Source: Burkholderia multivorans ATCC BAA-247
GTDB lineage: Bacteria; Pseudomonadota; Gammaproteobacteria; Burkholderiales; Burkholderiaceae
Reading direction: 5' to 3'
Assembly (NCBI RefSeq): GCF_000959525.1
Contig: NZ_CP009831.1
Span: 186,001 to 250,000, forward strand
DNA length: 64,000 nucleotides
Below, in pieces: positions 1 through 64,000 of this stretch. The notes beneath the pieces were generated by a model. It searched no databases. It was not told the origin of the DNA and saw only the letters and a program-made list of their open reading frames with translations. Each line of letters starts with the position of its first letter. Position 1 is the first letter of the stretch. Made by a program: the position numbers and the translations under genes.

Positions 1-306
1 GCGCGGATGGAAGGCGCGCGCGGCTTCGCGCTGCTCTGGCACGTCGTGCTGCCGCAGCTGCGGCCGACGACGTTCATGGCGATCGTCGTCACCGTGATCG
101 GCGCGCTGCGCAGCTTCGACCTGATTTCGGTGATGACGGGCGGCGGTCCGTTCGAAAGTTCGACCGTGCTCGCGTATTACATGTACGACCAGGCGATCAA
201 GTACTACCGGCTCGGCTATTCCGCATCGATCGCGGTCGTGCTGTTCGCGATCATGCTCGTCTATATCGCCTTCCAGTTGCGCCGGATGCTGCGCAACGAG
301 CAGTGA
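1..306 (+). CDS. Sugar ABC transporter permease, MalF/UgpA type (5' end cut off by the window)
   Basis: Carboxy-terminal part of an inner-membrane permease of a carbohydrate ABC importer. The frame is open to the first base, so the gene starts before the window. The visible part begins inside the EAA loop, the cytoplasmic segment that docks on the ATPase: a Gly-Ala-Arg-Gly stretch followed by Val-Leu-Pro. Two hydrophobic segments follow, with the conserved Thr-Gly-Gly-Gly-Pro between them, as in MalF-type permeases. The partner permease follows after 16 bases, so the two are probably translated from one message. The substrate-binding protein and ATPase are not in the window and the sugar cannot be named. 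Confidence 0.9.
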   Translation, partial: ARMEGARGFALLWHVVLPQLRPTTFMAIVVTVIGALRSFDLISVMTGGGPFESSTVLAYYMYDQAIKYYRLGYSASIAVVLFAIMLVYIAFQLRRMLRNEQ

Positions 307-322
307 CCTACCGGGAGCCATC

Positions 323-1174
323 ATGTTTCCGACACCCGTCGCCCAATGGAAACCCGTCACGCGCCGGCTGTACAAGCTGTCGCTGCCCGTCGCGCTCGCG
401 ATCTGGCTGCTGCCGCTGATCGCAGTGTTCGTCACGTCGGTGCGCTCGACCGAAGAACTCGTCGAAGGCCATTACTGGGGCTGGCCGCGCCATTTCTCGA
501 TGATCGAGAACTATCGCGACGCATTGACGACGTCGCCGATGCTGCACTACTTCTGGAACAGCGTGCAGATCACGGTGCCGTCCGTGCTCGGCTCGATCGC
601 GCTCGCCGCGATGGCGGGCTTCGCGCTCGCGACCTACCGGTTTCGCGGCAATACCGCGCTGTTCGGCACGTTCGTCGCCGGCAACTTCGTGCCGGTGCAG
701 GTGCTGATGATTCCGGTGCGCGACCTGTCGCTGCGGCTCGGCGTCTTCAATACGGTCGAGGCGCTGATCCTGTTTCACGTCGCGTTTCAGACCGGCTTCT
801 GCACGCTGTTCCTGCGAAACTTCATCAAGCAGCTGCCGTTCGAGCTGATCGAGGCCGCGCGCATCGAAGGCGCCGGCGAGTGGACGGTGTTCTGGCGCAT
901 CGTGCTGCCGCTGATCCGGCCGGCGCTCGCCGCGCTCGCGATTCTGGTGTTCACGTTCGTCTGGAACGACTACTTCTGGGCGCTGTGCCTGACGCAGGGC
1001 GACGAGGCCGCGCCCATTACCGCGGGCGTCGCCGCGCTGAAGGGACAGTGGACGACGTCGTGGAACCTCGTGTCGGCCGGCTCGATTCTGGCGGCGCTGC
1101 CGTCGGTCGCGATGTTCTTCGCGATGCAGAAGCATTTCGTCGCGGGGCTCACGTTCGGCGCGACGAAAGGCTGA
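323..1174 (+). CDS. Sugar ABC transporter permease, MalG/UgpE type
   Basis: Second membrane subunit of the same carbohydrate importer, 283 residues, the usual length for MalG-type permeases. About six hydrophobic segments are visible, the first near residues 18-40. The EAA docking loop lies near residues 170-205 and reads Glu-Ala-Ala-Arg-Ile-Glu-Gly-Ala followed by Ile-Val-Leu-Pro, close to the family consensus. A purine-rich ribosome site (GGGAG) precedes the ATG. The gene closes the operon, because a strong terminator hairpin follows about 57 bases downstream. Regulation and substrate are not visible here. Confidence 0.93.
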   Translation: MFPTPVAQWKPVTRRLYKLSLPVALAIWLLPLIAVFVTSVRSTEELVEGHYWGWPRHFSMIENYRDALTTSPMLHYFWNSVQITVPSVLGSIALAAMAGFALATYRFRGNTALFGTFVAGNFVPVQVLMIPVRDLSLRLGVFNTVEALILFHVAFQTGFCTLFLRNFIKQLPFELIEAARIEGAGEWTVFWRIVLPLIRPALAALAILVFTFVWNDYFWALCLTQGDEAAPITAGVAALKGQWTTSWNLVSAGSILAALPSVAMFFAMQKHFVAGLTFGATKG

Positions 1175-1519
1175 ACGAAACGCGCGCGGCGGCGCGCGCG
1201 AGCGAATCTCCCCCTCCGCATCGAGAGGTTGCCCGCTTCGGCGGGCTTTTTTGCGTCGGCAGCCGGCGCGCGTCGATCGCGTCGCGTCGCGCGGTCCGCG
1301 CTCGTACGCGGCGTCCCGTCACATGCCGAATGGCGTTCGGACACGCGCAGCCACGCCGCATCGGACGCTCGGAACGCCCCGCGCGGTGCCGTACAATGCG
1401 CACAAAAACGCAGCGAAAAGTATCGCGAGCGGGATCGCGGCGCCCCGTACGACGGCGATTCCGCGGCCGGCCCGGCGACTGACGGTGCGTCGTCTCACCT
1501 CATCAATCAGGAGAAGTCA
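1175..1519. other. Intergenic region, sugar-transport operon to CheB/CheR hybrid
   Basis: This holds the terminator of the transporter operon and the leader of the chemotaxis-like hybrid gene. A TACAAT hexamer at 1392-1397 could be a -10 element, but no convincing -35 accompanies it. No gene is seen; the open frame running into the downstream gene lacks a start with a ribosome site. Confidence 0.6.
1231..1252 (+). terminator. Intrinsic terminator of the sugar transporter operon
   Basis: GCCCGC-TTCG-GCGGGC hairpin with a stable TTCG tetraloop, followed directly by a run of six T. It lies 56 bases after the permease stop. Confidence 0.9.
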
Positions 1520-4500
1520 ATGGCACGGCAAGAGCCTACCGATCAGGAGCGGCTTCCCGCGTCTGCGACGTTGAGAAGCGATCTGGCCTTTCCGATCGTG
1601 GGCATCGGCGCATCGGCAGGCGGCACGACGGCCTTGCAGACCTTCTTCGAGAACGCGCCGACCGGCATGGAAATGGCGTTCGTCGTCATCGTCCATCTGG
1701 CCCCGGAGCAGATCAGCCACATGGACAGCGTGCTGCAGCACACGACCGGCATGCCGGTCCGTCAGGTGACGAGCACCGTCCCGATCGAAAAGAACCATAT
1801 CTACGTGATCGCGCCCGGCATGCAGCTCGAAATGTCGGACGGCTGCCTTCGCTGCAGCCCGCGCGAGATGTCGGGCGGCATCGCGCTGACGATCGACCAC
1901 TTTTTCCGGACGCTGGCCGACGCGCACGATTCGCGCGCGATCGGCATCGTGATGTCCGGGACGGGCTCCGACGGCGCGGCCGGGCTGCGCCGCATCAAGG
2001 AAGTCGGCGGCATCACGCTCGCGCAGACGCCCGACGACGCCGAACACGCGGAGATGCCGAAGCAGGCGATTTCGGTCGCCGGTGCGGACATCGTGCTGCC
2101 GGCCGCCGAGATGCCGCAGAAACTGCTCGATCTGTGGGTGAATGCGCGGCGCATCGAGCAACAGGGGCTCGAGCTCGCGCACGTTCATCAGAATCTCGAC
2201 CGGCCGGGCGCCAACGATCCCGAACGCGCGCTGTCGGACATCCTGATGCATTTGCGCGTGCGCACCGGGCACGACTTCCGGCTGTACAAGCGCGCGACCG
2301 TGCTGCGCCGGATCGAAAGGCGCATGCAGGTCAACGGGCAGCGCGACCTGCTCGCGTACCGCGATTTCCTGCGCGCGACGCCGGACGAGGCGAACGCGCT
2401 GCTCGCCGACATGCTGATCGGCGTCACGCAGTTCTTCCGCGATCGCGACGCATTCGACTTCCTCGAACGGGAGGTGATCGCGTCGATGTTCTCGCCGGAT
2501 GCGGGCGAGGAACAGGTGCGCGTCTGGGTCGCCGGCTGCGCGACGGGCGAGGAAGCGTATTCGATCTCGCTGCTGCTCGCCCGCGCGCGCGAGACGGCCG
2601 TGTCGAGCCAGGCGATCCAGGTGTTCGCGACCGACATCGACGAAGCGGCGATCGTACGCGCGCGCACGGGCTCCTATCCGCTGTCGAACGCAGCCGACGT
2701 GCCCGAACCGCTGCTGCAGCGGTATTTCACGCGCGACGGCGCGCACTTCGTGATTGCGAAATCGGTGCGGGAGCGCATTCTGTTCGCCGCGCACAGCCTG
2801 CTGCGCGATCCGCCGTTCTCGCATCTCGATCTGATCTCGTGCCGCAACGTGCTGATCTATCTCGAACGGGCGGTGCAGCGGCAGATCCTCGAGCTGTTTC
2901 ACTTCGCGCTGCGCCCGAACGGCTATCTGTTCCTCGGCACCGCGGAATCGGCCGACGCGGCCGACGATCTGTTTACCGTCGTCGACAAGAAGCGCCGGAT
3001 CTATCAGGCGCGCGTCGTCACGCATCGCGCGAAAGCGGCGACGGCTTGCCCGCCGCTGCTGCACGTCGAATCGGGGTCGGCCGACGAGCGGCCCGTGCCG
3101 ACACCCACGCTGCGCGCGCCGGCGAGCCCGGTCCAGCGCAATTTCTCGTATGCGGAACTCCATCAACGCGCACTGGAAATGTATTCGCCGCCCAGCGTGA
3201 TCATCGACAAGGAATCGAACGTCGTTCATCTGTCGGACAACGCCGGCCGGTTCCTGCGCCACGTCGGCGGCGAGCTGTCGAGCAACATCATGACGCTCGT
3301 GCTGCCGGACCTGCGGCTCGATCTGCGCACCGCCATCTTCCGCGCGCTGCAGACGGGCACGAGCGTCGAGGCGCGCCGCGTCAAGTGGACGCACGACACG
3401 CAGGTGTCGTGGATCAACATGACGGTGCGGCCGTTTCACGACAAGGTCGCGAACGCCGACTTTCTGCTCGTCGTGTTCGACGAGGTGGACGGGCGCATGA
3501 CCGACGAGGATCAGGCCGAAGCAAGCGGGCAGGATCCGGTGCTTGCGCAGCTCGAGCACGAACTGCAGCACAGCCGCGAGCAGCTCGCGACGATCATCGA
3601 GCAGTATGAGACGTCGGTCGAGGAGCTGAAGGCGTCGAACGAGGAACTGCAGGCGATCAACGAGGAGCTGCGCTCGACCAGCGAGGAACTCGAAAGCAGC
3701 AAGGAAGAGCTGCAATCGGTGAACGAGGAGCTGACGACCGCGAACGCCGAGATGCAGGCGCGGATCGAGGACACCGCCAAGGCCAACGACGATCTTCACA
3801 ACATCATCGCGTCGAGCGAGATCGCGACCGTTTTCGTCGACAAGGAAATCCGCATCAAGCGCTTCACGCCGAACGCGACCGCGATCTTCAACCTGATCGA
3901 CAGCGATCTCGGCCGCTCGCTGTTTCACATTACCCATTCGCTGCGCTATCCCACGCTCGCGGACGACGTGCGCCAGTCGTTCCAGTCGCTGCGGCTGATC
4001 GAACGCGAGATCGAGAGCGAGGCCGGCCGCTGGTATCTGATCCGGCTGCTGCCGTATCGCACCGCCGACGACCATATCGACGGCGCCGTGATCACGCTGA
4101 TCGACGTCACGGATCGCCACCACGCGGAGGAAGCCGCGCGGGCCGGCGAGCAGCGGCTGCGCCTCGTCGCGCAGTCGACGAAGGACTACGCGATCATCAT
4201 CCAGGACGGCAACGGCATCATCGCGAGCTGGAATGCGGGGGCCGAACGGATCTTCGGGTATACCGAAGACGAAATGATCGGCCAGGACGTCGAGCTGATC
4301 TACGAACCGAACGACCGGCATGCGCGCGTGCCGGCGCACGAACGCGAGGTCGCGACGCGCGAAGGCCGCGCGGACGACGAACGCTGGCATCGCACGAAGG
4401 ACGGGCGGCGGATTTTCTGCAGCGGTGTCGTGACGCCGATTTCCGATACGTCGTTCAACGGCTTCGCGAAGATCGTCCGCGACCTGACGCAGCGCAAGCT

Positions 4501-5662
4501 CAGCGAGGACGCGAACCGCGAAGCGCTCGCGCGCGAGCAGGCGGCGCGCGAGCAGGCGCTCAGTTCGAATCAGCTGAAGGACGAATTCATCGCCGTGCTG
4601 TCGCACGAATTGCGGCATCCGCTGAACCTGATTGGCGTGCGCGCGGAAATGCTGCCGCGCCTGCCCGAAACGCGCGACATTCCCGCGGTGCGCGAAGCGG
4701 CCGAGCTGATCCGGCAGGCGGTCCGCGCGCAGGCGCAGATCATCGACGATCTGCTCGATCTGTCCCGCATCCGCACCGGCAAGCTCGCGCTCGAGCTGTC
4801 GCGCGTCGATCTGACGGCGGTGCTGCGCACGATCGTCGATACGTGCGAGGCCGACGCACATGCGCGCGGCCTCGTGCTGCAAACCGAGTTCCCGGACGAG
4901 CCGGCGATCGCACTCGCCGATCCGATCCGTTGCGAGCAGATTTTCTGGAACCTGATGTCGAACGCGCTGAAGTTCACGCATGCGGGCGGCCGGATCGTCG
5001 TGCGGCTCACGCATGAAGCGCGGATGCTGCGCGTCGACGTGATCGACGACGGACAGGGGATCGACCGCGACACGCTTCCGCACGTGTTCGACATGTTCCG
5101 CCAGGCGCCGCGCGACCGCACGCGCGGCGGGCTCGGCATCGGTCTCGCGCTGGTCCGGCAGCTCGTCGAAATGCACGACGGCCGGATTTCGGCGGCGTCC
5201 GACGGCCCCGGACGCGGCACCACGATGACGGTGTGGTTGCCGGCCGCGGCCGACACACGCATCGCGGCCGCCGACCGCCGTGCGTCGGAGGGCCGCATCG
5301 CGGGCCTGCACGTGCTGCTCGTCGAGGACGATGCGGAGACGGCGCTGTCGCCCACTACCCTGCTGAAACTGGCGGGCGCGGAGGTGCGCACCGCGGCGAG
5401 CGGCGCAGCGGCGCTGGAAATGCTCGCGCAAGGGCCCGTCGATGCGATCGTGTCGGACATCGGGCTGCCGGACATGGACGGCTACGCGCTGCTGCGCCGG
5501 ATCAAGGCCGACCCGCAATGGGCGCGGTTGAAAGCGATCGCGCTCACGGGCCGCAACCGTGAGGCCGATGTCGGCGCCGCGACGGAAGCCGGATTCGACA
5601 CGCATCTGCCGAAACCGCTCGATTTCGGCTTGCTGCTCGCGGCCCTCGCCGAACCGCGCTGA
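1520..5662 (+). CDS. CheB-CheR-PAS-histidine kinase-receiver hybrid signalling protein
   Basis: A 1380-residue cytoplasmic sensor hybrid. Order of domains: CheB-type methylesterase (about 22-205; Gly-Ser-like active-site loop GASAGG and SGTGSDGAAG), CheR-type methyltransferase (about 220-490; SAM-binding VAGCATGEEAYS), a Glu-rich coiled coil of repeated (N/S)EEL units (about 675-760), two PAS domains (about 765-1000), HisKA with phospho-acceptor His1029 in LSHELRHP, HATPase (GGLGIGLAL), and a receiver with Asp1313. The ATG at 1520 is chosen because GGAG lies seven bases upstream; the longer upstream frame has no ribosome site. No transmembrane segment is obvious. No chemoreceptor or cheA/cheW lies nearby, so the CheB/CheR parts probably work inside this protein. 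The substrate of methylation and the output are unknown. Confidence 0.93.
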   Translation: MARQEPTDQERLPASATLRSDLAFPIVGIGASAGGTTALQTFFENAPTGMEMAFVVIVHLAPEQISHMDSVLQHTTGMPVRQVTSTVPIEKNHIYVIAPGMQLEMSDGCLRCSPREMSGGIALTIDHFFRTLADAHDSRAIGIVMSGTGSDGAAGLRRIKEVGGITLAQTPDDAEHAEMPKQAISVAGADIVLPAAEMPQKLLDLWVNARRIEQQGLELAHVHQNLDRPGANDPERALSDILMHLRVRTGHDFRLYKRATVLRRIERRMQVNGQRDLLAYRDFLRATPDEANALLADMLIGVTQFFRDRDAFDFLEREVIASMFSPDAGEEQVRVWVAGCATGEEAYSISLLLARARETAVSSQAIQVFATDIDEAAIVRARTGSYPLSNAADVPEPLLQRYFTRDGAHFVIAKSVRERILFAAHSLLRDPPFSHLDLISCRNVLIYLERAVQRQILELFHFALRPNGYLFLGTAESADAADDLFTVVDKKRRIYQARVVTHRAKAATACPPLLHVESGSADERPVPTPTLRAPASPVQRNFSYAELHQRALEMYSPPSVIIDKESNVVHLSDNAGRFLRHVGGELSSNIMTLVLPDLRLDLRTAIFRALQTGTSVEARRVKWTHDTQVSWINMTVRPFHDKVANADFLLVVFDEVDGRMTDEDQAEASGQDPVLAQLEHELQHSREQLATIIEQYETSVEELKASNEELQAINEELRSTSEELESSKEELQSVNEELTTANAEMQARIEDTAKANDDLHNIIASSEIATVFVDKEIRIKRFTPNATAIFNLIDSDLGRSLFHITHSLRYPTLADDVRQSFQSLRLIEREIESEAGRWYLIRLLPYRTADDHIDGAVITLIDVTDRHHAEEAARAGEQRLRLVAQSTKDYAIIIQDGNGIIASWNAGAERIFGYTEDEMIGQDVELIYEPNDRHARVPAHEREVATREGRADDERWHRTKDGRRIFCSGVVTPISDTSFNGFAKIVRDLTQRKLSEDANREALAREQAAREQALSSNQLKDEFIAVLSHELRHPLNLIGVRAEMLPRLPETRDIPAVREAAELIRQAVRAQAQIIDDLLDLSRIRTGKLALELSRVDLTAVLRTIVDTCEADAHARGLVLQTEFPDEPAIALADPIRCEQIFWNLMSNALKFTHAGGRIVVRLTHEARMLRVDVIDDGQGIDRDTLPHVFDMFRQAPRDRTRGGLGIGLALVRQLVEMHDGRISAASDGPGRGTTMTVWLPAAADTRIAAADRRASEGRIAGLHVLLVEDDAETALSPTTLLKLAGAEVRTAASGAAALEMLAQGPVDAIVSDIGLPDMDGYALLRRIKADPQWARLKAIALTGRNREADVGAATEAGFDTHLPKPLDFGLLLAALAEPR

Positions 5663-5804
5663 GCTGTTGCAACCGTGCGGCGCGCGTCGGCCTGCGGGCC
5701 TGCGGCGGCGTCGCGCGGGCACGCATGGTTTCGTCCACCGGGCCCCCGCGCCCGACGTCCGCATCGGGCACCCGCCTTGCGCGTCGATCCGCAAGGAGGG
5801 TGCC

Positions 5805-6809
5805 ATGGACCATCGAGATGTCGTCGTCGTCGCGTCGTCGAGGGGCGGATTGCCGGTACTCCGGACGCTCGTGACCGACCTGCCCGAAGGCTTCCCCGTG
5901 CCGATCTGCATCGTGCAGCACATCGGCCGGCACCGGTCGATTCTGCCGGAGCTGCTGACGCGCTGGGGCCGGCTGGAGGCCACCCACGCCCGACACGGCG
6001 AGCACCCGCATCCGGGAAGAATCTACGTTGCGCCGCCCGACCGGCACATGGTGCTGCGCGGCGGCCGGCTGCATCTGCTCGACACGGCCGCCGAAAACTA
6101 CGCGCGGCCCGCGGCCGATCCGCTGTTCCGGTCGGCCGCGCGCGAATACGGGCCGGGCGCGGTCGGCGTCGTGCTGAGCGGCGATCTCGACGACGGGTCC
6201 GCCGGCCTCGCGGCGATTCGCGCCCACGGCGGTTACGCCATCGTCCAGCATCCCGACGAATGCGAGGCGCCGTCGATGCCGCGCGCCGCGCTGGCCGCCG
6301 CCGGCGCGGACGCCGTCGCGACGGCCGACGAACTGGCGCATACGATTCATGCGGCGGTCTATGGCGCACGCGGCGAGGAGGGTCGGACGATGGCAGATTT
6401 GCGCACACTGGACGACGAAAGTCGAATCGCCGAGGGCCGCTTCCTCACGCCCCAATTGCTCGACGCGATCGGCGAGCGTTCGGCGCTCACGTGCCCGAGC
6501 TGCAGCGGCGCGCTATGGCGCATGCGCGACGATCGGCCCTTGCGCTATCGGTGCCATACCGGGCACGCGTTCTCGGCGCTTTCGCTCGACGATGCGGAGG
6601 CGCAGAAGGCGGAAGATGCGATCTGGGCCGCGATCCGCGCCGTCAACGAGCGGATGATCTTTGCCCGCGAGCGGCAGGAGTGGGCGCGCCGCACGGGCAA
6701 CGCGGAAGACGAGGCGATCGAGCAGGCGCGCATCGACGAAAACCGGCAGCTCGCCGACGTGCTGCGCCAAGCGCTGCATGTAGCAACGCATGGCCGCGAG
6801 ACAGGGTGA
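5805..6809 (+). CDS. CheB-like methylesterase with a C-terminal zinc-knuckle-like tail
   Basis: 334 residues. Residues 5-190 match the CheB catalytic domain: Ser12 in ASSRGG takes the place of the catalytic serine, with VQHIG and SGDLDDGSAG as the other active-site loops. There is no amino-terminal receiver, so it is not controlled by phosphorylation like classical CheB. The tail, about residues 228-260, carries Cys-x2-Cys, then Cys-His-x-Gly-His, which looks like a small metal site. This tail is known from orphan CheB proteins often annotated as chemotaxis protein CheB. A perfect AAGGAGGG site precedes the ATG. It follows the CheB/CheR hybrid by 142 bases in the same direction and may share its pathway (inference). 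It ends 15 bases from a convergent gene. Confidence 0.88.
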   Translation: MDHRDVVVVASSRGGLPVLRTLVTDLPEGFPVPICIVQHIGRHRSILPELLTRWGRLEATHARHGEHPHPGRIYVAPPDRHMVLRGGRLHLLDTAAENYARPAADPLFRSAAREYGPGAVGVVLSGDLDDGSAGLAAIRAHGGYAIVQHPDECEAPSMPRAALAAAGADAVATADELAHTIHAAVYGARGEEGRTMADLRTLDDESRIAEGRFLTPQLLDAIGERSALTCPSCSGALWRMRDDRPLRYRCHTGHAFSALSLDDAEAQKAEDAIWAAIRAVNERMIFARERQEWARRTGNAEDEAIEQARIDENRQLADVLRQALHVATHGRETG

Positions 6810-6824
6810 CCGTCGCGCGCGGCG

Positions 6825-8303
6825 CTATCCGTGCACGCCGCCGTCCCTCAGCCGTACGTCGACCGCGCCGATGTTCTTCTCGTGCGCGACCAGCATCTGC
6901 GTCAGCGCCTCATGCATATCGCGGTCCGCGAGCGTCGGCAGCAACGCTTGCAGCTTGCGCGCCACCCAGCGCTGGCCGCGATTCAGAAACGCCATTCGCT
7001 CCGCGAGATCGTCGATCGCCATCGCCTTTTCGTAGAACGCGCCCGTCGCGCGTGTCGGCGTCGCGCCGAGCGTGCGGATGGCATCGACGAGCACGCTGCA
7101 CCAGTGCGCTTCGTCCTGACGAATATGCGCGATCAGCCGATGCAGCGCGTCGTCGTCCGCCACTTCCGCCGCCGTTTCCGACGCGACGCGCGCGCCCGCG
7201 CGCTCCGCTTCGAGCAGTTCGTCGAGCGCGGCCAGCAACGCGGCGCGCTGCGCGTCCGCGTCGTGGCCCGAGGGCGCGGCCGCGCGCGATTCGAGGATCG
7301 CCGCCGCATCGCGCACGATTCGGCGCAACACGTCGGCCGCCGGCTCGACCGCGCCGATCTGCCCGGCGCCCGTGCCCGCATACAGCGCCATCGCCTCGAA
7401 ATCGCCCGTCATCGTGCGCAGCGGCGAATCGGTGCTGAACAGATAGATCGGACGCCCTTCCTCGTCGCCGATCACGACGCGCGCGTCGCCGAACGGATCG
7501 CCGCGCTCGCCGCGCGTCACGCTCGACGGCAGCACGCGGACCTTCGCGCCGCGCGGCCAGTTGATATGGAAGATGTCGGTGAGCAGCGTGTCGCCGTCGT
7601 GCGCATCGACGATCCGCTGCTTGTGATACGCGTGCGCGAACGATTCGTACGTCGCGAGAAATGCGGTGCCGATCGCCGCGCCCTGCGCGCCGAGCGCCAT
7701 CGCGGCGGCCACGCCGGCACCCTCGACGATGCCGCCGGCCGCGAGCACCGGCACCTGCACCGCGCCGACGACGTCCGGCAGCAGCGCCGTTAGCGGCCGG
7801 TCGCCGCGCACATGGCCGCCGGCTTCGTGCCCCTGCACGATCAGCGCGTCGACGCCGGCCGCTGCGGCCGCGCGCGCGTCGTCGACGGAGCCGACCTGAT
7901 GCACGACGCGAATGCCCGCGTCGCGCAGCCGGCGCACGATAGCCGGCATCACGTCCCAAAACAGCGCGACGACCGGCACGCGCAGTTCGATGCACGCGTC
8001 GAGTTGCGCATCGAGCAGTTCGGGCGGCGTCGCTGCGGGAATCAGATTGACGCCGAACGGGCGGTCGGTGGCCGCGCGCACCAGCTGCACCTCGCGGCGG
8101 ATCAGCTCGACCGGTTCGCGCACCATGCCGAGAAAACCGAATCCGCCGGCCGCACTCACGGCGCTCGCGAGCGCCGAGCGCGCTACGCCGCCCATCCCGG
8201 CCAGCACGATGGGCCACGTGCAGCCGAGCAGGTCGCAGACGGGGCGATGCAGGATCTGGACGGCGCGGGCGTCGGGCCCGTCGCCACGCACTGGATTCGA
8301 CAT
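6825..8303 (-). CDS. Nitronate monooxygenase-like flavoprotein fused to a C-terminal helical domain
   Basis: 492 residues. Residues about 15-350 are a TIM-barrel of the nitronate monooxygenase (2-nitropropane dioxygenase) family: an amino-terminal IVLAGMGG loop, the GHEAGGH flavin-phosphate loop and AAGGI near residue 215. These enzymes use FMN and oxygen to oxidise alkyl nitronates. Residues about 370-492 form a separate all-helical domain with acidic and histidine residues (for example DEAHW, EKNIGAV) resembling ferritin-like helical bundles; that assignment is inference. An AAGGAGG site seven bases before the ATG at 8303 fixes the start. The natural substrate is unknown; many family members act on propionate-3-nitronate or on other compounds. 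Confidence 0.85.
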   Translation of the reverse strand: MSNPVRGDGPDARAVQILHRPVCDLLGCTWPIVLAGMGGVARSALASAVSAAGGFGFLGMVREPVELIRREVQLVRAATDRPFGVNLIPAATPPELLDAQLDACIELRVPVVALFWDVMPAIVRRLRDAGIRVVHQVGSVDDARAAAAAGVDALIVQGHEAGGHVRGDRPLTALLPDVVGAVQVPVLAAGGIVEGAGVAAAMALGAQGAAIGTAFLATYESFAHAYHKQRIVDAHDGDTLLTDIFHINWPRGAKVRVLPSSVTRGERGDPFGDARVVIGDEEGRPIYLFSTDSPLRTMTGDFEAMALYAGTGAGQIGAVEPAADVLRRIVRDAAAILESRAAAPSGHDADAQRAALLAALDELLEAERAGARVASETAAEVADDDALHRLIAHIRQDEAHWCSVLVDAIRTLGATPTRATGAFYEKAMAIDDLAERMAFLNRGQRWVARKLQALLPTLADRDMHEALTQMLVAHEKNIGAVDVRLRDGGVHG

Positions 8304-8844
8304 GCACGTCCTCCTTGCTGAGTCGGCGGCGCATCGCGGGGCGTTCGCCGAATGGATCACATTGTGACATATCGATCCATACGCCCGCCGCGCCGGCGCA
8401 GTTCGCTTGATCGGCATCACCGATGCCGTTCGTTCCGGCCCGATCACGTCCGTCCTTCGAATCGAGGCACCGAACGCACGCGCTGCGCGCCGCCACATCG
8501 ACCCATGGTAGACCGCCATCGAGGCGCACGCCGCAGCGATCGCGCCGATCTCGAGCGGCCGCCGCGCGTTCGTGAAGGAATACGAGGGGCTGCTGCGATC
8601 GGACCCCGTGTAGGCGGACAAGGCGCAGCGCGCGCCAGCGCACGCGCGACCTCACGAGGGCCATCGCGGCCGAGCCGCCCGACGCGTGCGAAGCGGCTCG
8701 GCGCGACCGGACCGGACCGGATTGTCAGTGTGAACGTCGGCTGCCAGACTTTTCCGGACGGCACCGGCCGCACACGCGTGCGCCACTGCATCGCACGCGC
8801 CGCCGTCCGACCGATCACCCGACCGACGATGCCGGAGGAGCCTG
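8304..8844. other. Intergenic region with no convincing gene
   Basis: 541 bases between divergent genes. Frames on both strands are open but rich in Arg, Pro and Ser, as expected for non-coding high-GC DNA. A short frame ending with a TAG near 8613 reads like a protein tail (AFVKEYEGLL) and might be a decayed gene end; this is not strong enough to call. No clear terminator or operator was seen. Confidence 0.5.
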
Positions 8845-9249
8845 ATGCAAACGAAGCCCGAACTCGAACTCGCCGACGCCGACCGCATCCTCGCCGCCGC
8901 ACGCGCGGAGGCCGAACGCAACGGCTGGGCCGTATCGATTGCGGTCGTCGACGACGGCGGCCATCTGCTCGCCTTCGCGCGGCTCGACGGCGCGTCGCCC
9001 GCGAGCGCGGCGATCGCGCAGGACAAGGCGCGCGCGGCGGCACTCGGCCGGCGCGACACGAAGGCGTATGAGGATATGATCAACGGTGGCCGCACCGCGT
9101 TTCTCAGCGCGCCGCTGTCGGGCTTGCTCGAAGGCGGCGTGCCGGTGACGGCCGGCGGCCGCGTCGCGGGCGCGATCGGCGTGTCGGGCGTGAAGTCCGT
9201 GCAGGACGTGCAGATCGCCCGTGCCGGCGCACAAAGCGTCGCGGACTGA
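8845..9249 (+). CDS. glcG: GlcG/HbpS-family (DUF336) heme- or cofactor-binding-like protein
   Basis: 134 residues, the full length of the GlcG/HbpS family. The hallmark [17 protein letters not shown] segment lies near residues 33-50, and the Gly-rich end ([16 protein letters not shown]) closes the fold. Family members are found next to glycolate-oxidation genes (GlcG) or as extracellular heme-binding proteins (HbpS); the molecular job of GlcG is not settled. No signal peptide is visible, so it is probably cytoplasmic. GGAGGAG precedes the ATG. The malate synthase G gene follows after 34 bases in the same direction, as in glc operons of other proteobacteria, which supports the GlcG name over a heme-sensing role. 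Confidence 0.85.
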
Positions 9250-9283
9250 TCCGCGCGCGCATTTTTCCCCGGGAGGATTCACG

Positions 9284-11458
9284 ATGATCGACCATGACGG
9301 ACTGCAAGTCGCGCCAGCGCTGAGCCAGTTCATCGAAAACGAAGCGCTGCCGGGCACCGGCATCGACACGGCCGCGTTCTGGCGCGGCTTCTCCGCACTG
9401 GTGCACGACCTTGCGCCGCGCAACCGCGAGCTGCTCGCCGAGCGCGACCGTCTGCAAAGCGAACTCGACGCCTGGCATCGCGCGCACCCCGGCCCGGTGC
9501 GCGACCTCGCCGCCTATCGCGCGTTCCTCGAGCAGATCGGCTACCTGGTGCCGACGCCGGCCAACGTCGCGGCTACGACCGCGAACGTCGACAGCGAAAT
9601 CGCGACGCAGGCCGGCCCGCAGCTCGTCGTGCCGCTGTCGAACGCGCGCTATGCGCTGAACGCGGCAAACGCGCGCTGGGGCAGCCTGTACGACGCGCTG
9701 TACGGCACCGACGCGCTGCCGGAAGACAACGGCGCCGAGCGCACCGCAACGTACAACCCGACGCGCGGCCAGCGCGTGATCGACTACGCGCGCAACGTGC
9801 TCGACAACGCGGCGCCGCTCGCCGGTGCGTCGCACCGCGACGCGCTGCGCTATCGCGTGCAGGACGGCCAGCTCGCCGTCGAGACCGGCAAGGGCATCGT
9901 GCACCTCGCGCAGCCCGCGCAATTCGTCGGCTATCAGGGCGCGGCCGATGCACCCGCCGCGATCCTGCTGAAGCACAACGGGCTCCATCTCGAGATCCAG
10001 ATCGACGGATCGACGCCGATCGGCCGCGCGGACGTCGCGAACGTGAAGGACGTCGTGCTCGAAGCGGCGGTCAGCACGATCATCGACTGCGAGGATTCGG
10101 TCGCGGCCGTCGACGCCGAGGACAAGGTGCAGCTGTACCGCAACTGGCTCGGGCTGATGCAGGGCACGCTGGTGGAGGAAGTGTCGAAGGGCGGCAAGAC
10201 GTTCACGCGCCGCCTGAACGCGGACCGCGAATACACGACGCCCGACGGCGGCACGCTGACGCTGCACGGCCGCTCGCTGCTGTTCGTGCGCAACGTCGGG
10301 CACCTGATGACGATCGGCGCGGTGCTCGATCGCGACGGCAACGAGATTCCGGAAGGCATCCTCGACGGCGTCGTCACGACGCTCTGCGCGCTGCACGACC
10401 TGAAGTCGAAGCGCAATTCGCGCACCGGCTCGATCTACATCGTGAAGCCGAAGATGCACGGCCCGGCCGAAGTCGCGTTCGCCGATACGCTGTTCGCGCG
10501 CATCGAGGATCTGTACGGGCTGCCGCGCAATACGCTGAAGATGGGCATCATGGACGAGGAGCGCCGCACCAGCGTGAACCTCGCCGCCTGCATCGCGGCC
10601 GCGGCCGCGCGCGTCGCATTCATCAACACGGGCTTCCTCGACCGCACCGGCGACGAGATGCACAGCGCGATGGAAGCGGGGCCGATGATCCGCAAGGGCG
10701 ACATGAAGTCGTCCGCGTGGATCGCCGCGTACGAGCGCAACAACGTGCTCGCGGGGCTGTCGGCCGGGCTGCGCGGGCGCGCGCAGATCGGCAAGGGGAT
10801 GTGGGCGATGCCCGACCTGATGCACGCGATGCTGGAACAAAAGATCGCGCATCCGCGCGCGGGCGCGAACACCGCATGGGTGCCCTCGCCGACCGCCGCG
10901 ACGCTGCATGCGCTGCACTACCATCTCGTCGACGTGCAGGCCGTCCAGCAGGCACTCGAAAAGACGCCGTACGCAAGCGAGCGCGACGCGCTGCTCGACG
11001 GGCTGCTGACCGTGCCGGTCGTCGAGCGTGCCGCGTGGAGCGACGAAGAGATCCTGCGCGAAGTCGAAAACAACGCGCAGGGCATTCTCGGCTACGTCGT
11101 GCGGTGGGTCGAACAGGGCGTCGGCTGCTCGAAGGTGCCCGACATCCACGACGTCGGCCTGATGGAAGACCGCGCCACGCTGCGCATCTCGAGCCAGCAC
11201 ATCGCGAACTGGCTGCGTCACGGCGTGATCACCGAGGCATTCGTGCTCGACGTGTTCCGGCGGATGGCGCGCGTCGTCGACCAGCAAAACGCGGGCGACC
11301 CGAACTATCGTCCGATGGCGCCCGACTACGATCGGTCGGTCGCGTTCCAGGCTGCCTGCGCGCTCGCGCTGCAGGGCACGTCGCAGCCGAGCGGCTATAC
11401 GGAGCCGCTGCTGCACCGGTTCCGGCTCGCGTTCAAGGCGCAGCAGGCACAGGCCTAA
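9284..11458 (+). CDS. glcB: Malate synthase G
   Basis: 724 residues, matching the single-chain MSG isoform (about 720). It condenses glyoxylate with acetyl-CoA to give malate, allowing growth on glycolate, acetate or fatty acids. Recognisable segments include the amino-terminal FWRGF, the Mg-binding ECEDSV-like motif here [31 protein letters not shown], the [10 protein letters not shown] loop, and the [11 protein letters not shown] stretch. GGGAGG lies eight bases before the ATG at 9284. It follows the GlcG-like gene, probably as one operon, and ends at a strong terminator. The isocitrate lyase gene is not in the window. Confidence 0.97.
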
Positions 11459-11497
11459 GTGCGGAGGCGGGCGAGCGCCCGCATTGCGCGTGCTTCG

Positions 11498-11524
11498 ACG
11501 GGCGGCCACGGCCGCCCGTTTTTC
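11498..11524 (+). terminator. Intrinsic terminator after malate synthase G
   Basis: ACGGGCGGC-CAC-GGCCGCCCGT hairpin followed by a run of T, about 40 bases after the stop codon. Confidence 0.88.
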
Positions 11525-11920
11525 GTTTGCGCGGGCGCCGGCCTTCGTATGCGGCTGCATCGTCGCGCACCGCCGCGCACGCTCGCCGAACGCAAGCCGC
11601 CAAATCGCCGCGGCTTGACGCGGATCAATCGTTCGCGACCTTTTTCGCACGCTCCGACGTGCGCGTTATACTCAGTTCAATGCATCCCGCGACCGCCGCG
11701 CGCCCGAATCGGCGGTCAGGCTGTCACCGGATGCACGATCCGCCGGCCGGCTGTGCCGGCGCCTGCCGATCGTCGGCGCCCATCGTCTCCACCGACCGGG
11801 AGGGTGATGTCGGAACGCGCAGCACCCGCTTCGCGCGTCCGCCTGTTGTCCAGCCGCGTGCGATAGCGTGCCGGCTCGTCGTCAGCCTCCCTTGCGAACC
11901 ACCGCATCGGCGCGCCGCCG
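11525..11920. other. Intergenic region upstream of the diguanylate cyclase
   Basis: About 400 bases. A TATACT hexamer near 11668 may be the -10 of the following gene, without a clear -35. No gene or operator was recognised. Confidence 0.45.
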
Positions 11921-13510
11921 ATGCCCGACGATCCACGAACCATGGCAGAAACCGACTACGCAATGCCCCGCGAATCCGGCCTGACGAGCCGCGTCGCGAC
12001 GCACCTGCGCCGGCTGCTGCTGCCGCACCTGATCTTCTATTCCGGCCTGCTGATCGCACTGCTGCTGATGCTGCTGTGCGCAATCGTGCTGTACGAGGGC
12101 CGCATCGACGCGCGCGAGCGCGCACGCACGACGCTGCAGAATCTCGTGCTGATGGCGTCCTGGGACATCGAGCGCAACATCGAGATCTATTCGCTGTCGC
12201 TGCGGGCCGTCGTCGAAGGCGAAAACGATCCGGCGATCGTCGCGCTGCCGATGCCGTTGCGCCGGCAGGTGCTGTTCGACCGCGCGACGACCGCGCGCTA
12301 TCTCGGCGGCATCTATGTGCTCGACAGCCGCGGCAACATCGCGGTCGACGGCAAGAGCGACGTGCCGCGCAACGCGAATTTCGCGGACGCGCCGTACTTC
12401 ACCGTGCATCGCGACCGGCCCGACGTCGGGCTCTACGTCAGCGATCCATACCACTCGCGGCTGCGCGGCGGCTCGCCGAGCATCGCGCTCAGCCGGCGCA
12501 TCACGCGTGCGGACGGATCGTTCGGCGGCATCGCGGTGATGTCGATCCGCCTCGAATATTTCCGCGACCTGTTCTCGCGCCTCGCGCTCGGCGATCGCGG
12601 CGCGATGTCGCTGATCGGTACGAACGGCGTGATGGTGATGCGCGAGCCGTACGACGCGAAGATCGTCGGCCGCAACATCAGTCAGGCGAGCACGTTCCGT
12701 CAGTTCATGCGCGCGCGCGAAGGCAGCTTTTTCGATAGGGCGTCGATCGACGGCGTGCGGCGGCTGTATGCGTTCCGGCACCTCGACAACCTGCCGCTGA
12801 TCATGATGGTGGCCGAATCCGAGTCGGAGATCTATGCGGCGTGGTACGACCGCGCGATCCCGATCGGTTCGGCGATGGCGCTGCTTGCGCTGGGCTTCGT
12901 CGGGTTGTCGCTGCTGCTCGACGTGCAGTTGCGCAAGCGCCATCGCGCGGAAACCGAGCTGCAGGCGCTTGCGCGCACCGACGGCCTGACCGGGCTCGAC
13001 AACCGCCGGATGCTCGACGTGACGCTCGCGCGCGAATGGCGGCGCGCCGCGCGCTCGCAGCACGCGCTGTCGCTGCTGTTCGTCGACGTCGATCACTTCA
13101 AGCGCTACAACGACTCGCAGGGCCATCAGGCCGGCGACGACGCGCTCGCCGCGGTCGGCCGCTGCATCGCCGGCTGCCTGCGCCGCCCGGCCGACTATGC
13201 GGCCCGCTACGGCGGCGAGGAATTCGTCGTGATCCTGCCCGATATCGGCAGCGACGGCGCGGTGACCATCGCGGAGACGATCCGCACGAGCATTCTCGAA
13301 CTCGGGATCCGGCACGACGGCAGCGCGTTCGGCTGCCTGACCGCGAGCATCGGCGTCGCGACCTGCCGGCCGGACCGCGACGACAACATGCACGCCGCGC
13401 TGAAGCTCGCCGACGACGCGCTGTACCGCGCGAAGGAAACCGGCCGCAACCGCGTCGTCGTGCTCACGGCCGCGCACGCGGGCCGGCATTACGCGCCGCG
13501 CACGGCCTGA
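11921..13510 (+). CDS. Membrane-bound diguanylate cyclase with a periplasmic Cache sensor
   Basis: 529 residues. A transmembrane helix near 30-52, a periplasmic PDC/Cache domain (about 60-300), a second helix near 310-330 and a GGDEF domain (about 350-510). The active loop is GGEEF, and an RPAD inhibitory site sits five residues before it, so the enzyme should make c-di-GMP and be product-inhibited. The Cache part resembles those that bind small organic ligands; the ligand is unknown. The ATG at 11942 is an alternative start seven codons in; neither has a good ribosome site. The next genes, a Cache kinase and a response regulator, run in the same direction after about 120 bases. Confidence 0.92.
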   Translation: MPDDPRTMAETDYAMPRESGLTSRVATHLRRLLLPHLIFYSGLLIALLLMLLCAIVLYEGRIDARERARTTLQNLVLMASWDIERNIEIYSLSLRAVVEGENDPAIVALPMPLRRQVLFDRATTARYLGGIYVLDSRGNIAVDGKSDVPRNANFADAPYFTVHRDRPDVGLYVSDPYHSRLRGGSPSIALSRRITRADGSFGGIAVMSIRLEYFRDLFSRLALGDRGAMSLIGTNGVMVMREPYDAKIVGRNISQASTFRQFMRAREGSFFDRASIDGVRRLYAFRHLDNLPLIMMVAESESEIYAAWYDRAIPIGSAMALLALGFVGLSLLLDVQLRKRHRAETELQALARTDGLTGLDNRRMLDVTLAREWRRAARSQHALSLLFVDVDHFKRYNDSQGHQAGDDALAAVGRCIAGCLRRPADYAARYGGEEFVVILPDIGSDGAVTIAETIRTSILELGIRHDGSAFGCLTASIGVATCRPDRDDNMHAALKLADDALYRAKETGRNRVVVLTAAHAGRHYAPRTA

Positions 13511-13627
13511 GCGCACGCGCGCCGCACCCGCGCGCGCAAAATCGTCGACAATACCGGCTCGCTCCGCCGGCCGCGCGCCGGCGGCAAGCGTGCCGGCCGT
13601 CGCCGGCGCGCGTCCGTCCGCGTCACC

Positions 13628-15007
13628 ATGAAGCTCAAGGCCAAGATTTTCCTGCTGGCGATCGTGCCGTTCCTGCTCGCGATCGCCGGAATCGGTTTCG
13701 GCGTGCGCCAGCAGGCGACGTCGCTCGCGCGCACGCAGCATGCGACGATCCAGGCCGCGTATCTGTCGAGCAAGGAAGTCGAGCTGAAGCACTACGTCGA
13801 GCTCGCGACCAGCGCGATCATGCCGCTGTACGACGCGGCCGGCCGCAACGGGCGCGACGACGCGATGCTGCGCACGCAGGCGCTCGCGATGCTGCAGAAG
13901 ATGGATTTCGGCCCGGACGGCTATTTCTTCGTGTACGACCTGCACGGCAACGCGCTGATGCATCCGCGCGAGCCTGAGCGCGTCGGCCACAACTTCTGGA
14001 CGATGCGCGACCCGCAGGGCGCGCTGACGATCCAGCAGCTGATCGGCGCCGCGTCGCGCGGCGGCGGCTTCGTGCGCTACGTCTGGCAACGGCCGTCGAC
14101 CGGCAAGCCGGCGCCGAAGCTCGGCTACGTGGTCGCGCTCGAACGCTGGGGCTGGATGGTCGGCACCGGCATCTATCTCGACGACGTCGATACCGCACTG
14201 CAGCGGATCGACGCCCGCGCTTCCGCGAACATCGAGCGCACGATGAGCTGGCTGACCGCGATCGCGCTCACCGGCGCCGCGGCGATCGCCGTATGCGCGC
14301 TGGTGCTGAACGTCAGCGAGTCGCGCAGCGCCGATGCGAAGCTCAAGCAGCTCGCGCAGCGCGTCGTCGAATCGCAGGAGCAGGAGCGCGCGCGGCTGTC
14401 GCGCGAGCTGCACGACGGGATCAGCCAGATGATGGTGTCCGCGAAGCTGATGCTCGAATCGGCGCTCGCGCGCTTCGAGCGCGGCACGGTGCGCGTGCCG
14501 GAAGCCGAGCGCGCGCTCGCGTCCGGCGTCGTGCGGCTCGGCGACACGCTGCGCGAGGTGCGCCGCATCTCGCACGCGCTGCGCCCGGCGATGCTCGACG
14601 ATCTCGGCCTCGCGGCGGCGCTCGATCAGCTGATCCGCGAATTCGGCGCGCAAAGCGGCATCGACATCGGCTACACGCAGGTCGCGCACAGCGGCGCGCG
14701 GCCGCTGCCCGCAGCCGTGAACACCGCGCTGTTCCGGATCGCGCAGGAAGCGCTGAGCAACATCGTGCATCATGCGCACGCGTCGCGCGCGGCCGTCACG
14801 CTCGACGTCGGCGCGCAGTCGGTCACGCTGACGATCGCCGACAACGGCTGCGGCTTCGACGCCGTGCGCTCGCAGGCCGACGAGCGCCGCGGCATCGGGC
14901 TGCGCAACATGCGCGAGCGCCTCGACGCGCTCGGCGGCACGCTGACGATCACGTCGCAGGTCGGCCACACCGTCGTGGCCGCGCGCGTGCCGCTACGCGA
15001 CGCGTGA
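13628..15007 (+). CDS. NarL-family sensor histidine kinase with a single Cache domain
   Basis: 459 residues. An amino-terminal membrane helix (about 7-25), a periplasmic sCache_2 domain (about 35-195, with DGYFFVYDLHGNALMHP typical of the family), a second helix (about 205-228) and a HisKA_3 dimerisation segment with the phospho-acceptor histidine in ARLSRELHDGISQ. A HATPase domain ends the protein (ADNGCGFD, GIGLRNMRERL). It should phosphorylate the NarL-type regulator encoded 28 bases downstream. The Cache_2 domain is known for small carboxylate or amino-acid ligands; the ligand here cannot be named. Confidence 0.94.
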   Translation: MKLKAKIFLLAIVPFLLAIAGIGFGVRQQATSLARTQHATIQAAYLSSKEVELKHYVELATSAIMPLYDAAGRNGRDDAMLRTQALAMLQKMDFGPDGYFFVYDLHGNALMHPREPERVGHNFWTMRDPQGALTIQQLIGAASRGGGFVRYVWQRPSTGKPAPKLGYVVALERWGWMVGTGIYLDDVDTALQRIDARASANIERTMSWLTAIALTGAAAIAVCALVLNVSESRSADAKLKQLAQRVVESQEQERARLSRELHDGISQMMVSAKLMLESALARFERGTVRVPEAERALASGVVRLGDTLREVRRISHALRPAMLDDLGLAAALDQLIREFGAQSGIDIGYTQVAHSGARPLPAAVNTALFRIAQEALSNIVHHAHASRAAVTLDVGAQSVTLTIADNGCGFDAVRSQADERRGIGLRNMRERLDALGGTLTITSQVGHTVVAARVPLRDA

Positions 15008-15034
15008 CGCCTTACATCAGGAGACTCTTCGCTT

Positions 15035-15679
15035 ATGAGCGCCCCCGACACCGCCCGACCCGCCGCCCGGCTGCTGCTCGTCGACGATCATCCGCTCGTG
15101 CGCGACGGGCTGCGCATGCGGCTCGAAGCGGCCGATCTGTCCGTGGTCGGCGAAGCCGGCAACGCCGACGAGGCGCTTGCGCTCGCGGCCGAACTCGAGC
15201 CCGATCTCGCGCTGATGGACGTCGGCATGAACGGAATGAACGGCATCGCGCTGGCCGGCGTGTTCCACGAGCGATTTCCGGCGATCCGCGTGCTGATGCT
15301 GTCGATGCACGACAACGTCGAATACGTGACGCAAGCCGTGCGGGCGGGCGCGAGCGGCTATCTGCTGAAGGATTCGCCGGCCAGCGAGATCGTCCGCGCG
15401 ATCGGCGCGGTGCTCGCGGGGCAAACCTTCTTCAGCGAGGGGCTCGCCGCACGGATGATCCAGGCGAGCGCGGCCGCGTCGCCGCTCGACCGGCTGACGC
15501 CGCGCGAACGCGACATCCTCGATGCGCTCGCCGAAGGGCTGTCGAGCAAGCAGATCGCGCAGCAGACGGGGCTGTCGGTGCGCACGGTGGAAACGCACCG
15601 GCTCAACCTGAAACGCAAGCTCGACATCGAAGGGCAGGCCGAACTGATCAAGTTCGCGGTCGAGCATCGGCGGCGCTAG
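15035..15679 (+). CDS. NarL/FixJ-type response regulator
   Basis: 214 residues. Receiver domain at about 10-125 with the phospho-acceptor Asp in ALMDVGMNGMNG and the conserved Lys in LLKDSP. LuxR-type helix-turn-helix at about 148-210 (LTPRERDILDALAEGLSSKQIA). It is the cognate partner of the kinase immediately upstream, being co-directional and 28 bases away, with AGGAG before the ATG. Target genes are unknown. Confidence 0.95.
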   Translation: MSAPDTARPAARLLLVDDHPLVRDGLRMRLEAADLSVVGEAGNADEALALAAELEPDLALMDVGMNGMNGIALAGVFHERFPAIRVLMLSMHDNVEYVTQAVRAGASGYLLKDSPASEIVRAIGAVLAGQTFFSEGLAARMIQASAAASPLDRLTPRERDILDALAEGLSSKQIAQQTGLSVRTVETHRLNLKRKLDIEGQAELIKFAVEHRRR

Positions 15680-15802
15680 CGGCCGGGCGACGCGCGGCGT
15701 GGCGTCGTTCCGGGCGCGAAGTCGCCGCGCACGACGCGGGTACGGCTGCCGGCCGCTGACGCGCGCCGCCGCGACTGCGTCGCCGAAGCGGCGCGCACGC
15801 AA

Positions 15803-15829
15803 TAAAAAAGGACGCCCGAGGGCGTCCTT
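15803..15829 (-). terminator. Intrinsic terminator of the HpnM/MlaC-like gene
   Basis: Read on the minus strand, AAGGACGCCC-TCG-GGGCGTCCTT is followed by a run of T and then ATT. It lies 24 bases after the stop of the minus-strand gene. It may also stop transcripts from the convergent regulator gene. Confidence 0.88.
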
Positions 15830-15852
15830 GCTGCGAACCGCGGCTGCGCCGC

Positions 15853-16449
15853 TCAGTTCGTGCGGGAATTGTGCTTCTGCAGATACGCGATCAGGCCGTC
15901 GATGCCGCCCGACGCGAGCTGGCTCTTGAACTGCCCCTGATAGACCTGGATCAGCCACGCCCCGGACATGTCGATGTCGTAGATCTTCCAGTCGTTGCCG
16001 ACCTTGCCGAGCCGGTAGCCGACCGACTGGCTGTCGCCCGGCGTCGTGACCGTCGACTGCACGAGCGCGTCGGCGCCCGACGTGCCGCCGGCCTTGAACG
16101 AGAACTTCGCGTCCTGGTTGCCGAGCTGCGCGAGCGATGCGGCGTACGTGCGCGTCATCAGCAGCCGGAACTGCTTGTAGAGCTCCTGCTGCTGTTGCGG
16201 CGTCGCCTGCTTCCACGCGTCGCCGACCGCGATGCGCGTCGTGCGCTCGAAGTTCGTCGCGGGCAGGAAGCGCTGCTCGACGACCTGCGTGATCTTCGCC
16301 ATGTCGCCGCCGCGTGCGGCCGGATCGGCCTTCATCGCGTTGACGGTACCTTCGACCGCATGGCGGACGATGTCGACCGGCGCGCTCTGCGCGAAAGCGG
16401 AAACCGACACGGCGGCCGCGGCGAGGAAAGCAAACAGATGACGTTTCAT
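15853..16449 (-). CDS. hpnM: Periplasmic lipid-binding protein of the MlaC/HpnM family
   Basis: 198 residues. A signal peptide ends at about residue 20 (AVSVSAFA-QS). The mature part is a MlaC/Ttg2D lipid-carrier fold, with FLPATNFERTTRIAVGDAW and the conserved YDIDMSGAWLIQVYQGQF near the end. MlaC proteins ferry phospholipids between membranes. The close HpnM relatives are linked to hopanoid genes. The gene is divergent from hpnN and two genes from mlaA, which favours the HpnM name; a general Mla role cannot be excluded. The start at 16449 gives the intact signal peptide; longer frames lack one. A TATACT hexamer upstream on this strand could be the -10. Confidence 0.85.
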   Translation of the reverse strand: MKRHLFAFLAAAAVSVSAFAQSAPVDIVRHAVEGTVNAMKADPAARGGDMAKITQVVEQRFLPATNFERTTRIAVGDAWKQATPQQQQELYKQFRLLMTRTYAASLAQLGNQDAKFSFKAGGTSGADALVQSTVTTPGDSQSVGYRLGKVGNDWKIYDIDMSGAWLIQVYQGQFKSQLASGGIDGLIAYLQKHNSRTN

Positions 16450-16767
16450 ACGGATATCGCACTCGATGAGAAAAACGGCCGGCTCGTTTGCACCGGCTGA
16501 TGGCGCAAAGTATAGCGGGCCTGACGCGCACCTGCCGTGCGGCGACCGAACTGTTACCTTTGCGCCCCTTTTGTCACAAAGCCCGGCAGCGTGCGGCGCC
16601 GCGCGATTATGTAAGCGTCCCTTTATAAACGCGTGTTCGCCCATGCCGATTCGTGCCTGGGCGAGCAAATATCCTTCCCGCCCCAAAACGCGTCAACGTC
16701 ACGACCCCGGCGCCGTCGCGCCGGTATACTCATTGCTTTGCCCTTGCCAGCCCCTCCCCACCGCCAC
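16450..16767. other. Divergent promoter region between hpnM and hpnN
   Basis: 318 bases. TATACT-like hexamers face each direction (about 16511-16516 toward hpnM and 16731-16736 toward hpnN), but -35 elements are poor. A short AT-richer stretch lies near 16600-16630. No gene seen. Confidence 0.45.
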
Positions 16768-19401
16768 ATGGTGACATCTCTCATCGTCCGACTCGTCGCG
16801 TGGTCGGTACGACGCCCGGTCTGGGTCGTCGTACTGTCGCTGCTGATTGCCGCGTTCAGCGGCGTCTATGTTGCGCGTCACTTCAAGATCAATACCGACA
16901 TCAGCAAGCTGGTCGATGCGGAGCCGCAATGGGCGGCGCTCAGTCAGGCGGTCGATCGCGCGTTCCCGCAGCGCAACGGCACGATCCTCGCGGTCGTCGA
17001 GGCGCCCGCGCCCGAGTTCGCGACCGCGGCCGCGCATGCGCTGACCGAATCGCTGCAGAAGCAGGCCGCGGCCGGCCGGATCGGGCCCGTCGCCGAGCCG
17101 GGCGGCGGTCCGTTCTTCGAGCACAACGGGCTGCTGTTCCTGTCGCCGCAGCAGGTCGCCGACACGACGTCGCAGCTCGCGAGCGCGCGCCCGCTCGTCA
17201 ACGAACTCGCGAAGAATCCGAGCCTCACGGGGCTCGCGACGACGCTGTCGACGACGCTCGGCCAGCCGCTGCTGACCGGGCAGGTGAAGCTGCCGTCGAT
17301 GGCGAAGCTGCTCTCGCGCAGCGCCGCGACCGTCGACGACGTGCTCGCCGGCAAGCCCGCCGCGTTCTCGTGGCGCGCGCTCGTCGACAACGATGCCGCG
17401 CGGCAGCCGGCGCGCGCGTTCGTGACCGTGCAGCCGGTGGTCAACTACGGCGCGCTGAAGGCCGGCGCGCAGACGAGCGACGTGATCCGCGAAACCGCGC
17501 GCGCGCTCGATCTCGAGAAGCGCTACGGCGCGGTCGTGCGGCTGACCGGCGAACAGCCGCTCGCCGACGACGAATTCTCGTCGGTCGAAGACGGCGCGGC
17601 GCTGAACGGCGTCGTCACGCTGCTCGTCGTGTTCGTCATCCTCTGGCTTGCGCTGCGCTCGAAGCGCATGATCGCGTCGGTGCTCGTCACGCTGTTCGTC
17701 GGGCTCGTCGTCACCGCGGCGCTCGGGCTCGCGATGGTCGGCTCGCTGAACATGATCTCGGTCGCGTTCATGGTGCTGTTCGTCGGCCTCGGCGTCGACT
17801 TCTCGATCCAGTACGGCGTGAAGTACCGCGAAGAGCGCTTTCGCGACGAGCGCATCGACCACGCGCTGATCGGTGCCGCGCACTCGATGGGCATGCCGCT
17901 CGCGCTCGCCACCACGGCCGTCGCCGCGAGCTTCTTCTCGTTCATTCCGACCGCGTATCGCGGCGTGTCGGAGCTCGGGCTGATCGCCGGCGTCGGGATG
18001 TTCGTCGCGCTGCTGACGACGCTGACGCTGCTGCCCGCGCTGCTGCGCCTGTTCGCGCCGCCGGGCGAATCGAAGACGCCCGGCTTTCCGTGGCTCGCGC
18101 CCGTCGACGACTATCTCGATCGCCACCGCAAGCCGATCCTGATCGGCACGCTCGCGGTCGTGATCGGCGCGCTGCCGCTGCTCGCGTTCCTGCATTTCGA
18201 CTTCAACCCGCTGCATCTGAAAGACCCGCACAGCGAATCGATGTCGACGCTGCTCGCGCTGAAGGATTCGCCCGAAGCGGCCGTCAACGACGTGACGCTG
18301 CTCGCACCGTCGCTCGCCGATGCCGACGCGGCCGCGAAACGCCTCGACGCGCTGCCCGAAGTCGGCCGCACGACGACGCTGTCGACGTTCATCCCCGCCG
18401 ATCAGCCGGAAAAACGCGCGGCGATCGCGACGGCCGCGAGCACGCTGCTGCCCGCGCTCACGCAGCCGCCCGCGCCGCCCGCCACCGACGCGCAGCGCGT
18501 CGCCGCCCTCAAGCGCGCGTCGGATCTGCTCGGCTACGCGGCCGAAGATCATCCGGGGCCGGGCGCCGCGGCCGCGCAGCACCTGTCGCAGTCGCTCGCG
18601 AAACTCGCGGCCGCCGACAGCGCGACGCGCGACCGCGCGGAGCGCGCTTTCGCCGACACGTTGCGCATCGCGCTGAATCAGCTCGCGGCGCTGCTGCAGC
18701 CGCAGGAGATCACGCGCGACACGCTGCCGCCGCCGCTCGTGCGCGACTGGGTCGCCCCCGACGGCAAGGCGCTCGTGCAGATTTCGCCGAAGGTGCCGAA
18801 GGGCGTCGACCCGAACGACGACACGATGCTGCGCCACTTCGCGACCGCCGTGAAAGCGGCCGAACCGGGCGCGATCGGCGGGCCGATCTCGATCCTGCAT
18901 TCGGCGAATACGATCATCAGCGCGTTCCTGCACGCGGCGCTGTGGTCGATCATCTCGATCACGATCCTGCTGTGGATCACGCTGCGCCGTTTCGGCGACG
19001 TGCTGCGCACGCTGGTGCCGCTGCTCGTGTCGGGGATCGTCACGCTCGAGATGTGCGTGGTGCTCGGCATGTCGCTGAACTTCGCGAACATCATCGCGCT
19101 GCCGCTGATGCTCGGCGTCGGCGTCGCGTTCAAGGTGTATTTCGTGATGGCGTGGCGCGCGGGGCAAACCGGCCTGCTGCATTCGAGCCTGACCCACGCG
19201 GTGCTGTTCAGCGCCGCGACGACCGCGACCGCGTTCGGCAGCCTGTGGCTGTCGCATCATCCGGGTACGTCGAGCATGGGCAAGCTGCTCGCGCTGGCGC
19301 TGACCTGTACGCTGATCGGCGCCGTCGTGTTTCAGCCCGTCCTGATGGGCAAACCGCGCGTGAAGCGCGCGAAGAACCAAGCGCAAGGAATCAATGAATA
19401 A
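16768..19401 (+). CDS. hpnN: Hopanoid-associated RND transporter HpnN
   Basis: 877 residues, the length of HpnN (MMPL/RND superfamily). A first helix near 15-35, a large periplasmic loop, then a six-helix block around 275-455 ([18 protein letters not shown] after the fourth helix), a second loop and a second block from about 710 to the end ([20 protein letters not shown]). HpnN is known in other bacteria to move hopanoids from the inner to the outer membrane, using the proton gradient. The ATG at 16768 is chosen because it places the first membrane helix at the usual distance. It overlaps the start of mlaA by eight bases, so the two are translationally coupled; MlaA may act at the outer-membrane end of the same lipid route (inference). 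Confidence 0.92.
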
Positions 19402-20395
19402 CATGCGAATCATCGCGGTGACCGTCGCCGCAAGCGCGATGCTGTCCGGCTGCGCGACGGGACCCAACCGCAACCCCAACGACCCGCTCGAGCCGATGAA
19501 CCGCGCGATGTACAAGTTCAACGACACCGTCGACGAGCACATCGCGGTGCCGATCGCGAAGGGCTACCAGAAGATCACGCCGACGCCGCTGCGTACCGCG
19601 ATCAGCAACTTCTTCTCGAACCTCGGCGATCTCGGCAACATGGCGAACAACCTGCTGCAGCTGCGGATCACCGATGCGACGCAGGATCTGATGCGCGTCG
19701 CGATGAACTCGGTGTTCGGCATGGCCGGGCTGATCGACATCGCGACGCCCGCGGGGCTGCCGAAGCATCACCAGGACTTCGGGCTGACGCTCGCGCGCTG
19801 GGGCGTGCCGTCGGGCCCGTACCTCGTGCTGCCGGTGTTCGGGCCGAGCACGTTCCGCGACGGCGTCGGGCGCGCGGTCGACGTGCGCTTCAACCTGCTG
19901 AACTACATCGAGCCGGCTGCGCGCAATCCGATGTACGTGATGCAGTTCATCAGCGCGCGTTCCGACCTGCTCGGCGCGACCGATCTGCTGAAGCAGGCCG
20001 CGCTCGATCCGTATTCGTTCGTGCGCGACGCGTATCTGCAGCAGCGCAAGTCGCTCACGTACCGCGGCCAGTCGTCGGCCGGGGTGCCGAGCTACAACGA
20101 GCCGGGCGAAGCGGGCGCCGTGCCGGCAGCGACGCCGGCCGCGCCGGGGCTGCCCACTTACGAGGATCCGGGCGAGTCGGGCGGCACGGGTGGCGGCGCG
20201 CCGAACAACGCGCCGGCCGCGCCGGGATTGCCGCAGTACGACGATCCGGGCGCGGACACCGCGACGCCGGCCAGCGCCCCGGCTGCCGCGTCGGCCACCG
20301 CACCGGCCGGCTCGACGACGGCACCGGCCGCGAGCGGCGCGCCGATCGCGCCGGCGATGCCGACCGTGCCCGCAAGCAGTCCGGCCGCGCAGTAA
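19394..20395 (+). CDS. mlaA: MlaA/VacJ-family outer-membrane lipoprotein with a repetitive tail
   Basis: 333 residues. A lipoprotein signal with lipobox LSGC (Cys near residue 20). Residues about 30-225 are the MlaA/VacJ domain, with [15 protein letters not shown] and [24 protein letters not shown]. Such proteins extract or move phospholipids at the outer membrane. The remaining 100 residues are Pro/Ala-rich and contain three copies of a short unit, (S/T)Y-(N/E/D)-(E/D)-PG, preceded by Gly- or Val-Pro. This tail is absent from Escherichia coli MlaA. The start overlaps hpnN, indicating coupled translation. The gene ends 29 bases from the convergent tssM. Confidence 0.93.
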
Positions 20396-20424
20396 GGTCG
20401 GCGGCCTCGACGCTCGCTACGCTC

Positions 20425-23400
20425 TCAAAGCCCGCTGTCAGGCATTGCCGGTAACCTGCCGTGCGGCAATCCCGGCGGCGGGCCGCTATCGGGCAGGTTG
20501 AACATCGCCGTTGTGCCCGGACAGCGGAACGTCGCGAGCACATCGCTCGTCAACGGATTCGCGGCACTTCCCGCGCTCGCGATGTCGAGCGCTGCTTCGC
20601 GACCGTCGAAGCTGAACACCACGCGCGTGCGGCCCAACGTGGCCGTCTCGATTACGTGCCCCTTCCGAAGCAAGCGCATTAGCGCCCATGGTCCGTCCGC
20701 TGCGATCGTCGACGTGTTCGGCCCGATGCTCGGGCTCGCGACGAGCCATGCGTGTGCGCCACCGCGCGGTCCCGGCCAGGTCACCGTAAAAGGCCCGACC
20801 GGGCCATGTCGATAACGCGTCGTCTGTCCGTCGATGTCGAGCGACAGGCTCATGATCGTCGGATCGAGTTCAGGGATGCGGATGTCGACCTTCCAGCTCG
20901 GTCGCCGGCGATCAACCTCGTTGAAGAAAATGTCGCGGATTGCCTTGGCATGCTCGAATGGCGCGAGGTCCGGCCCTTGGACGGCTTCGGTCGCACCCGG
21001 CAGCGTCCGGTAGCGCCACGGTTTCGCAGCGGTATCGACGAACGGAGCTAGCGTTCTCGTGAAGAAGTCGTCGATCACGCCTCCGTGCGCAAACATCCGC
21101 GTGAAATCGTCGATGCCGACGTCGCGGCTGCTATCGGGCGAGAACGGGTAGTTGCCTTCGATCGTCGTTCGACAAACGTCCCCGATTGCTGCCTGCACCT
21201 GGCGCGACAGCAGCCGGCCGATACCCTGATTGACTCCGCGTGAGCCCTCGACGGCGAGTTGATGCAGCACTGCCCGCAACGGCGCGGGCATCGTATCGGC
21301 CATCATCTTCAGCTTCGCGGCGTGCTCGCTTTCCGGCGGCATGCTGTTGTTCAGTAGCGCATCGTCCGCAATCGCGAGCGCTGCGTAGTAGTCGTTCAAC
21401 AGATCGGCGATGCCGTCCAGGCCCGTTCTTCCCGCCGACGTTTCGACTCGCTGCGTATCCGAGCGTGTATCGGCATGGCCCGTCACGACCTCGCGCAATG
21501 CCGCGAAATGACGATCGACCCACTCGCGTTCAAGCTGTTCCGATGCACGAGGCCCCAGTATCGTCTCGGCTTTCTGGTGGATCGCGTCGGTCGCTTTTGC
21601 GAGGAAAGCGCCGTCCGACTTCGCCATGGGCTGTGTCAGCGTCGTTTCGATTACCGCCGCCCGGGCCAGACGCGTCAGCGGTGAATCGGGCGCGGCAAGA
21701 GTTCGCAGTATCGTGAGGTTGAACGCGAGACTCGTTCCGCTCACGATACGGATGTCGCCGAGAAACGCATCCCATTGTTGCGCGTACTCGAGCAGGTACC
21801 GCCGCGTAACCGCTGCCAGCAGCGCGTCGTCGTCCTGGTTCGGGGCGTTCAGCGTGCCAGCGGAATTCCTGCGAGGATCGCCCGACGCTCGACGTCCCAT
21901 TACCCAGGCGTCGTCGTCGCTTGCCGCGCGAAGGAATTCCGGCAAGCGTTTGCTGAACACCGCCTGATAGCCTTCTCGCGTAAAGATTCCCGGCACGCCG
22001 CCGGATAAGGGCGCTCCGCTGACGCGCGTAAAGACCATGCCGGCCTGCGTTCCAACCATCCGCAGCAGCGAAAAATCGTCCGGCGCGTCGTTCCACATCG
22101 TCGCTTTGGCGCGCCCGTAAAGACGTTCAATCAGGTCGCTGCCGTCGAGAAAGACACGTGCCTGCCGGATCAAACCATCGTTAGGGGACAGTGGCGAGCG
22201 CACGACATGTCCCTCGGAAAACAACCGTTGGACGTGGCCGATCATTGCGGCACGCCCACCGAACATGGCCGCACTGTCGTGCCTCGACCAATCGTCAAGC
22301 AGCCACATCCTGACGTCGTTCGCGTTGAACCGCTCTCGGTCGTGGAGCATCAGGTACACGCGCAACGCGTCGTAAGCGGCTTGGGCATCGCCGATCTCCA
22401 CGGCACTGCCGATCGCGTCCTCCATGCGGCGGACGATGTGCGGCAACACGGCCTGCTCCGACAGGGCCTCGTGCACATGGCGGCTGTCGGACGCGATCGT
22501 CTCGAGGCGGGCCGTTGCAAAACGAAACGTGCCGTCTGCATCGGTGGCGAGATGCGTCGCGTCATGCAGCAATTCCTTCGCACGATTCAACACCATCGGC
22601 ACACGCTCGGGATTGGCGGAAAGGTCGCTTCGTGCGAGTAATGCGTCGAGTGACCGTGCCTTTTGCCCGAGCGTCGCAAGCGATGTTCGTTCCGTGACGA
22701 AGCCATTCCAAAGATTGACGCACATTGCGGCGGCAATCAGCCACACGAGCGAGTGTCCCAGCCACCGCTGCAGTCGTGCCCGATGCTCGCGATTCCAGTT
22801 CGGGATCGCGAGATGCCCTTCACGAAACACGACCGCGAGCCACAAATCGCGCAGGAAGTAACTGGTTTCGCCACGCGCCGGCCGCGGGGCCCTCCGTGTT
22901 GTGCCGGATGCGTCGACCATGCGTCGCAATAGCGTTCGACGTTCCGCAGCGACCGCGTAATCACCCTGGATTGCGCTCGTCAGATAAACGCCTCGGAACA
23001 TCGCATGCGGTTGCGTCGGCCCGCCGTTGTCGTCCTTGGCGAACACGTGTTCGATCAGGTCGGCCAACGGGTTCACCAGTGCCGCAGCCGATTCGGGCAA
23101 CACCGCAAGACGGCGCCGCCGGTCCATATCGGTTTCGTTGCGAAGCAGACTCGTGACGCCATCGCCGAGACGCGTGGCAAGCAGATTCAATTCTGTCCTG
23201 ATCGCATCGTCGAGCCGCACCTGCAGATCGGACCGCAACGTCACACCCAAAATCTGCGCACGCTCGGCTTGCCCGAGCGACGCGAAATAGTCGGTGAAAC
23301 CCGGGAGCCGATCTATTTTCGTGACGACCAGCCAGACGGGAAACCCGATGCCGAATTCGGCTTGCATCTCCTCGAGGCGAGCCCGCAACGCGCGACTCTC

Positions 23401-24378
23401 GGTCGTATGTGCGGCGGGATCCGCATGCGCCAGCGCAGCGACGTCGATCGTCAACAGCACGCCATTCAGCGGCAGGCGAGGCCGGATACGGCGAAGCAGC
23501 CGAAGAAATCCGTGCCACTCCGCGGCATCGCACTGCCTGCGAATAGCGCCCACGTCGGGTGGCTGATTTTTCCGCTTGCCGCCGTTCGGCCCGTCCGACG
23601 ACGCCACCGGCAGCGAGTAGCGCGACGTGCCGTGTTGCACGTAGTGGCCCGCCGTATCGATCAGCACCGCCTCATTGGTCAGCCGCCATCCCGGCAAAGC
23701 CCGCGCGTCATCGGGTGCAAGCGAATGCTGAAGTCGAGCATCGAGCGGAAACGCCAAGCCGGAGTTACGCAACATCGAGGTCTTGCCCGAACCCTTCGGA
23801 CCCAGCACGACGTACCAAGGCACATCGTAGAGATGTGCTGCGCCTCGAAACAGTCGCGCCAGCCTTCCGTGGGCCGCTCGCCCGGCTTTCAACTGCGCGA
23901 TCGTTGCGCGGGCGATGTCTTCGATCTCTGCCAAGCGCGATGCGGCAAACGGCTGTGGGCCACGCTTGCCGAGTCGAAGCCATCGTCTGAGCCGACCGGG
24001 GTGCCGGCGCATTTGATTCCACCAGCGGACCAACATGACGCCGGCATAAACGAACACCACACAGATCATTGCCAGAATGCGGGCCGTTACGGAAGCAAAC
24101 AGCGGTTTGCCAGACAGCATCACGAGCGGAAACGCATGCCAGATCGCGAGACAGAGCAGCACGACGATCACGATGCTCATCGTCCAGTCGATCAGCCACA
24201 GGACCCATGCGGCGAGTACCAACGCGATCAACGTCAGTCGAATGCCGATCGAGGCGAGCGGGCTCAGTCCGCCGAAAGTCAGTAGCGGTCCTGCAAACCA
24301 GATCACGACGACGGCAGCAATCACCATCACGACCGCCCACAGATGACGCGAACTTGGAAACGAGAGAATCTTCTTCAT
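20425..24378 (-). CDS. tssM: Type VI secretion membrane-complex protein TssM (IcmF)
   Basis: 1317 residues, within the usual TssM range. Three amino-terminal membrane helices fall within the first 120 residues. A cytoplasmic GTPase-like domain follows with Walker A GPKGSGKTS and a VVTKIDRLPG box. Another helix near 435-455 (SLVWLIAAAMCVNLWNG) precedes the long periplasmic part with the IcmF and carboxy-terminal TssJ-docking domains. TssM and TssL form the inner-membrane anchor of the secretion machine. The ATG at 24378 lies just after the tssL stop, 28 bases away. The lipoprotein partner TssJ is not encoded here. Confidence 0.95.
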   Translation of the reverse strand: MKKILSFPSSRHLWAVVMVIAAVVVIWFAGPLLTFGGLSPLASIGIRLTLIALVLAAWVLWLIDWTMSIVIVVLLCLAIWHAFPLVMLSGKPLFASVTARILAMICVVFVYAGVMLVRWWNQMRRHPGRLRRWLRLGKRGPQPFAASRLAEIEDIARATIAQLKAGRAAHGRLARLFRGAAHLYDVPWYVVLGPKGSGKTSMLRNSGLAFPLDARLQHSLAPDDARALPGWRLTNEAVLIDTAGHYVQHGTSRYSLPVASSDGPNGGKRKNQPPDVGAIRRQCDAAEWHGFLRLLRRIRPRLPLNGVLLTIDVAALAHADPAAHTTESRALRARLEEMQAEFGIGFPVWLVVTKIDRLPGFTDYFASLGQAERAQILGVTLRSDLQVRLDDAIRTELNLLATRLGDGVTSLLRNETDMDRRRRLAVLPESAAALVNPLADLIEHVFAKDDNGGPTQPHAMFRGVYLTSAIQGDYAVAAERRTLLRRMVDASGTTRRAPRPARGETSYFLRDLWLAVVFREGHLAIPNWNREHRARLQRWLGHSLVWLIAAAMCVNLWNGFVTERTSLATLGQKARSLDALLARSDLSANPERVPMVLNRAKELLHDATHLATDADGTFRFATARLETIASDSRHVHEALSEQAVLPHIVRRMEDAIGSAVEIGDAQAAYDALRVYLMLHDRERFNANDVRMWLLDDWSRHDSAAMFGGRAAMIGHVQRLFSEGHVVRSPLSPNDGLIRQARVFLDGSDLIERLYGRAKATMWNDAPDDFSLLRMVGTQAGMVFTRVSGAPLSGGVPGIFTREGYQAVFSKRLPEFLRAASDDDAWVMGRRASGDPRRNSAGTLNAPNQDDDALLAAVTRRYLLEYAQQWDAFLGDIRIVSGTSLAFNLTILRTLAAPDSPLTRLARAAVIETTLTQPMAKSDGAFLAKATDAIHQKAETILGPRASEQLEREWVDRHFAALREVVTGHADTRSDTQRVETSAGRTGLDGIADLLNDYYAALAIADDALLNNSMPPESEHAAKLKMMADTMPAPLRAVLHQLAVEGSRGVNQGIGRLLSRQVQAAIGDVCRTTIEGNYPFSPDSSRDVGIDDFTRMFAHGGVIDDFFTRTLAPFVDTAAKPWRYRTLPGATEAVQGPDLAPFEHAKAIRDIFFNEVDRRRPSWKVDIRIPELDPTIMSLSLDIDGQTTRYRHGPVGPFTVTWPGPRGGAHAWLVASPSIGPNTSTIAADGPWALMRLLRKGHVIETATLGRTRVVFSFDGREAALDIASAGSAANPLTSDVLATFRCPGTTAMFNLPDSGPPPGLPHGRLPAMPDSGL

Positions 24379-24406
24379 GTGGACGGTGGATCGAATCCGG
24401 CTTGCA

Positions 24407-25348
24407 CTACCGCGCCGGATCGCCCTGCGGCGGGTCGATCGCGCTGTATGGCGCGGTGCGCGCGATGTTGGAAAGTTGGCGCTGCACGTCGTCGGCTTGC
24501 GCGCCCGACTCGATGCGGCAATAGACATACAGCGCGCAGAGCGCCGCTGACAGCAAGGCCGCCGACAGCCACACCGGCATTTCGAAACAGGCTCTCGGTC
24601 GCGCCGATTCGATCGTCGCGGCGTGGGGCGACAGCGCGTTCGGGACGGTGGGCAGATGCGCCGCGATCGCGTTGTAGATTCGTTCTCGTACGCGGTCGTG
24701 CGCGCTGAACGTCCGGCCATGCGGATACCGGCCTTCAAACCCCAGGCTGAAAATCCGGTAGATCAGTTCGAGCAACGGCCAATGGTCGGCGGCGTCATCC
24801 AGCAGGCGCAGCGTAAGCGCGTAGACCTTCGAGCCGCCCTGGTTATCCTCGCCGATCCGATGGGTCAGCGCGTCTGACGCCCATGCAGCGCTTCCCGACG
24901 CGTCGCCGCGCGCCGCCAGTACGCGCATTGCAGCTTCGTCCAGTGCAGTGCACAGGCAATATCGGGCGCCGATCCTGTGATCCACGCGGATGTTGGCCCG
25001 TACGCACAGGCGCTCGAATACGCGGACTTCTTCGAGCAGCAGGTCGCGCAGACGTGCGTCATGACCGGTGTCGATCAAGGCGGACATGTCGATCAAGGCC
25101 CGAAGCAGCACCCTGCCCGCTTCCAGCAAGCCGTTACGGTGGCCAAGTACCGCTGCCAGTCTCGTCGGTTCGTCTTCGGGCGGCGCAAGTGGCCCGAATG
25201 GACGATTACGGCGCGAGCCGGGTTGCTGCCGTGGCTCGCTGTTCGAGAGGAACGTGCCGTTTGGCTGTCGCGGTGGCGCGGACGTGCGTCTCGCCGACAC
25301 GATTTTGGGTGCGCTACCGGATTGCGTCGCGCTCGACATTCGGCTCAT
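24407..25348 (-). CDS. tssL: Type VI secretion protein TssL (DotU family)
   Basis: 313 residues. A disordered, charged amino-terminal part (about 1-65) is followed by the DotU helical domain (about 75-240; ALIDMSALIDTGHD, LCTALDEAAM, LLELIYRIFSLGFEGRY). One membrane helix lies near residues 262-285, giving the usual tail-anchored topology. No peptidoglycan-binding OmpA domain follows. The start at 25348 lies 10 bases after the PAAR stop; its ribosome site is weak, and the gene may depend on coupling with the PAAR gene. tssM follows after 28 bases. Confidence 0.93.
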   Translation of the reverse strand: MSRMSSATQSGSAPKIVSARRTSAPPRQPNGTFLSNSEPRQQPGSRRNRPFGPLAPPEDEPTRLAAVLGHRNGLLEAGRVLLRALIDMSALIDTGHDARLRDLLLEEVRVFERLCVRANIRVDHRIGARYCLCTALDEAAMRVLAARGDASGSAAWASDALTHRIGEDNQGGSKVYALTLRLLDDAADHWPLLELIYRIFSLGFEGRYPHGRTFSAHDRVRERIYNAIAAHLPTVPNALSPHAATIESARPRACFEMPVWLSAALLSAALCALYVYCRIESGAQADDVQRQLSNIARTAPYSAIDPPQGDPAR

Positions 25349-25358
25349 CGCAGCAAGG

Positions 25359-25613
25359 TCAGACCGTCGGACCGTCGTCGGACACGACAAGCGTCGCGCC
25401 GCAACTCGTGCCGCTGCCGTGATGGGCAATTTGGCGGCCGTTGATCGTGCCGACGCCGCCGTTGGTGATAACGCCCGCGCCATGTAGCGGGCATGACACC
25501 GCATCGCCTACACATGCCGCGGGACGTCCGTTGATCGCGACGCCTGCGCTCGCTGATGTGACCGCGCCACCGTGGGTGGTCAATGTGCCAAGGGTTGCAA
25601 CGCGGGCTGGCAT
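25359..25613 (-). CDS. PAAR-domain spike-tip protein
   Basis: 84 residues, a stand-alone PAAR protein. The PAAR repeats show as Gly/Ala-rich beta segments (GTLTTHGGAVT, AAINGRPAACVGDAVSCPLHG, VGTINGRQIAHHGSGTSCG), with His and Cys residues placed to bind the zinc of the cone tip. It would cap the VgrG spike encoded by the gene upstream on the same strand and carries no extra effector domain. A very strong GGAGGTGA site lies six bases before the ATG. Confidence 0.92.
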   Translation of the reverse strand: MPARVATLGTLTTHGGAVTSASAGVAINGRPAACVGDAVSCPLHGAGVITNGGVGTINGRQIAHHGSGTSCGATLVVSDDGPTV

Positions 25614-26112
25614 ATCTCATCACCTCCAAAAAAGTAGTTGTCCTATTTCATATCCGGACACCGGATCATCAAAAGCATGAGGCCATCGTGATCGGTACGT
25701 CTATACGCGGGCGGGCCTGGTACCGGCTTCGCTTCATGCTGTTCGTTGTACAGATCCTGCCCTGGCGAGCCGGATTCTCTCTAGCGCAAACCGCAGCAAA
25801 GCGACCGCCACTTGCCATCCATTCCTACACACTGTTTCAGAACGCCTTACATGCAAACAACGCGTAGCCCTTGCCAAATTCCCCGCAACCAATCTGTCAA
25901 TAAGCAGATAAATTCGACAGAACGGCAAAAATAAATTGACTCAATATATATTATCGATGCCAATACGAAAAACCACATAACTGACATGAAAACGGATAAA
26001 CAACGTCTTCTACACCATCCATTTCATCTATATTTTTTTAAGTCTTCGCGTATGCCGTCCAGACTCATCAGCGTGCGGTCAACCATAGCGTCAATAACAT
26101 TGACATTGGTAG
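25614..26112. other. AT-rich gap between the VgrG-Rhs gene and the PAAR gene
   Basis: About 500 bases with composition clearly lower in GC than all neighbours, especially 25860-26110. No convincing frame: the short frames on each strand lack ribosome sites and known motifs. In intact loci of this type, the Rhs toxin end and its immunity gene normally occupy this place. A scar from loss of a toxin-immunity pair is therefore likely but not proven. Confidence 0.55.
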
Positions 26113-29100
26113 TCATCTATCGTGTTTTTTGGAGACATCCAACTGGTGGCTGCCGTCGTACCGATACCGCGTCACTTCCGGCACTTCCGACGGCTCCTCG
26201 TACTTCGGCGTCCCCGTCAGCACTTCCATCACACGCAGCAGATTGTCTGTCCCGCGCTGGCTGCGCTTCTCCGCTTCCGTCAGCGCCGGCTTCGGCGGCA
26301 ACGGCACCGTCCGCGCGATGCGATTGCCATGCCCGTCGTACGTAAAATCCACCGGACGATCCGGGCGCGTCTGCGGCGCAAACCGCAGCAAGCGATCGCC
26401 GCTCGCTTTCCACGCCTGGACGTTGTCCCGGCTCGGCGCAGCAGCCAGCAGGTTTCCCGCCGGATCGTAGTGAAACGCTTCCGATCCGCTCGCCGCCATC
26501 ACGTGCGTCAGCCGCGATAGCGCGTCGTACCGATACGCCTTCTGATCGCGCCACGCATCGTCCAGCGTCGTCAGCTGACCGGCGTCGTCGTATGCCCACG
26601 CCCGCCACGGCCGCGGACGCTCCAGCGAGCGCCCGCGTTCATCGAGGTTCTGCCAGCGATGCACCGCCAGCAGGCCGTTCGCGCCATACCCGAAGTGATG
26701 CGACGCCGGACCTTGCGTACGCCGGATTTCCCGATGCAGCGCGTCGCGCTCGAAACTCGCCAGCGGATGCTCGTCGAGCAGGATGCCGTGCACATGCCCC
26801 GAGCCGTAGCGCTGCCAGACCAGCGAACCGATGTCCGGCACGTGTGTCCAGTCGCGATTCCCGATCGCGTCCACGCCGTGCGTGAGCCGCCAGACCCGCC
26901 CGTGATGTACCTGCACCTCCGCCGTGCGGCGCCCGGCTGCGTCGTATTCGTAAGTGACGTGCACCGGCGCACGCCCGGGCGAGATCGCCTGCGCCTGCGT
27001 GAGCAGCCCGCGCTCGTCGTAGCGATAGCTCGCTTGGCGCCCATCGCTCGAGCGTCGCTCCACCGGGCGGCCGAGCACGTCGTAGGTCACGTGCGTCGTG
27101 ATCTGTCCGTCCTGGCCGTGATCGATGCGCTCGACCAGTTCGCCGGCCGCGTTGTACCGGTAGCTCTGCCGACGGCCGTCGAAGCCGGTCTGTTCGATCA
27201 AGCGGTTGCGGCTGTCGTAGCGGAACGTAGTCGTCTCTTGGTTCGCATTGGTCAGCTTCGTCAAACGGCCGATCGCGTCATATCGGAACTGTTGCGTCCC
27301 GCCCGCCGGATCGACGATCTGCGTTCGCTGCCCGTGTCCGTCCCAGTCCACGCGCGTCACGCGCTCGAGCGGATCCGTATGCGCGATCGCGCGGCCCGCT
27401 TCGTCGTATTCGACCTTCCACCAGCCCATGCCGGCCGGCTGCACCGCCGTCACGCGCGCAGACACGCTGCCGCTGCGGTAGCTCACCTGACCGAGCGCGT
27501 CGGTAGTCTCGGTCAACTGGCCGAACGGATCGTAGTCATAGGTCGTCGTGTGTCCGGAGCAATCGGTGCGCGCCACGAGTTGGCCCGCGTCGTCCCATTG
27601 CATCTTCGTCACGTTCCCCAGTGCATCCGTGCGCGAGACGGGCAAGCCGTTTTCGTAGGCGTAACGCGTCACGTTGCCGAGCGGATCGGTTTCGCTCGTC
27701 AGGTGACCGTGCGGGTCGTAGCCGCGCTGCCAGATCTGCCCGGCCGGGTCGGTAATCTGTTCCGGGAGGTTGTGCTCGCCATAGCTGATGCGCGTGACGT
27801 TGCCGCCCGGGTCGATGATCGACGTCGGATTGCCGCGCGCATCGTTCACGATCCGCGTCGTGCGACCGAGTGCATCCGTGTAGCCGGCCACGCTCCCCGT
27901 CTCGTCGAAATGCGTCTGCTCGACACTGCCGTCGGGATGCACGATCTTCTCGACCGCCCACAAGCCGTTGTAGTGATATTCGGTCGTATGCCCGAGGCCG
28001 TCCGTCACCCGCGTCGCGCGCAGCGACGGCAGGTAATCGAAGCGCGTCTCCCGCGTGACGACCCGCTGCCCGCCGGCGCTTTCGGTATAGGCGTAGGTGC
28101 GCAGGCAATATGCATTTGGCGTGTCGTCGCTCCACTCCGATACGTGCGTCGCGCCGGCCGGTGTGCGGTAGGTCGTCAGCAGATGGTTGTCGTAGCCGTA
28201 GCGCCACGTCAGGTTCTCGCGATCGGTGGCCTCGACCAGATCGCCGTGCTCGTCGTACACATAGCTCGTCAGGTGCAGCGGCTGGTTCCCAATACCCTGG
28301 TCGAGCAACACGCTCGTGATCCGGCCGGCATCGTCGAGCGCGCAGCGCACGGTATGCACATTGTTGCGAACTGTTTCCAACCAGCCCTGTGCCGTATAGC
28401 CGAGCGTCAGGCACTGGCCGTCGCGCGTCGTGATGCGTTGCAACTGCCAGCGCGTCTCGTCGACCGGGTGACGGCCGTAATGCTCTTCGACGCCATTGCC
28501 GAAACGCAGCGCATAGGTGGCGCCCGACGCGTTGTCGTCACCGCGCATCAGCGTGAACTTTTCGATCGGATGGAAATGCGCTTCGCCCGCGTTCAAGGCT
28601 GGAAACTGCAACTGCCGCCCATCCGCGTCGAAGTAGATCAAGCCTGTCGCACTCGTGCGCACTTCCGTCGCATACGGCAGCTTCCACGCCACACCCAGAC
28701 TGCCGCGGCGCTGATCCGCGCTGCGGTAGCTGCGGCTCCAGTCGATCGATACGCGGCCCGGCAACGTAAAGTCGGTATGCGACAGCACCTTCTGCCCCGT
28801 CGCCAGATCGACCGGGTTCGCACTGACGCTCTTCTTCGCGCACTCCGCGCAGTCAGCTTCGGTCACCGGCGCGAGGCCGCCTGCGTTGCCGCTCGTCATG
28901 CTGATCGTCGGCGCCTGCAGGTAAATCGCCGTGCCTTTCAGGTGAATGCCGGACTCGTCGATCGTCACCGTGCCGCCCGGCCCGATCAGTTGCGTCTGTT
29001 TCGCGCCCGACAGGCTGCTTTCGCCCGTATCCGCCATGCGCAACTGGTTGGCGTTCGAGCTCGATACCGGTGCGGGCAGTTGCGGCGCGAAGTCGGGCGA

Positions 29101-31095
29101 CGGCTCGATCGGATTCGCCTGATCGGCGGCCACGGCATCGCCCACCGCGTTGCCGCGCACGGTCAGCGTATAGGTGTGCCCGACATCGGCCGTCCAGTCC
29201 TGCACGACGCGGTCGGTGCGGCTGCGGCCCACCGTGCTTGCCATCTGCAGCCCGACGTTGCGCAGGTACAGCCCGCCGACGTTGACGTTGTAGGCCATTC
29301 CGACGTTGAACATCGCGCCCATGCCCACGCTCTTCACCGACGCAAGCGTCACGGTCTCGAACTTGTAGCCGCCGGTCGATAGCGTCCAGTGTCGCCCGAT
29401 CTGATCCGTTTCATCGTGGCCGATCCGCTTCGTGCGGTCATGCCCGACCGTGTGCGTTTCGTCGGCCTCGATCACCGCATCGAGATTGCGCTCGGCCTGG
29501 ATCCAGACCTGCTCGGCTCCTTTCTTGTCCTCGAAGCGGATCGCATTGGCGTTGCCGTATCCGCCTCCCTTGGTCGAGCGCGTCAGGATCCCGCTTTGCG
29601 TCGCATGGGCCGGGAGCGCCCACGGCGGCATCGTCATCGCGTTGTAGACACGCCCCGTCACGATCGGGCGATCGGGATCGCCGTTTTCGAAATCGACGAT
29701 GACTTCGGTGCCGACCCGCGGAATATGAATGCCGCCGAAGTTGCTGCCGGCCCACGGATAGGACACGCGCACCCAGCAGGACGAGTTCTGATCCTTCACG
29801 TCGGATCGGTCCCAATGGAACTTGAGCGTCACCTCGCCGTTCTTGTTCGTCCATATCTCCGCGCCCGGCGGGCCCGTCACGATCGCCGTCTGCGGGCCGC
29901 GCGTACGCGGTTTCCTGATCGTGCGCGGCGGACGAAATACCACGTCGGACGGCTGTACGGTGAACCTGCTGCGAATCGCGTAGGCGGAGAAGCCCGTCGT
30001 CTCGCCGGTTTCCTTCACGTCCAGCTCCGACGCGATCACCAGATACTCGCGGTTGGCGCCCGCCATCGGATGGCCGGCCAGCACGAACGTCGTGCCGCAC
30101 ACCACGTTGCGCAGGTTGCCCTCGCCTTGCGCGCGTGTGCCCTGCGCGTGAATCTCCTCCATGCGGACTTGCGCGAATGCCTCGCCGTCCTCCGTTTCCG
30201 TATAGTCGCCCGGCCATTCGTAACGTTCGAGCTGGTTGTGCGCCGTCTCGCGCGGCAAGCTGTTCTGCGCAGTCAGCGTCGCGCCCGGCTTCTCGAAATC
30301 GAAATCGTCGGTGGTCCAGACGCCCGACCGCAGGCGCTCCGTCGCCTCGAAGCGATCGACGTGCTCGCGGTCGATCTTCCGGCCCGGCGGGTAGTACTCG
30401 AGCGTCTGATACGCGACGCTTTCCACGCTCCGATAGGCGCCCGGACCGTCGACCAGCACCAGGCGGTGCACGCCTTGCGAGTGTTCGAAGAACCACGCGA
30501 TGCCGTGTTCCTCCATCAAGCGCTGGGCAAACGCGAAGTCCGATTCGCCGTACTGGACCTGATAGCGCAGCGGCCTGTAGGTGCGGCCGACGCGCATCTC
30601 GAACGAATACCAATACGAACCGAACACCTCGCGCAGGATGTCGAGCACGCTCTTCCTCTGGAAGATGCGATAGTCGGTCCGCTCGCGCGCCAGCGCGAGC
30701 CACGGCTCCAGCACGACGCGGTAACGGCACTGGCGATTCAGTTGGTCCACGTAGCTGGCCGCCGTCACGATGCCGCTGATTTCTCGCGTACCGGCGCCCC
30801 GGTTCGCCGCGCCCGCCTGGCCGGCCATCCCCGCGACGAAGCTGCCCATCCCGTCCAGCTGGATCGTGACGGTCAGTTCCTTGCCGAGCATCGCCTTGAG
30901 ATCGAGGTTGGCCAGCATCTCGGCCGGCAGTCGCGGATCGGCGGGCGTCGTCAGCCAGAGTTCGTACGTGTACGGCGTGGAAAGCTGTTCCGTGCCCCGC
31001 ATTGCGCTCAGGTGCAGCATCGCGCCGATGCCTTCGAGGTCCGGCAGCGCCGGGCCGCTGACCGAGAAGGTCCGGTTCGTCGTGAAATTCACCAT
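26113..31095 (-). CDS. VgrG-Rhs fusion protein, truncated before the toxin domain
   Basis: 1660 residues. Residues about 1-520 are VgrG (gp27/gp5-like; HWDRSDVKDQNSSCWVRVS and the GTEVIVDFENGDPDRP segment), then a VgrG tail to about 720, then a DUF6531 start (NPVDLATGQKVLSHTDF) and some 20 Rhs YD-repeats to about 1640. Rhs proteins usually end with a PxxxxDPxGLxGG cage-closing motif and a variable toxin. Here the frame stops after YRYDGSHQLDVSKKHDR, before that motif. Either shifted frame after the A6 run ends within a few codons, so a single-base frameshift does not restore it. The protein could still act as a spike without cargo, or be a decaying effector. It sits between tssF and the PAAR gene, all in one direction. 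Confidence 0.88.
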   Translation of the reverse strand: MVNFTTNRTFSVSGPALPDLEGIGAMLHLSAMRGTEQLSTPYTYELWLTTPADPRLPAEMLANLDLKAMLGKELTVTIQLDGMGSFVAGMAGQAGAANRGAGTREISGIVTAASYVDQLNRQCRYRVVLEPWLALARERTDYRIFQRKSVLDILREVFGSYWYSFEMRVGRTYRPLRYQVQYGESDFAFAQRLMEEHGIAWFFEHSQGVHRLVLVDGPGAYRSVESVAYQTLEYYPPGRKIDREHVDRFEATERLRSGVWTTDDFDFEKPGATLTAQNSLPRETAHNQLERYEWPGDYTETEDGEAFAQVRMEEIHAQGTRAQGEGNLRNVVCGTTFVLAGHPMAGANREYLVIASELDVKETGETTGFSAYAIRSRFTVQPSDVVFRPPRTIRKPRTRGPQTAIVTGPPGAEIWTNKNGEVTLKFHWDRSDVKDQNSSCWVRVSYPWAGSNFGGIHIPRVGTEVIVDFENGDPDRPIVTGRVYNAMTMPPWALPAHATQSGILTRSTKGGGYGNANAIRFEDKKGAEQVWIQAERNLDAVIEADETHTVGHDRTKRIGHDETDQIGRHWTLSTGGYKFETVTLASVKSVGMGAMFNVGMAYNVNVGGLYLRNVGLQMASTVGRSRTDRVVQDWTADVGHTYTLTVRGNAVGDAVAADQANPIEPSPDFAPQLPAPVSSSNANQLRMADTGESSLSGAKQTQLIGPGGTVTIDESGIHLKGTAIYLQAPTISMTSGNAGGLAPVTEADCAECAKKSVSANPVDLATGQKVLSHTDFTLPGRVSIDWSRSYRSADQRRGSLGVAWKLPYATEVRTSATGLIYFDADGRQLQFPALNAGEAHFHPIEKFTLMRGDDNASGATYALRFGNGVEEHYGRHPVDETRWQLQRITTRDGQCLTLGYTAQGWLETVRNNVHTVRCALDDAGRITSVLLDQGIGNQPLHLTSYVYDEHGDLVEATDRENLTWRYGYDNHLLTTYRTPAGATHVSEWSDDTPNAYCLRTYAYTESAGGQRVVTRETRFDYLPSLRATRVTDGLGHTTEYHYNGLWAVEKIVHPDGSVEQTHFDETGSVAGYTDALGRTTRIVNDARGNPTSIIDPGGNVTRISYGEHNLPEQITDPAGQIWQRGYDPHGHLTSETDPLGNVTRYAYENGLPVSRTDALGNVTKMQWDDAGQLVARTDCSGHTTTYDYDPFGQLTETTDALGQVSYRSGSVSARVTAVQPAGMGWWKVEYDEAGRAIAHTDPLERVTRVDWDGHGQRTQIVDPAGGTQQFRYDAIGRLTKLTNANQETTTFRYDSRNRLIEQTGFDGRRQSYRYNAAGELVERIDHGQDGQITTHVTYDVLGRPVERRSSDGRQASYRYDERGLLTQAQAISPGRAPVHVTYEYDAAGRRTAEVQVHHGRVWRLTHGVDAIGNRDWTHVPDIGSLVWQRYGSGHVHGILLDEHPLASFERDALHREIRRTQGPASHHFGYGANGLLAVHRWQNLDERGRSLERPRPWRAWAYDDAGQLTTLDDAWRDQKAYRYDALSRLTHVMAASGSEAFHYDPAGNLLAAAPSRDNVQAWKASGDRLLRFAPQTRPDRPVDFTYDGHGNRIARTVPLPPKPALTEAEKRSQRGTDNLLRVMEVLTGTPKYEEPSEVPEVTRYRYDGSHQLDVSKKHDR

Positions 31096-31165
31096 GCGTG
31101 CTGGCCCTCGACCGCTTGATCGTTGTTATCCGTTACCGACTGCATGAACCGCGTTCCTCCCCGCG

Positions 31166-33043
31166 TCAGGCTGCGCTGCGCGTCCCCATCCGAACCGGCC
31201 AGCGCATCAGCTCGCCGCGCTGCGGCGAGCGCAGCACGGACTGAGTAAAAGAATGTGTCGAAACGTGACGAGCGACGTAGTGCTCGAGGATCACGCCAAA
31301 TAGAAAAGGGCTCGCGCCGTCAAAGCCGGCCTCGTCCACGGTCAGAACGCATTCGATGCCTCGACCGAACCGCAACGGGCCGTGGCCGGGCAGTTTCTTC
31401 GTCACGGGACGCGTCTCGACACGGACCAGGCTGTCGATCTGTCGGCGGAAACGCGCGTCGTCGGCAGCGGCAAACAAAATCAGAATGTCGCGTAGCGCGC
31501 TTCCGTCCTGAGTCTCCAGCCTGCCGTAGTCGAGGTTCAGCTGACCGATCAGCCGCCATGCCGCGTCTCCCTGTGCAAGCGGCGCACGTGCAGCGCTCGG
31601 CGCACGGACGAGTTCCGTTCGCCTGACGGGCGCGCTGATTTCGACAGTCAGATCGTTCGCACCGTCGGGCTCCAGCAAGCTCGGCAGATCGCTGTTCGTC
31701 AACCATGCATCCACCGACAGATATTTCATGGCCTGCGGATAGGATTGCTCATTTTCATCGACCAGTGAAACGAACACGTCGGTACTCACGTATGGCGTAC
31801 GAGCGCCGTAGCGACGGTATGACGTCTTCGCCGTTCCGTGCTCGCGGCGGATCGTGAAATAGCGCCCGTGATCGGCTTTATTGTTCAGAAGCGCCCGGTA
31901 CAGCGGCCGAAACTCGAGCGATGCCGCTCCTTTGCTGACGAAGCCATGCAACGCCTCCACCGCGAACACCTCGTAATCCGAGCCGTTCTGCCTGTCGGGC
32001 TGCACGAGAATTTCGGCGCCCGTGCCCGGCACCTCGGCGGGATCGCTCGTGCGGCGAAACAGGTTGATGACCGGTGTACAGAAGAGGGCGAAGCGGGAAG
32101 CGTCGACGTGCTCGACCAGCGAACCGTCGAATCGATCCAGCAGCACGACGATCTCGGCTTCGCGATCGGTCAAATATCGCAATCCCGCATTCAGACCGGT
32201 CAGCGTGAAAAACCAGAAGCGCGCGGGACACGTCGCATATTCGTGCAGCAGGTTATGGCCATGAAACTTCGTCCCGACGAGCGGCAGCAAGCTCTCGTCG
32301 ACAGCCAGCCCCGTATGCTCGATGGCGCGATCGCGGACAACGCCGAATGATCGGTTCGAATCGGCGAAACGATTCGGCATCCCGATCACGGAAGCCACGG
32401 CGCCAGCGTGGATCAGCTCGAACAGCCGCGATGCGACGCGCTCGTCGCCTGCCAGGTAGACGGACAACCGATCGAGACCGCGCAGCTCATCGAAGCGCGC
32501 TTCGCCGGTGGCACGGAGCCTGAGACGCAATGCGCCGCGAATCGGCCGGTCGGCTGCGCCATAGCGCTCTACCGATGGAATGTCCGGCGGCACGCCGGTC
32601 AGGCGCGCCGAAACGATCTCCAACGGATACAGCGTCACATCGAGACCGCTGCGAAACGTGCAGGGCGTGCGCTCACCATCGGGCACGCGGCTCGTGAACG
32701 CCGTGCCGCGAGGGACACGAAAACCCTCGAGCAAATTGCCTTGCTGTTCGTCGGGATAGAGACGCGCTACCGCGATCGATGGCGTTGGGGCGACGTAGTT
32801 CGGATAGACCGTTTCGAGCAGCCGGCTGCTCAGCAACGGGAACGCGGCATCCAGTTTCAACTGCAGCCGGGCCGTCGTGAAACTCGCGGCTTGCACCAGA
32901 CGCTCGACAAAGGGATCGGCAATCTCGCCGGCATGCAGGCCCAGCCGGCGCGCAATCTTCGGATGCGCCTGCGCAAACTCCTCCACCAGCTCCTTGAAAT
33001 AGAGCAGTTCTCGAGAGTAGGCATCAAGCAGATGAGGGTTCAT
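31166..33043 (-). CDS. tssF: Type VI secretion baseplate protein TssF
   Basis: 625 residues, close to the usual TssF length. The family opening is clear: LLDAYSRELLYFKELVEEFA followed by HPKIARRLGL and FVERLVQAASF. TssF, with TssG, TssE and TssK, forms the baseplate wedge under the VgrG spike. The ATG at 33043 begins exactly at the family start; an in-frame ATG 14 codons upstream is less likely. tssG, normally next to it, is absent; a VgrG-Rhs gene follows after 70 bases instead. Confidence 0.93.
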   Translation of the reverse strand: MNPHLLDAYSRELLYFKELVEEFAQAHPKIARRLGLHAGEIADPFVERLVQAASFTTARLQLKLDAAFPLLSSRLLETVYPNYVAPTPSIAVARLYPDEQQGNLLEGFRVPRGTAFTSRVPDGERTPCTFRSGLDVTLYPLEIVSARLTGVPPDIPSVERYGAADRPIRGALRLRLRATGEARFDELRGLDRLSVYLAGDERVASRLFELIHAGAVASVIGMPNRFADSNRSFGVVRDRAIEHTGLAVDESLLPLVGTKFHGHNLLHEYATCPARFWFFTLTGLNAGLRYLTDREAEIVVLLDRFDGSLVEHVDASRFALFCTPVINLFRRTSDPAEVPGTGAEILVQPDRQNGSDYEVFAVEALHGFVSKGAASLEFRPLYRALLNNKADHGRYFTIRREHGTAKTSYRRYGARTPYVSTDVFVSLVDENEQSYPQAMKYLSVDAWLTNSDLPSLLEPDGANDLTVEISAPVRRTELVRAPSAARAPLAQGDAAWRLIGQLNLDYGRLETQDGSALRDILILFAAADDARFRRQIDSLVRVETRPVTKKLPGHGPLRFGRGIECVLTVDEAGFDGASPFLFGVILEHYVARHVSTHSFTQSVLRSPQRGELMRWPVRMGTRSAA

Positions 33044-33395
33044 GGCACGCGCAATCCGGGTTCCACGCCAAGCGTTCGACGGCATCGCTGTCGGCAATGT
33101 GTCGAATGCTAGTCGCAAAGACCATCTCAAAAAATCCCTGGCGGAACCGAGAAGTCGGATCGACATCCCGCATCGGCGATGCGTGTTTTCGAGATATAAA
33201 CCGTTGTCCTGATCATTGCATTGACAACGTGATCCGCGGGCAAGTCCCTGCGCGCGTGCGCGTCGCTCAGGGATCTCTTGAAGTTCGCTGCTTGTACCAT
33301 CGTGCAGATGCACGGGTCGCGAATGGTCGGAAGCGCCGCATCATGCAGCGCTCTTTTAACTTGAGTATGAAAGGGAGAGACGCGGCGTCCGCCGC
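33044..33395. other. Intergenic region upstream of tssF and downstream of hpnG
   Basis: About 350 bases containing the presumed promoter of the tssF-tssM operon and the 3' end of the hopanoid operon. No gene, hairpin with T-run or repeat was recognised. Confidence 0.45.
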
Positions 33396-34100
33396 TCAGA
33401 CGATCCGCAGCGCGCCTTCGCGCCCGAACGCATGCCGTGCCTGGATCAGCGTCGTGCGCGCGGCACGCGCGTCGCTCGCGACCTGCAACAGCGGGCCGAG
33501 TTGCGACGGCTGCTTCAGCAGCTCGCGCAGAATCGGCAGGATGGCGGTGCTGCCGTCGTCGCGCAGCCCGGCGGTCGCCGCGCGCGGCAGCGTGCGCCAC
33601 GCGGGATCGACGATCGCGCGGCACACCGCGAAAGGCACGCCACGCGCCGCCGCGAACGCAGCGGCGATATGCGATTCCATGTCGACGGCGAGCGCGCCCT
33701 TCGCGCGATGCAGCGACGCCTTCTCCTGCTCGGTGACGACGGGTGCGGTGACGGCCGCGATCGCACCGCGAGACACGCGCGTCCATACCGGCGTGTCGTG
33801 CAAGGCGACGACGAGCCGCGCGCTCCAGTCGGCGTCGGTCTGCACGCGGCCGAACGGCCCGTCGACCGCATCGGCGACGACGAGCGCGCCCGGCTTCAGG
33901 TCAGGGGCCAGACCGCCGGCCGTGCCGAAGCTCACGATGCCCGCACAGCCGCGCGCAGTCGCTTCGGTGAGCGCACGCTCGAGCCGGTCGGCCCGCGCGG
34001 CGAACACGGCCTCGACGCCGTCGCCGCGCGCGATGCGCGCCTCGAACGCCATGCCCGTCACCGCGATGACGGGCAGCCCGCCGCTCTGCCGCGATGCCAT
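33396..34100 (-). CDS. hpnG: Hopanoid-associated phosphorylase HpnG
   Basis: 234 residues of the nucleoside phosphorylase fold: VSFGTAGGLAPDLKPGALVVAD near residue 60 and the VDMESH motif near 150. HpnG removes adenine from adenosylhopane to give phosphoribosylhopane in bacteriohopanepolyol synthesis. It is the last gene of a minus-strand hopanoid operon and starts five bases after the squalene-hopene cyclase stop. The ATG at 34100 fits the spacing; an in-frame ATG 16 codons later (GMAFEARIA) is possible. Confidence 0.92.
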   Translation of the reverse strand: MASRQSGGLPVIAVTGMAFEARIARGDGVEAVFAARADRLERALTEATARGCAGIVSFGTAGGLAPDLKPGALVVADAVDGPFGRVQTDADWSARLVVALHDTPVWTRVSRGAIAAVTAPVVTEQEKASLHRAKGALAVDMESHIAAAFAAARGVPFAVCRAIVDPAWRTLPRAATAGLRDDGSTAILPILRELLKQPSQLGPLLQVASDARAARTTLIQARHAFGREGALRIV

Positions 34101-34105
34101 CCGCG

Positions 34106-36079
34106 TCAGATCCCGACCGTGACGCGCGTCGTGTTGTCGCGCTTCAGGTTGCGGTAGCGCGCCAGCGCCCACAGCGGGAAGAACTTGCGATAGCCGTGAT
34201 AGCGCAGATAGAACACGCGCGGGAAGCCCGTCGCGGTGAAGCGCGCTTCGTCCCACAGGCCGTGCTCCTTCTGTTCGGCGATCAGGTAGTCGATCCCGCG
34301 CTTGACCGCCGGATTGTTGACCTCGCCGGCTGCCATCAGGCCGAGCAGCGCCCATGCCGTCTGCGATGCGGTGCTCGGTGCGGGCTCGTAGCCGCGGTAG
34401 TTCAGCTTGTAGCTGTCGCCGTCCTCGCCCCAGCCGCCGTCCTTGTTCTGAATCGACAGCAGCCATTGCGCGGCGCGCTTCACGCGCGCGTCGTCCGGCC
34501 CGAGGCCCGCCGCGTTCAGCGCGCACAGCGCCGTCCACGTGCCGTACACGTAGTTCATCCCCCAGCGGCCGTACCAGCTGCCGTCCGGCTCCTGCTCCTT
34601 CAGCATGTAGTCGAGCGCGCGGCGCGCCGCGTCGCTGGTCAGCGCGGTTTCGCCGAGCTGCGACAGCATCGACAGACAGCGGCCCGACACGTCGGCCGTC
34701 GGCGGATCGAGCAGCGCGCCGTGATCGGAAAACGGGATGTTGTTCAGGTAGTACTGCGTGTTTTCCGGCTCGAACGCGCCCCAGCCGCCGTCGCTGCTCT
34801 GCATGCCGACGACCCACTCGCGCGCACGCGCGATCGACTCGCGATACGTGTCGGACTGGTTCAGCTTTTGCGCGCGATCCATCGCCATCGCGACGACGGC
34901 CGTATCGTCGACGTCCGGGTAGTGCGGGTTCGCGTACTGGAACGCCCAGCCGCCGGGACGCACGTGCGGACGGCGCGAGATCCAGTCGCCGCGCACGTCG
35001 AGGATCTGCAGCGGACGCAGCCAGTCGAGGCCGCGCACCGCCGCCTGCTCGGCGCGCGGATCGCGCGTCTCGAGCAGCGCATGCGCGGCGAGCGAGGTAT
35101 CCCAGACGGGCGACAGGCACGGCTGGCAATAGGCTTCGTCTTCGTGCACGACGAGCAGCTTCTCGATCGACTTGCGTGCGATCGCGCGATTCGGATGATC
35201 TTCCGCATAGCCGAGCACGTCGTACATCATCACCGCGTTGGCCATCGCCGGATAGATCGCGCCGAGGCCGTCCTCGCCGTTCAGCCGCTCGTCGACGAAC
35301 GCGACGGCCTGACGAATCGCGCGCTCGCGCGTATAAGCCGGAAACAGCCCGTCGACCGCGCGCAGCACGTGATCGACCGCACGGAAGAACGCGAACCAGC
35401 CGGCGCTCTGGTGACCCTGGCGCGGCAGCAGGCCCGCGTTGACGGGCGGATCGATGAACAGCTCGTCGATGCGGACGCCGCGCGGATTCTTCGCAAGCGG
35501 ACGCTTCGCATTCAGCACGAGCAGCGGCACGATCACCGTGCGCGCCCAGTACGACACCTTCGACAGATGGAACGGGAACCACTGCGGCAGCAGCATGATC
35601 TCGACCGGCATCATCGGCACCGCGCGCCACGGAATCGCGCCGTACAGCGCGAGCTGAATCCGCGTGAACACGTTCGACATCTCGGCGCCGCCCATCGCGT
35701 GGATCGCGCGGCGCGCGCGCTGCATGTGCTCGGCGTTTTCGTCGTCGCCGATCACCTTCAGCGCGAAGTACGCCTTCACGCTCGCGCTGATGTTCGGCGC
35801 GCCGTCGGTAAACAGCGGCCAGCCGCCGTCGGCCTGCTGGATCCGGCGCAGATAGCGGCCGATCTTCTGTTCGAGCTCGAGATTCGGCGTCTCGCCGAGA
35901 TAGTGGACGAGCAGCACGTATTCGGCGGGAATCGTCGAATCGGCTTCGAGTTCGTAGACCCAGTGCCCGTCCGCGTTCTGCGCGGCGAGCAGCGCGTCGG
36001 TCGCGCGTGCGACGGCCGCATCGAGCTCGGCCGGCACGGTGCCGGCCGACAGGGTAGCCATATCGGTGAGATCGTTCAT
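34106..36079 (-). CDS. shc: Squalene-hopene cyclase
   Basis: 657 residues, the standard size. It cyclises squalene to hopene at the membrane. The catalytic acid motif DVDDTA lies near residue 390. Several QW repeats (for example QQADGGWPLF, QSSDGGWGAF, QEPDGSWYGRWG, QNKDGGWGED) stabilise the double-barrel fold. The ATG at 36079 has a purine-rich AGAGGGA upstream. It is preceded by hpnE (11-base gap) and followed by hpnG, so squalene formation and its cyclisation share one operon. Confidence 0.97.
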   Translation of the reverse strand: MNDLTDMATLSAGTVPAELDAAVARATDALLAAQNADGHWVYELEADSTIPAEYVLLVHYLGETPNLELEQKIGRYLRRIQQADGGWPLFTDGAPNISASVKAYFALKVIGDDENAEHMQRARRAIHAMGGAEMSNVFTRIQLALYGAIPWRAVPMMPVEIMLLPQWFPFHLSKVSYWARTVIVPLLVLNAKRPLAKNPRGVRIDELFIDPPVNAGLLPRQGHQSAGWFAFFRAVDHVLRAVDGLFPAYTRERAIRQAVAFVDERLNGEDGLGAIYPAMANAVMMYDVLGYAEDHPNRAIARKSIEKLLVVHEDEAYCQPCLSPVWDTSLAAHALLETRDPRAEQAAVRGLDWLRPLQILDVRGDWISRRPHVRPGGWAFQYANPHYPDVDDTAVVAMAMDRAQKLNQSDTYRESIARAREWVVGMQSSDGGWGAFEPENTQYYLNNIPFSDHGALLDPPTADVSGRCLSMLSQLGETALTSDAARRALDYMLKEQEPDGSWYGRWGMNYVYGTWTALCALNAAGLGPDDARVKRAAQWLLSIQNKDGGWGEDGDSYKLNYRGYEPAPSTASQTAWALLGLMAAGEVNNPAVKRGIDYLIAEQKEHGLWDEARFTATGFPRVFYLRYHGYRKFFPLWALARYRNLKRDNTTRVTVGI

Positions 36080-36090
36080 CGGTCCCTCTC

Positions 36091-37344
36091 TTATTGTGTC
36101 TGGAGCGCATCCGCGGCCTGCTGGCCGGAACGGATCGCGCCCTCGATCGTGGCGGGCAAGCCGGTGGCAATCCAGTCGCCCGCCAGCACAAGGTTGGTCC
36201 AGCGCGTACGCACGGCCGGACGTTTCATTTCCTGCGACGGCACCGCCGCAAATCCCGCGCGCGGCTCGACCACGAGCTGCCACGGCGGGACTGCCGCCGC
36301 GTTCGCGCCCGTCACGCGCGCCACGTCTTCCCACAGCCGCCGCGCGAGCGCCTCGCGCGGCAGGTCGAGCCAGCGGCCGGCATCGTGAACCGTCGCCGCG
36401 AGCTGACCCTCGCCGGTGCGCACGGCATCGGCGACGCCGTTGATGACGGTCGTGTCAAGCGGCGCGCCGGGCGGCGGCTCGGCCGCGAAATAGGCGGTCG
36501 CGACCGCGCCGAACGCGTCGGGCGCGGCCAGATCGGGCACGAGCGGCTGCGCAACGTCCGGCGGCACGGCCAGCACGACCGCGTCGCCCGGCGCGAGATC
36601 GATTCGCTGCCCGCCGGCCGCGAGCGCGTCGACCGCGTTGCCGCGCGCGCCGAACTCGAGCGCATCGAGCCGCGAGCGCAGCCGGATCTGCGCGCCACCG
36701 TGCTGCAGCATCCGCAGCGCCGGTTCGACGAACGCGCTACCGAGCCCGTGCCGCGCGACGAGCGGCCGGCAGCCGGGGCCGCCGGCCGCGAGCGTCCCGC
36801 ACAGCGCCGCGCGCGCCAGCTCGGCGGTCGCATGACGCGGCTCGACGTTCAGCACGCGAAGAAAATGCGGCCGCAGCCAGCGCTCCCACAGCACGCCGTC
36901 GCAGCGCATCGTCTGCGCGAGCGAGCGGCCGGTGCGCGCGAACGCGAGCGAGGCGAGCGACGCGTAGTCGAGCGGCGTCGTGCCCGGTGCGCGTGCGGTC
37001 GCGTCGAACAGCCACGACGGCCAGCGCCGATTCCCGAAGCGCAGCGTCCAGCGCTGCTGCGACGCGAGATCGACGACCGGAAATTCGGACGACGACGGGC
37101 CCGTCAGCTGATCGGCCGCGCCGATCGTGCGCAGATAGCGCTGCGTCGCCGCCTGCCCCGCGAACACGCGATGCAGGCCGCTGTCGACCGTCGTACCGAG
37201 CGTCGAGTCGAACCACGAGCGGCAACGGCCGCCCGCATGCGCGTGCGCGTCGTGCAGCACGATGCGCCGCCCGCGACGTTGCAGCTCGACGGCGGCCGAC
37301 AGGCCCGCGAGACCGGCACCGATCACGTGGACGGTTCTGGGCAT
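36091..37344 (-). CDS. hpnE: Hydroxysqualene dehydroxylase HpnE
   Basis: 417 residues. An amino-terminal FAD-binding Rossmann motif GAGLAGLSAAVEL, then HAGGRCRSW and a carboxy-terminal FAD segment (LVLAGDWIATGLPATIEGAIRSG). HpnE is known to reduce hydroxysqualene to squalene, the last of the HpnCDE steps. It starts four bases after the hpnD stop. hpnC, which makes hydroxysqualene from presqualene diphosphate, is not in the window. Confidence 0.93.
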   Translation of the reverse strand: MPRTVHVIGAGLAGLSAAVELQRRGRRIVLHDAHAHAGGRCRSWFDSTLGTTVDSGLHRVFAGQAATQRYLRTIGAADQLTGPSSSEFPVVDLASQQRWTLRFGNRRWPSWLFDATARAPGTTPLDYASLASLAFARTGRSLAQTMRCDGVLWERWLRPHFLRVLNVEPRHATAELARAALCGTLAAGGPGCRPLVARHGLGSAFVEPALRMLQHGGAQIRLRSRLDALEFGARGNAVDALAAGGQRIDLAPGDAVVLAVPPDVAQPLVPDLAAPDAFGAVATAYFAAEPPPGAPLDTTVINGVADAVRTGEGQLAATVHDAGRWLDLPREALARRLWEDVARVTGANAAAVPPWQLVVEPRAGFAAVPSQEMKRPAVRTRWTNLVLAGDWIATGLPATIEGAIRSGQQAADALQTQ

Positions 37345-37348
37345 CGGC

Positions 37349-38209
37349 TCAGAACAGCGCGTAGCGCGCGGCGATCATCAGCATCCGCGCCTTCGGCTTG
37401 CGCAGCGGCGCGCGCGGTGCCGCAAAGCCGCGGGCGACCGCCGCCTCGAGAATGCAGCGATACGCGCCCGACATGATCCGCGGCGCCTTCACCTGCGCGC
37501 GTGCGCAAGTGTCCATCACCGCATCGGCCTGCCTGAAATGTTCGAGCGCGCGTTCGACGAGCGTCGCGCACACGCGCGGCAACGCCGGGTCGCGGGCGAT
37601 CGTGGCCGGATCGGAAATCGCGATCCCTTCGCGCTGCAGCAGTTCGCGCGGCAGATAGCAGCGGTTGATCGCCGCGTCGTCGTCGATGTCGCGCAGGATG
37701 TTCGTCAATTGCAGCGCGCGGCCGAGGTGGTGCGACAGCTTGATGCCTTCGGCTTCCGGCATCCCGAAAATTCTCACCGACAGCCGGCCGGCCGCGCTCG
37801 CCACGCGGTCGCAATAGAGGTCGAGCGTCGGCTCGTCGGGCGCGCAGATATCCTCGGCGGCGTCCATCGCCATCCCGTCGATCATCGCGTGGAAGTCGTC
37901 GCGCTGCAGATTGAATGCGCGGATTTCGCGTTCGAGCGCGACCAGGTGGCGCGGCGGATGGCCGGCGAAGCACGCGTCGATGTCGGCGCGCCAGCGTTCG
38001 AGGCCCGCGGCGCGCTCGGCGCGCGGCAGGTCGCTGTCGGCGATATCGTCCACCGCGCGGCAAAACGCGTAGACCTGGAACATCGCGTCGCGCTGCACGG
38101 CCGGCAGGATGCGCATCGCGAGGTAGAAAGAACTGCCCGATGTGACGGCAGCGGCGTCGGTTTCTTGTTCGTCCACGACGAGATTGGAAACGGCCAAGAC
38201 GAGCTCCAC
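37349..38209 (-). CDS. hpnD: Presqualene diphosphate synthase HpnD
   Basis: About 286 residues of the squalene/phytoene synthase family. The two Asp-rich motifs that bind Mg-diphosphate are DDIAD (first) and DIDDD within LTNILRDIDDDA (second). HpnD joins two farnesyl diphosphates into presqualene diphosphate. The start is uncertain: no ATG fits, and the GTG at 38209 is used because it lies shortly before the conserved TSGSSFYLAMRILP; a TTG further upstream is less likely. It is the first gene of the operon. A TATACT hexamer on this strand near 38346 may be its -10. Confidence 0.9.
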   Translation of the reverse strand: MELVLAVSNLVVDEQETDAAAVTSGSSFYLAMRILPAVQRDAMFQVYAFCRAVDDIADSDLPRAERAAGLERWRADIDACFAGHPPRHLVALEREIRAFNLQRDDFHAMIDGMAMDAAEDICAPDEPTLDLYCDRVASAAGRLSVRIFGMPEAEGIKLSHHLGRALQLTNILRDIDDDAAINRCYLPRELLQREGIAISDPATIARDPALPRVCATLVERALEHFRQADAVMDTCARAQVKAPRIMSGAYRCILEAAVARGFAAPRAPLRKPKARMLMIAARYALF

Positions 38210-38486
38210 GGAGACACCCGCGCGGGGCGATTGAAGAAGCGATGCCCGGCTGGGATGGTCAGGCGGCAAATGCGTGCGAGATAGTCGAACGATCGACGCA
38301 GACAGGCACAAATTACCGGCCGGTTGCCGGAATTGGGCGAAAGTATAGCAATCTTTGAAGATCGATGGCGGGCGGTTGCTGCCGCGCGCGCCAGCCGGAA
38401 AGCCGCGCCGCAGCGGGAGCGGCCGGCAAGGCCGGCGCCGCGGGGCGCCGGCATGCGGCCCGGCGAATCGCGCGGCGGCCGCCGCG

Positions 38487-38819
38487 TCAGCCGTAGACGA
38501 TGTCGCGCTGCAGATCGAGCGCGATCAGCCCCATTTCGCGCGTCAGCTGCAGCATCGCACGGCGCTCCAGGCGCGACCCCATGAAGCTCGTCACGCGGCC
38601 GTCCGGTTCGGCCGTGAACTGGAACACCGCGCCGCCGGTGCCGAACCACGCGCCCGGCACGTCGGGCGATTCCGCCCAGTCGATTTCCTCGAACACGCGC
38701 GCGATGCCGGCGCGCACCGCGTCGCTCGCGCCGATCGGCGGCGCGACGTCGCCGAGGTCGTCGAGCGAGTAGGGGCCGGGCTTGTCCGGTTTCCGGTAGA
38801 AGAGATAGTCGACGTTCAT
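38487..38819 (-). CDS. Conserved-looking small protein of unknown function
   Basis: 110 residues with codon use like real genes of this genome. It begins with MNVDYLFYRKPDKPGPYSLDD and continues with an acidic segment (DIGDVAPPIG-like, EEIDWAESPDVPG) and a beta-rich middle (AVFQFTAEPDGRVTSFMG). No signal peptide or membrane helix. It lies between hpnD and a divergent hydrolase, on the same strand as the hopanoid operon but 277 bases upstream, so a link is not clear. Not recognised as a named family. Confidence 0.75.
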   Translation of the reverse strand: MNVDYLFYRKPDKPGPYSLDDLGDVAPPIGASDAVRAGIARVFEEIDWAESPDVPGAWFGTGGAVFQFTAEPDGRVTSFMGSRLERRAMLQLTREMGLIALDLQRDIVYG

Positions 38820-39032
38820 CGGTGAAGCAGCGGAAGACGGCGGGAAAGCGTCAAACTAACGCGCTTTTCCGCAAATTTGAATCAGACTCGCACGAAATTG
38901 TGGCCTCGGCGAGACATTCGGGGCAGCATCGTCGTCGCGCAGGCGACTGCCGGCGCGCGCAGTGCGGCGGCCCGCTTGCGGCACGCCGCGTTCGTCTAAG
39001 ATGACGCTTTGTCCTGATAAAAACGCAGATCC

Positions 39033-39917
39033 ATGGAGACGAACGTGACCGCCCCCTCGCAGTCCGATCACCCGGTTTTCGTGCTCGTGCACGGCGCATG
39101 GCATGGCGCGTGGTGCTTCGCGCACGTCGCCGCCGCGCTGGCCGCGCGCGGCCATCTATCGATCGCGCGCGATCTGCCCGCGCACGGCCTCCACGCGCGC
39201 TTTCCCGCGTCGTATCACGTGCGCCCGCTCGACAAGGACGCGTTCGGCGCCGAGCCGTCGCCGGTCGCGAACACGACGCTCGACGATTACGCGACGCAGG
39301 TGATGCAGGCGGTCGACGACGCATACGCGCTCGGCCGCGGCAAGGTGATCCTGGTCGGCCACAGCATGGGCGGCCTCGCGATCACCGCAGCTGCCGAACG
39401 CGCGCCGGACAAGATCGCGAAGCTCGTCTATCTGGCCGCCTTCATGCCGGCCGCGGGCGTACCGGGCCTCGACTACGTGCGCGCACCGGAGAACCGCGGG
39501 GAATTGCTCGGCCCGCTGATGCTCGCGAGCCCGCGCGTTGCCGGCGCGTTGCGGATCGACCCGCGCAGCGGCGACGCCGACTATCGCGCGGCGACGCGCC
39601 GCGCGCTTTGCGACGACGTCCCGCAGGCCGATTTCGACGCGGTGGCGAACCTGATGAGCTGCGACGTGCCGGCCGCGCCGTTCGCGACGGCGATCCCGAC
39701 GACGGCCGCGCGATGGGGCGCGATCGAGCGCCACTACATCAAGTGCCTGCAGGATCGCGTACTGCTGCCGGCGCTGCAGCAGCGCTTCGTCGACGAAGCC
39801 GATGCGTTCGCGCCCGGCAATCCGACGCACGTGCATCAGCTCGACAGCAGCCATTCGCCGTTCATGTCGCAGCCGGCCGTGCTCGCCGGCGTGCTGGCCG
39901 ACATCGCGAAGCACTGA
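39033..39917 (+). CDS. Alpha/beta-hydrolase (EstC / hydroxynitrile lyase-like esterase group)
   Basis: 294 residues. The oxyanion loop VLVHGAWHGAWCF lies near residue 20, the nucleophile elbow GHSMGG near 110, and a carboxy-terminal LDSSHSPF gives the catalytic His. This is the layout of the plant MES/hydroxynitrile-lyase-like esterase group found in soil bacteria. No secretion signal, so cytoplasmic. The substrate cannot be assigned. It is divergent from the small unknown gene and convergent with the GGDEF gene, 29 bases away. Confidence 0.88.
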   Translation: METNVTAPSQSDHPVFVLVHGAWHGAWCFAHVAAALAARGHLSIARDLPAHGLHARFPASYHVRPLDKDAFGAEPSPVANTTLDDYATQVMQAVDDAYALGRGKVILVGHSMGGLAITAAAERAPDKIAKLVYLAAFMPAAGVPGLDYVRAPENRGELLGPLMLASPRVAGALRIDPRSGDADYRAATRRALCDDVPQADFDAVANLMSCDVPAAPFATAIPTTAARWGAIERHYIKCLQDRVLLPALQQRFVDEADAFAPGNPTHVHQLDSSHSPFMSQPAVLAGVLADIAKH

Positions 39918-39946
39918 CGGACCGACCGACTGATCGACCGCGCCGC

Positions 39947-40885
39947 CTACGCGTAGCCGACCGAGCGGTCGCGGCCGAGCCGTTTCGCGCGATAGAGCGC
40001 GGCGTCCGCGTCGTTGACGAGCGCGTCGCATGCGGGCTGTCCGAGTTTCGCGCACGCGGCGCCGACGCTCGCCGTCACCGCGACGCTGACGCCTTCTGCG
40101 TCCACCGTCGTGCGGCCGATCGCGTCGCGCACCTTGTCCGCGACCTGCAGCGCTTCGTCGAGATTCGTGCAGGGCAGCAGCAGCGCGAATTCCTCGCCGC
40201 CGAAGCGGCCGAACGTATCCTGCGCGCGCACGATCGCCGCGACGCGGCGCGCGGTCTCGCGCAGCACCGCATCGCCGACCGCATGGCCGAAGCGGTCGTT
40301 GATCGCCTTGAAGTGATCGAGATCGAACAGCAGCATCGACAGATCGCCGCCGTAGCGCTGCCAGCGCGCGAACTCTTCGCCGAGCCGCGTCTCGAAGTAG
40401 CGCCGGTTCGCGATGCCGGTGAGGCCGTCGCGGTTCGCATGCTCGCGCAGCTTCGCGACCGCCTCTTCGCGCTCGCGCTGCATCACGCTGACGTGCGTGA
40501 CATCCGAGATCGTCACGCACACCGCTTCGACGTCGCGGCCGCGCGTGAGCGGCATGAACGTGCAGTCCTGCTGCATGTAGTCGACGCCGCCCGTGATCGG
40601 CCGATCGTGCTCGAAACGAAACAGATAGGGCCGCTGCTCCCACGAGCTGAACGCGAAGCTGCCGAGCTGGAACACGCTGTCGAGCTTGCGCGTGAGCCAC
40701 GCGCGCGGCAGGTCGGGGAAGCAGTCGAAGAGGTTGCGGCCGATCACGTCGGCGGCCGGCACGCCGCTGTGGTCCTGCATGAAGCGATTCCACATCAGCA
40801 CGGTCATCCGGCGATCGAGCACGAACAGCCCGAAGCCGACGCGCTCGATCACGAGATCGCTGAGCGACGCGCGTTCGGTCGTCAT
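39947..40885 (-). CDS. PAS-GGDEF diguanylate cyclase
   Basis: 312 residues, soluble. A PAS domain (about 10-130; GFGLFVLDRRMTVLMWN) and a GGDEF domain (about 150-305) with active loop GGEEF and inhibitory RAQD five residues before it, so c-di-GMP synthesis with product feedback is expected. The ATG overlaps the stop of the CheC gene in an ATGA, so the two are translationally coupled. Together with the CheY-like gene upstream they form a three-gene operon, suggesting that the receiver and CheC control this cyclase (inference). Confidence 0.94.
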   Translation of the reverse strand: MTTERASLSDLVIERVGFGLFVLDRRMTVLMWNRFMQDHSGVPAADVIGRNLFDCFPDLPRAWLTRKLDSVFQLGSFAFSSWEQRPYLFRFEHDRPITGGVDYMQQDCTFMPLTRGRDVEAVCVTISDVTHVSVMQREREEAVAKLREHANRDGLTGIANRRYFETRLGEEFARWQRYGGDLSMLLFDLDHFKAINDRFGHAVGDAVLRETARRVAAIVRAQDTFGRFGGEEFALLLPCTNLDEALQVADKVRDAIGRTTVDAEGVSVAVTASVGAACAKLGQPACDALVNDADAALYRAKRLGRDRSVGYA

Positions 40886-41508
40886 AGCGCGGACAGCAAC
40901 GCGTCGAGCGCGTCGCCCATCAGCCGGATCGAGTCTTCGGCCATCAGCATCACGAAATGTGCGCGAAACGCGTGATCCTCGAGACCGAAATTCACTTCGA
41001 GCAGCAGCGCGACGCTCCATGCGAGCACGGTCGGCTGGAAGACGTCCTCGAACGACACGTTGGTGCCGAGCAGGCCCGGCGGAAAGAACACCGGCTTGCG
41101 GCCGAGCTCGTCGAGAATCGACGCGACGCATGCGCCCATCAGCGCGTTCGCGACGTCGAACACGAGTTCGTCCTGCGTCGCCATCCCGCCGTGCGTGCCG
41201 CCGCCGAAGGTGCGCTCGACGAGCGACATCAGCCGCCCGACGCCCGCGCTGCGGCAGAGCACGATCGCCTCGCCCTTGATGTCGGACCGGAAACCCTGGC
41301 GCACGGCGGTCACGTTGTCGTCGATCCCCGTCATCTCGCGCAGCGCGCGTCCCGCCTCGGCCGCATGGACGACGCGCACGCGCGGCACCGACAGTTCGAT
41401 GAAGCGGCCCAGCAGCACCGCGAGCCGTGCCGCGGCGCGGCCCATCGCGAGATTGGCGATCTCCTGCAACGCGTCGCGTTGCTCCGCCGTGAACACCGAG
41501 TCAGGCAT
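40882..41508 (-). CDS. CheC-family phosphatase-like protein
   Basis: About 208 residues. Two copies of the CheC helix signature occur: QEIANLAMGRAA near residue 17 and DELVFDVANALMGA near 115, each with the acidic residue and Asn needed to dephosphorylate CheY-type receivers (Asp replaces Glu in the second). The gene overlaps the receiver gene at its start (eight bases) and the GGDEF gene at its stop (four bases). The ATG at 41508 is preferred because AAGGAG is 10 bases upstream; the ATG at 41517 is too close to that site. The likely substrate is the receiver encoded just upstream. Confidence 0.88.
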   Translation of the reverse strand: MPDSVFTAEQRDALQEIANLAMGRAAARLAVLLGRFIELSVPRVRVVHAAEAGRALREMTGIDDNVTAVRQGFRSDIKGEAIVLCRSAGVGRLMSLVERTFGGGTHGGMATQDELVFDVANALMGACVASILDELGRKPVFFPPGLLGTNVSFEDVFQPTVLAWSVALLLEVNFGLEDHAFRAHFVMLMAEDSIRLMGDALDALLSAL

Positions 41509-41869
41509 ACAACCCATACTCCTTGAGAATGGGCAGCAATGCCTCCGACGTCACGGGTTTGGCGACGAACGCGATCGCGCCGAGCTCGCGGACGCGCGCT
41601 TGCGCCTGCGGCTGGATGTCAGCGGATACCACGATCACGAACGTGTTCATATCCTCGTGGCGCAGTGTTTCGAGCACCTGATAGCCGTTCATGTCGGGCA
41701 TCGTCAGGTCCAGAAACATCACGGAAGCTTTGCCGTCACGATAGAGCGCCAAGGCCTCTCGACCATTCGCTGCATACGCGACATCGACGTCCCAGTCTCC
41801 CGGCAAGGCTTTCGCCAACAGTTTGCGCGCAAGCAGCGAATCGTCGGCAATCACAATCGGCAAGGACAT
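41501..41869 (-). CDS. Stand-alone CheY-like response regulator
   Basis: 122 residues, a single receiver domain. Acidic pair at residues 9-10 (ADD), phospho-acceptor Asp in VMFLDLTMPDMNG and Lys in FVAKPVTSE. No output domain. It is the first gene of the CheY-CheC-GGDEF operon, so it probably signals by protein contact. Its kinase is not adjacent in this operon; the divergent hybrid kinase about 470 bases away is a candidate only by proximity. Confidence 0.93.
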   Translation of the reverse strand: MSLPIVIADDSLLARKLLAKALPGDWDVDVAYAANGREALALYRDGKASVMFLDLTMPDMNGYQVLETLRHEDMNTFVIVVSADIQPQAQARVRELGAIAFVAKPVTSEALLPILKEYGLYA

Positions 41870-42337
41870 GGCAGTGAAGCGAAATACGGAATGGTCTCTC
41901 TCGCGTTAACGACTTTCCGGAGCGCTTCTTGAGCGCTGGACGTCGCGTACGCGGCAGCCGCCGGTGCGGCACGCAGGCAGCGCCGCGCATGAGCGCGACG
42001 CGCCGCGCGGCGGATACCGGCGGGCGCATATCTATCTGTCATAGGGAAAGCAACGCGCGATTCTCGGAGTAAACCGAAAGCACCGCAACTCGCCATTTTT
42101 ACTGCTTCGAACAGAATCGATTCAGCCGTCGCCTATTCCGAAAACACTCGCGACCATTTTTGACACGAAGACGCAAAATTTTTCTTTGTGTACGTTTGCG
42201 CTTCCGGATTCGTCGCGTTTTCAATCTGACGATTTGCTTCGCGCGATATGCTTGCCGCCGCGGCTGTCGCCTTGCGCACGGATCGCCGACGCAACTCGTT
42301 TATGATGGCAGGCACCTCTGCAAGACCCTCCTACCGA
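41870..42337. other. Divergent promoter region with AT-richer DNA
   Basis: About 470 bases between the CheY-like gene and the hybrid kinase. A perfect TTGACA hexamer at 42160-42165 points toward the kinase; the -10 candidates 16-18 bases on are poor. AT content rises at 42060-42230. No gene recognised. Confidence 0.45.
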
Positions 42338-44578
42338 ATGACGTCCGACCGGCCCGCCGAATCCCGTACTCCCGTCACCGCTCCCGCCGACGACTGGCAG
42401 GACGACGGCAACTACGCATCCGGTGCGCCCGAACACGACTTCGCGGTCCGCCGCATCACGTTGATCGTGCTGCTCGTCGCGGCGATCGTGCTGCCGTGCA
42501 TCTATGTGGTCGTGATGGCTTACAACGACCTGAAGGCACGCGAGGCGGCCGCCAGCGACGTGACCATGCGCACCGTGCGCGTCGCCGAGGAACATGCGCT
42601 GAAGGTCTTCGACCTGACGGAAACGCTCGACGCGCGGATCGTCGATCTCGTGCAGGACATGAAGGACGCGACCGTGCGCAACGAGGAGGCCGACATCCAT
42701 GACGCGCTCAATACGATCGCCGGCGGCTATCCGCAGGTCGCGGCCGTGTCGATCTTCGGCGCAAGCGGGATGCTGCTCGCGAACTCGCTTTATTACCCCG
42801 CGCCGTACGCGTCGATCGAGAACCGCGAAGACTTCATCGGCATCCGCGACGGCCGCGTGATCGAGCACATCTCGAAGCTGATGCTGGGGCCGCTGAAGCT
42901 GGAGAACATTCCGGTATTCAACACCGGCATCGCGCGGCGCAACAGCGACGGATCGTTCGCGGGGATGGTGTCGATCGCGCTGAAGTCGTCCTATTTCAAC
43001 GCGTTCTACCGCGATTTGCTCGGCGGCGCGAAAACGCCGATGACGATGGCGCTCGCGCGCTCCGACGGCGCGGTGCTCGCGTCGTATCCGCAGTTGCCGT
43101 CGGCGACGCACACCGATCGCGAGGCGACGTTCGGCAACCCGCACAACGATCCGCGCGCGGGCGTCGTGCGCGTGCATCACGGCGGCAGCGGCAGCGAGAT
43201 CGTCGCGTACCGGCAGGTCGGCAGCTATCCCGTCTATGTGATTTGCACGTATCGGGCGTCCGCGATCTGGCGCGAATGGTACGAGCATCTGAGCGTGCTG
43301 TTCCTGTCGATGTTCGCGCCGTCGATCGCGCTGTGGTGCGTGATCTGGCTGTCGCTGAAGCGGCTCAAGGCCGAGGAGCGCGCGTGGGAACGCTGGCAGG
43401 CGGAGGCGTCGATGCGGCGCTCGATCGAATCGGCGTACCGGCAGTCGCGCAAGATGCAGGCGCTCGGCAACCTCGTCGGCAGCGTCGCGCACGACTTCAA
43501 CAACCTGCTGATGATCATCTCGAGCAACGTGCAGATCATGCGGCGGCGCAACGCCGAGCATCTCGACAAGGAGCTCGGCGCGATCGAACGCGCGCTGAAG
43601 AACGGCCAGTCGCTGACGCGCCAGCTGCTCGGCGTCGCGCGCAAGCAGCCGCCGCACAGCGAGACGATCGACGTCGGGCAATGGCTCGGCTCGTGCCGCG
43701 AACTGCTGAAGACGTCGCTCGGCTCGAAATCGTCGCTCATCGTCGCGATCGATCCGGGCGTGTGGCCGATTCGTGTCGACGTCGCGGAGCTCGAGCTCGC
43801 AGTCATCAATCTCGCGGTGAATGCACGCGATGCCATGCCGACCGGCGGCCGCTTCACGGTCGGCGCGCGCAACGTGACGCTGCGCCGCGAGGACGGCTTC
43901 CCGCTGACCGGCGATTTCGCGCAGCTGTCGTTCGACGATACGGGCTCGGGCATGGCGCCCGACGTGCTGTCGCGCGCGTTCGAGCCGCTGTTCACGACGA
44001 AGGCGCACGGGATGGGCACGGGCCTCGGGCTGCCGCAGGTATTCGCGTTCTGCGAGCGCTCGGGCGGGCTCGCGACGATCGACAGCGCGGTCGGTGCCGG
44101 CACGTCGGTGCGGCTCTATTTGCCGCGCGCACGGGCCGAGGACATCACGACGCGGCCGCCGGCCGCCGCGCACGTCGCGCCGCACACCGGGCTGCACGTG
44201 CTGCTCGTCGAAGACAACAGCGAAGTCGCGGCCGGCACGGAAGCATTGCTGTCGCTGCTTGGCCACCGCGTGACCTATGTGGCGACCGGCGACGACGCGC
44301 TGCGCCTGATCGAAAGCGCCACCGACGACAACGCGTTCGACCTCGTGATCTCGGACATTCACATGCCGGGCCGCCTCAACGGCATCGATCTCGCCGAGGC
44401 GATCGACAAGCGGCCGGAGAAACTGCCGGTGATCCTCGTCACCGGCTATGCGGAGGAGCTCGACCGCACGCGCAGCGTCAACGTACGCGTGCTGTCGAAG
44501 CCGTTCGACATCGCGCTGCTCGACGCGATCCTGATCGAGATCCGCGACGGGCGCGACGAGCAGCACCCACGCCCGTGA
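42338..44578 (+). CDS. Membrane hybrid histidine kinase with Cache sensor and receiver
   Basis: About 746 residues. Membrane helix near 40-62, periplasmic PDC/Cache domain (about 65-310), second helix near 325-345, HisKA with phospho-acceptor His in VAHDFNNLLMI, HATPase (GMGTGLGLPQVFAF), and a carboxy-terminal receiver with Asp in LVISDIHMPG. The HDFNNLL form is typical of hybrid kinases that pass phosphate through their own receiver. The start is uncertain: ATG codons at 42302 and 42338 both lack a clear ribosome site. No partner regulator follows; the divergent CheY-like gene might be a target. Confidence 0.92.
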   Translation: MTSDRPAESRTPVTAPADDWQDDGNYASGAPEHDFAVRRITLIVLLVAAIVLPCIYVVVMAYNDLKAREAAASDVTMRTVRVAEEHALKVFDLTETLDARIVDLVQDMKDATVRNEEADIHDALNTIAGGYPQVAAVSIFGASGMLLANSLYYPAPYASIENREDFIGIRDGRVIEHISKLMLGPLKLENIPVFNTGIARRNSDGSFAGMVSIALKSSYFNAFYRDLLGGAKTPMTMALARSDGAVLASYPQLPSATHTDREATFGNPHNDPRAGVVRVHHGGSGSEIVAYRQVGSYPVYVICTYRASAIWREWYEHLSVLFLSMFAPSIALWCVIWLSLKRLKAEERAWERWQAEASMRRSIESAYRQSRKMQALGNLVGSVAHDFNNLLMIISSNVQIMRRRNAEHLDKELGAIERALKNGQSLTRQLLGVARKQPPHSETIDVGQWLGSCRELLKTSLGSKSSLIVAIDPGVWPIRVDVAELELAVINLAVNARDAMPTGGRFTVGARNVTLRREDGFPLTGDFAQLSFDDTGSGMAPDVLSRAFEPLFTTKAHGMGTGLGLPQVFAFCERSGGLATIDSAVGAGTSVRLYLPRARAEDITTRPPAAAHVAPHTGLHVLLVEDNSEVAAGTEALLSLLGHRVTYVATGDDALRLIESATDDNAFDLVISDIHMPGRLNGIDLAEAIDKRPEKLPVILVTGYAEELDRTRSVNVRVLSKPFDIALLDAILIEIRDGRDEQHPRP

Positions 44579-44635
44579 CGACGGCCGGCGCCTGACGGCA
44601 GCGGCCGGGCGCGCCGCGCGGCGATCAGACGGACT

Positions 44636-45187
44636 TCACTTCTTCAGCAGGCGGACCCAGTCCGCGTAGCGGTCGACGAAGCCCTGCAGAAACTTGCGCG
44701 TGTCCTCGTTGACGATCTTGCCTTCGTCGTCGATGCGCGTCGGATCGTGCTTGATAAACATCTCGGGCTGCCCGAGCAGCTTCACGTCGAGATACGAGAG
44801 CACGTTGCGCAGATGCTGCTGCGCCAGCGCGGTGCCGGTCGCGCCCGGCGACGTGCCGAGCACGGCGCCCGGCTTGCCGGCCCACGAATTCGAACCCCAC
44901 GGGCGCGAGCCCCAGTCGAGCGCGTTTTTCAGCACGCCGGGAATCGAGCGGTTGTATTCGGGCGTGACGATCAACAGCGCATCGGCGGCTTCGATCGACT
45001 GCTTGAACCGCTTCGCGACCTCTGGAAAATCCGCGTCGTAATCCTGGCTGTACAGCGGCAGTTCGCCGATCTCGACGAATTCGAACGACAGGTCCGACGG
45101 GGCGAGCGAGATCACGGCATGCGCGAGCGCGCGGTTCCACGAACCGCGACGCAGACTGCCGACGACGACCGCAACACGATAGGCCAT
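44636..45187 (-). CDS. NADPH-dependent FMN reductase (ChrR-type quinone/chromate reductase family)
   Basis: 183 residues of the flavodoxin-like NADPH-dependent FMN reductase family. The FMN phosphate loop GSLRRGSWNRALA is near residue 9, PEYNRSIPGVLKNALDW near 80, and the GTSPGATG loop near 110. Such enzymes reduce quinones, and some reduce chromate, by two electrons, protecting from oxidative stress. GGAAGGAGA lies before the ATG at 45187. The gene converges on the hybrid kinase and stands alone. Confidence 0.93.
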   Translation of the reverse strand: MAYRVAVVVGSLRRGSWNRALAHAVISLAPSDLSFEFVEIGELPLYSQDYDADFPEVAKRFKQSIEAADALLIVTPEYNRSIPGVLKNALDWGSRPWGSNSWAGKPGAVLGTSPGATGTALAQQHLRNVLSYLDVKLLGQPEMFIKHDPTRIDDEGKIVNEDTRKFLQGFVDRYADWVRLLKK

Positions 45188-45300
45188 GGTGTTCTCCTTC
45201 CGGTAAGTGAGGAATCGAATCAATTGATTCCGGGCAGGCGGCAAAGGTCTGTTTATAGGCAGGCCAGCCCGCGAGCCGCCCGGCCGGGCCATCCGGCCGA

Positions 45301-45335
45301 CTTTCCACAAGGTTTTCCACAGAAATTGTGGATAA
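45301..45335. promoter_or_regulatory. Group of DnaA-box-like sequences
   Basis: TTATCCACA on the minus strand (45327-45335) is a perfect R1-type DnaA box. TTTTCCACA at 45313-45321 fits TTWTNCACA, and CTTTCCACA at 45301-45309 has one mismatch. Three boxes in 35 bases is unusual for high-GC DNA. The site is about 6 kb from the main origin region. Confidence 0.6.
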
Positions 45336-45470
45336 CTCTGGGTGGAGCGTTGGGCGAATGGCGGCTCGGTGCGTCGCGGGAAGCTGTGTGCGACGCAAGG
45401 CTTGGGGAAGCATAGCGCAGCGCGGGGGTTCGGGGCGGGAAAGCGAGACGGGGTGGGACGGGACGGTGCT

Positions 45471-45494
45471 GGGGTGCTGGGGTGCTGGGGTGCT
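45471..45494 (+). repeat. 8-bp tandem repeat (GGGGTGCT x3)
   Basis: Three perfect tandem units with partial units on either side, in non-coding DNA. It looks like simple slippage-prone sequence; no function is suggested. Confidence 0.85.
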
Positions 45495-45998
45495 GGCGCT
45501 GGTGCTGTGCCGGCGGTCGGACGCCGCAGAGCGTCGGACGAGAGACGTGGAAATCGCTGCGCCCCGCAAGTCGTCGGCCGGGGCGCGGTGACGGGTGCGG
45601 GCTTGGCGTCAGACGCGACGCCCGCTTGGCTCTGTGATGCTCGCCGCGAAGGCGCCGCACCCGTTCACGAACGGCGCTCGCCGCTTCGCGTTTTCCTCGT
45701 GGCACTTTTTCGCTCGCACCGATATCGAGGTTGACGTCGGGATTCGTCGACGTATCGCGCTTGTGCTTCAGCCCGAGCGCCGGGCACCCGAGCGACGCAG
45801 CGCGATCGCGGCGGCCGCGCCGATCTGCACGTGCGGCGGGAAGCGTGCGAGCCGCAGCAGTCCGCCGCCGGCGACAGAGCCGAGCGCACCGGGTCGTTAT
45901 CGTGGACCGGCACGGCGTTCCTGCGCTGTGCCGCTGCCTGCGATTCTGGTGAAGGCAAACCGGCGCCGGCCAAAAAAGAAAAATAAATCGACGAAGAA

Positions 45999-46355
45999 TT
46001 ATTCGAAAAGCGCGCGCACGGCTTCCGGCGGACGGCCGATGGCGGCCTTGCCGCGGTAGACGACGATCGGACGCTGCAGCAGGATCGGATGCGCCGCAAT
46101 GGCCGCATACGCTTCCGCGTCGGTCAGTTCGGCGCGGCCGAGATCCATTGTCTTGTACGGCTCCTCACCGTCGCGAAGCATGTCGCGCACCGGGCGGCCA
46201 AGTTGACGATGCAGCATCTCCAGTTCCTCAACCGTCGGCGGCGTCTTCAGATACTCGACGACGTTCACCGGCGCACCGGTCGTGTTCAACGTCTCGATCA
46301 ACGCGAGCGTCTCGCGGGACTTCGAGCATCGGGGGTTGTGATAGATCGTGATCAT
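45999..46355 (-). CDS. arsC: ArsC-family (arsenate reductase/Spx-like) thioredoxin-fold protein
   Basis: 118 residues, full family length. The amino-terminal loop HNPRCSKSR carries the single catalytic Cys of glutaredoxin-dependent ArsC, and RPIVVYRGKAAIGRPPE near the end is the conserved cis-Pro region. Known members reduce arsenate with glutathione and glutaredoxin, but many chromosomal copies (YfgD-like) lie outside ars operons and have uncertain roles. No arsB or arsR is present, so arsenate detoxification is not assured. It borders the parS region. Confidence 0.9.
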   Translation of the reverse strand: MITIYHNPRCSKSRETLALIETLNTTGAPVNVVEYLKTPPTVEELEMLHRQLGRPVRDMLRDGEEPYKTMDLGRAELTDAEAYAAIAAHPILLQRPIVVYRGKAAIGRPPEAVRALFE

Positions 46356-46503
46356 CGTTTCAGCGTGGATGGTGGAGGCCAGTATTGTAGCGAGTCCGAC
46401 GGTACGGGTTTTGATGGCAGAGGAAAGGGGCGATGTGGCGATGTTCGCTTTTGATGCGCGGCGGACCCGAAGCAGGGAGCGGCCAGTGGTGAAATCGGGA
46501 GGG

Positions 46504-46519
46504 CTTTATGCGCATAAAG
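46504..46519. promoter_or_regulatory. parS site 1 (perfect core palindrome)
   Basis: CTTTATGCGCATAAAG, a 16-bp perfect palindrome. It is the first of seven related sites over 1.75 kb ahead of and inside the parAB locus, matching the centromere core known for second chromosomes of Burkholderia. Confidence 0.88.
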
Positions 46520-46617
46520 GCATCGCAGAAAGATGAGAGCGCGGTGGACCGCCGTGCAGACGCGGCCGGCCTTGGGCAGATCCGTGGACTCATCCTTCAC
46601 ATAGCGGCTCGCCGGAT

Positions 46618-46631
46618 TTATGCGCATATAA
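46618..46631. promoter_or_regulatory. parS-like site 2 (degenerate)
   Basis: TTTATGCGCATATA, two mismatches in the right arm relative to the core palindrome. Possibly a weak or decayed ParB site. Confidence 0.55.
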
Positions 46632-46719
46632 GCCACCGCAGGACCGAGGCGAAGGCAACTGGATGAGCCCACGCTCAAGACTTCGGAGGCACGCATCGTT
46701 TGAATAGCAGGGCAGGGAC

Positions 46720-46733
46720 TTTATGCGCATAAA
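46720..46733. promoter_or_regulatory. parS site 3 (perfect core)
   Basis: TTTATGCGCATAAA, perfect 14-bp palindrome, flanked by C and G (CTTTATGCGCATAAAG also fits). Confidence 0.87.
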
Positions 46734-46959
46734 GAGCCCGCCGATGAGAGCGCGGTCACAACAACGGTCCCCGCCAGATCGACACTGGGTACCACGCGTT
46801 TCCACTGCGTACAGATTCGCGACAGTCGCAACCGGGACCGGCCGGCCGGCGGCGCAGTAGCTCTATCCGCCGGCAGACGATGCAACGGCCCGGCCCGCAT
46901 TGGCTCCAGGAGCGACTCCGTCATCAATCGATGGCCTTTCCCTGGGGCATCCCGTCGAC

Positions 46960-46973
46960 TTTATGCGCACAAA
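46960..46973. promoter_or_regulatory. parS-like site 4 (one mismatch)
   Basis: TTTATGCGCACAAA. The right arm carries CAC instead of CAT. The same change occurs at the next site. Confidence 0.7.
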
Positions 46974-47093
46974 CCGCCTCACGCCGACATGTCGACGGCT
47001 GCCCTGTAATGCTCCGGCCGCCGGGGCGAAGCAATCAGGACGGGGAACATGCGAGCGCGCGCAAAGCAACGGCCGCCCGCCTACAAGCGCAGG

Positions 47094-47269
47094 GACTTAC
47101 CGACGCAGCGACCTACCGGAGCAGCGACCTACCGGAGCAGCGACCTACCGGAGCAGCGACCTACCGGAGCAGTGACCTACCGGAGCAGTGACCTACCAGA
47201 GCGCTGACCTACCAGAGCAGTCGCTTAGCAACACCGCGGCCTGCCGATGCAGTGCCCTACCATCGCGAG
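47094..47269 (+). repeat. 16-bp tandem array between parS sites
   Basis: Direct repeats with unit GACCTACCGGAGCAGC. Units at 47110, 47126 and 47142 are identical. Those at 47158 and 47174 differ only in the last base, and units at 47190 and 47206 diverge further. A weaker unit precedes (47094), and the 16-base phase continues with degenerate units to 47269, about eleven in all. The array lies upstream of parA, between parS-like sites 4 and 5. It has no spacers, so it is not a CRISPR. It could be a binding array for a partition or replication protein. Confidence 0.9.
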
Positions 47270-47291
47270 TCTGAGCAGCCGAGCTCACCGG

Positions 47292-47305
47292 TTTATGCGC
47301 ACAAA
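47292..47305. promoter_or_regulatory. parS-like site 5 (one mismatch)
   Basis: TTTATGCGCACAAA, the same single change as site 4. Confidence 0.7.
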
Positions 47306-47462
47306 GTCCGGCCCAGTTCGCTCAAGGAGCCTCTGATATGCAAGATCGAACCCTGCGCAACTGCGCTTGCATGCCTATCACTTGAGCCACGTGATCGACG
47401 CTCGAGCGACGCGCGTGAGCGACCTCGATCAGGCCATGCGGCTATCACGCTCGGCCGCAGCC

Positions 47463-47476
47463 TTTATGCGCATAAA
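47463..47476. promoter_or_regulatory. parS site 6 (perfect core)
   Basis: TTTATGCGCATAAA, about 100 bases before parA and 47 bases before its presumed -35, placed to let ParB influence the parA promoter. Confidence 0.87.
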
Positions 47477-47522
47477 TCGCTTGTCCGAATGGCCAACGCG
47501 TCGTGCTTCGGCGACAAGTTCA

Positions 47523-47550
47523 TTGAAATATAAATATCGTCCTGTAGAAT
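47523..47550 (+). promoter_or_regulatory. Probable sigma-70 promoter of parAB
   Basis: TTGAAA, 16 bases, TAGAAT, in an AT-rich stretch. The parA start lies 28 bases after the -10. Confidence 0.6.
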
Positions 47551-47577
47551 TCCAACGATCAAAAACAGGAGTGAAAA

Positions 47578-48240
47578 TTGGCCGCAGAAATCATTGCAGT
47601 CACTCAACAAAAAGGCGGTGTCGGCAAAAGCACGATCGCCATGCATCTCGGTGCCGCATTCCATGAAAAGGGAAAACGCGTCCTCGTCATCGATGCAGAC
47701 GGCCAAAACACACTGGTTCATTGGTCCAGCGCATCGGGCGACGGCGACAACGGCATTCCTTTCCCCGTCGTCAATCTCGCGGAAGCGGGCGGCCAGATCC
47801 ACCGCGAGATCAAGAAGTTCATCAACGACTACGACATCATCGTCGTCGACTGTCCGCCGTCGATCACCGAGAAGGTGTCCGGTGTCGTCCTGCTGGCGGC
47901 ATCGATTGCCGTGATTCCGACGTCGTCGTCGCCGGCCGATTACTGGTCGAGCGTCGGCCTCGTGAAGCTGATCCAGCAGGCGCAGGTGATGAACGAAGAC
48001 CTGCGTGCGGTATTCCTGCTGAACAAGACCGAGGAAAAGCGAATGCTGACGCGCGAACTGAAGCGCGCGCTCGAAGAACTCGGCTTCCCGCTGTTGAAGA
48101 CGCAAATCCCGACCCGCGAAGCGTACAAGCAGGCCATGGCGCTCGGCCAGACCGTCCTGCAGATGAACGATCGCGGCGCCAAGCTCGCGGCCGCGGAAAT
48201 TCGCGCATGTGCCGACGAAATCGTCGCGATGCTGCCCTGA
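47578..48240 (+). CDS. parA: Chromosome-partition ATPase ParA (secondary chromosome)
   Basis: 220 residues, a short ParA/MinD-type ATPase with no amino-terminal DNA-binding extension. The deviant Walker A KGGVGKST lies at residues 11-18, VLVIDADGQ near 35-43 and the Walker B-like IIVVDCPPS near 88. ParA moves replicated origins apart along the nucleoid with ParB bound at parS. The start codon is TTG at 47578, with AGGAG seven bases before and no in-frame ATG before the Walker box. Lacking a DNA-binding domain, it should not repress its own promoter; parS sites upstream suggest ParB does. parB follows after 23 bases. Confidence 0.95.
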   Translation: MAAEIIAVTQQKGGVGKSTIAMHLGAAFHEKGKRVLVIDADGQNTLVHWSSASGDGDNGIPFPVVNLAEAGGQIHREIKKFINDYDIIVVDCPPSITEKVSGVVLLAASIAVIPTSSSPADYWSSVGLVKLIQQAQVMNEDLRAVFLLNKTEEKRMLTRELKRALEELGFPLLKTQIPTREAYKQAMALGQTVLQMNDRGAKLAAAEIRACADEIVAMLP

Positions 48241-48256
48241 CTTTATGCGCATAAAG
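48241..48256. promoter_or_regulatory. parS site 7, overlapping the parB ribosome site
   Basis: CTTTATGCGCATAAAG in the 23-base gap between parA and parB. Its right end runs into AAAGGAG, the parB ribosome-binding site, so ParB binding could affect parB expression. Confidence 0.87.
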
Positions 48257-48263
48257 GAGTCGC

Positions 48264-49325
48264 ATGAAACCCTCCCAGTTTGCAAAAGGATTCCAGGCGC
48301 GCCCGGATATCACGACGAGCGAGAAGCGCACGGCACTTGACCGGCTGAACGCGATCGACGGCATCGTCAAGTCCGACGCCCCCGCGCCGGCAACCGCGAA
48401 GTCGGCGAAGAAAGACAGCGCCGCGCCGCATGTGCCGGACCTCGCGATCGATCTGTCGACCGACGAATCGCCGCAGTATCGTGCGTGGCGTCTCGAGAAC
48501 CGCTACGCGCCCGGCCAGGTGATCGAACTGCCGCTGAAGGCGATCAAGCATAGCCCGTTCAATCCTCGCCATTTCTATCTGAAGTCGTCGATTGCCGAGC
48601 TCGCGGTGAACCTCGCGAAGCAAGGGCAACAGCAGGCGATCCACGTGATTCCGGACTACGACAACCCGGGCACGTACTTCGTGAGCGACGGCGGCCGACG
48701 CGTGCGCGCGCTGAAGGAAGCGAACAAGGACTCGGTGAAGGCGATCGTGATCGACGTCCCGATCGGCATTCAGAGCTACAAGCTCGGCTACGATCTCAAC
48801 GTTCAACGCGATTCGCAAACGGTCTTCGACAATGCAGTCGTGTGGCGTCGCTTCCTCGACGACAAGCACTTCCAGAGTCAGAAGGAGCTCGCCGAGCACC
48901 TCGGTCTCGACGAATCGACGGTCGCCGTTGCACTGTCGATCGGCAAGCTGCCGGAAGCAGTGATGCAGGAGATGGTTGCGCGGCCCGATCGCTTCGGTTC
49001 GAACATGGCATATCAGGTCGGCCGCTATCACGCTGCGCGCGGCACGGAAGCGACGCTGCGGCTGATCAACAAGATCGTGTCGGACGATCTCAGCACGCGT
49101 CAGGTATCGGACATCGTGAAGGGCCGCGTCGCGGCGCAGGACGCGCCGAAGCCGGCGAGCCGCCAGCGCTACGCTCAGCGGCTGGAAATCAAGCTCGGCG
49201 GGAAGTCGGTCGGCGATTTGAAGTCGTACGGCGACGATCGCATCGAACTGCGTCTGCGCGGCCTGCCGAAGGACAAGCGCGATGCGATCCTCGAGCAACT
49301 CGAGCGCATGCTGTTGGCGGACTGA
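48264..49325 (+). CDS. parB: Centromere-binding protein ParB (secondary chromosome)
   Basis: 353 residues. The ParB amino-terminal CTPase domain lies at about 90-190, with IKHSPFNPRHFY and FVSDGGRRVRALKEA. A helix-turn-helix (KELAEHLGLDESTVAVALSIGKLPEAVM) lies near 205-235, followed by a dimerisation tail. It binds the TTTATGCGCATAAA sites around it and spreads as a clamp, working with ParA. The amino terminus, about 70 residues, is rich in Lys, Ala and Asp and probably flexible. It ends at a hairpin shared with the convergent rep gene. Confidence 0.96.
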   Translation: MKPSQFAKGFQARPDITTSEKRTALDRLNAIDGIVKSDAPAPATAKSAKKDSAAPHVPDLAIDLSTDESPQYRAWRLENRYAPGQVIELPLKAIKHSPFNPRHFYLKSSIAELAVNLAKQGQQQAIHVIPDYDNPGTYFVSDGGRRVRALKEANKDSVKAIVIDVPIGIQSYKLGYDLNVQRDSQTVFDNAVVWRRFLDDKHFQSQKELAEHLGLDESTVAVALSIGKLPEAVMQEMVARPDRFGSNMAYQVGRYHAARGTEATLRLINKIVSDDLSTRQVSDIVKGRVAAQDAPKPASRQRYAQRLEIKLGGKSVGDLKSYGDDRIELRLRGLPKDKRDAILEQLERMLLAD

Positions 49326-49340
49326 TCGAGAAAAACAGAC

Positions 49341-49362
49341 GGCCCGGCGATGAAGCCGGGCC
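49341..49362. terminator. Bidirectional terminator between parB and rep
   Basis: GGCCCGGC-GATGAA-GCCGGGCC hairpin. On the minus strand it is followed by GTCTGTTTTTC, a fair T-run for rep; on the plus strand the tail is weaker (GCTTGCCCTTTC). Confidence 0.75.
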
Positions 49363-49403
49363 GCTTGCCCTTTCACGCAGCGCGCTCACGCGCTGCAAAC
49401 GCA

Positions 49404-50768
49404 TTACGCAGCCCTGGACTGGTTCAGCGTAAATGCGAGCAGATCGCCGTCGGTCGGCTCGCCCCAGGTCTTCTGGGCCAGCCAGTCGAAGAAGGCCGTC
49501 TCGGCCAGCTTGGATTCGAGCCCGCGCTTGCGCCAGTCGTCCCGCAGATGCGTGCCCAGCGTCGGCAGCGCTTCGGCCTCGAACGACTCGCGCGCCACTT
49601 CGCGTTCCAGCTCGCCCTGTTCCTCGTACAGCACCTTCGCTTCCTTCCGGCGGAACGCCGCGAATTCGCTGAGCAGTCGCGCCTTCAGATCGTCCGGCTG
49701 AGCCGCAGCACCCTTCGCCGACGGCGCCGCGGCCGGCAGTGCGTCGACCGCATCGACCGGCGGCGCATAGCCTTTCTTCAACGCATCCTTGAACAACGCG
49801 GCGGCGCTGCGCACCGGCGGCAGCGTCGTGCTGCGCATGCGCTGCTCGGTCATCTGCAACGCTGCGCGGATACGATTCTCTTCGCTGTCCGCATAGAGCG
49901 TCTGCGCCTCCTTCAGCGGGATGCCGAGCTTCACCATCCGGTCCACCAGCGTGCTGTCGAAGACGTTCGGATGCTCGTCGAGCGCCAGCATCGGTTGCTT
50001 GCGCTCGGTCACGCGGAACTGGATCTCGGCCACTCGCCGCCCTTCGCGATGCTCGATCAGCTCGACGAAGATATTGGTAACCGCGTTGACCTCCGCGATC
50101 GCCGGGCGCAGATAGTCGCGCTTGAAGTACTTGTACTCGCGCTTCGCTTCGTCGCCGGCTTCGGTGTCGGGCGTGCCCGACAGAATCGGCCGCCACCATT
50201 CCCACGGCTCGCGCATCGTCAGGTGGCTCGGGTTCGTCAGATAGCGCACGCAGATCTCGTAGAGCGCGAGGCCGGCGCTGCTGCGCAGCTGGCTCTGGAA
50301 CTGCAGGCTCAGGCGCGCATACTGCACCGGATCGAGCAGTTTCTTCTTGATCTTCGGCGCGAACGAAAATTCGACCCACACGCGCCGTGTAGCCGGATCT
50401 TCGAGAATTTCGGCGTCGGCGATCAGCGTGGAGATCCCCCATTTGCGGCCGGGCTTCTGGCTCGACGTGCCCGTGCTCCATTCCACCTGCACCGACACCA
50501 TCCGGCGCAGATGCTCCTTCACCAGCGCGGTGTCGTTCGAATCGAATGCGGAGTTGGCGACGATGTCCGACAACAGCGCGCGATACGTATCGCCCGAGTC
50601 GTCGGCCTGCTGCGCGACGGCGAGCAGGACATTGAACAGCTTGCGAGTCAGGAGCGTGATCTTGCCGCTCTTCGGCTGAATTGCGATTGCCTCGACGGCC
50701 TTCCGCAATTCGGCTGAACTGGCACTCACCACATCCACATCGGTTTTCTTGGCGCGCTTCGTGGCCAT
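49404..50768 (-). CDS. Replication initiator protein of the secondary chromosome (plasmid Rep type)
   Basis: 454 residues. The Lys-rich start (MATKRAKKTDVDV) leads to a winged-helix region with ITLLTRKLFNVLLAVAQQ and LVKEHLRRMVSVQVEW, resembling plasmid Rep initiators of the RepA/RepB (Rep_3) kind. A second winged-helix-like part lies around 150-270, and a charged carboxy-terminal third (about 290-454) is probably regulatory. It is not DnaA. The protein should bind the repeated CCCGAAAA-n-CCTCACC boxes in the adjacent 1.8-kb gene-free region and open the origin. It is convergent with parAB. A specific family name needs a profile search. Confidence 0.88.
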   Translation of the reverse strand: MATKRAKKTDVDVVSASSAELRKAVEAIAIQPKSGKITLLTRKLFNVLLAVAQQADDSGDTYRALLSDIVANSAFDSNDTALVKEHLRRMVSVQVEWSTGTSSQKPGRKWGISTLIADAEILEDPATRRVWVEFSFAPKIKKKLLDPVQYARLSLQFQSQLRSSAGLALYEICVRYLTNPSHLTMREPWEWWRPILSGTPDTEAGDEAKREYKYFKRDYLRPAIAEVNAVTNIFVELIEHREGRRVAEIQFRVTERKQPMLALDEHPNVFDSTLVDRMVKLGIPLKEAQTLYADSEENRIRAALQMTEQRMRSTTLPPVRSAAALFKDALKKGYAPPVDAVDALPAAAPSAKGAAAQPDDLKARLLSEFAAFRRKEAKVLYEEQGELEREVARESFEAEALPTLGTHLRDDWRKRGLESKLAETAFFDWLAQKTWGEPTDGDLLAFTLNQSRAA

Positions 50769-50960
50769 GCGTCGGGTCGGAGGAGAAGTTTCCCGGAAGG
50801 ATAGCGCCTGTGGTGATGTGCGTCCAGAACGACATGCTCACCATAGCCGGTGAAGCACGCAGATGAAACGGCACTCACCCCAATCGCTCCCGTAAACCCT
50901 CACCGGTCCGCGGCAACTGCGTTTCAGCCGATTCCAGACATGTCGCGGGATGCACGGATT

Positions 50961-50978
50961 CACAGAATTTTGCCTGTG
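50961..50978. promoter_or_regulatory. Inverted repeat CACAG-N8-CTGTG, left copy
   Basis: CACAG, eight bases, CTGTG, between rep and the main repeat array, 193 bases upstream of the rep start. A similar element lies near the right end of the array. Possibly a rep operator or a site for a second origin protein. Confidence 0.55.
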
Positions 50979-51112
50979 CAGAATACGTGCGCAATCGGCT
51001 CCCGTATCAGCTCACCTTTCGAATTGTCGTAATTTTGCGACTGTTCGACGGGGTGACCGCGGCGTCTTATCCGCGGTGCTCGCACTGCAGGTGCCAAGCC
51101 GCCAATACAAGG

Positions 51113-51128
51113 CTGTATGTCCATACAG
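51113..51128. promoter_or_regulatory. CTGT-N8-ACAG palindrome (possible LexA site)
   Basis: CTGTATGTCCATACAG, seven-base arms around a two-base centre. It fits the CTGT-N8-ACAG LexA consensus of many proteobacteria, but the outer flanks (GG/CA) are not typical. It lies about 345 bases upstream of rep. Confidence 0.4.
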
Positions 51129-51993
51129 CAGCGGTCCAACAGCGTGATTGCGCGAGTGCGCGACGTCGACGAACGGCCGTGCACGCCGCATCCCGGTGCC
51201 CAACCCGGCAGCGTTTCGACGGGCGGACGCGCATTGTACAGCGCTCACTGCGGCACGGGTCCCGAAAACGCTCACCTTAGCGACGCCGGATCACAGCGAT
51301 CGAAGTCGGGTCGACGCCCGACATATGGGCGCTCGACTGTATGCCGTTCCCGAAAAGCCTCACCTTTGCGTCCGAAAGCGATGTCGCGCAGGCCATCCAC
51401 ACAGCTCCCGAAAAACCTCACCGTAACCTCGGCGGTTTCAAAAATCCCAATGGCGTCCAATACTTATGCGCTGCAGCGAATTCCACTGTGTCGCACGGTC
51501 GCTCCCCGAAAAACCTCACCTTTTCACGCGAACACAGAGCCGTCAAAGTCGAAATTCACTCCCGAAAAGGCTCACCTATGCGGGAAAAGGTCACAGTAAA
51601 ACGGAGATTTTTCCCGCGCCAGGCGGGCTTTCCGGCGATATCGACCGGCCATCGCTCCCGAAAAGCCTCACCTGTGCGCAATATGTGTGCAGATTCTGCT
51701 CCCGAAAAAGCTCACCTCTAGCGCGCTTGCCCCACTGTGAAACCTATCCCGAAGACGCTCACCTTATGCCGATCGAGGTAGACAACCCGCCGCTTCGCTC
51801 CCGAAAACCCTCACCTTTGCGGCGCCACAGGCATCGAATAGCGCTTTTGGTCGACAAAACCGCCTTCGTTTCCCGGAAATCCTCACATCAAAACGCCGCG
51901 AAGTCCCGTGAAACCTCACCTTTCGGGAAAATTGCCTAAAAGTTGGGCAAAAACGGGGCGCAAAGGATCTCCTGCAAATTCTCACCTATGTCT

Positions 51994-52013
51994 GCACAGG
52001 CAGAAAACTGTGC
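51994..52013. promoter_or_regulatory. Inverted repeat GCACAG-N8-CTGTGC, right copy
   Basis: Six-base arms with an eight-base spacer, the same geometry as the element at 50961-50978. The pair brackets most of the initiator-box array. Confidence 0.55.
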
Positions 52014-52306
52014 ACGCTGCTGCTGTGCGGGTCGCGCGGCTGTGCGCCCCCGAAAAGCCTCACCTTTGCGTATTTCCGGTTTTCACTGTGATCCCGAATC
52101 CGCTCACGACCTTTCCTGCAACGGCTCACGCTGCTCCCCGAACCCCATCACGTCGGCTCCCGCAGAAGGTCACCTTGTCTCCCGTAAAACTTCACCTTGC
52201 CGGCCGGAGAGCCTTGCTACGTAAGGCTGTGCCGTGGCGTTAACGTTTTTAACTAAGGGTTCAAGGGTGTTTACTTCTAATACTCTCAACACCCCTGCCT
52301 GCGGAG

Positions 52307-52315
52307 TTTTCCACA
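52307..52315 (+). promoter_or_regulatory. DnaA box
   Basis: TTTTCCACA fits TTWTNCACA and sits beside the AT-rich stretch 52235-52300, on the right side of the initiator-box array. Confidence 0.6.
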
Positions 52316-52590
52316 GAGACGTCGATCCCTGAACACCGCCCGTCCGGACATTCACGCGATGTGAAACAATGGCACTTTTTCCGTGTGAGGGGAAAAACCT
52401 TTTTACAACAAACCCTTACCGCACTTTCTTCGCTTTGTTTCACGAAATCGGAGGCCGGGCTTACGCAGCAAGCGCCACTGAAGGCACTTCGGGCACGAAC
52501 GACGCGAATTCGCAACGCATCGCGAAAATTGGTATCAGGAGATACGTATTTCGTTATGATCGCAACATCTCAACGTCTGTGAGCTGATTC

Positions 52591-53772
52591 ATGACCGTCG
52601 ACGAAATGCGTCAGAGCATTCGGGAAGAACTGGAATCGATGCGCGCGGCAGGCGCGCGTCGCCAGGAATTGTCGCTGCACGCCTGCAAGCGGTTGTTTTT
52701 CGATCTCGGGATCCGGCCCTCGGCGGCCAATGTGCGGGACCTTACGCAAACCGGCAGCGCCAGCGATATTCCGAAAGACATCGACCATTTCTGGGAGCGT
52801 ATCCGCTCCGCGTCGAAAGTGCGGCTCGAGGGGGCCGCGATTCCCAAAAGCGTCGAGGAAAAGGCCGGCGCGCTGATCGGCGCGCTCTATGAAGAAGCGC
52901 TGAAAGCCGCGCGCGACGGTCTCGACGTCGATCGGCAACAGGTGCGCGCCGAGATGGCCGCGGCCGAACAGCGGTTGCGCGATGCGACCGTTCGTCAGGA
53001 AACGCTCGAAGCCGCGCTCGCGCGTAGCGAAGCCCGCAATGAACAGTTGCAGGCGCGCGTGACCGAGCTCGAAGTTCAGCTCGCATCGCAAACGACGCAC
53101 GGTTCGGCGAACGAGGCCACGTTGCGCGCGACGGTCGCGCGGCTGGAAACGGAACTGGCCGCCGCCCACGGCCGCGTCGATACCGAGCAGACGCTGAACG
53201 CGACGCTGCGCGATCGGATCGACGAACTGCAGGCCGAACTTCAGCATCGCACCGAACACTACGCGCAGCAGATCAAGGATGCGGTGGCCGAGGCCGAACG
53301 GCGCGTGAAGCCGATGCTCGTCGAACTGGACTCGTTGCGCAGCATGGCGTCGACCTACCAGAGCGGTTTGCGCGACGTGCAGCGCAAGGAATTCGATTTC
53401 CTTCAGCAGCTCAGTGCAGCAAAGGCGCGCGCCGACCGGCTCGAAGAGCAGTTGCGCACGCAGAGCGACGAACTCGAACGCGCGACGCGCGACGTGAACG
53501 CACTGCGCGCGAATCGCACGATGAGCCCCGAGATTGCGACGCTGATTCGACGGCTTGCGGATGCGGGACACCTGGACGCCGATGCGTTCGCCGCGATCGG
53601 CACGGCGCTCGATCACGATGTGCCGGTGCCGAGCCAGTGTCCGCACTGCGACGGCGAACCCGAGCTGTCGCACACCGACGACGGTTTCGAAGTGTCATGC
53701 CCGGAATGCGAGCACGCGTCGGGATCCTGGCCGTCGCGCCTCGAGGCCGTCACGCGTTTTGCGCGTCGGTAA
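52591..53772 (+). CDS. KfrA-like DNA-binding coiled-coil protein with a C-terminal zinc ribbon
   Basis: 393 residues. Residues about 1-115 resemble the KfrA amino-terminal DNA-binding domain (MTVDEMRQSIREELESMRA start). A very long alpha-helical coiled coil, about 115-300, is rich in Ala, Glu and Arg with heptad-like Leu. The last 50 residues carry CPHC, about 17 residues, then CPEC, a likely zinc ribbon not usual for plasmid KfrA. KfrA proteins aid plasmid partition and repress their own promoter; a similar origin-linked role is inferred. It is the first gene on the far side of the origin region and reads away from it. A TATGAT hexamer at 52555-52560 may be its -10. Confidence 0.8.
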   Translation: MTVDEMRQSIREELESMRAAGARRQELSLHACKRLFFDLGIRPSAANVRDLTQTGSASDIPKDIDHFWERIRSASKVRLEGAAIPKSVEEKAGALIGALYEEALKAARDGLDVDRQQVRAEMAAAEQRLRDATVRQETLEAALARSEARNEQLQARVTELEVQLASQTTHGSANEATLRATVARLETELAAAHGRVDTEQTLNATLRDRIDELQAELQHRTEHYAQQIKDAVAEAERRVKPMLVELDSLRSMASTYQSGLRDVQRKEFDFLQQLSAAKARADRLEEQLRTQSDELERATRDVNALRANRTMSPEIATLIRRLADAGHLDADAFAAIGTALDHDVPVPSQCPHCDGEPELSHTDDGFEVSCPECEHASGSWPSRLEAVTRFARR

Positions 53773-53779
53773 CGTCGGC

Positions 53780-53799
53780 TGCGGCGCGACTGCGCCGCA
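53780..53799. terminator. Stem-loop after the KfrA-like gene
   Basis: TGCGGCGC-GACT-GCGCCGCA hairpin, seven bases after the stop. No immediate T-run follows, only TTTT about 11 bases on, inside an initiator box, so it may be a weak terminator. Confidence 0.5.
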
Positions 53800-53801
53800 C
53801 A

Positions 53802-53842
53802 GGTGAGAATTTTCGGGAAGCGTGAGGTGAGGATTTTCGGGA
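53802..53842 (-). repeat. Two initiator-box copies in inverted orientation
   Basis: GGTGAGAATTTTCGGGA (53802-53818) and GGTGAGGATTTTCGGGA (53826-53842). They are reverse complements of the origin-array consensus, placed between the convergent KfrA-like and recombinase-like genes, 1.6 kb from the main array. Confidence 0.88.
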
Positions 53843-53913
53843 CCCAAAAACAGGTGAGGCCGCGCCAGGCAACGCGCTCACGGTTCGCTTCCCCGTGAGC
53901 GGCCACCTGCGAA

Positions 53914-54927
53914 TCAGTGAGTTTCGCCGCTGTCGACAGCGTCACCTTCGACCAACTCCGCTCGCCAGGTTTTCCACGCGCGGTGCAGACGGTTCGCCGA
54001 AATCGGCTGCACGAACCCCAGCCACTTGCCGACCCGCTCCGGCGGCACGTCATGCTCGAACAGCTCGGCAGCATAGGTGTTGCGCAAGGTCTGCGGGCTT
54101 GTGCGCGCCGTGCGCGACGACGTCAGCCCGGCCGATTCGACGATCGCATCGATCGCGCGCAGCATCGTCGCCTTGTGCATGGGTCGCCCGGTGTGCGACG
54201 CCGGGAACACGAGATCGCCCGGAATCTGCTGCCGGCTGCGCTCCGCGAGCCAGGCATCGAATAACGCGATCGCGAACGAGGCGAGATGCGCGTCGCGTGC
54301 GAAGTCCGGATGCGTGGATGGAATCCGCAGCGACGTGCCGCTCGTATCGACGCAACTAATCGTGAGCACGCGTGCTTCGCCCGTCTTGATGCCGGCGCCG
54401 AGAAAGGCGGCGACTAGCGCACGGTCGCGGCGCTCTTTCCAATAGGCTGCACCCGACACACCGATCGGCGAAAACAGATAGGCGAGCAGCGCCGCGCGCT
54501 CGGCCGGCGTCAGAAAGCTGGTCGGCTCGTTGTCGCGTGCCTTGCGCCAGTCCGCTTCGCCATCCTGAGCGATGAAGCGCGCCGGATTCGTCGACGCGAA
54601 TTCGGTGCGGCGAATATGGTCGAGTACACGCTCGATGAGCCGCAGATAACGCAGCCGCTGCGTTTTGCGAATCGGCAGGTCGCCGACGAACTCGGCGATC
54701 GACGCGGTATCGACGGTCGCGAGATTTTTCTGACGTGCGCGCAGCCACGCGAGAAATGCGCCCCATTGCGCGCGATAGACGTCGGCCGACGAGCGGCGGT
54801 AGTCCTGCATTGCCAGCCATGCGTCGAACGCGGCTTCGGGCGAAACGATCCAGTCGGATGCGCCGCGGTCGAACAGATCCTTTTCTTCTGCGCGCGCCGG
54901 TGGCGCGGCCGGGGTGGGAAGGGACAT
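53914..54927 (-). CDS. Tyrosine-recombinase-fold protein lacking the catalytic residues
   Basis: 337 residues with XerC/XerD-like architecture: amino-terminal core-binding domain (about 30-130) and catalytic-type domain (about 138-325). The catalytic positions are mostly lost. Box I reads GAGIKTGEA (Lys181 for Arg). Box II reads SPQTLRNTY (Gln279 for the first His, Arg282 kept, Asn for the next His). The GH of LGH is GF (Phe305), and the nucleophile Tyr position is Leu314. Strand cleavage is therefore not expected. The frame is intact and codon use is normal, so the protein is probably maintained for DNA binding or protein contact. It reads toward the origin. The SOS-box gene lies 84 bases upstream in the same direction, so both may share a transcript. 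Confidence 0.85.
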   Translation of the reverse strand: MSLPTPAAPPARAEEKDLFDRGASDWIVSPEAAFDAWLAMQDYRRSSADVYRAQWGAFLAWLRARQKNLATVDTASIAEFVGDLPIRKTQRLRYLRLIERVLDHIRRTEFASTNPARFIAQDGEADWRKARDNEPTSFLTPAERAALLAYLFSPIGVSGAAYWKERRDRALVAAFLGAGIKTGEARVLTISCVDTSGTSLRIPSTHPDFARDAHLASFAIALFDAWLAERSRQQIPGDLVFPASHTGRPMHKATMLRAIDAIVESAGLTSSRTARTSPQTLRNTYAAELFEHDVPPERVGKWLGFVQPISANRLHRAWKTWRAELVEGDAVDSGETH

Positions 54928-55011
54928 ATGATTTATTCCGTTAGTTGCGTATATGGTAGGGCGTTCGCAACATTTCGGGTAGCGGCGCGTCAGAGCGCGT
55001 CGCGCGCGCCG

Positions 55012-55398
55012 TCAATCGCCCCATGCCTGCTGACGCGCGCTCGGGGTGCGTTCGTGCCGCGTGCCGGCCTCCGACTCGGCGCGCGCGGCGGCCTCGTAGG
55101 CGAGCACCGCGAACGAGAAGACGGCGGGCAGCGCGTTCGACCGACCGAAATCGATCGGATCGTCGGTTTGGGGAAACGTCATGTCGGCCGGCCGTTCGAA
55201 CAGCTGCCGCATGCCGGCGTCGTGGCGGCTCGCAAAGCCGAGATCGGCGAGCGCTTCGGCTTCGATGGCGTGCAGCAGGCGCCACGTGAGCGGCACGCGC
55301 TGGCGGATATAGCGCGCCGCGATATGGCGGACGATGTGCTCGAGATCGTGCGCGGCAGCCTTGAAGCTGAGCGCGGCCAGGTCTTGTTCTTCTGTCAT
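55012..55398 (-). CDS. Unknown small protein downstream of an SOS box
   Basis: 128 residues, no recognised family. The amino-terminal half is helical (LAALSFKAAAHDLEHIVRHI, LTWRLLHAIEAEALADLGF) and is followed by PADMTFPQTDDPIDFGRSNA. The end is charged (RHERTPSARQQAWGD). No signal peptide; one mildly hydrophobic stretch (LPAVFSFAVLAYEAAA). AGGAG precedes the ATG at 55398. A near-consensus LexA box lies 68 bases upstream, so induction by DNA damage is likely. The recombinase-like gene follows in the same direction after 84 bases with no terminator seen between. Function unknown. Confidence 0.8.
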   Translation of the reverse strand: MTEEQDLAALSFKAAAHDLEHIVRHIAARYIRQRVPLTWRLLHAIEAEALADLGFASRHDAGMRQLFERPADMTFPQTDDPIDFGRSNALPAVFSFAVLAYEAAARAESEAGTRHERTPSARQQAWGD

Positions 55399-55465
55399 CG
55401 CAGGCTCCTGTCGGGCCGGCGCGGCGTGCGGCGCCGCTCGGCCAGTGCATGGCGGAATGTCCGTA

Positions 55466-55497
55466 TACTGTACAAATATACAGTTATTTCCGCAACT
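55466..55497 (-). promoter_or_regulatory. LexA (SOS) box overlapping a promoter
   Basis: Read on the plus strand, TACTGTACAAATATACAGTT (55466-55485) matches CTGT-N8-ACAG with AT-rich centre and TA/TT flanks, close to the Escherichia coli SOS box. On the minus strand TTGCGG, 17 bases, TACAGT make a promoter whose -10 is inside the box. It points to the unknown gene at 55012-55398. Confidence 0.75.
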
Positions 55498-55523
55498 GGC
55501 CGCTCGGCCGACTATCGGCGCCG

Positions 55524-56135
55524 TCAGCGATGGATCACGATCAGCAGTGCGCGGGCTTCGGCCTTGCCCGGATTGCGAATCGCGTGGGGCGTGTCGGCGG
55601 CATAGCGGCCGGTGTCGCCGGCCTTCAGGCGCCGGCTCGCGGCGCCGGCCTCGATCTCCATCGTCCCTTGCAGCACGGTGAGGTGTTCGCGCGTGCCGGG
55701 TTCGTGCGCATTCGACACGAGCGCGCCGCCGCCCGGCAGCGTGAGTTCGTACCACTCGAATTTGCCGGCAAGATCGATCGGCCCCCACACGCGCAGCTGG
55801 TATTGACCGTCATGGCCGGCGAGCGTCGGGATGTCGTGCGGTCCGTCCACGCGAATCGTTTCGGGCACTTTCGGCTGCGAGAACAGCTCGTCGAGCGTGA
55901 TGCCGAGCGCGTTCGTCAGCCGCCATGCGACCGCAATCGTCGGGTTCGCCTTGTCGCGCTCGATCTCGGAGAGCATCGATTTCGAGACACCGGCCGCCCG
56001 GGACAGATCGTCGAGCGTGAGCTTGCGTTCGTTGCGCAGCCGCTGGATCTGTTCGCCGACGCGCGGCGGCGTCGCGGCCGGCGGCTGCGGGGCGGCGCCG
56101 GCAGCCGTGCGCCGCGATCCGGATGAACTTGCCAT
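55524..56135 (-). CDS. XRE-family regulator with a C-terminal cupin domain
   Basis: 203 residues. After an Ala/Pro-rich leader of about 25 residues comes an XRE helix-turn-helix (IQRLRNERKLTLDDLSRAAGVSKSMLSEIER), then a cupin_2 beta-barrel (about 115-200; EPGTREHLTVLQGTMEIEAG and RYAADTPHAIRNPG with His as possible metal or ligand residues). Such regulators often sense a small metabolite of the pathway beside them. It is divergent from kbl-tdh, so control of threonine breakdown is a reasonable inference. A 9-bp inverted repeat lies between the divergent starts. Confidence 0.92.
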   Translation of the reverse strand: MASSSGSRRTAAGAAPQPPAATPPRVGEQIQRLRNERKLTLDDLSRAAGVSKSMLSEIERDKANPTIAVAWRLTNALGITLDELFSQPKVPETIRVDGPHDIPTLAGHDGQYQLRVWGPIDLAGKFEWYELTLPGGGALVSNAHEPGTREHLTVLQGTMEIEAGAASRRLKAGDTGRYAADTPHAIRNPGKAEARALLIVIHR

Positions 56136-56164
56136 TTGGATTCCGTTCGCTTAGAGTTGTTCGG

Positions 56165-56188
56165 TATTTCGAATTCGAGTTCGAAATA
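56165..56188. promoter_or_regulatory. Inverted repeat between the XRE-cupin gene and kbl
   Basis: TATTTCGAA, TTCGAG, TTCGAAATA: perfect 9-bp arms with a six-base spacer in an AT-rich stretch. It is a good candidate operator for the adjacent regulator and could act on both divergent promoters. Confidence 0.6.
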
Positions 56189-56302
56189 TCGGATAAATGC
56201 GGTCAACCGAACGACCGACTATAACAGTAGCAGGCTGTTGCGCGGCGGCCACGAGCCGTTTCGCGCGCGCTGCATGCTGCGAACCCTGTCAGGAGCTTTG
56301 TG

Positions 56303-57502
56303 ATGCGTGATGCCTTTCTCGCCCAGGTGCGCGGGACACTCGACCAGATCCGCGCGGACGGCTTTTACAAGACCGAGCGCGAGATCGCGAGTCCTCAAGC
56401 CGCTGCCGTGCGGCTCGCCGGCGGCGCCGGCGTGCTGAATTTCTGCGCCAACAACTATCTCGGTCTCGCGAACGATCCGCGGCTGATCGCGGCGGCGAAG
56501 GCGGGGCTCGACCAGGACGGGTTCGGCATGGCGTCGGTGCGCTTCATCTGCGGTACGCAAACCGTGCACAAGCAGCTCGAAAGTGCGCTCGCCGCGTTTC
56601 TCGGCACCGAGGACAGCATTCTCTATTCGAGCTGCTTCGACGCGAACGGCGGGCTGTTCGAGACGCTGCTCGACGAGAACGACGCGGTGATCAGCGACGA
56701 GCTCAACCACGCGAGCATCATCGACGGCATCCGTTTGTGCAAGGCGAAGCGCTACCGCTACCGGAACAACGATCTGGCCGATCTCGAGGCGAAGCTGAAG
56801 GAAGCCGATGCGGCCGGCGCGCGCCACAAGCTGATCGCGACCGACGGCGTATTCTCGATGGACGGCATCATCGCCGATCTGAAAGGCATCTGCGATCTCG
56901 CCGATCGCTACGGCGCACTCGTGATGGTCGACGATTCGCATGCGGTCGGCTTCATCGGCGCGCACGGCCGCGGCACGCCCGAGCATTGCGGCGTCGAAGG
57001 GCGCGTCGACATCATCACCGGTACGCTCGGCAAGGCGCTCGGCGGTGCATCGGGCGGCTACGTCGCGGCACGCCGCGAGATCGTCGATCTGCTGCGCCAG
57101 CGCTCGCGTCCGTACTTGTTCTCGAATACGCTGACGCCGAGCATTGCCGCTGCATCGCTGAAAGTGCTCGAACTGCTCGGCAGCGACGAAGGCGCGCAAC
57201 TGCGCGAACGCGTCCGCGAGAACGGTGTGCGCTTCCGCGAGCAAATGACCGAGGCCGGCTTCACGCTCGTGCCGGGTGCGCATCCGATCATCCCGGTCAT
57301 GCTCGGCGATGCGCAGCTTGCGTCGAACATGGCCGACAAGCTGCTCGGCGAAGGCGTCTACGTGATCGGCTTTTCGTTCCCCGTGGTGCCGCGCGGCCGC
57401 GCGCGCATCCGCACGCAGATGAGCGCCGCACACACGCCGGACCAGATCGACCAGGCCGTCGCCGCGTTCGTGCGCGTCGGCAAGTCGCTCGGCATCGTCT
57501 GA
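56303..57502 (+). CDS. kbl: 2-amino-3-ketobutyrate coenzyme A ligase (glycine C-acetyltransferase)
   Basis: 399 residues, the normal length. A PLP enzyme of the alpha-oxoamine synthase family that splits 2-amino-3-ketobutyrate with CoA into glycine and acetyl-CoA. Seen: [12 protein letters not shown], the [11 protein letters not shown] loop (PLP-binding Asp and His) and the Schiff-base Lys in [18 protein letters not shown] lies before the ATG at 56303; a GTG just upstream is in frame but less likely. tdh follows after 13 bases, giving the two-step threonine-to-glycine pathway. Confidence 0.97.
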
Positions 57503-57515
57503 CGGAGGCGCGGCG

Positions 57516-58544
<1,029 letters not shown>

Positions 58545-58552
58545 TCGTCCGA

Positions 58553-58586
58553 CGACACGGAGCGATATGCGCATCGCTCCGTGTCG
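58553..58586 (+). terminator. Stem-loop after tdh
   Basis: CGACACGGAGCGAT, six-base loop ATGCGC, ATCGCTCCGTGTCG: perfect 14-bp arms, eight bases after the stop. No T-run follows, so termination may be Rho-independent only in part, or the stem may protect the mRNA end. Confidence 0.65.
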
Positions 58587-58639
58587 CTCGCATCCATCGC
58601 CGTTCGGATAGGTGGGCCCGCGCTCGATTTCGCGCTTAA

Positions 58640-58657
58640 GGTGAGAAGATTCGGGAG
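58640..58657 (-). repeat. Distal initiator box
   Basis: GGTGAGAAGATTCGGGAG, the reverse orientation of the origin-array consensus, in non-coding DNA 95 bases after tdh and about 6.4 kb from the main array. Confidence 0.8.
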
Positions 58658-58935
58658 TCCGGTGTGCGCGTTGGATCTTCGGCCGGTTGGTAGCTTCGAC
58701 ACGTTGAAGCCGCTACCTCGCGCCGTAGATTGCGGGCATCGACGTACTGTCACTCGCCGTCGTATTCGCCACGGAGAAACGCCGAAGCTCGCGATTCCGA
58801 TCGTGCGACATCGTCGGTGATCGACCATCGCCATGCGGTTTCACCTTCAGCTCTTCCAGTGCGCACCGTGACGGTGATTCGTATGACGCGAATCGCCGCC
58901 GATGCCGCGTCGCACTTTTCCCTTTGGTTCTCCGG

Positions 58936-59135
58936 CTGCCGCGTACAGTTGCACACTGGACGGGCACACAGCAGCGTGAATCGATCGACGCTGCTCCGGC
59001 TCACCGAGCGTCATCCGCACCGCGTTTCCCTTTCGCTCACCGACTGCGGCGTACACATGCACACTTGCTGCCCACGCAACAGCGTGAACGAATCGACGTC
59101 ACCCCAGCTCACCGAACGTCATCCACACGTATCCC
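58936..59135 (+). repeat. Imperfect 108-bp tandem duplication
   Basis: Two diverged direct copies, starting at 58936 (CTGCCGCGTACA) and 59044 (CTGCGGCGTACA). Shared segments include AACAGCGTGAA-like, ATCGACG and GCTCACCGA-CGTCATCC-CAC. The period is 108 bases, a multiple of three. Function unknown. Confidence 0.75.
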
Positions 59136-59205
59136 TTACCCGCGCGCTCGCGTCCCACCCCGCCCGACTTTCCCCTCTCGCCGCCAAGGTCTCATCGCAA
59201 ACCGC

Positions 59206-59234
59206 TTGACGACGGAGAACGATCGTTCTACCTT
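59206..59234 (+). promoter_or_regulatory. tetR promoter with embedded operator
   Basis: TTGACG, 17 bases, TACCTT. The spacer contains the perfect 14-bp palindrome AGAACGATCGTTCT (59216-59229), a typical TetR-family operator. The -10 ends six bases before the ATG, so the transcript is probably leaderless or nearly so. Confidence 0.7.
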
Positions 59235-59240
59235 GGCGCA

Positions 59241-59867
59241 ATGAACATACAGATCGATCCGTCCGCCGGACCCGCCGACTCCGGCGTGCGCGAGCGTCTG
59301 CTCGACGCAGCCGAGGCGCTGATCTATTCAGGCGGCATCCATGCAACCGGTGTCGATGCGATCGTGAAGCGCTCCGGCGCCGCACGAAAGAGCTTTTATT
59401 CGCATTTCGAATCGAAGGAAGCGCTGGTCGTGGCGGCGCTCGAACGCCGCGACGCGCGCTGGATGCGCTGGTTCGTCGACGCGACGCTCGCGCGCGGCAA
59501 GTCGCCACGTGCGCAGCTGCTCGGCATGTTCGACGTTCTGCGCGACTGGTTTGCGCAGCCCGGTTTCCACGGCTGCGCGTTTCTGAACACGTCCGGCGAG
59601 ATCGCCGATGCCGACGATCCGGTGCGCGTCGTCGCACGCGAGCACAAGGCGCGCTTGCTCGCATTCGTGCGCGAGCGGCTCGACGCCTATGCGGACGTCG
59701 CCGGCATCGAGCGGCGCACGCTGGCGCGGCTCGCGCGTCAGTGGCTCGTGCTGATCGACGGCGCGATCGGCGTCGCGCTCGTAAGCGGCGACGCCGGCGC
59801 TGCCCGCGATGCGCGCGCCGCGGCGGAATTGTTGCTCGATGCCGCGCTGCGGTCGTCGACATCGTAA
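59241..59867 (+). CDS. TetR-family transcriptional regulator
   Basis: 208 residues. Amino-terminal helix-turn-helix (about 18-62; [25 protein letters not shown] and [15 protein letters not shown]), then a ligand-binding domain of the LmrA/YxaF kind ([20 protein letters not shown]). It probably represses itself and the downstream gene through the palindrome in its promoter. No ribosome site precedes the ATG at 59241, consistent with a leaderless message. The next gene starts 53 bases downstream in the same direction. The ligand is unknown. Confidence 0.93.
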
Positions 59868-59920
59868 AGGCAAAACCCGGCCGCGCGCGACGCGGCCATC
59901 ACGTTGAACAGGAGCGTCCG

Positions 59921-60400
59921 ATGTCCGATTCCGTCGAAGTCCGTCCCCCCGTCCCGCCGTTTACGCTCGAAACCGCGCGTCAAAAGGTCCGTGCCGCCGA
60001 AGATGCGTGGAACACGCGCGATCCGCAGCGCGTCTCGCTCGCCTATACGCCGCAAAGCCGCTGGCGCAATCGTGCCGAGTTCGTGACCGGTCGCGAAGCG
60101 ATCGTCGGCCTGCTGCAACGCAAGTGGACGCGCGAACTCGACTATCGGCTCATCAAGGAGCTGTGGGCATTCGGCGGCAACCGGATCGCGGTGCGCTTCG
60201 CGTACGAATGGCACGACGATGCCGGCAACTGGTTCCGCTCGTACGGAAACGAGAACTGGGAGTTCGACGAGAACGGTCTGATGGCGCACCGTCACGCGAG
60301 CATCAACGACTTGCCGATTCGCGAAGCGGATCGCCTGTTCCGCTGGCCGCTCGGCCGACGCCCGGACGATCATCCGGGGCTGTCGGACCTCGGGCTGTAA
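59921..60400 (+). CDS. SnoaL/NTF2-like (DUF1348) protein
   Basis: 159 residues of the nuclear transport factor 2-like fold, DUF1348 group: [20 protein letters not shown] at the start, then [43 protein letters not shown] and a DLPI-(R/E)-EADR-LF end. Members are small, cytoplasmic and of unknown enzymatic role. AGGAG precedes the ATG at 59921. Its position behind the tetR gene suggests it is the regulated target, perhaps in stress or detoxification (inference). Confidence 0.9.
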
Positions 60401-60459
60401 CGCGGGCCGCATGTGCATCGGCTCCTCGGGCTGCAGGAATTCACGTACGCGTGCCTGAC

Positions 60460-60508
60460 GGTGAGGAAATACGGGAGCCGATGCGTCGACGGTGAGATTT
60501 TTCGGGAG
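60460..60508 (-). repeat. Pair of distal initiator boxes
   Basis: GGTGAGGAAATACGGGAG (60460-60477) and GGTGAGATTTTTCGGGAG (60491-60508), inverted relative to the main array, about 60 bases after the SnoaL-like gene. The 31-base spacing resembles the 24-base spacing of the pair at 53802-53842. Confidence 0.82.
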
Positions 60509-60797
60509 CAGGTGGAGCGACGCACGACGCGCATGCTTCGAACGGTACGATGCACGGTCGCATGATGCGCGAAGCGTCGATACCACTGCGAGCAACGATA
60601 TCGACGTGGTATCGACCGGTGCGCACACGCAGCCTCTTCTTCTCACCGCGCGCATTCGTCATCGCGATTCGACGGAGAACCGTGCCTGCAAAGCGAAGGT
60701 GCGCCGCGATGTGAATCGCATCTCACCGATCGCATGGGACTTCGTATGCGATTACTCGGCGCGAATGGCCCCGCGTGCCGTAAGCGGTGCGATACAT

Positions 60798-60827
60798 CAC
60801 CGCACCGCACCGCACCGCACCGCACCG
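60798..60827 (+). repeat. 5-bp tandem repeat (CACCG x6)
   Basis: Six perfect units in non-coding DNA. Simple sequence; no function suggested. Confidence 0.9.
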
Positions 60828-60952
60828 AAGCGTTCGCGCTTTCACCACGGCAACCATCGACGCCCACCTTCGCATGACCGCGCTCGCCCGCTCGCCGATC
60901 GAACCGACAAGCGCCGCAAAACCAGAACCCCGCGTTACGCACCGCCGCCGCA

Positions 60953-62038
60953 TCACCGCGCGATTCGCGCCGCGATCGCGGCGCCTACTTCCTGCGTGGC
61001 AGCCTGGCCGCCAAGATCGCGCGTACGCGGCCCGTTGCGCAGCACGTCCTCGATCGCCGCGACGATCGCATCGTGCGCGTCGCGTTCGCGGCCTGCTCCG
61101 TTGCCGAGGAAGTCGAGCATCATCGCGGCCGACCAGATCATCGCGATCGGGTTTGCGATGAACTGCCCCGCGATGTCGGGCGCCGATCCGTGCACGGGCT
61201 CGAACAGCGACGGGAACGTGCGATCGGGGTTCAGGTTGCCCGACGGTGCGATGCCGATCGTGCCCGTGCACGCAGGGCCGAGATCGGACAGGATGTCGCC
61301 GAACAGGTTCGACGCGACGACGACGTCGAAGCGATCCGGCTGCAGCACAAAGCGCGCGCACAGAATGTCGATGTGCTGCTTGTCCCACGCGACGTCCGGA
61401 TAGCGTTCGGCCATCTCGGCCGCGCGCGCGTCCCACCACGGCATGCTGATCGCGATGCCGTTGCTCTTGGTCGCGACGGTGAGCTGCTTCGCGCGCCGCT
61501 GCGCGAGTTCGAACGCGAACTTCAAAACGCGCTCGGTGCCGTGCCGCGTGAAAATCGCCTGCTGCATCACGACTTCGCGCTCGGTGCCTTCGAACATCGT
61601 GCCGCCGACCGACGAATATTCGCCTTCGGTGTTTTCGCGCACGATCATGAAGTCGATGTCGCCCGCGCGACGGCCGGCGAGCGGCGACGGCACGCCGTCG
61701 AACAGGCGCGCGGGCCGCAGATTGATGTACTGGTCGAATTCGCGACGGAATTTCAGCAGCGAGCCCCACAGCGATACGTGGTCGGGCACCGTGGCCGGCC
61801 AGCCGACCGCGCCGAACAGGATCGCGTCCATGCCGGACAACTGCGCCTTCCAGTCGTCCGGCATCATCTTGCCGTGCTGCGCGTAGTAGTCGCAGCTGGC
61901 CCAGTCGATATGCGTGAATTGAAAGCGGATGTCGAACCGCGCGCTGACCGCGTCGAGCGCGCGCAACCCTTCGGGCATCACTTCACGGCCGATGCCGTCG
62001 CCGGGAATGACGGCAATGTTGTAGATCCTGTCGCTCAT
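60953..62038 (-). CDS. ttuC: Tartrate dehydrogenase/decarboxylase-type enzyme (isopropylmalate dehydrogenase family)
   Basis: 361 residues of the beta-decarboxylating dehydrogenase family. IAVIPGDGIGREVMPEGL at the start, INLRPARLFDGV near 105, the IVRENTEGEYSS motif near 135 (Asn-Thr-Glu-Gly-Glu typical of tartrate dehydrogenase rather than LeuB), the Lys in ATKSNGI and the metal-binding NLFGDILSDLGPA. TtuC-type enzymes act on tartrate, D-malate and related 2-hydroxyacids with NAD. AAGGAG precedes the ATG at 62038. It is divergent from a LysR regulator, which probably controls it. D-malate dehydrogenase (DmlA) is the main alternative name. Confidence 0.9.
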   Translation of the reverse strand: MSDRIYNIAVIPGDGIGREVMPEGLRALDAVSARFDIRFQFTHIDWASCDYYAQHGKMMPDDWKAQLSGMDAILFGAVGWPATVPDHVSLWGSLLKFRREFDQYINLRPARLFDGVPSPLAGRRAGDIDFMIVRENTEGEYSSVGGTMFEGTEREVVMQQAIFTRHGTERVLKFAFELAQRRAKQLTVATKSNGIAISMPWWDARAAEMAERYPDVAWDKQHIDILCARFVLQPDRFDVVVASNLFGDILSDLGPACTGTIGIAPSGNLNPDRTFPSLFEPVHGSAPDIAGQFIANPIAMIWSAAMMLDFLGNGAGRERDAHDAIVAAIEDVLRNGPRTRDLGGQAATQEVGAAIAARIAR

Positions 62039-62098
62039 CCAACGCTCCTTCGCCGATCGGACGACCGCCCGCACCATGCGTGGCGGCAACGTCTCGTC

Positions 62099-62127
62099 AT
62101 TCTATTTATTTCCATCCGGATTAGAAT
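62099..62127. promoter_or_regulatory. Inverted repeat in the ttuC-lysR divergent region
   Basis: ATTCTA, 17 bases, TAGAAT, in AT-rich DNA between the divergent starts. A possible LysR-regulator binding site; arms are short. Confidence 0.35.
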
Positions 62128-62159
62128 CGTGCGAAACGTTAATCGACTTTCCACAGATC

Positions 62160-63083
62160 GTGAACAAATCGCCGAACCTCGAAGACCTGCGCGTGTTCAG
62201 CCTCGTCGTCCGACTGGCCAGCTTCAGCGCGGCCGCCGAGCAGCTCGCGGTGTCGGCTGCGTACGTGAGCAAGCGCATCGCGATGCTCGAGACGCAGCTC
62301 GGCACGCGCCTGCTGCATCGTTCGACGCGTCGCGTGACGGTGACCGAAGCGGGCGAGCGCGTGTTCGCGCATGCCGAGAAGATTCTCGACGACGTCGATC
62401 ATCTCGTCGAAGACGTCTCGACGACGCGTACGGTACCGCGCGGCACGCTGCGCATTTCGAGCAGTTTCGGTTTCGGCCGGCACGTCGTCGCGCCCGCGCT
62501 GCTCGACTTCAGCGCACGCTATCCGCAGCTGAACGTGCGGCTCGATCTGTTCGACCGGCTCGTCGACGTGGCGGCCGAGGGATACGACCTCGACGTGCGG
62601 ATCGGCGACGAGATCGCCGATCGTCTGATCGCGCGCCGCCTCGCCGCGAACTACCGCGTGTTATGCGCGTCGCCCGACTATCTCGCGCGGCGCGGCATGC
62701 CGCGCACGCTCGCGGATCTCGCGTCGCACGACTGCCTCGCGATCAAGGAGCGCGATCATCCGTTTGGCGTATGGCGATTGAACGTGCGCGGCGATACGGT
62801 GACCGTGAAGGTCGGCGGCGCGTTGTCGACGAATCACGGCGAAGTGGCCGTGCAATGGGCGCTGGCCGGACGCGGCATCGTGCTGCGCTCGATCTGGGAA
62901 GCCGGGCCGCTGATCGACAGCGGCGCGCTGTGCCGCGTGCTGCCCGATGCTGTGCAGCCGGCGAACATCTGGGCGGTCTATACGGAACGCGTGGCCGCGT
63001 CGGCGAAGGTGCGCGTGTGCGTCGATTTTCTCGCGCAGGCGCTGGCCGGACTCAACGCCGACTCGGTTGCCGGCGCGGCCTGA
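62160..63083 (+). CDS. LysR-family transcriptional regulator
   Basis: About 307 residues. Helix-turn-helix at about 5-62 (NLEDLRVFSLVVRLASFSAAA then SAAYVSKRIAMLE), and a periplasmic-binding-protein-like effector domain (about 90-300). The start is taken as the GTG at 62160, which gives the usual LysR amino terminus; the upstream in-frame codons are unlike the family. It is divergent from ttuC, so it is likely its activator, sensing tartrate, malate or a similar acid (inference). Closest in form to DmlR/TtuA-type regulators. Confidence 0.92.
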   Translation: MNKSPNLEDLRVFSLVVRLASFSAAAEQLAVSAAYVSKRIAMLETQLGTRLLHRSTRRVTVTEAGERVFAHAEKILDDVDHLVEDVSTTRTVPRGTLRISSSFGFGRHVVAPALLDFSARYPQLNVRLDLFDRLVDVAAEGYDLDVRIGDEIADRLIARRLAANYRVLCASPDYLARRGMPRTLADLASHDCLAIKERDHPFGVWRLNVRGDTVTVKVGGALSTNHGEVAVQWALAGRGIVLRSIWEAGPLIDSGALCRVLPDAVQPANIWAVYTERVAASAKVRVCVDFLAQALAGLNADSVAGAA

Positions 63084-63397
63084 CGCCGCGCGAGGCGGCC
63101 AAAGGTGAGCGTTTACGGGAGGCCGAATCGCGCGCCGCAAACCGGCCGAACATCGCGGCAACGTGGGCGGCATGGGGGCGTGCCGCTCACGCCGGTCATA
63201 CAAGAGATCAATGTCGACAGCCCGGTTTGACCGATCACGAGCGAGCGGCGGCCCGCTCGTGCGAGCTTCGGTGAGGCCGCGGTATCCGGCATGGAGTCCA
63301 CGCCGCGCATTGAGCCGGCGCTTTACAGCGGCCGCCGCCATTGCGACTCTCGATTCCCTGCCTCTTCACGTGACGCACCCGCGGCCGCCTCGCCGAA
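63084..63397. other. Intergenic region with one distal initiator box
   Basis: About 310 bases between convergent genes. Apart from the initiator box near its left end nothing was recognised. Confidence 0.5.
63104..63121 (-). repeat. Distal initiator box
   Basis: GGTGAGCGTTTACGGGAG, inverted relative to the main array, 20 bases after the lysR stop and about 11 kb from the array. Central bases differ most from consensus. Confidence 0.72.
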
Positions 63398-63832
63398 TCA
63401 TTTCGCGCGGTCGTGCTCCGCGAGACCGATCGCCTTGTAGTCGTAGGTCGGGTAGAACTCGGTGCGATATGCGCCCCACGCCGTATCCTCGAGCACGCGA
63501 TTCACTTCGCGCAGCCGCGACGCCGGCAGCCGCAACACGATGATCTGCCCGATGCCCATCGTCACGGTCCAGCTGACCACGTCGATGCCGGGAGGCGGAA
63601 ACGCTTTGTAGAAGCCCTGTTTCGCGAGCTGCGCGTTCAGCTCGGCGAGCGGGCGCGACTGGTCGTGCTTCAGAAAGACGGTCAGCAGTATCGCGTTGTC
63701 AGGCGTCGCGGCGACCGTGCTCGTCGGCACGTTCGACGTCTGGGCAAACGCGGGCGCACTGCACGCCACGGCGGCCGCGAACGACGCGGCAGTCGTGAGC
63801 GCGCGAATGGGGAAATGCGGAAACGTCGGCAT
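63398..63832 (-). CDS. Small secreted protein of unknown function
   Basis: 144 residues. A signal peptide (positive start, hydrophobic 12-28, cut at AFA-QT near residue 31) sends it to the periplasm. The mature part of about 113 residues includes AILLTVFLKHDQSRPLAELN, FPPPGIDVVSWTVTMGIGQIIVLRLPASRLREVNRVLEDTAW and FYPTYDYK. It has an alpha-beta pattern like a small ferredoxin-fold domain; no named family recognised. GGAG lies eight bases before the ATG at 63832. It stands alone, convergent with the LysR gene. Confidence 0.82.
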   Translation of the reverse strand: MPTFPHFPIRALTTAASFAAAVACSAPAFAQTSNVPTSTVAATPDNAILLTVFLKHDQSRPLAELNAQLAKQGFYKAFPPPGIDVVSWTVTMGIGQIIVLRLPASRLREVNRVLEDTAWGAYRTEFYPTYDYKAIGLAEHDRAK

Positions 63833-64000
63833 GACATGACTCCGTGGCTGCGTGGACACGATCGCCATCATGCATGATGGCGCCGATTGCTGCCGGGAGC
63901 GGGCTGCCGTAATGCTGCATGCGGCGGGTCGGGCGTAACGTATCAGGTCTCGATCGAGCGAGGTCGGCTGGCCGAAGGCCGTTCATCGGTCGGCGGCCGC
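63833..64000. other. Window end, no gene recognised
   Basis: About 170 bases upstream of the secreted-protein gene; probably its promoter region. No hexamers convincing enough to call. Confidence 0.4.

What the first reader, a model, noticed from the sequence alone, without database searches (positions are those of the whole stretch)
53914..55497. SOS-box gene directly upstream of a dead tyrosine recombinase next to the second-chromosome origin
A near-consensus LexA box (CTGT-N8-ACAG with AT-rich centre, overlapping a -10) precedes an unknown 128-residue gene. A recombinase-fold gene follows on the same strand 84 bases later with no terminator seen between. The pair lies 1-3 kb from the probable origin. 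This suggests a DNA-damage-induced two-gene unit acting on second-chromosome replication, segregation or copy control. The box is seen; the shared transcript and role are inference.
Basis: partly seen in the sequence, partly recalled or inferred. Interest (0 to 1): 0.78.

Follow-up and report, generated by a model that had tools for sequence, protein, structure and literature searches.

The report
SOS-controlled gene pair at second-chromosome origin
Next to the replication origin of a Burkholderia second chromosome sits a small gene of unknown function whose on-switch carries a strongly conserved DNA-damage (LexA-type) control site, usually followed by a recombinase look-alike that has lost its cutting residues, which points to an unstudied part of this bacterial family's DNA-damage response.

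Summary
Confirmed and strengthened. The 128-residue gene (55012-55398, -) is Pfam DUF2471. A perfect CTGT-N8-ACAG box lies upstream in 60 of 61 genus genomes and in 80 of 80 named loci (Burkholderia, Paraburkholderia, Trinickia), against 3 of 1592 control windows. A matrix from this genome's lexA, recA, imuA and uvrA-like boxes ranks it 5th of 30 genomic sites. A paralogue elsewhere on the contig is boxed in 30 of 30 loci fetched; Pandoraea couples boxed DUF2471 to a Cho-type excinuclease; 4 of 7 viral-contig copies are boxed. So DUF2471 is very probably a Burkholderiaceae SOS gene. The second gene keeps a tyrosine-recombinase fold without Arg-I or the tyrosine (99 of 99 aligned rows), under purifying selection (dN/dS about 0.11). 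It follows DUF2471 in 78 of 80 named loci and is absent in two Trinickia, so the box tracks DUF2471. A role in second-chromosome replication is unproven: DUF2471 also lives away from ori2. Favouring it, a weaker LexA-like palindrome lies inside ori2 (51113-51128), in 43 of 53 genus genomes examined. LexA binding, induction, co-transcription and function are inference. A 2012 study predicted two LexA genes, hypA and hypB, that I could not match.

The parts
55466..55485 (.). LexA-type operator, CTGTACAAATATACAG core at 55468-55483; reads CTGTATATTTGTACAG on the coding strand
   Evidence: conserved 60 of 61 and 80 of 80; matrix rank 5 of 30
55467..55495 (-). inferred sigma-70-like promoter TTGCGG (55495-55490) - 17 nt - TACAGT (55472-55467); the box fills most of the spacer and the -10
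   Evidence: my reading; TTGCG conserved in 80 loci; not listed by the consensus scan
55012..55398 (-). DUF2471 gene, 128 aa, predicted all-helical
   Evidence: PF10616 E 1.2e-53; AlphaFold2 pLDDT 85, pTM 0.75; dN/dS median 0.156
54928..55011 (-). 84-nt gap between the two genes, no intrinsic terminator listed
53914..54927 (-). tyrosine-recombinase-fold gene, 337 aa, catalytic set lost
   Evidence: PF00589 E 2.4e-15; XerD alignment; residue counts; dN/dS median 0.108; Foldseek best match XerD 1a0p E 2.7e-7 on a moderate model
52591..53772 (+). KfrA_N-domain gene, neighbour
   Evidence: PF11740 E 1.7e-20
51113..51128 (.). second LexA-like palindrome CTGTATGTCCATACAG inside ori2, about 345 nt upstream of rep
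   Evidence: conserved island; matrix rank 14 of 30
50890..52200 (.). ori2: repeated CTCCCGAAAA-N-CTCACCTT-type motifs (probable Rep iterons)
   Evidence: read directly; no repeat tool was run
49404..50768 (-). Rep3-family replication initiator of the second chromosome
   Evidence: Rep3_N and Rep3_C; present in 61 of 61 genus genomes
48264..49325 (+). parB
   Evidence: ParB_N
47578..48240 (+). parA
   Evidence: AAA_31/CbiA
55524..56135 (-). XRE-cupin regulator gene upstream of the box, same strand
   Evidence: HTH_3 and Cupin_2

Best explanation
DUF2471 is a LexA-repressed SOS gene of the Burkholderiaceae. In undamaged cells a LexA dimer sits on the operator at 55466-55485, inside the promoter, and keeps the gene off. 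DNA damage activates RecA, LexA cleaves itself, and DUF2471 is made. In most Burkholderia and Paraburkholderia the transcript probably runs on into a tyrosine-recombinase-fold protein that has lost the residues for cutting DNA and most likely works as a sequence-specific DNA-binding protein, as the phage repressor MrpR does. DUF2471, a small helical protein, is probably the constant part of a damage response with exchangeable partners (this DNA-binding protein, a Cho-type nuclease in Pandoraea, or none). Its position at ori2 would then reflect the plasmid ancestry of the second chromosome more than a function restricted to that chromosome. Shown: box, conservation, gene identities, loss of catalytic residues, purifying selection. 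Inferred: LexA binding, induction, co-transcription, DNA binding by the recombinase-like protein, and the role of DUF2471.
For: Perfect box in 60 of 61 genus genomes and 80 of 80 named loci, controls 3 of 1592. In the 80 loci the eight core bases are invariant, while the 40 nt upstream average 51% and the 30 nt downstream 53% identity to the majority base. Boxes of the same type precede lexA (two), imuA, a uvrA-like gene and recA in this genome. The DUF2471 paralogue has a perfect box in 30 of 30 loci fetched of the 52 genus genomes that hold it. Perfect boxes precede DUF2471 in 3 of 3 long-form Pandoraea loci examined, where a Cho/DEDD-type nuclease gene follows, and in 4 of 7 viral-contig loci. 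Recombinase-like protein: Arg-I, His/Trp-III and Tyr replaced in 99 of 99 aligned rows, Arg-II kept in 99 of 99; dN/dS median 0.108 over 32 pairs. MrpR precedent: passages of PMC10516654, part of the abstract included.
Against: No expression, LexA-binding or transcript data were available. No promoter was listed by the consensus scan. Several DUF2471 copies lack a nearby box: four plasmid-type loci that carry DUF2471 with a recombinase (0 of 4: L129, L130, L138, L139), the short plasmid-type copies L119, L120, L122, L131, L134, L140 and L142 (L140 is the same plasmid copy as L122), and 3 of 7 viral-contig copies. No structural or sequence relative with a known function was found for DUF2471. 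That the recombinase-like protein binds DNA is untested. In 7 of 99 rows a tyrosine lies one column from the catalytic tyrosine column, and the active-site lysine was not counted.
Confidence: 0.72

Rival explanations
1. An SOS-to-origin circuit: LexA binds both the DUF2471 operator and the palindrome inside ori2, and DUF2471 plus the recombinase-like protein adjust Rep activity or origin pairing, so that second-chromosome initiation or segregation is held or re-timed during DNA damage.
For: The ori2 palindrome lies about 322-386 nt upstream of rep in 43 of 53 genus genomes examined, as a conserved island in diverged sequence. Its common form CTGTATGCATGTACAG differs from the common DUF2471 box CTGTATGTTTGTACAG in two central bases. 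The pair sits beside Rep, parAB and KfrA.
Against: The palindrome is absent in 10 of 53 genus genomes examined and in all 7 other-genus ori2 regions scanned, although those 7 loci keep the DUF2471 box. It scores below most SOS boxes (rank 14 of 30) and has mostly G/C flanks. DUF2471 exists without ori2.
Confidence: 0.22
2. The box controls DUF2471 alone; the recombinase-like gene has its own promoter and an unrelated job, for example as a relic of a plasmid dimer-resolution enzyme kept as an architectural protein at ori2.
For: The recombinase-like gene is missing in two Trinickia loci and in two loci of genus g25 while box and DUF2471 stay. The gap between the tblastn-aligned ends of the two genes reaches 294 nt, and 1823 nt in one locus. 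Plasmid-type copies keep the pair without a box.
Against: Same strand and gap under 300 nt in 77 of 80 named loci, 78 counting the 1823-nt one; no terminator listed between the genes here. The pair recurs on plasmids in a different gene setting.
Confidence: 0.25
3. The box belongs to another repressor with a similar palindrome, not LexA.
For: No binding data. The genome-wide count of the bare pattern barely exceeds its reversed control, 30 against 23.
Against: The same box type precedes lexA itself, recA, imuA and a uvrA-like gene here, and boxed DUF2471 precedes a Cho-type nuclease gene in Pandoraea.
Confidence: 0.04

Closest known systems
LexA (SOS) regulon of multi-chromosome beta-proteobacteria: predicted genes hypA and hypB (Sanchez-Alberola et al. 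2012, PMC3323433; passages and section 8 read)
   Same: Hypothetical genes predicted to be LexA-regulated; hypA without homologues outside multi-chromosome beta-proteobacteria, hypB only in Burkholderia. DUF2471 and its paralogue could fit that description.
   Different: The passages read give no locus tags or domains, and supplements could not be read, so identity is unproven. DUF2471 also occurs in Pandoraea, taken here as single-chromosome (recalled).
MrpR (YopR), SPbeta prophage master repressor (PMC10516654; passages read, part of the abstract included; PDB 8bj6)
   Same: Tyrosine-recombinase fold, catalytic residues lost, kept as a DNA-binding protein; Foldseek links it to the recombinase-like model at E 1.5e-3, rank 40.
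   Different: MrpR keeps the lysine and tyrosine; here the tyrosine column holds L or I in 99 of 99 rows. MrpR is a phage repressor in Bacillus. YosL, needed there for mitomycin C induction, is predicted to be ribbon-helix-helix, unlike DUF2471.
XerD/XerC and plasmid multimer-resolution tyrosine recombinases
   Same: Fold and sequence relation (1a0p E 8.8e-5; Foldseek E 2.7e-7), near a plasmid-type replicon origin.
   Different: Arg-I, His-II, His-III and Tyr replaced in the window protein.
Cho excinuclease, SOS-inducible in E. coli (induction recalled)
   Same: In Pandoraea a gene matching the Cho family follows boxed DUF2471; that match (275 bits) is itself below the curated cut-off of 367.
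   Different: In the window's genome the three Cho-family matches are also below the cut-off, and none was tied to DUF2471.

Membership tests
LexA-regulated (SOS) gene | operator CTGT-N8-ACAG overlapping the promoter | tested here: met
   operator; promoter position is my reading, and the consensus scan did not list it
LexA-regulated (SOS) gene | operator conserved with the gene across relatives | tested here: met
   60 of 61, 80 of 80
LexA-regulated (SOS) gene | LexA binding and damage induction | not testable with these tools
   no expression or binding data; none seen in the listings of paper searches
DUF2471 (PF10616) | profile match above the gathering score | tested here: met
   180.5 bits, cut-off 25
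Active tyrosine recombinase | R-K-H-R-H/W-Y catalytic set | tested here: not met
   window: Arg-I to K, His-II to Q, Arg-II kept, His-III to F, Tyr to L; the beta-hairpin Lys also looks lost in the XerD alignment but was not counted. Names of catalytic positions recalled, seen also
Tyrosine-recombinase fold | fold and sequence similarity | tested here: met
   PF00589 57.2 bits, cut-off 27.1; Foldseek, model only pLDDT 70.7, pTM 0.52
MrpR-like recombinase-fold repressor | fold without catalysis | tested here: met
   loss of catalysis judged from residues only
MrpR-like recombinase-fold repressor | sequence-specific DNA binding and repression | not testable with these tools
   no target site identified
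hypA/hypB of Sanchez-Alberola et al. 2012 | same locus | not testable with these tools
   no locus tags in the passages read; supplements not available
Plasmid-type (Rep3/iteron) second-chromosome origin | Rep3 initiator, iteron-like repeats and parAB together | tested here: met
   repeats read by eye

The most novel reading that the evidence does not exclude
The Burkholderia SOS response is wired into the origin of the second chromosome: LexA occupies a site inside ori2 as well as the DUF2471 promoter, and damage releases both, so that a small SOS protein and a non-cutting recombinase-fold protein re-set chromosome-2 initiation or origin handling. This would be a replicon-specific DNA-damage checkpoint in a multi-chromosome bacterium.
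Probability: 0.2. Interest if true: 0.87.

Novelty: new variant of a known kind. Interest (0 to 1): 0.66.

Why it matters
DUF2471 has no published function in the library searched (no paper holds the term), yet the eight core bases of its LexA-type box are invariant in 80 named loci. The family was found in all 61 genus genomes searched and in 10 of the 25 genera of the family sample. That makes it a likely core SOS gene of a family with important opportunistic pathogens, with an immediate test. The conserved pairing with a non-catalytic recombinase at a chromosome origin adds a possible further case of a recombinase turned regulator. The ori2 palindrome makes directly testable whether secondary chromosomes have their own damage checkpoint.

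Full report
1. Setting. The window is contig 2, positions 186001-250000, of a 6.32 Mb, three-contig genome, by its relatives a Burkholderia. The nearest DUF2471 protein in the plasmid collection is from Burkholderia multivorans, 96.9% identical; records of the window's own or very near genomes may be left out there. The ori2 block reads parA, parB, rep (Rep3 family), an array of CTCCCGAAAA-N-CTCACCTT-type repeats (about 50890-52200, read by eye), a KfrA_N gene, the recombinase-like gene, DUF2471, an XRE-cupin regulator.

2. The box. CTGT-N8-ACAG matches exactly at 55468-55483. The bare pattern is not rare enough alone: 30 in the genome against 23 for the reversed pattern. With a 24-position matrix from five reference boxes of this genome (lexA twice, recA, imuA, uvrA-like), the DUF2471 box scores 33.2, rank 5 of 30, between imuA (33.8) and recA (32.7). 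These five were the training set, so their own scores are inflated; left out in turn they score 18.9 to 36.0. The recA box also lies just before a divergent response-regulator ORF. On the coding strand the DUF2471 box fills most of the spacer and the -10 of TTGCGG-N17-TACAGT. The consensus scan did not list this promoter, but TTGCG is conserved in 80 loci.

3. Conservation. DUF2471 is in 61 of 61 genus genomes. A perfect box lies within about 350 nt upstream in 60 of 61. The exception, G034, has no XRE gene match either in the roughly 1.2 kb held upstream, which fits an insertion or rearrangement. Named loci: 198 relatives were found, the best 80 kept; a perfect box is upstream in 80 of 80, and in 3 of 1592 control windows of equal size from the same loci. 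In the family sample 136 of 249 genomes matched PF10616, 105 of them outside the genus. I fetched upstream DNA of the main copy for 39 of these 105, and of the copies at hand for 7 more (three Pandoraea, three of genus g3, G095). A perfect box is present in 30 of 30 top-scoring loci (L046-L075), in 9 of 9 further loci (L109-L115, L132, L133), in 3 of 3 long-form Pandoraea loci and in 1 of 3 g3 loci; the other two g3 loci have a best match with one mismatch, and L134 of G095 has none. The main copies of the other 59 genomes were not fetched. In an order-wide sample 5 of 349 genomes match PF10616, 4 of them in the window's family f1. The name Pandoraea for g11 rests on one contig of G243 having the length of plasmid pPO70-1.

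4. Copies away from ori2. The paralogue in the same genome (C2:631359-631763) is in 52 of 61 genus genomes, with a perfect box in 30 of 30 loci fetched. In Pandoraea (L121, L123, L127) a gene follows DUF2471 on the same strand whose best NCBIfam matches, run for L121, are Cho and DEDD exonuclease families, below their curated cut-offs; L133 of genus g17 has a homologue of that gene too. Four of seven viral-contig copies have a perfect box, two of them nearly identical. Mycetohabitans megaplasmid-type contigs carry boxed DUF2471 (L114, L115; named records), with no match to the window's Rep, ParA or ParB in the stretches compared. Against the SOS reading: four plasmid-type loci with DUF2471 and recombinase (L138 and L139, both with an H-NS gene, and the two G183 copies L129 and L130) have no box with up to one mismatch within 700 nt; L118 has a perfect one and L117 none; the short copies L119, L120, L122, L131, L134, L140 and L142 have none, L140 being the same plasmid copy as L122; L124 and L141 have a perfect box 457 nt upstream.

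5. The recombinase-like gene. It is on the same strand after DUF2471 in 78 of 80 named loci, one of them with a 1.8 kb gap; two Trinickia loci keep box and DUF2471 without it, as do L109 and L110 of genus g25. One Paraburkholderia-type locus, L054, also shows no match to it in the 1.5 kb held. Against XerD the window protein has K for Arg-I, Q for His-II, F for His-III, and keeps Arg-II. In 99 aligned rows (98 ORFs from held loci plus the window; some loci overlap, so rows are not all independent) Arg-I is K in 93 and T in 6, His-II is kept in 5, Arg-II in 99, position III is F or L in all, and the tyrosine column is L or I in all; 7 rows have a Y one column away; the active-site lysine was not counted. 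Median dN/dS against 32 Burkholderia loci is 0.108, near KfrA (0.087) and DUF2471 (0.156), above the XRE gene (0.045). It is a maintained protein, not a decaying gene. The AlphaFold2 model is moderate (pLDDT 70.7, pTM 0.52), and Foldseek gives XerD first. The list also holds, at rank 40, 8bj6 (YopR/MrpR), a repressor with this fold for which no recombination activity was found (passages of PMC10516654).

6. DUF2471 itself. AlphaFold2 gives four helices (pLDDT 85, pTM 0.75). No PDB or viral fold match is convincing. The most conserved stretch in the closer relatives is LTWRLLHxIExEALADLGxxxRH. Its biochemical function is unknown; I commit only to a small SOS effector or adaptor.

7. The ori2 palindrome. 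A second exact match lies at 51113-51128, about 345 nt upstream of rep. In 13 aligned loci it is a conserved island in diverged sequence. Across the genus I examined 53 of 61 genomes (30 loci, 20 regions, and G011, G024, G056): 43 have it and 10 do not; 8 were not examined. For G058 the evidence is L144, because its rep starts a contig, and for G030 only about 580 nt upstream of rep were available. All 7 ori2 regions of other genera scanned lack it. Its common form differs from the common DUF2471 box in two central bases. Its matrix score is 22.6, rank 14 of 30; lexA's weaker box scores 25.7, or 18.9 when left out of the matrix. It could be a weak LexA site or another protein's site.

8. Known and new. 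PMC3323433 (passages and section 8 read) predicted two hypothetical LexA-regulated genes in multi-chromosome beta-proteobacteria, hypA and hypB; the passages do not say which genes they are. Part of the SOS assignment may therefore already be in print. No paper in the library holds the term DUF2471. The family-wide operator conservation, the paralogue, the Cho-type and viral couplings, the non-catalytic partner and the ori2 palindrome were not seen in the passages read; nine paper searches, most seen as listings only, cannot prove absence.

Noticed in passing
window 51113-51128: LexA-like palindrome inside ori2, about 345 nt upstream of rep, present in 43 of 53 genus genomes examined and absent in 10.
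   Followed up: yes
window 51229-51244: A second conserved island, GCGCATTGTACAGCGC, lies about 100 nt to the right of the ori2 palindrome and shares TGTACAG with its common form.
   Followed up: no
G000 contig 2, 631359-631763 (L116 7359-7763, -): Paralogue of DUF2471 with its own perfect LexA-type box, in 52 of 61 genus genomes; box in 30 of 30 loci fetched.
   Followed up: yes
L121, L123, L127, L133: DUF2471 with a LexA-type box precedes a gene related to Cho excinuclease and DEDD exonucleases in Pandoraea and one other genus.
   Followed up: partly
L163 1549-3548: Viral contig: LexA-type box, DUF2471, then an M78-peptidase regulator-like gene and a DUF4411/PIN-like gene, resembling a toxin-antitoxin pair.
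   Followed up: partly
L138, L139: Plasmid pBMC401 and a B. vietnamiensis plasmid carry H-NS, DUF2471, recombinase-like and hypothetical genes in the same order, without a LexA box.
   Followed up: partly
L011 1501-3016: A FAN1-like VRR_NUC nuclease gene has a CTGT-N8-ACAG box 13 nt before its first start codon (matrix rank 16 of 30).
   Followed up: no
window 53802-53860 and 58640-58657: Iteron-like motifs (GGTGAG-N-TTCGGGA type) lie outside the main ori2 array: between KfrA and the recombinase-like gene, and about 3 kb beyond DUF2471.
   Followed up: no
L001, L013, L260, L261, L262: The same box-like 16-mer CTGTAGGCGAAAACAG (or its complement) occurs at five places in the genome, four of them checked and lying beside the same ORF; probably rRNA operons (recalled), not LexA sites.
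   Followed up: no
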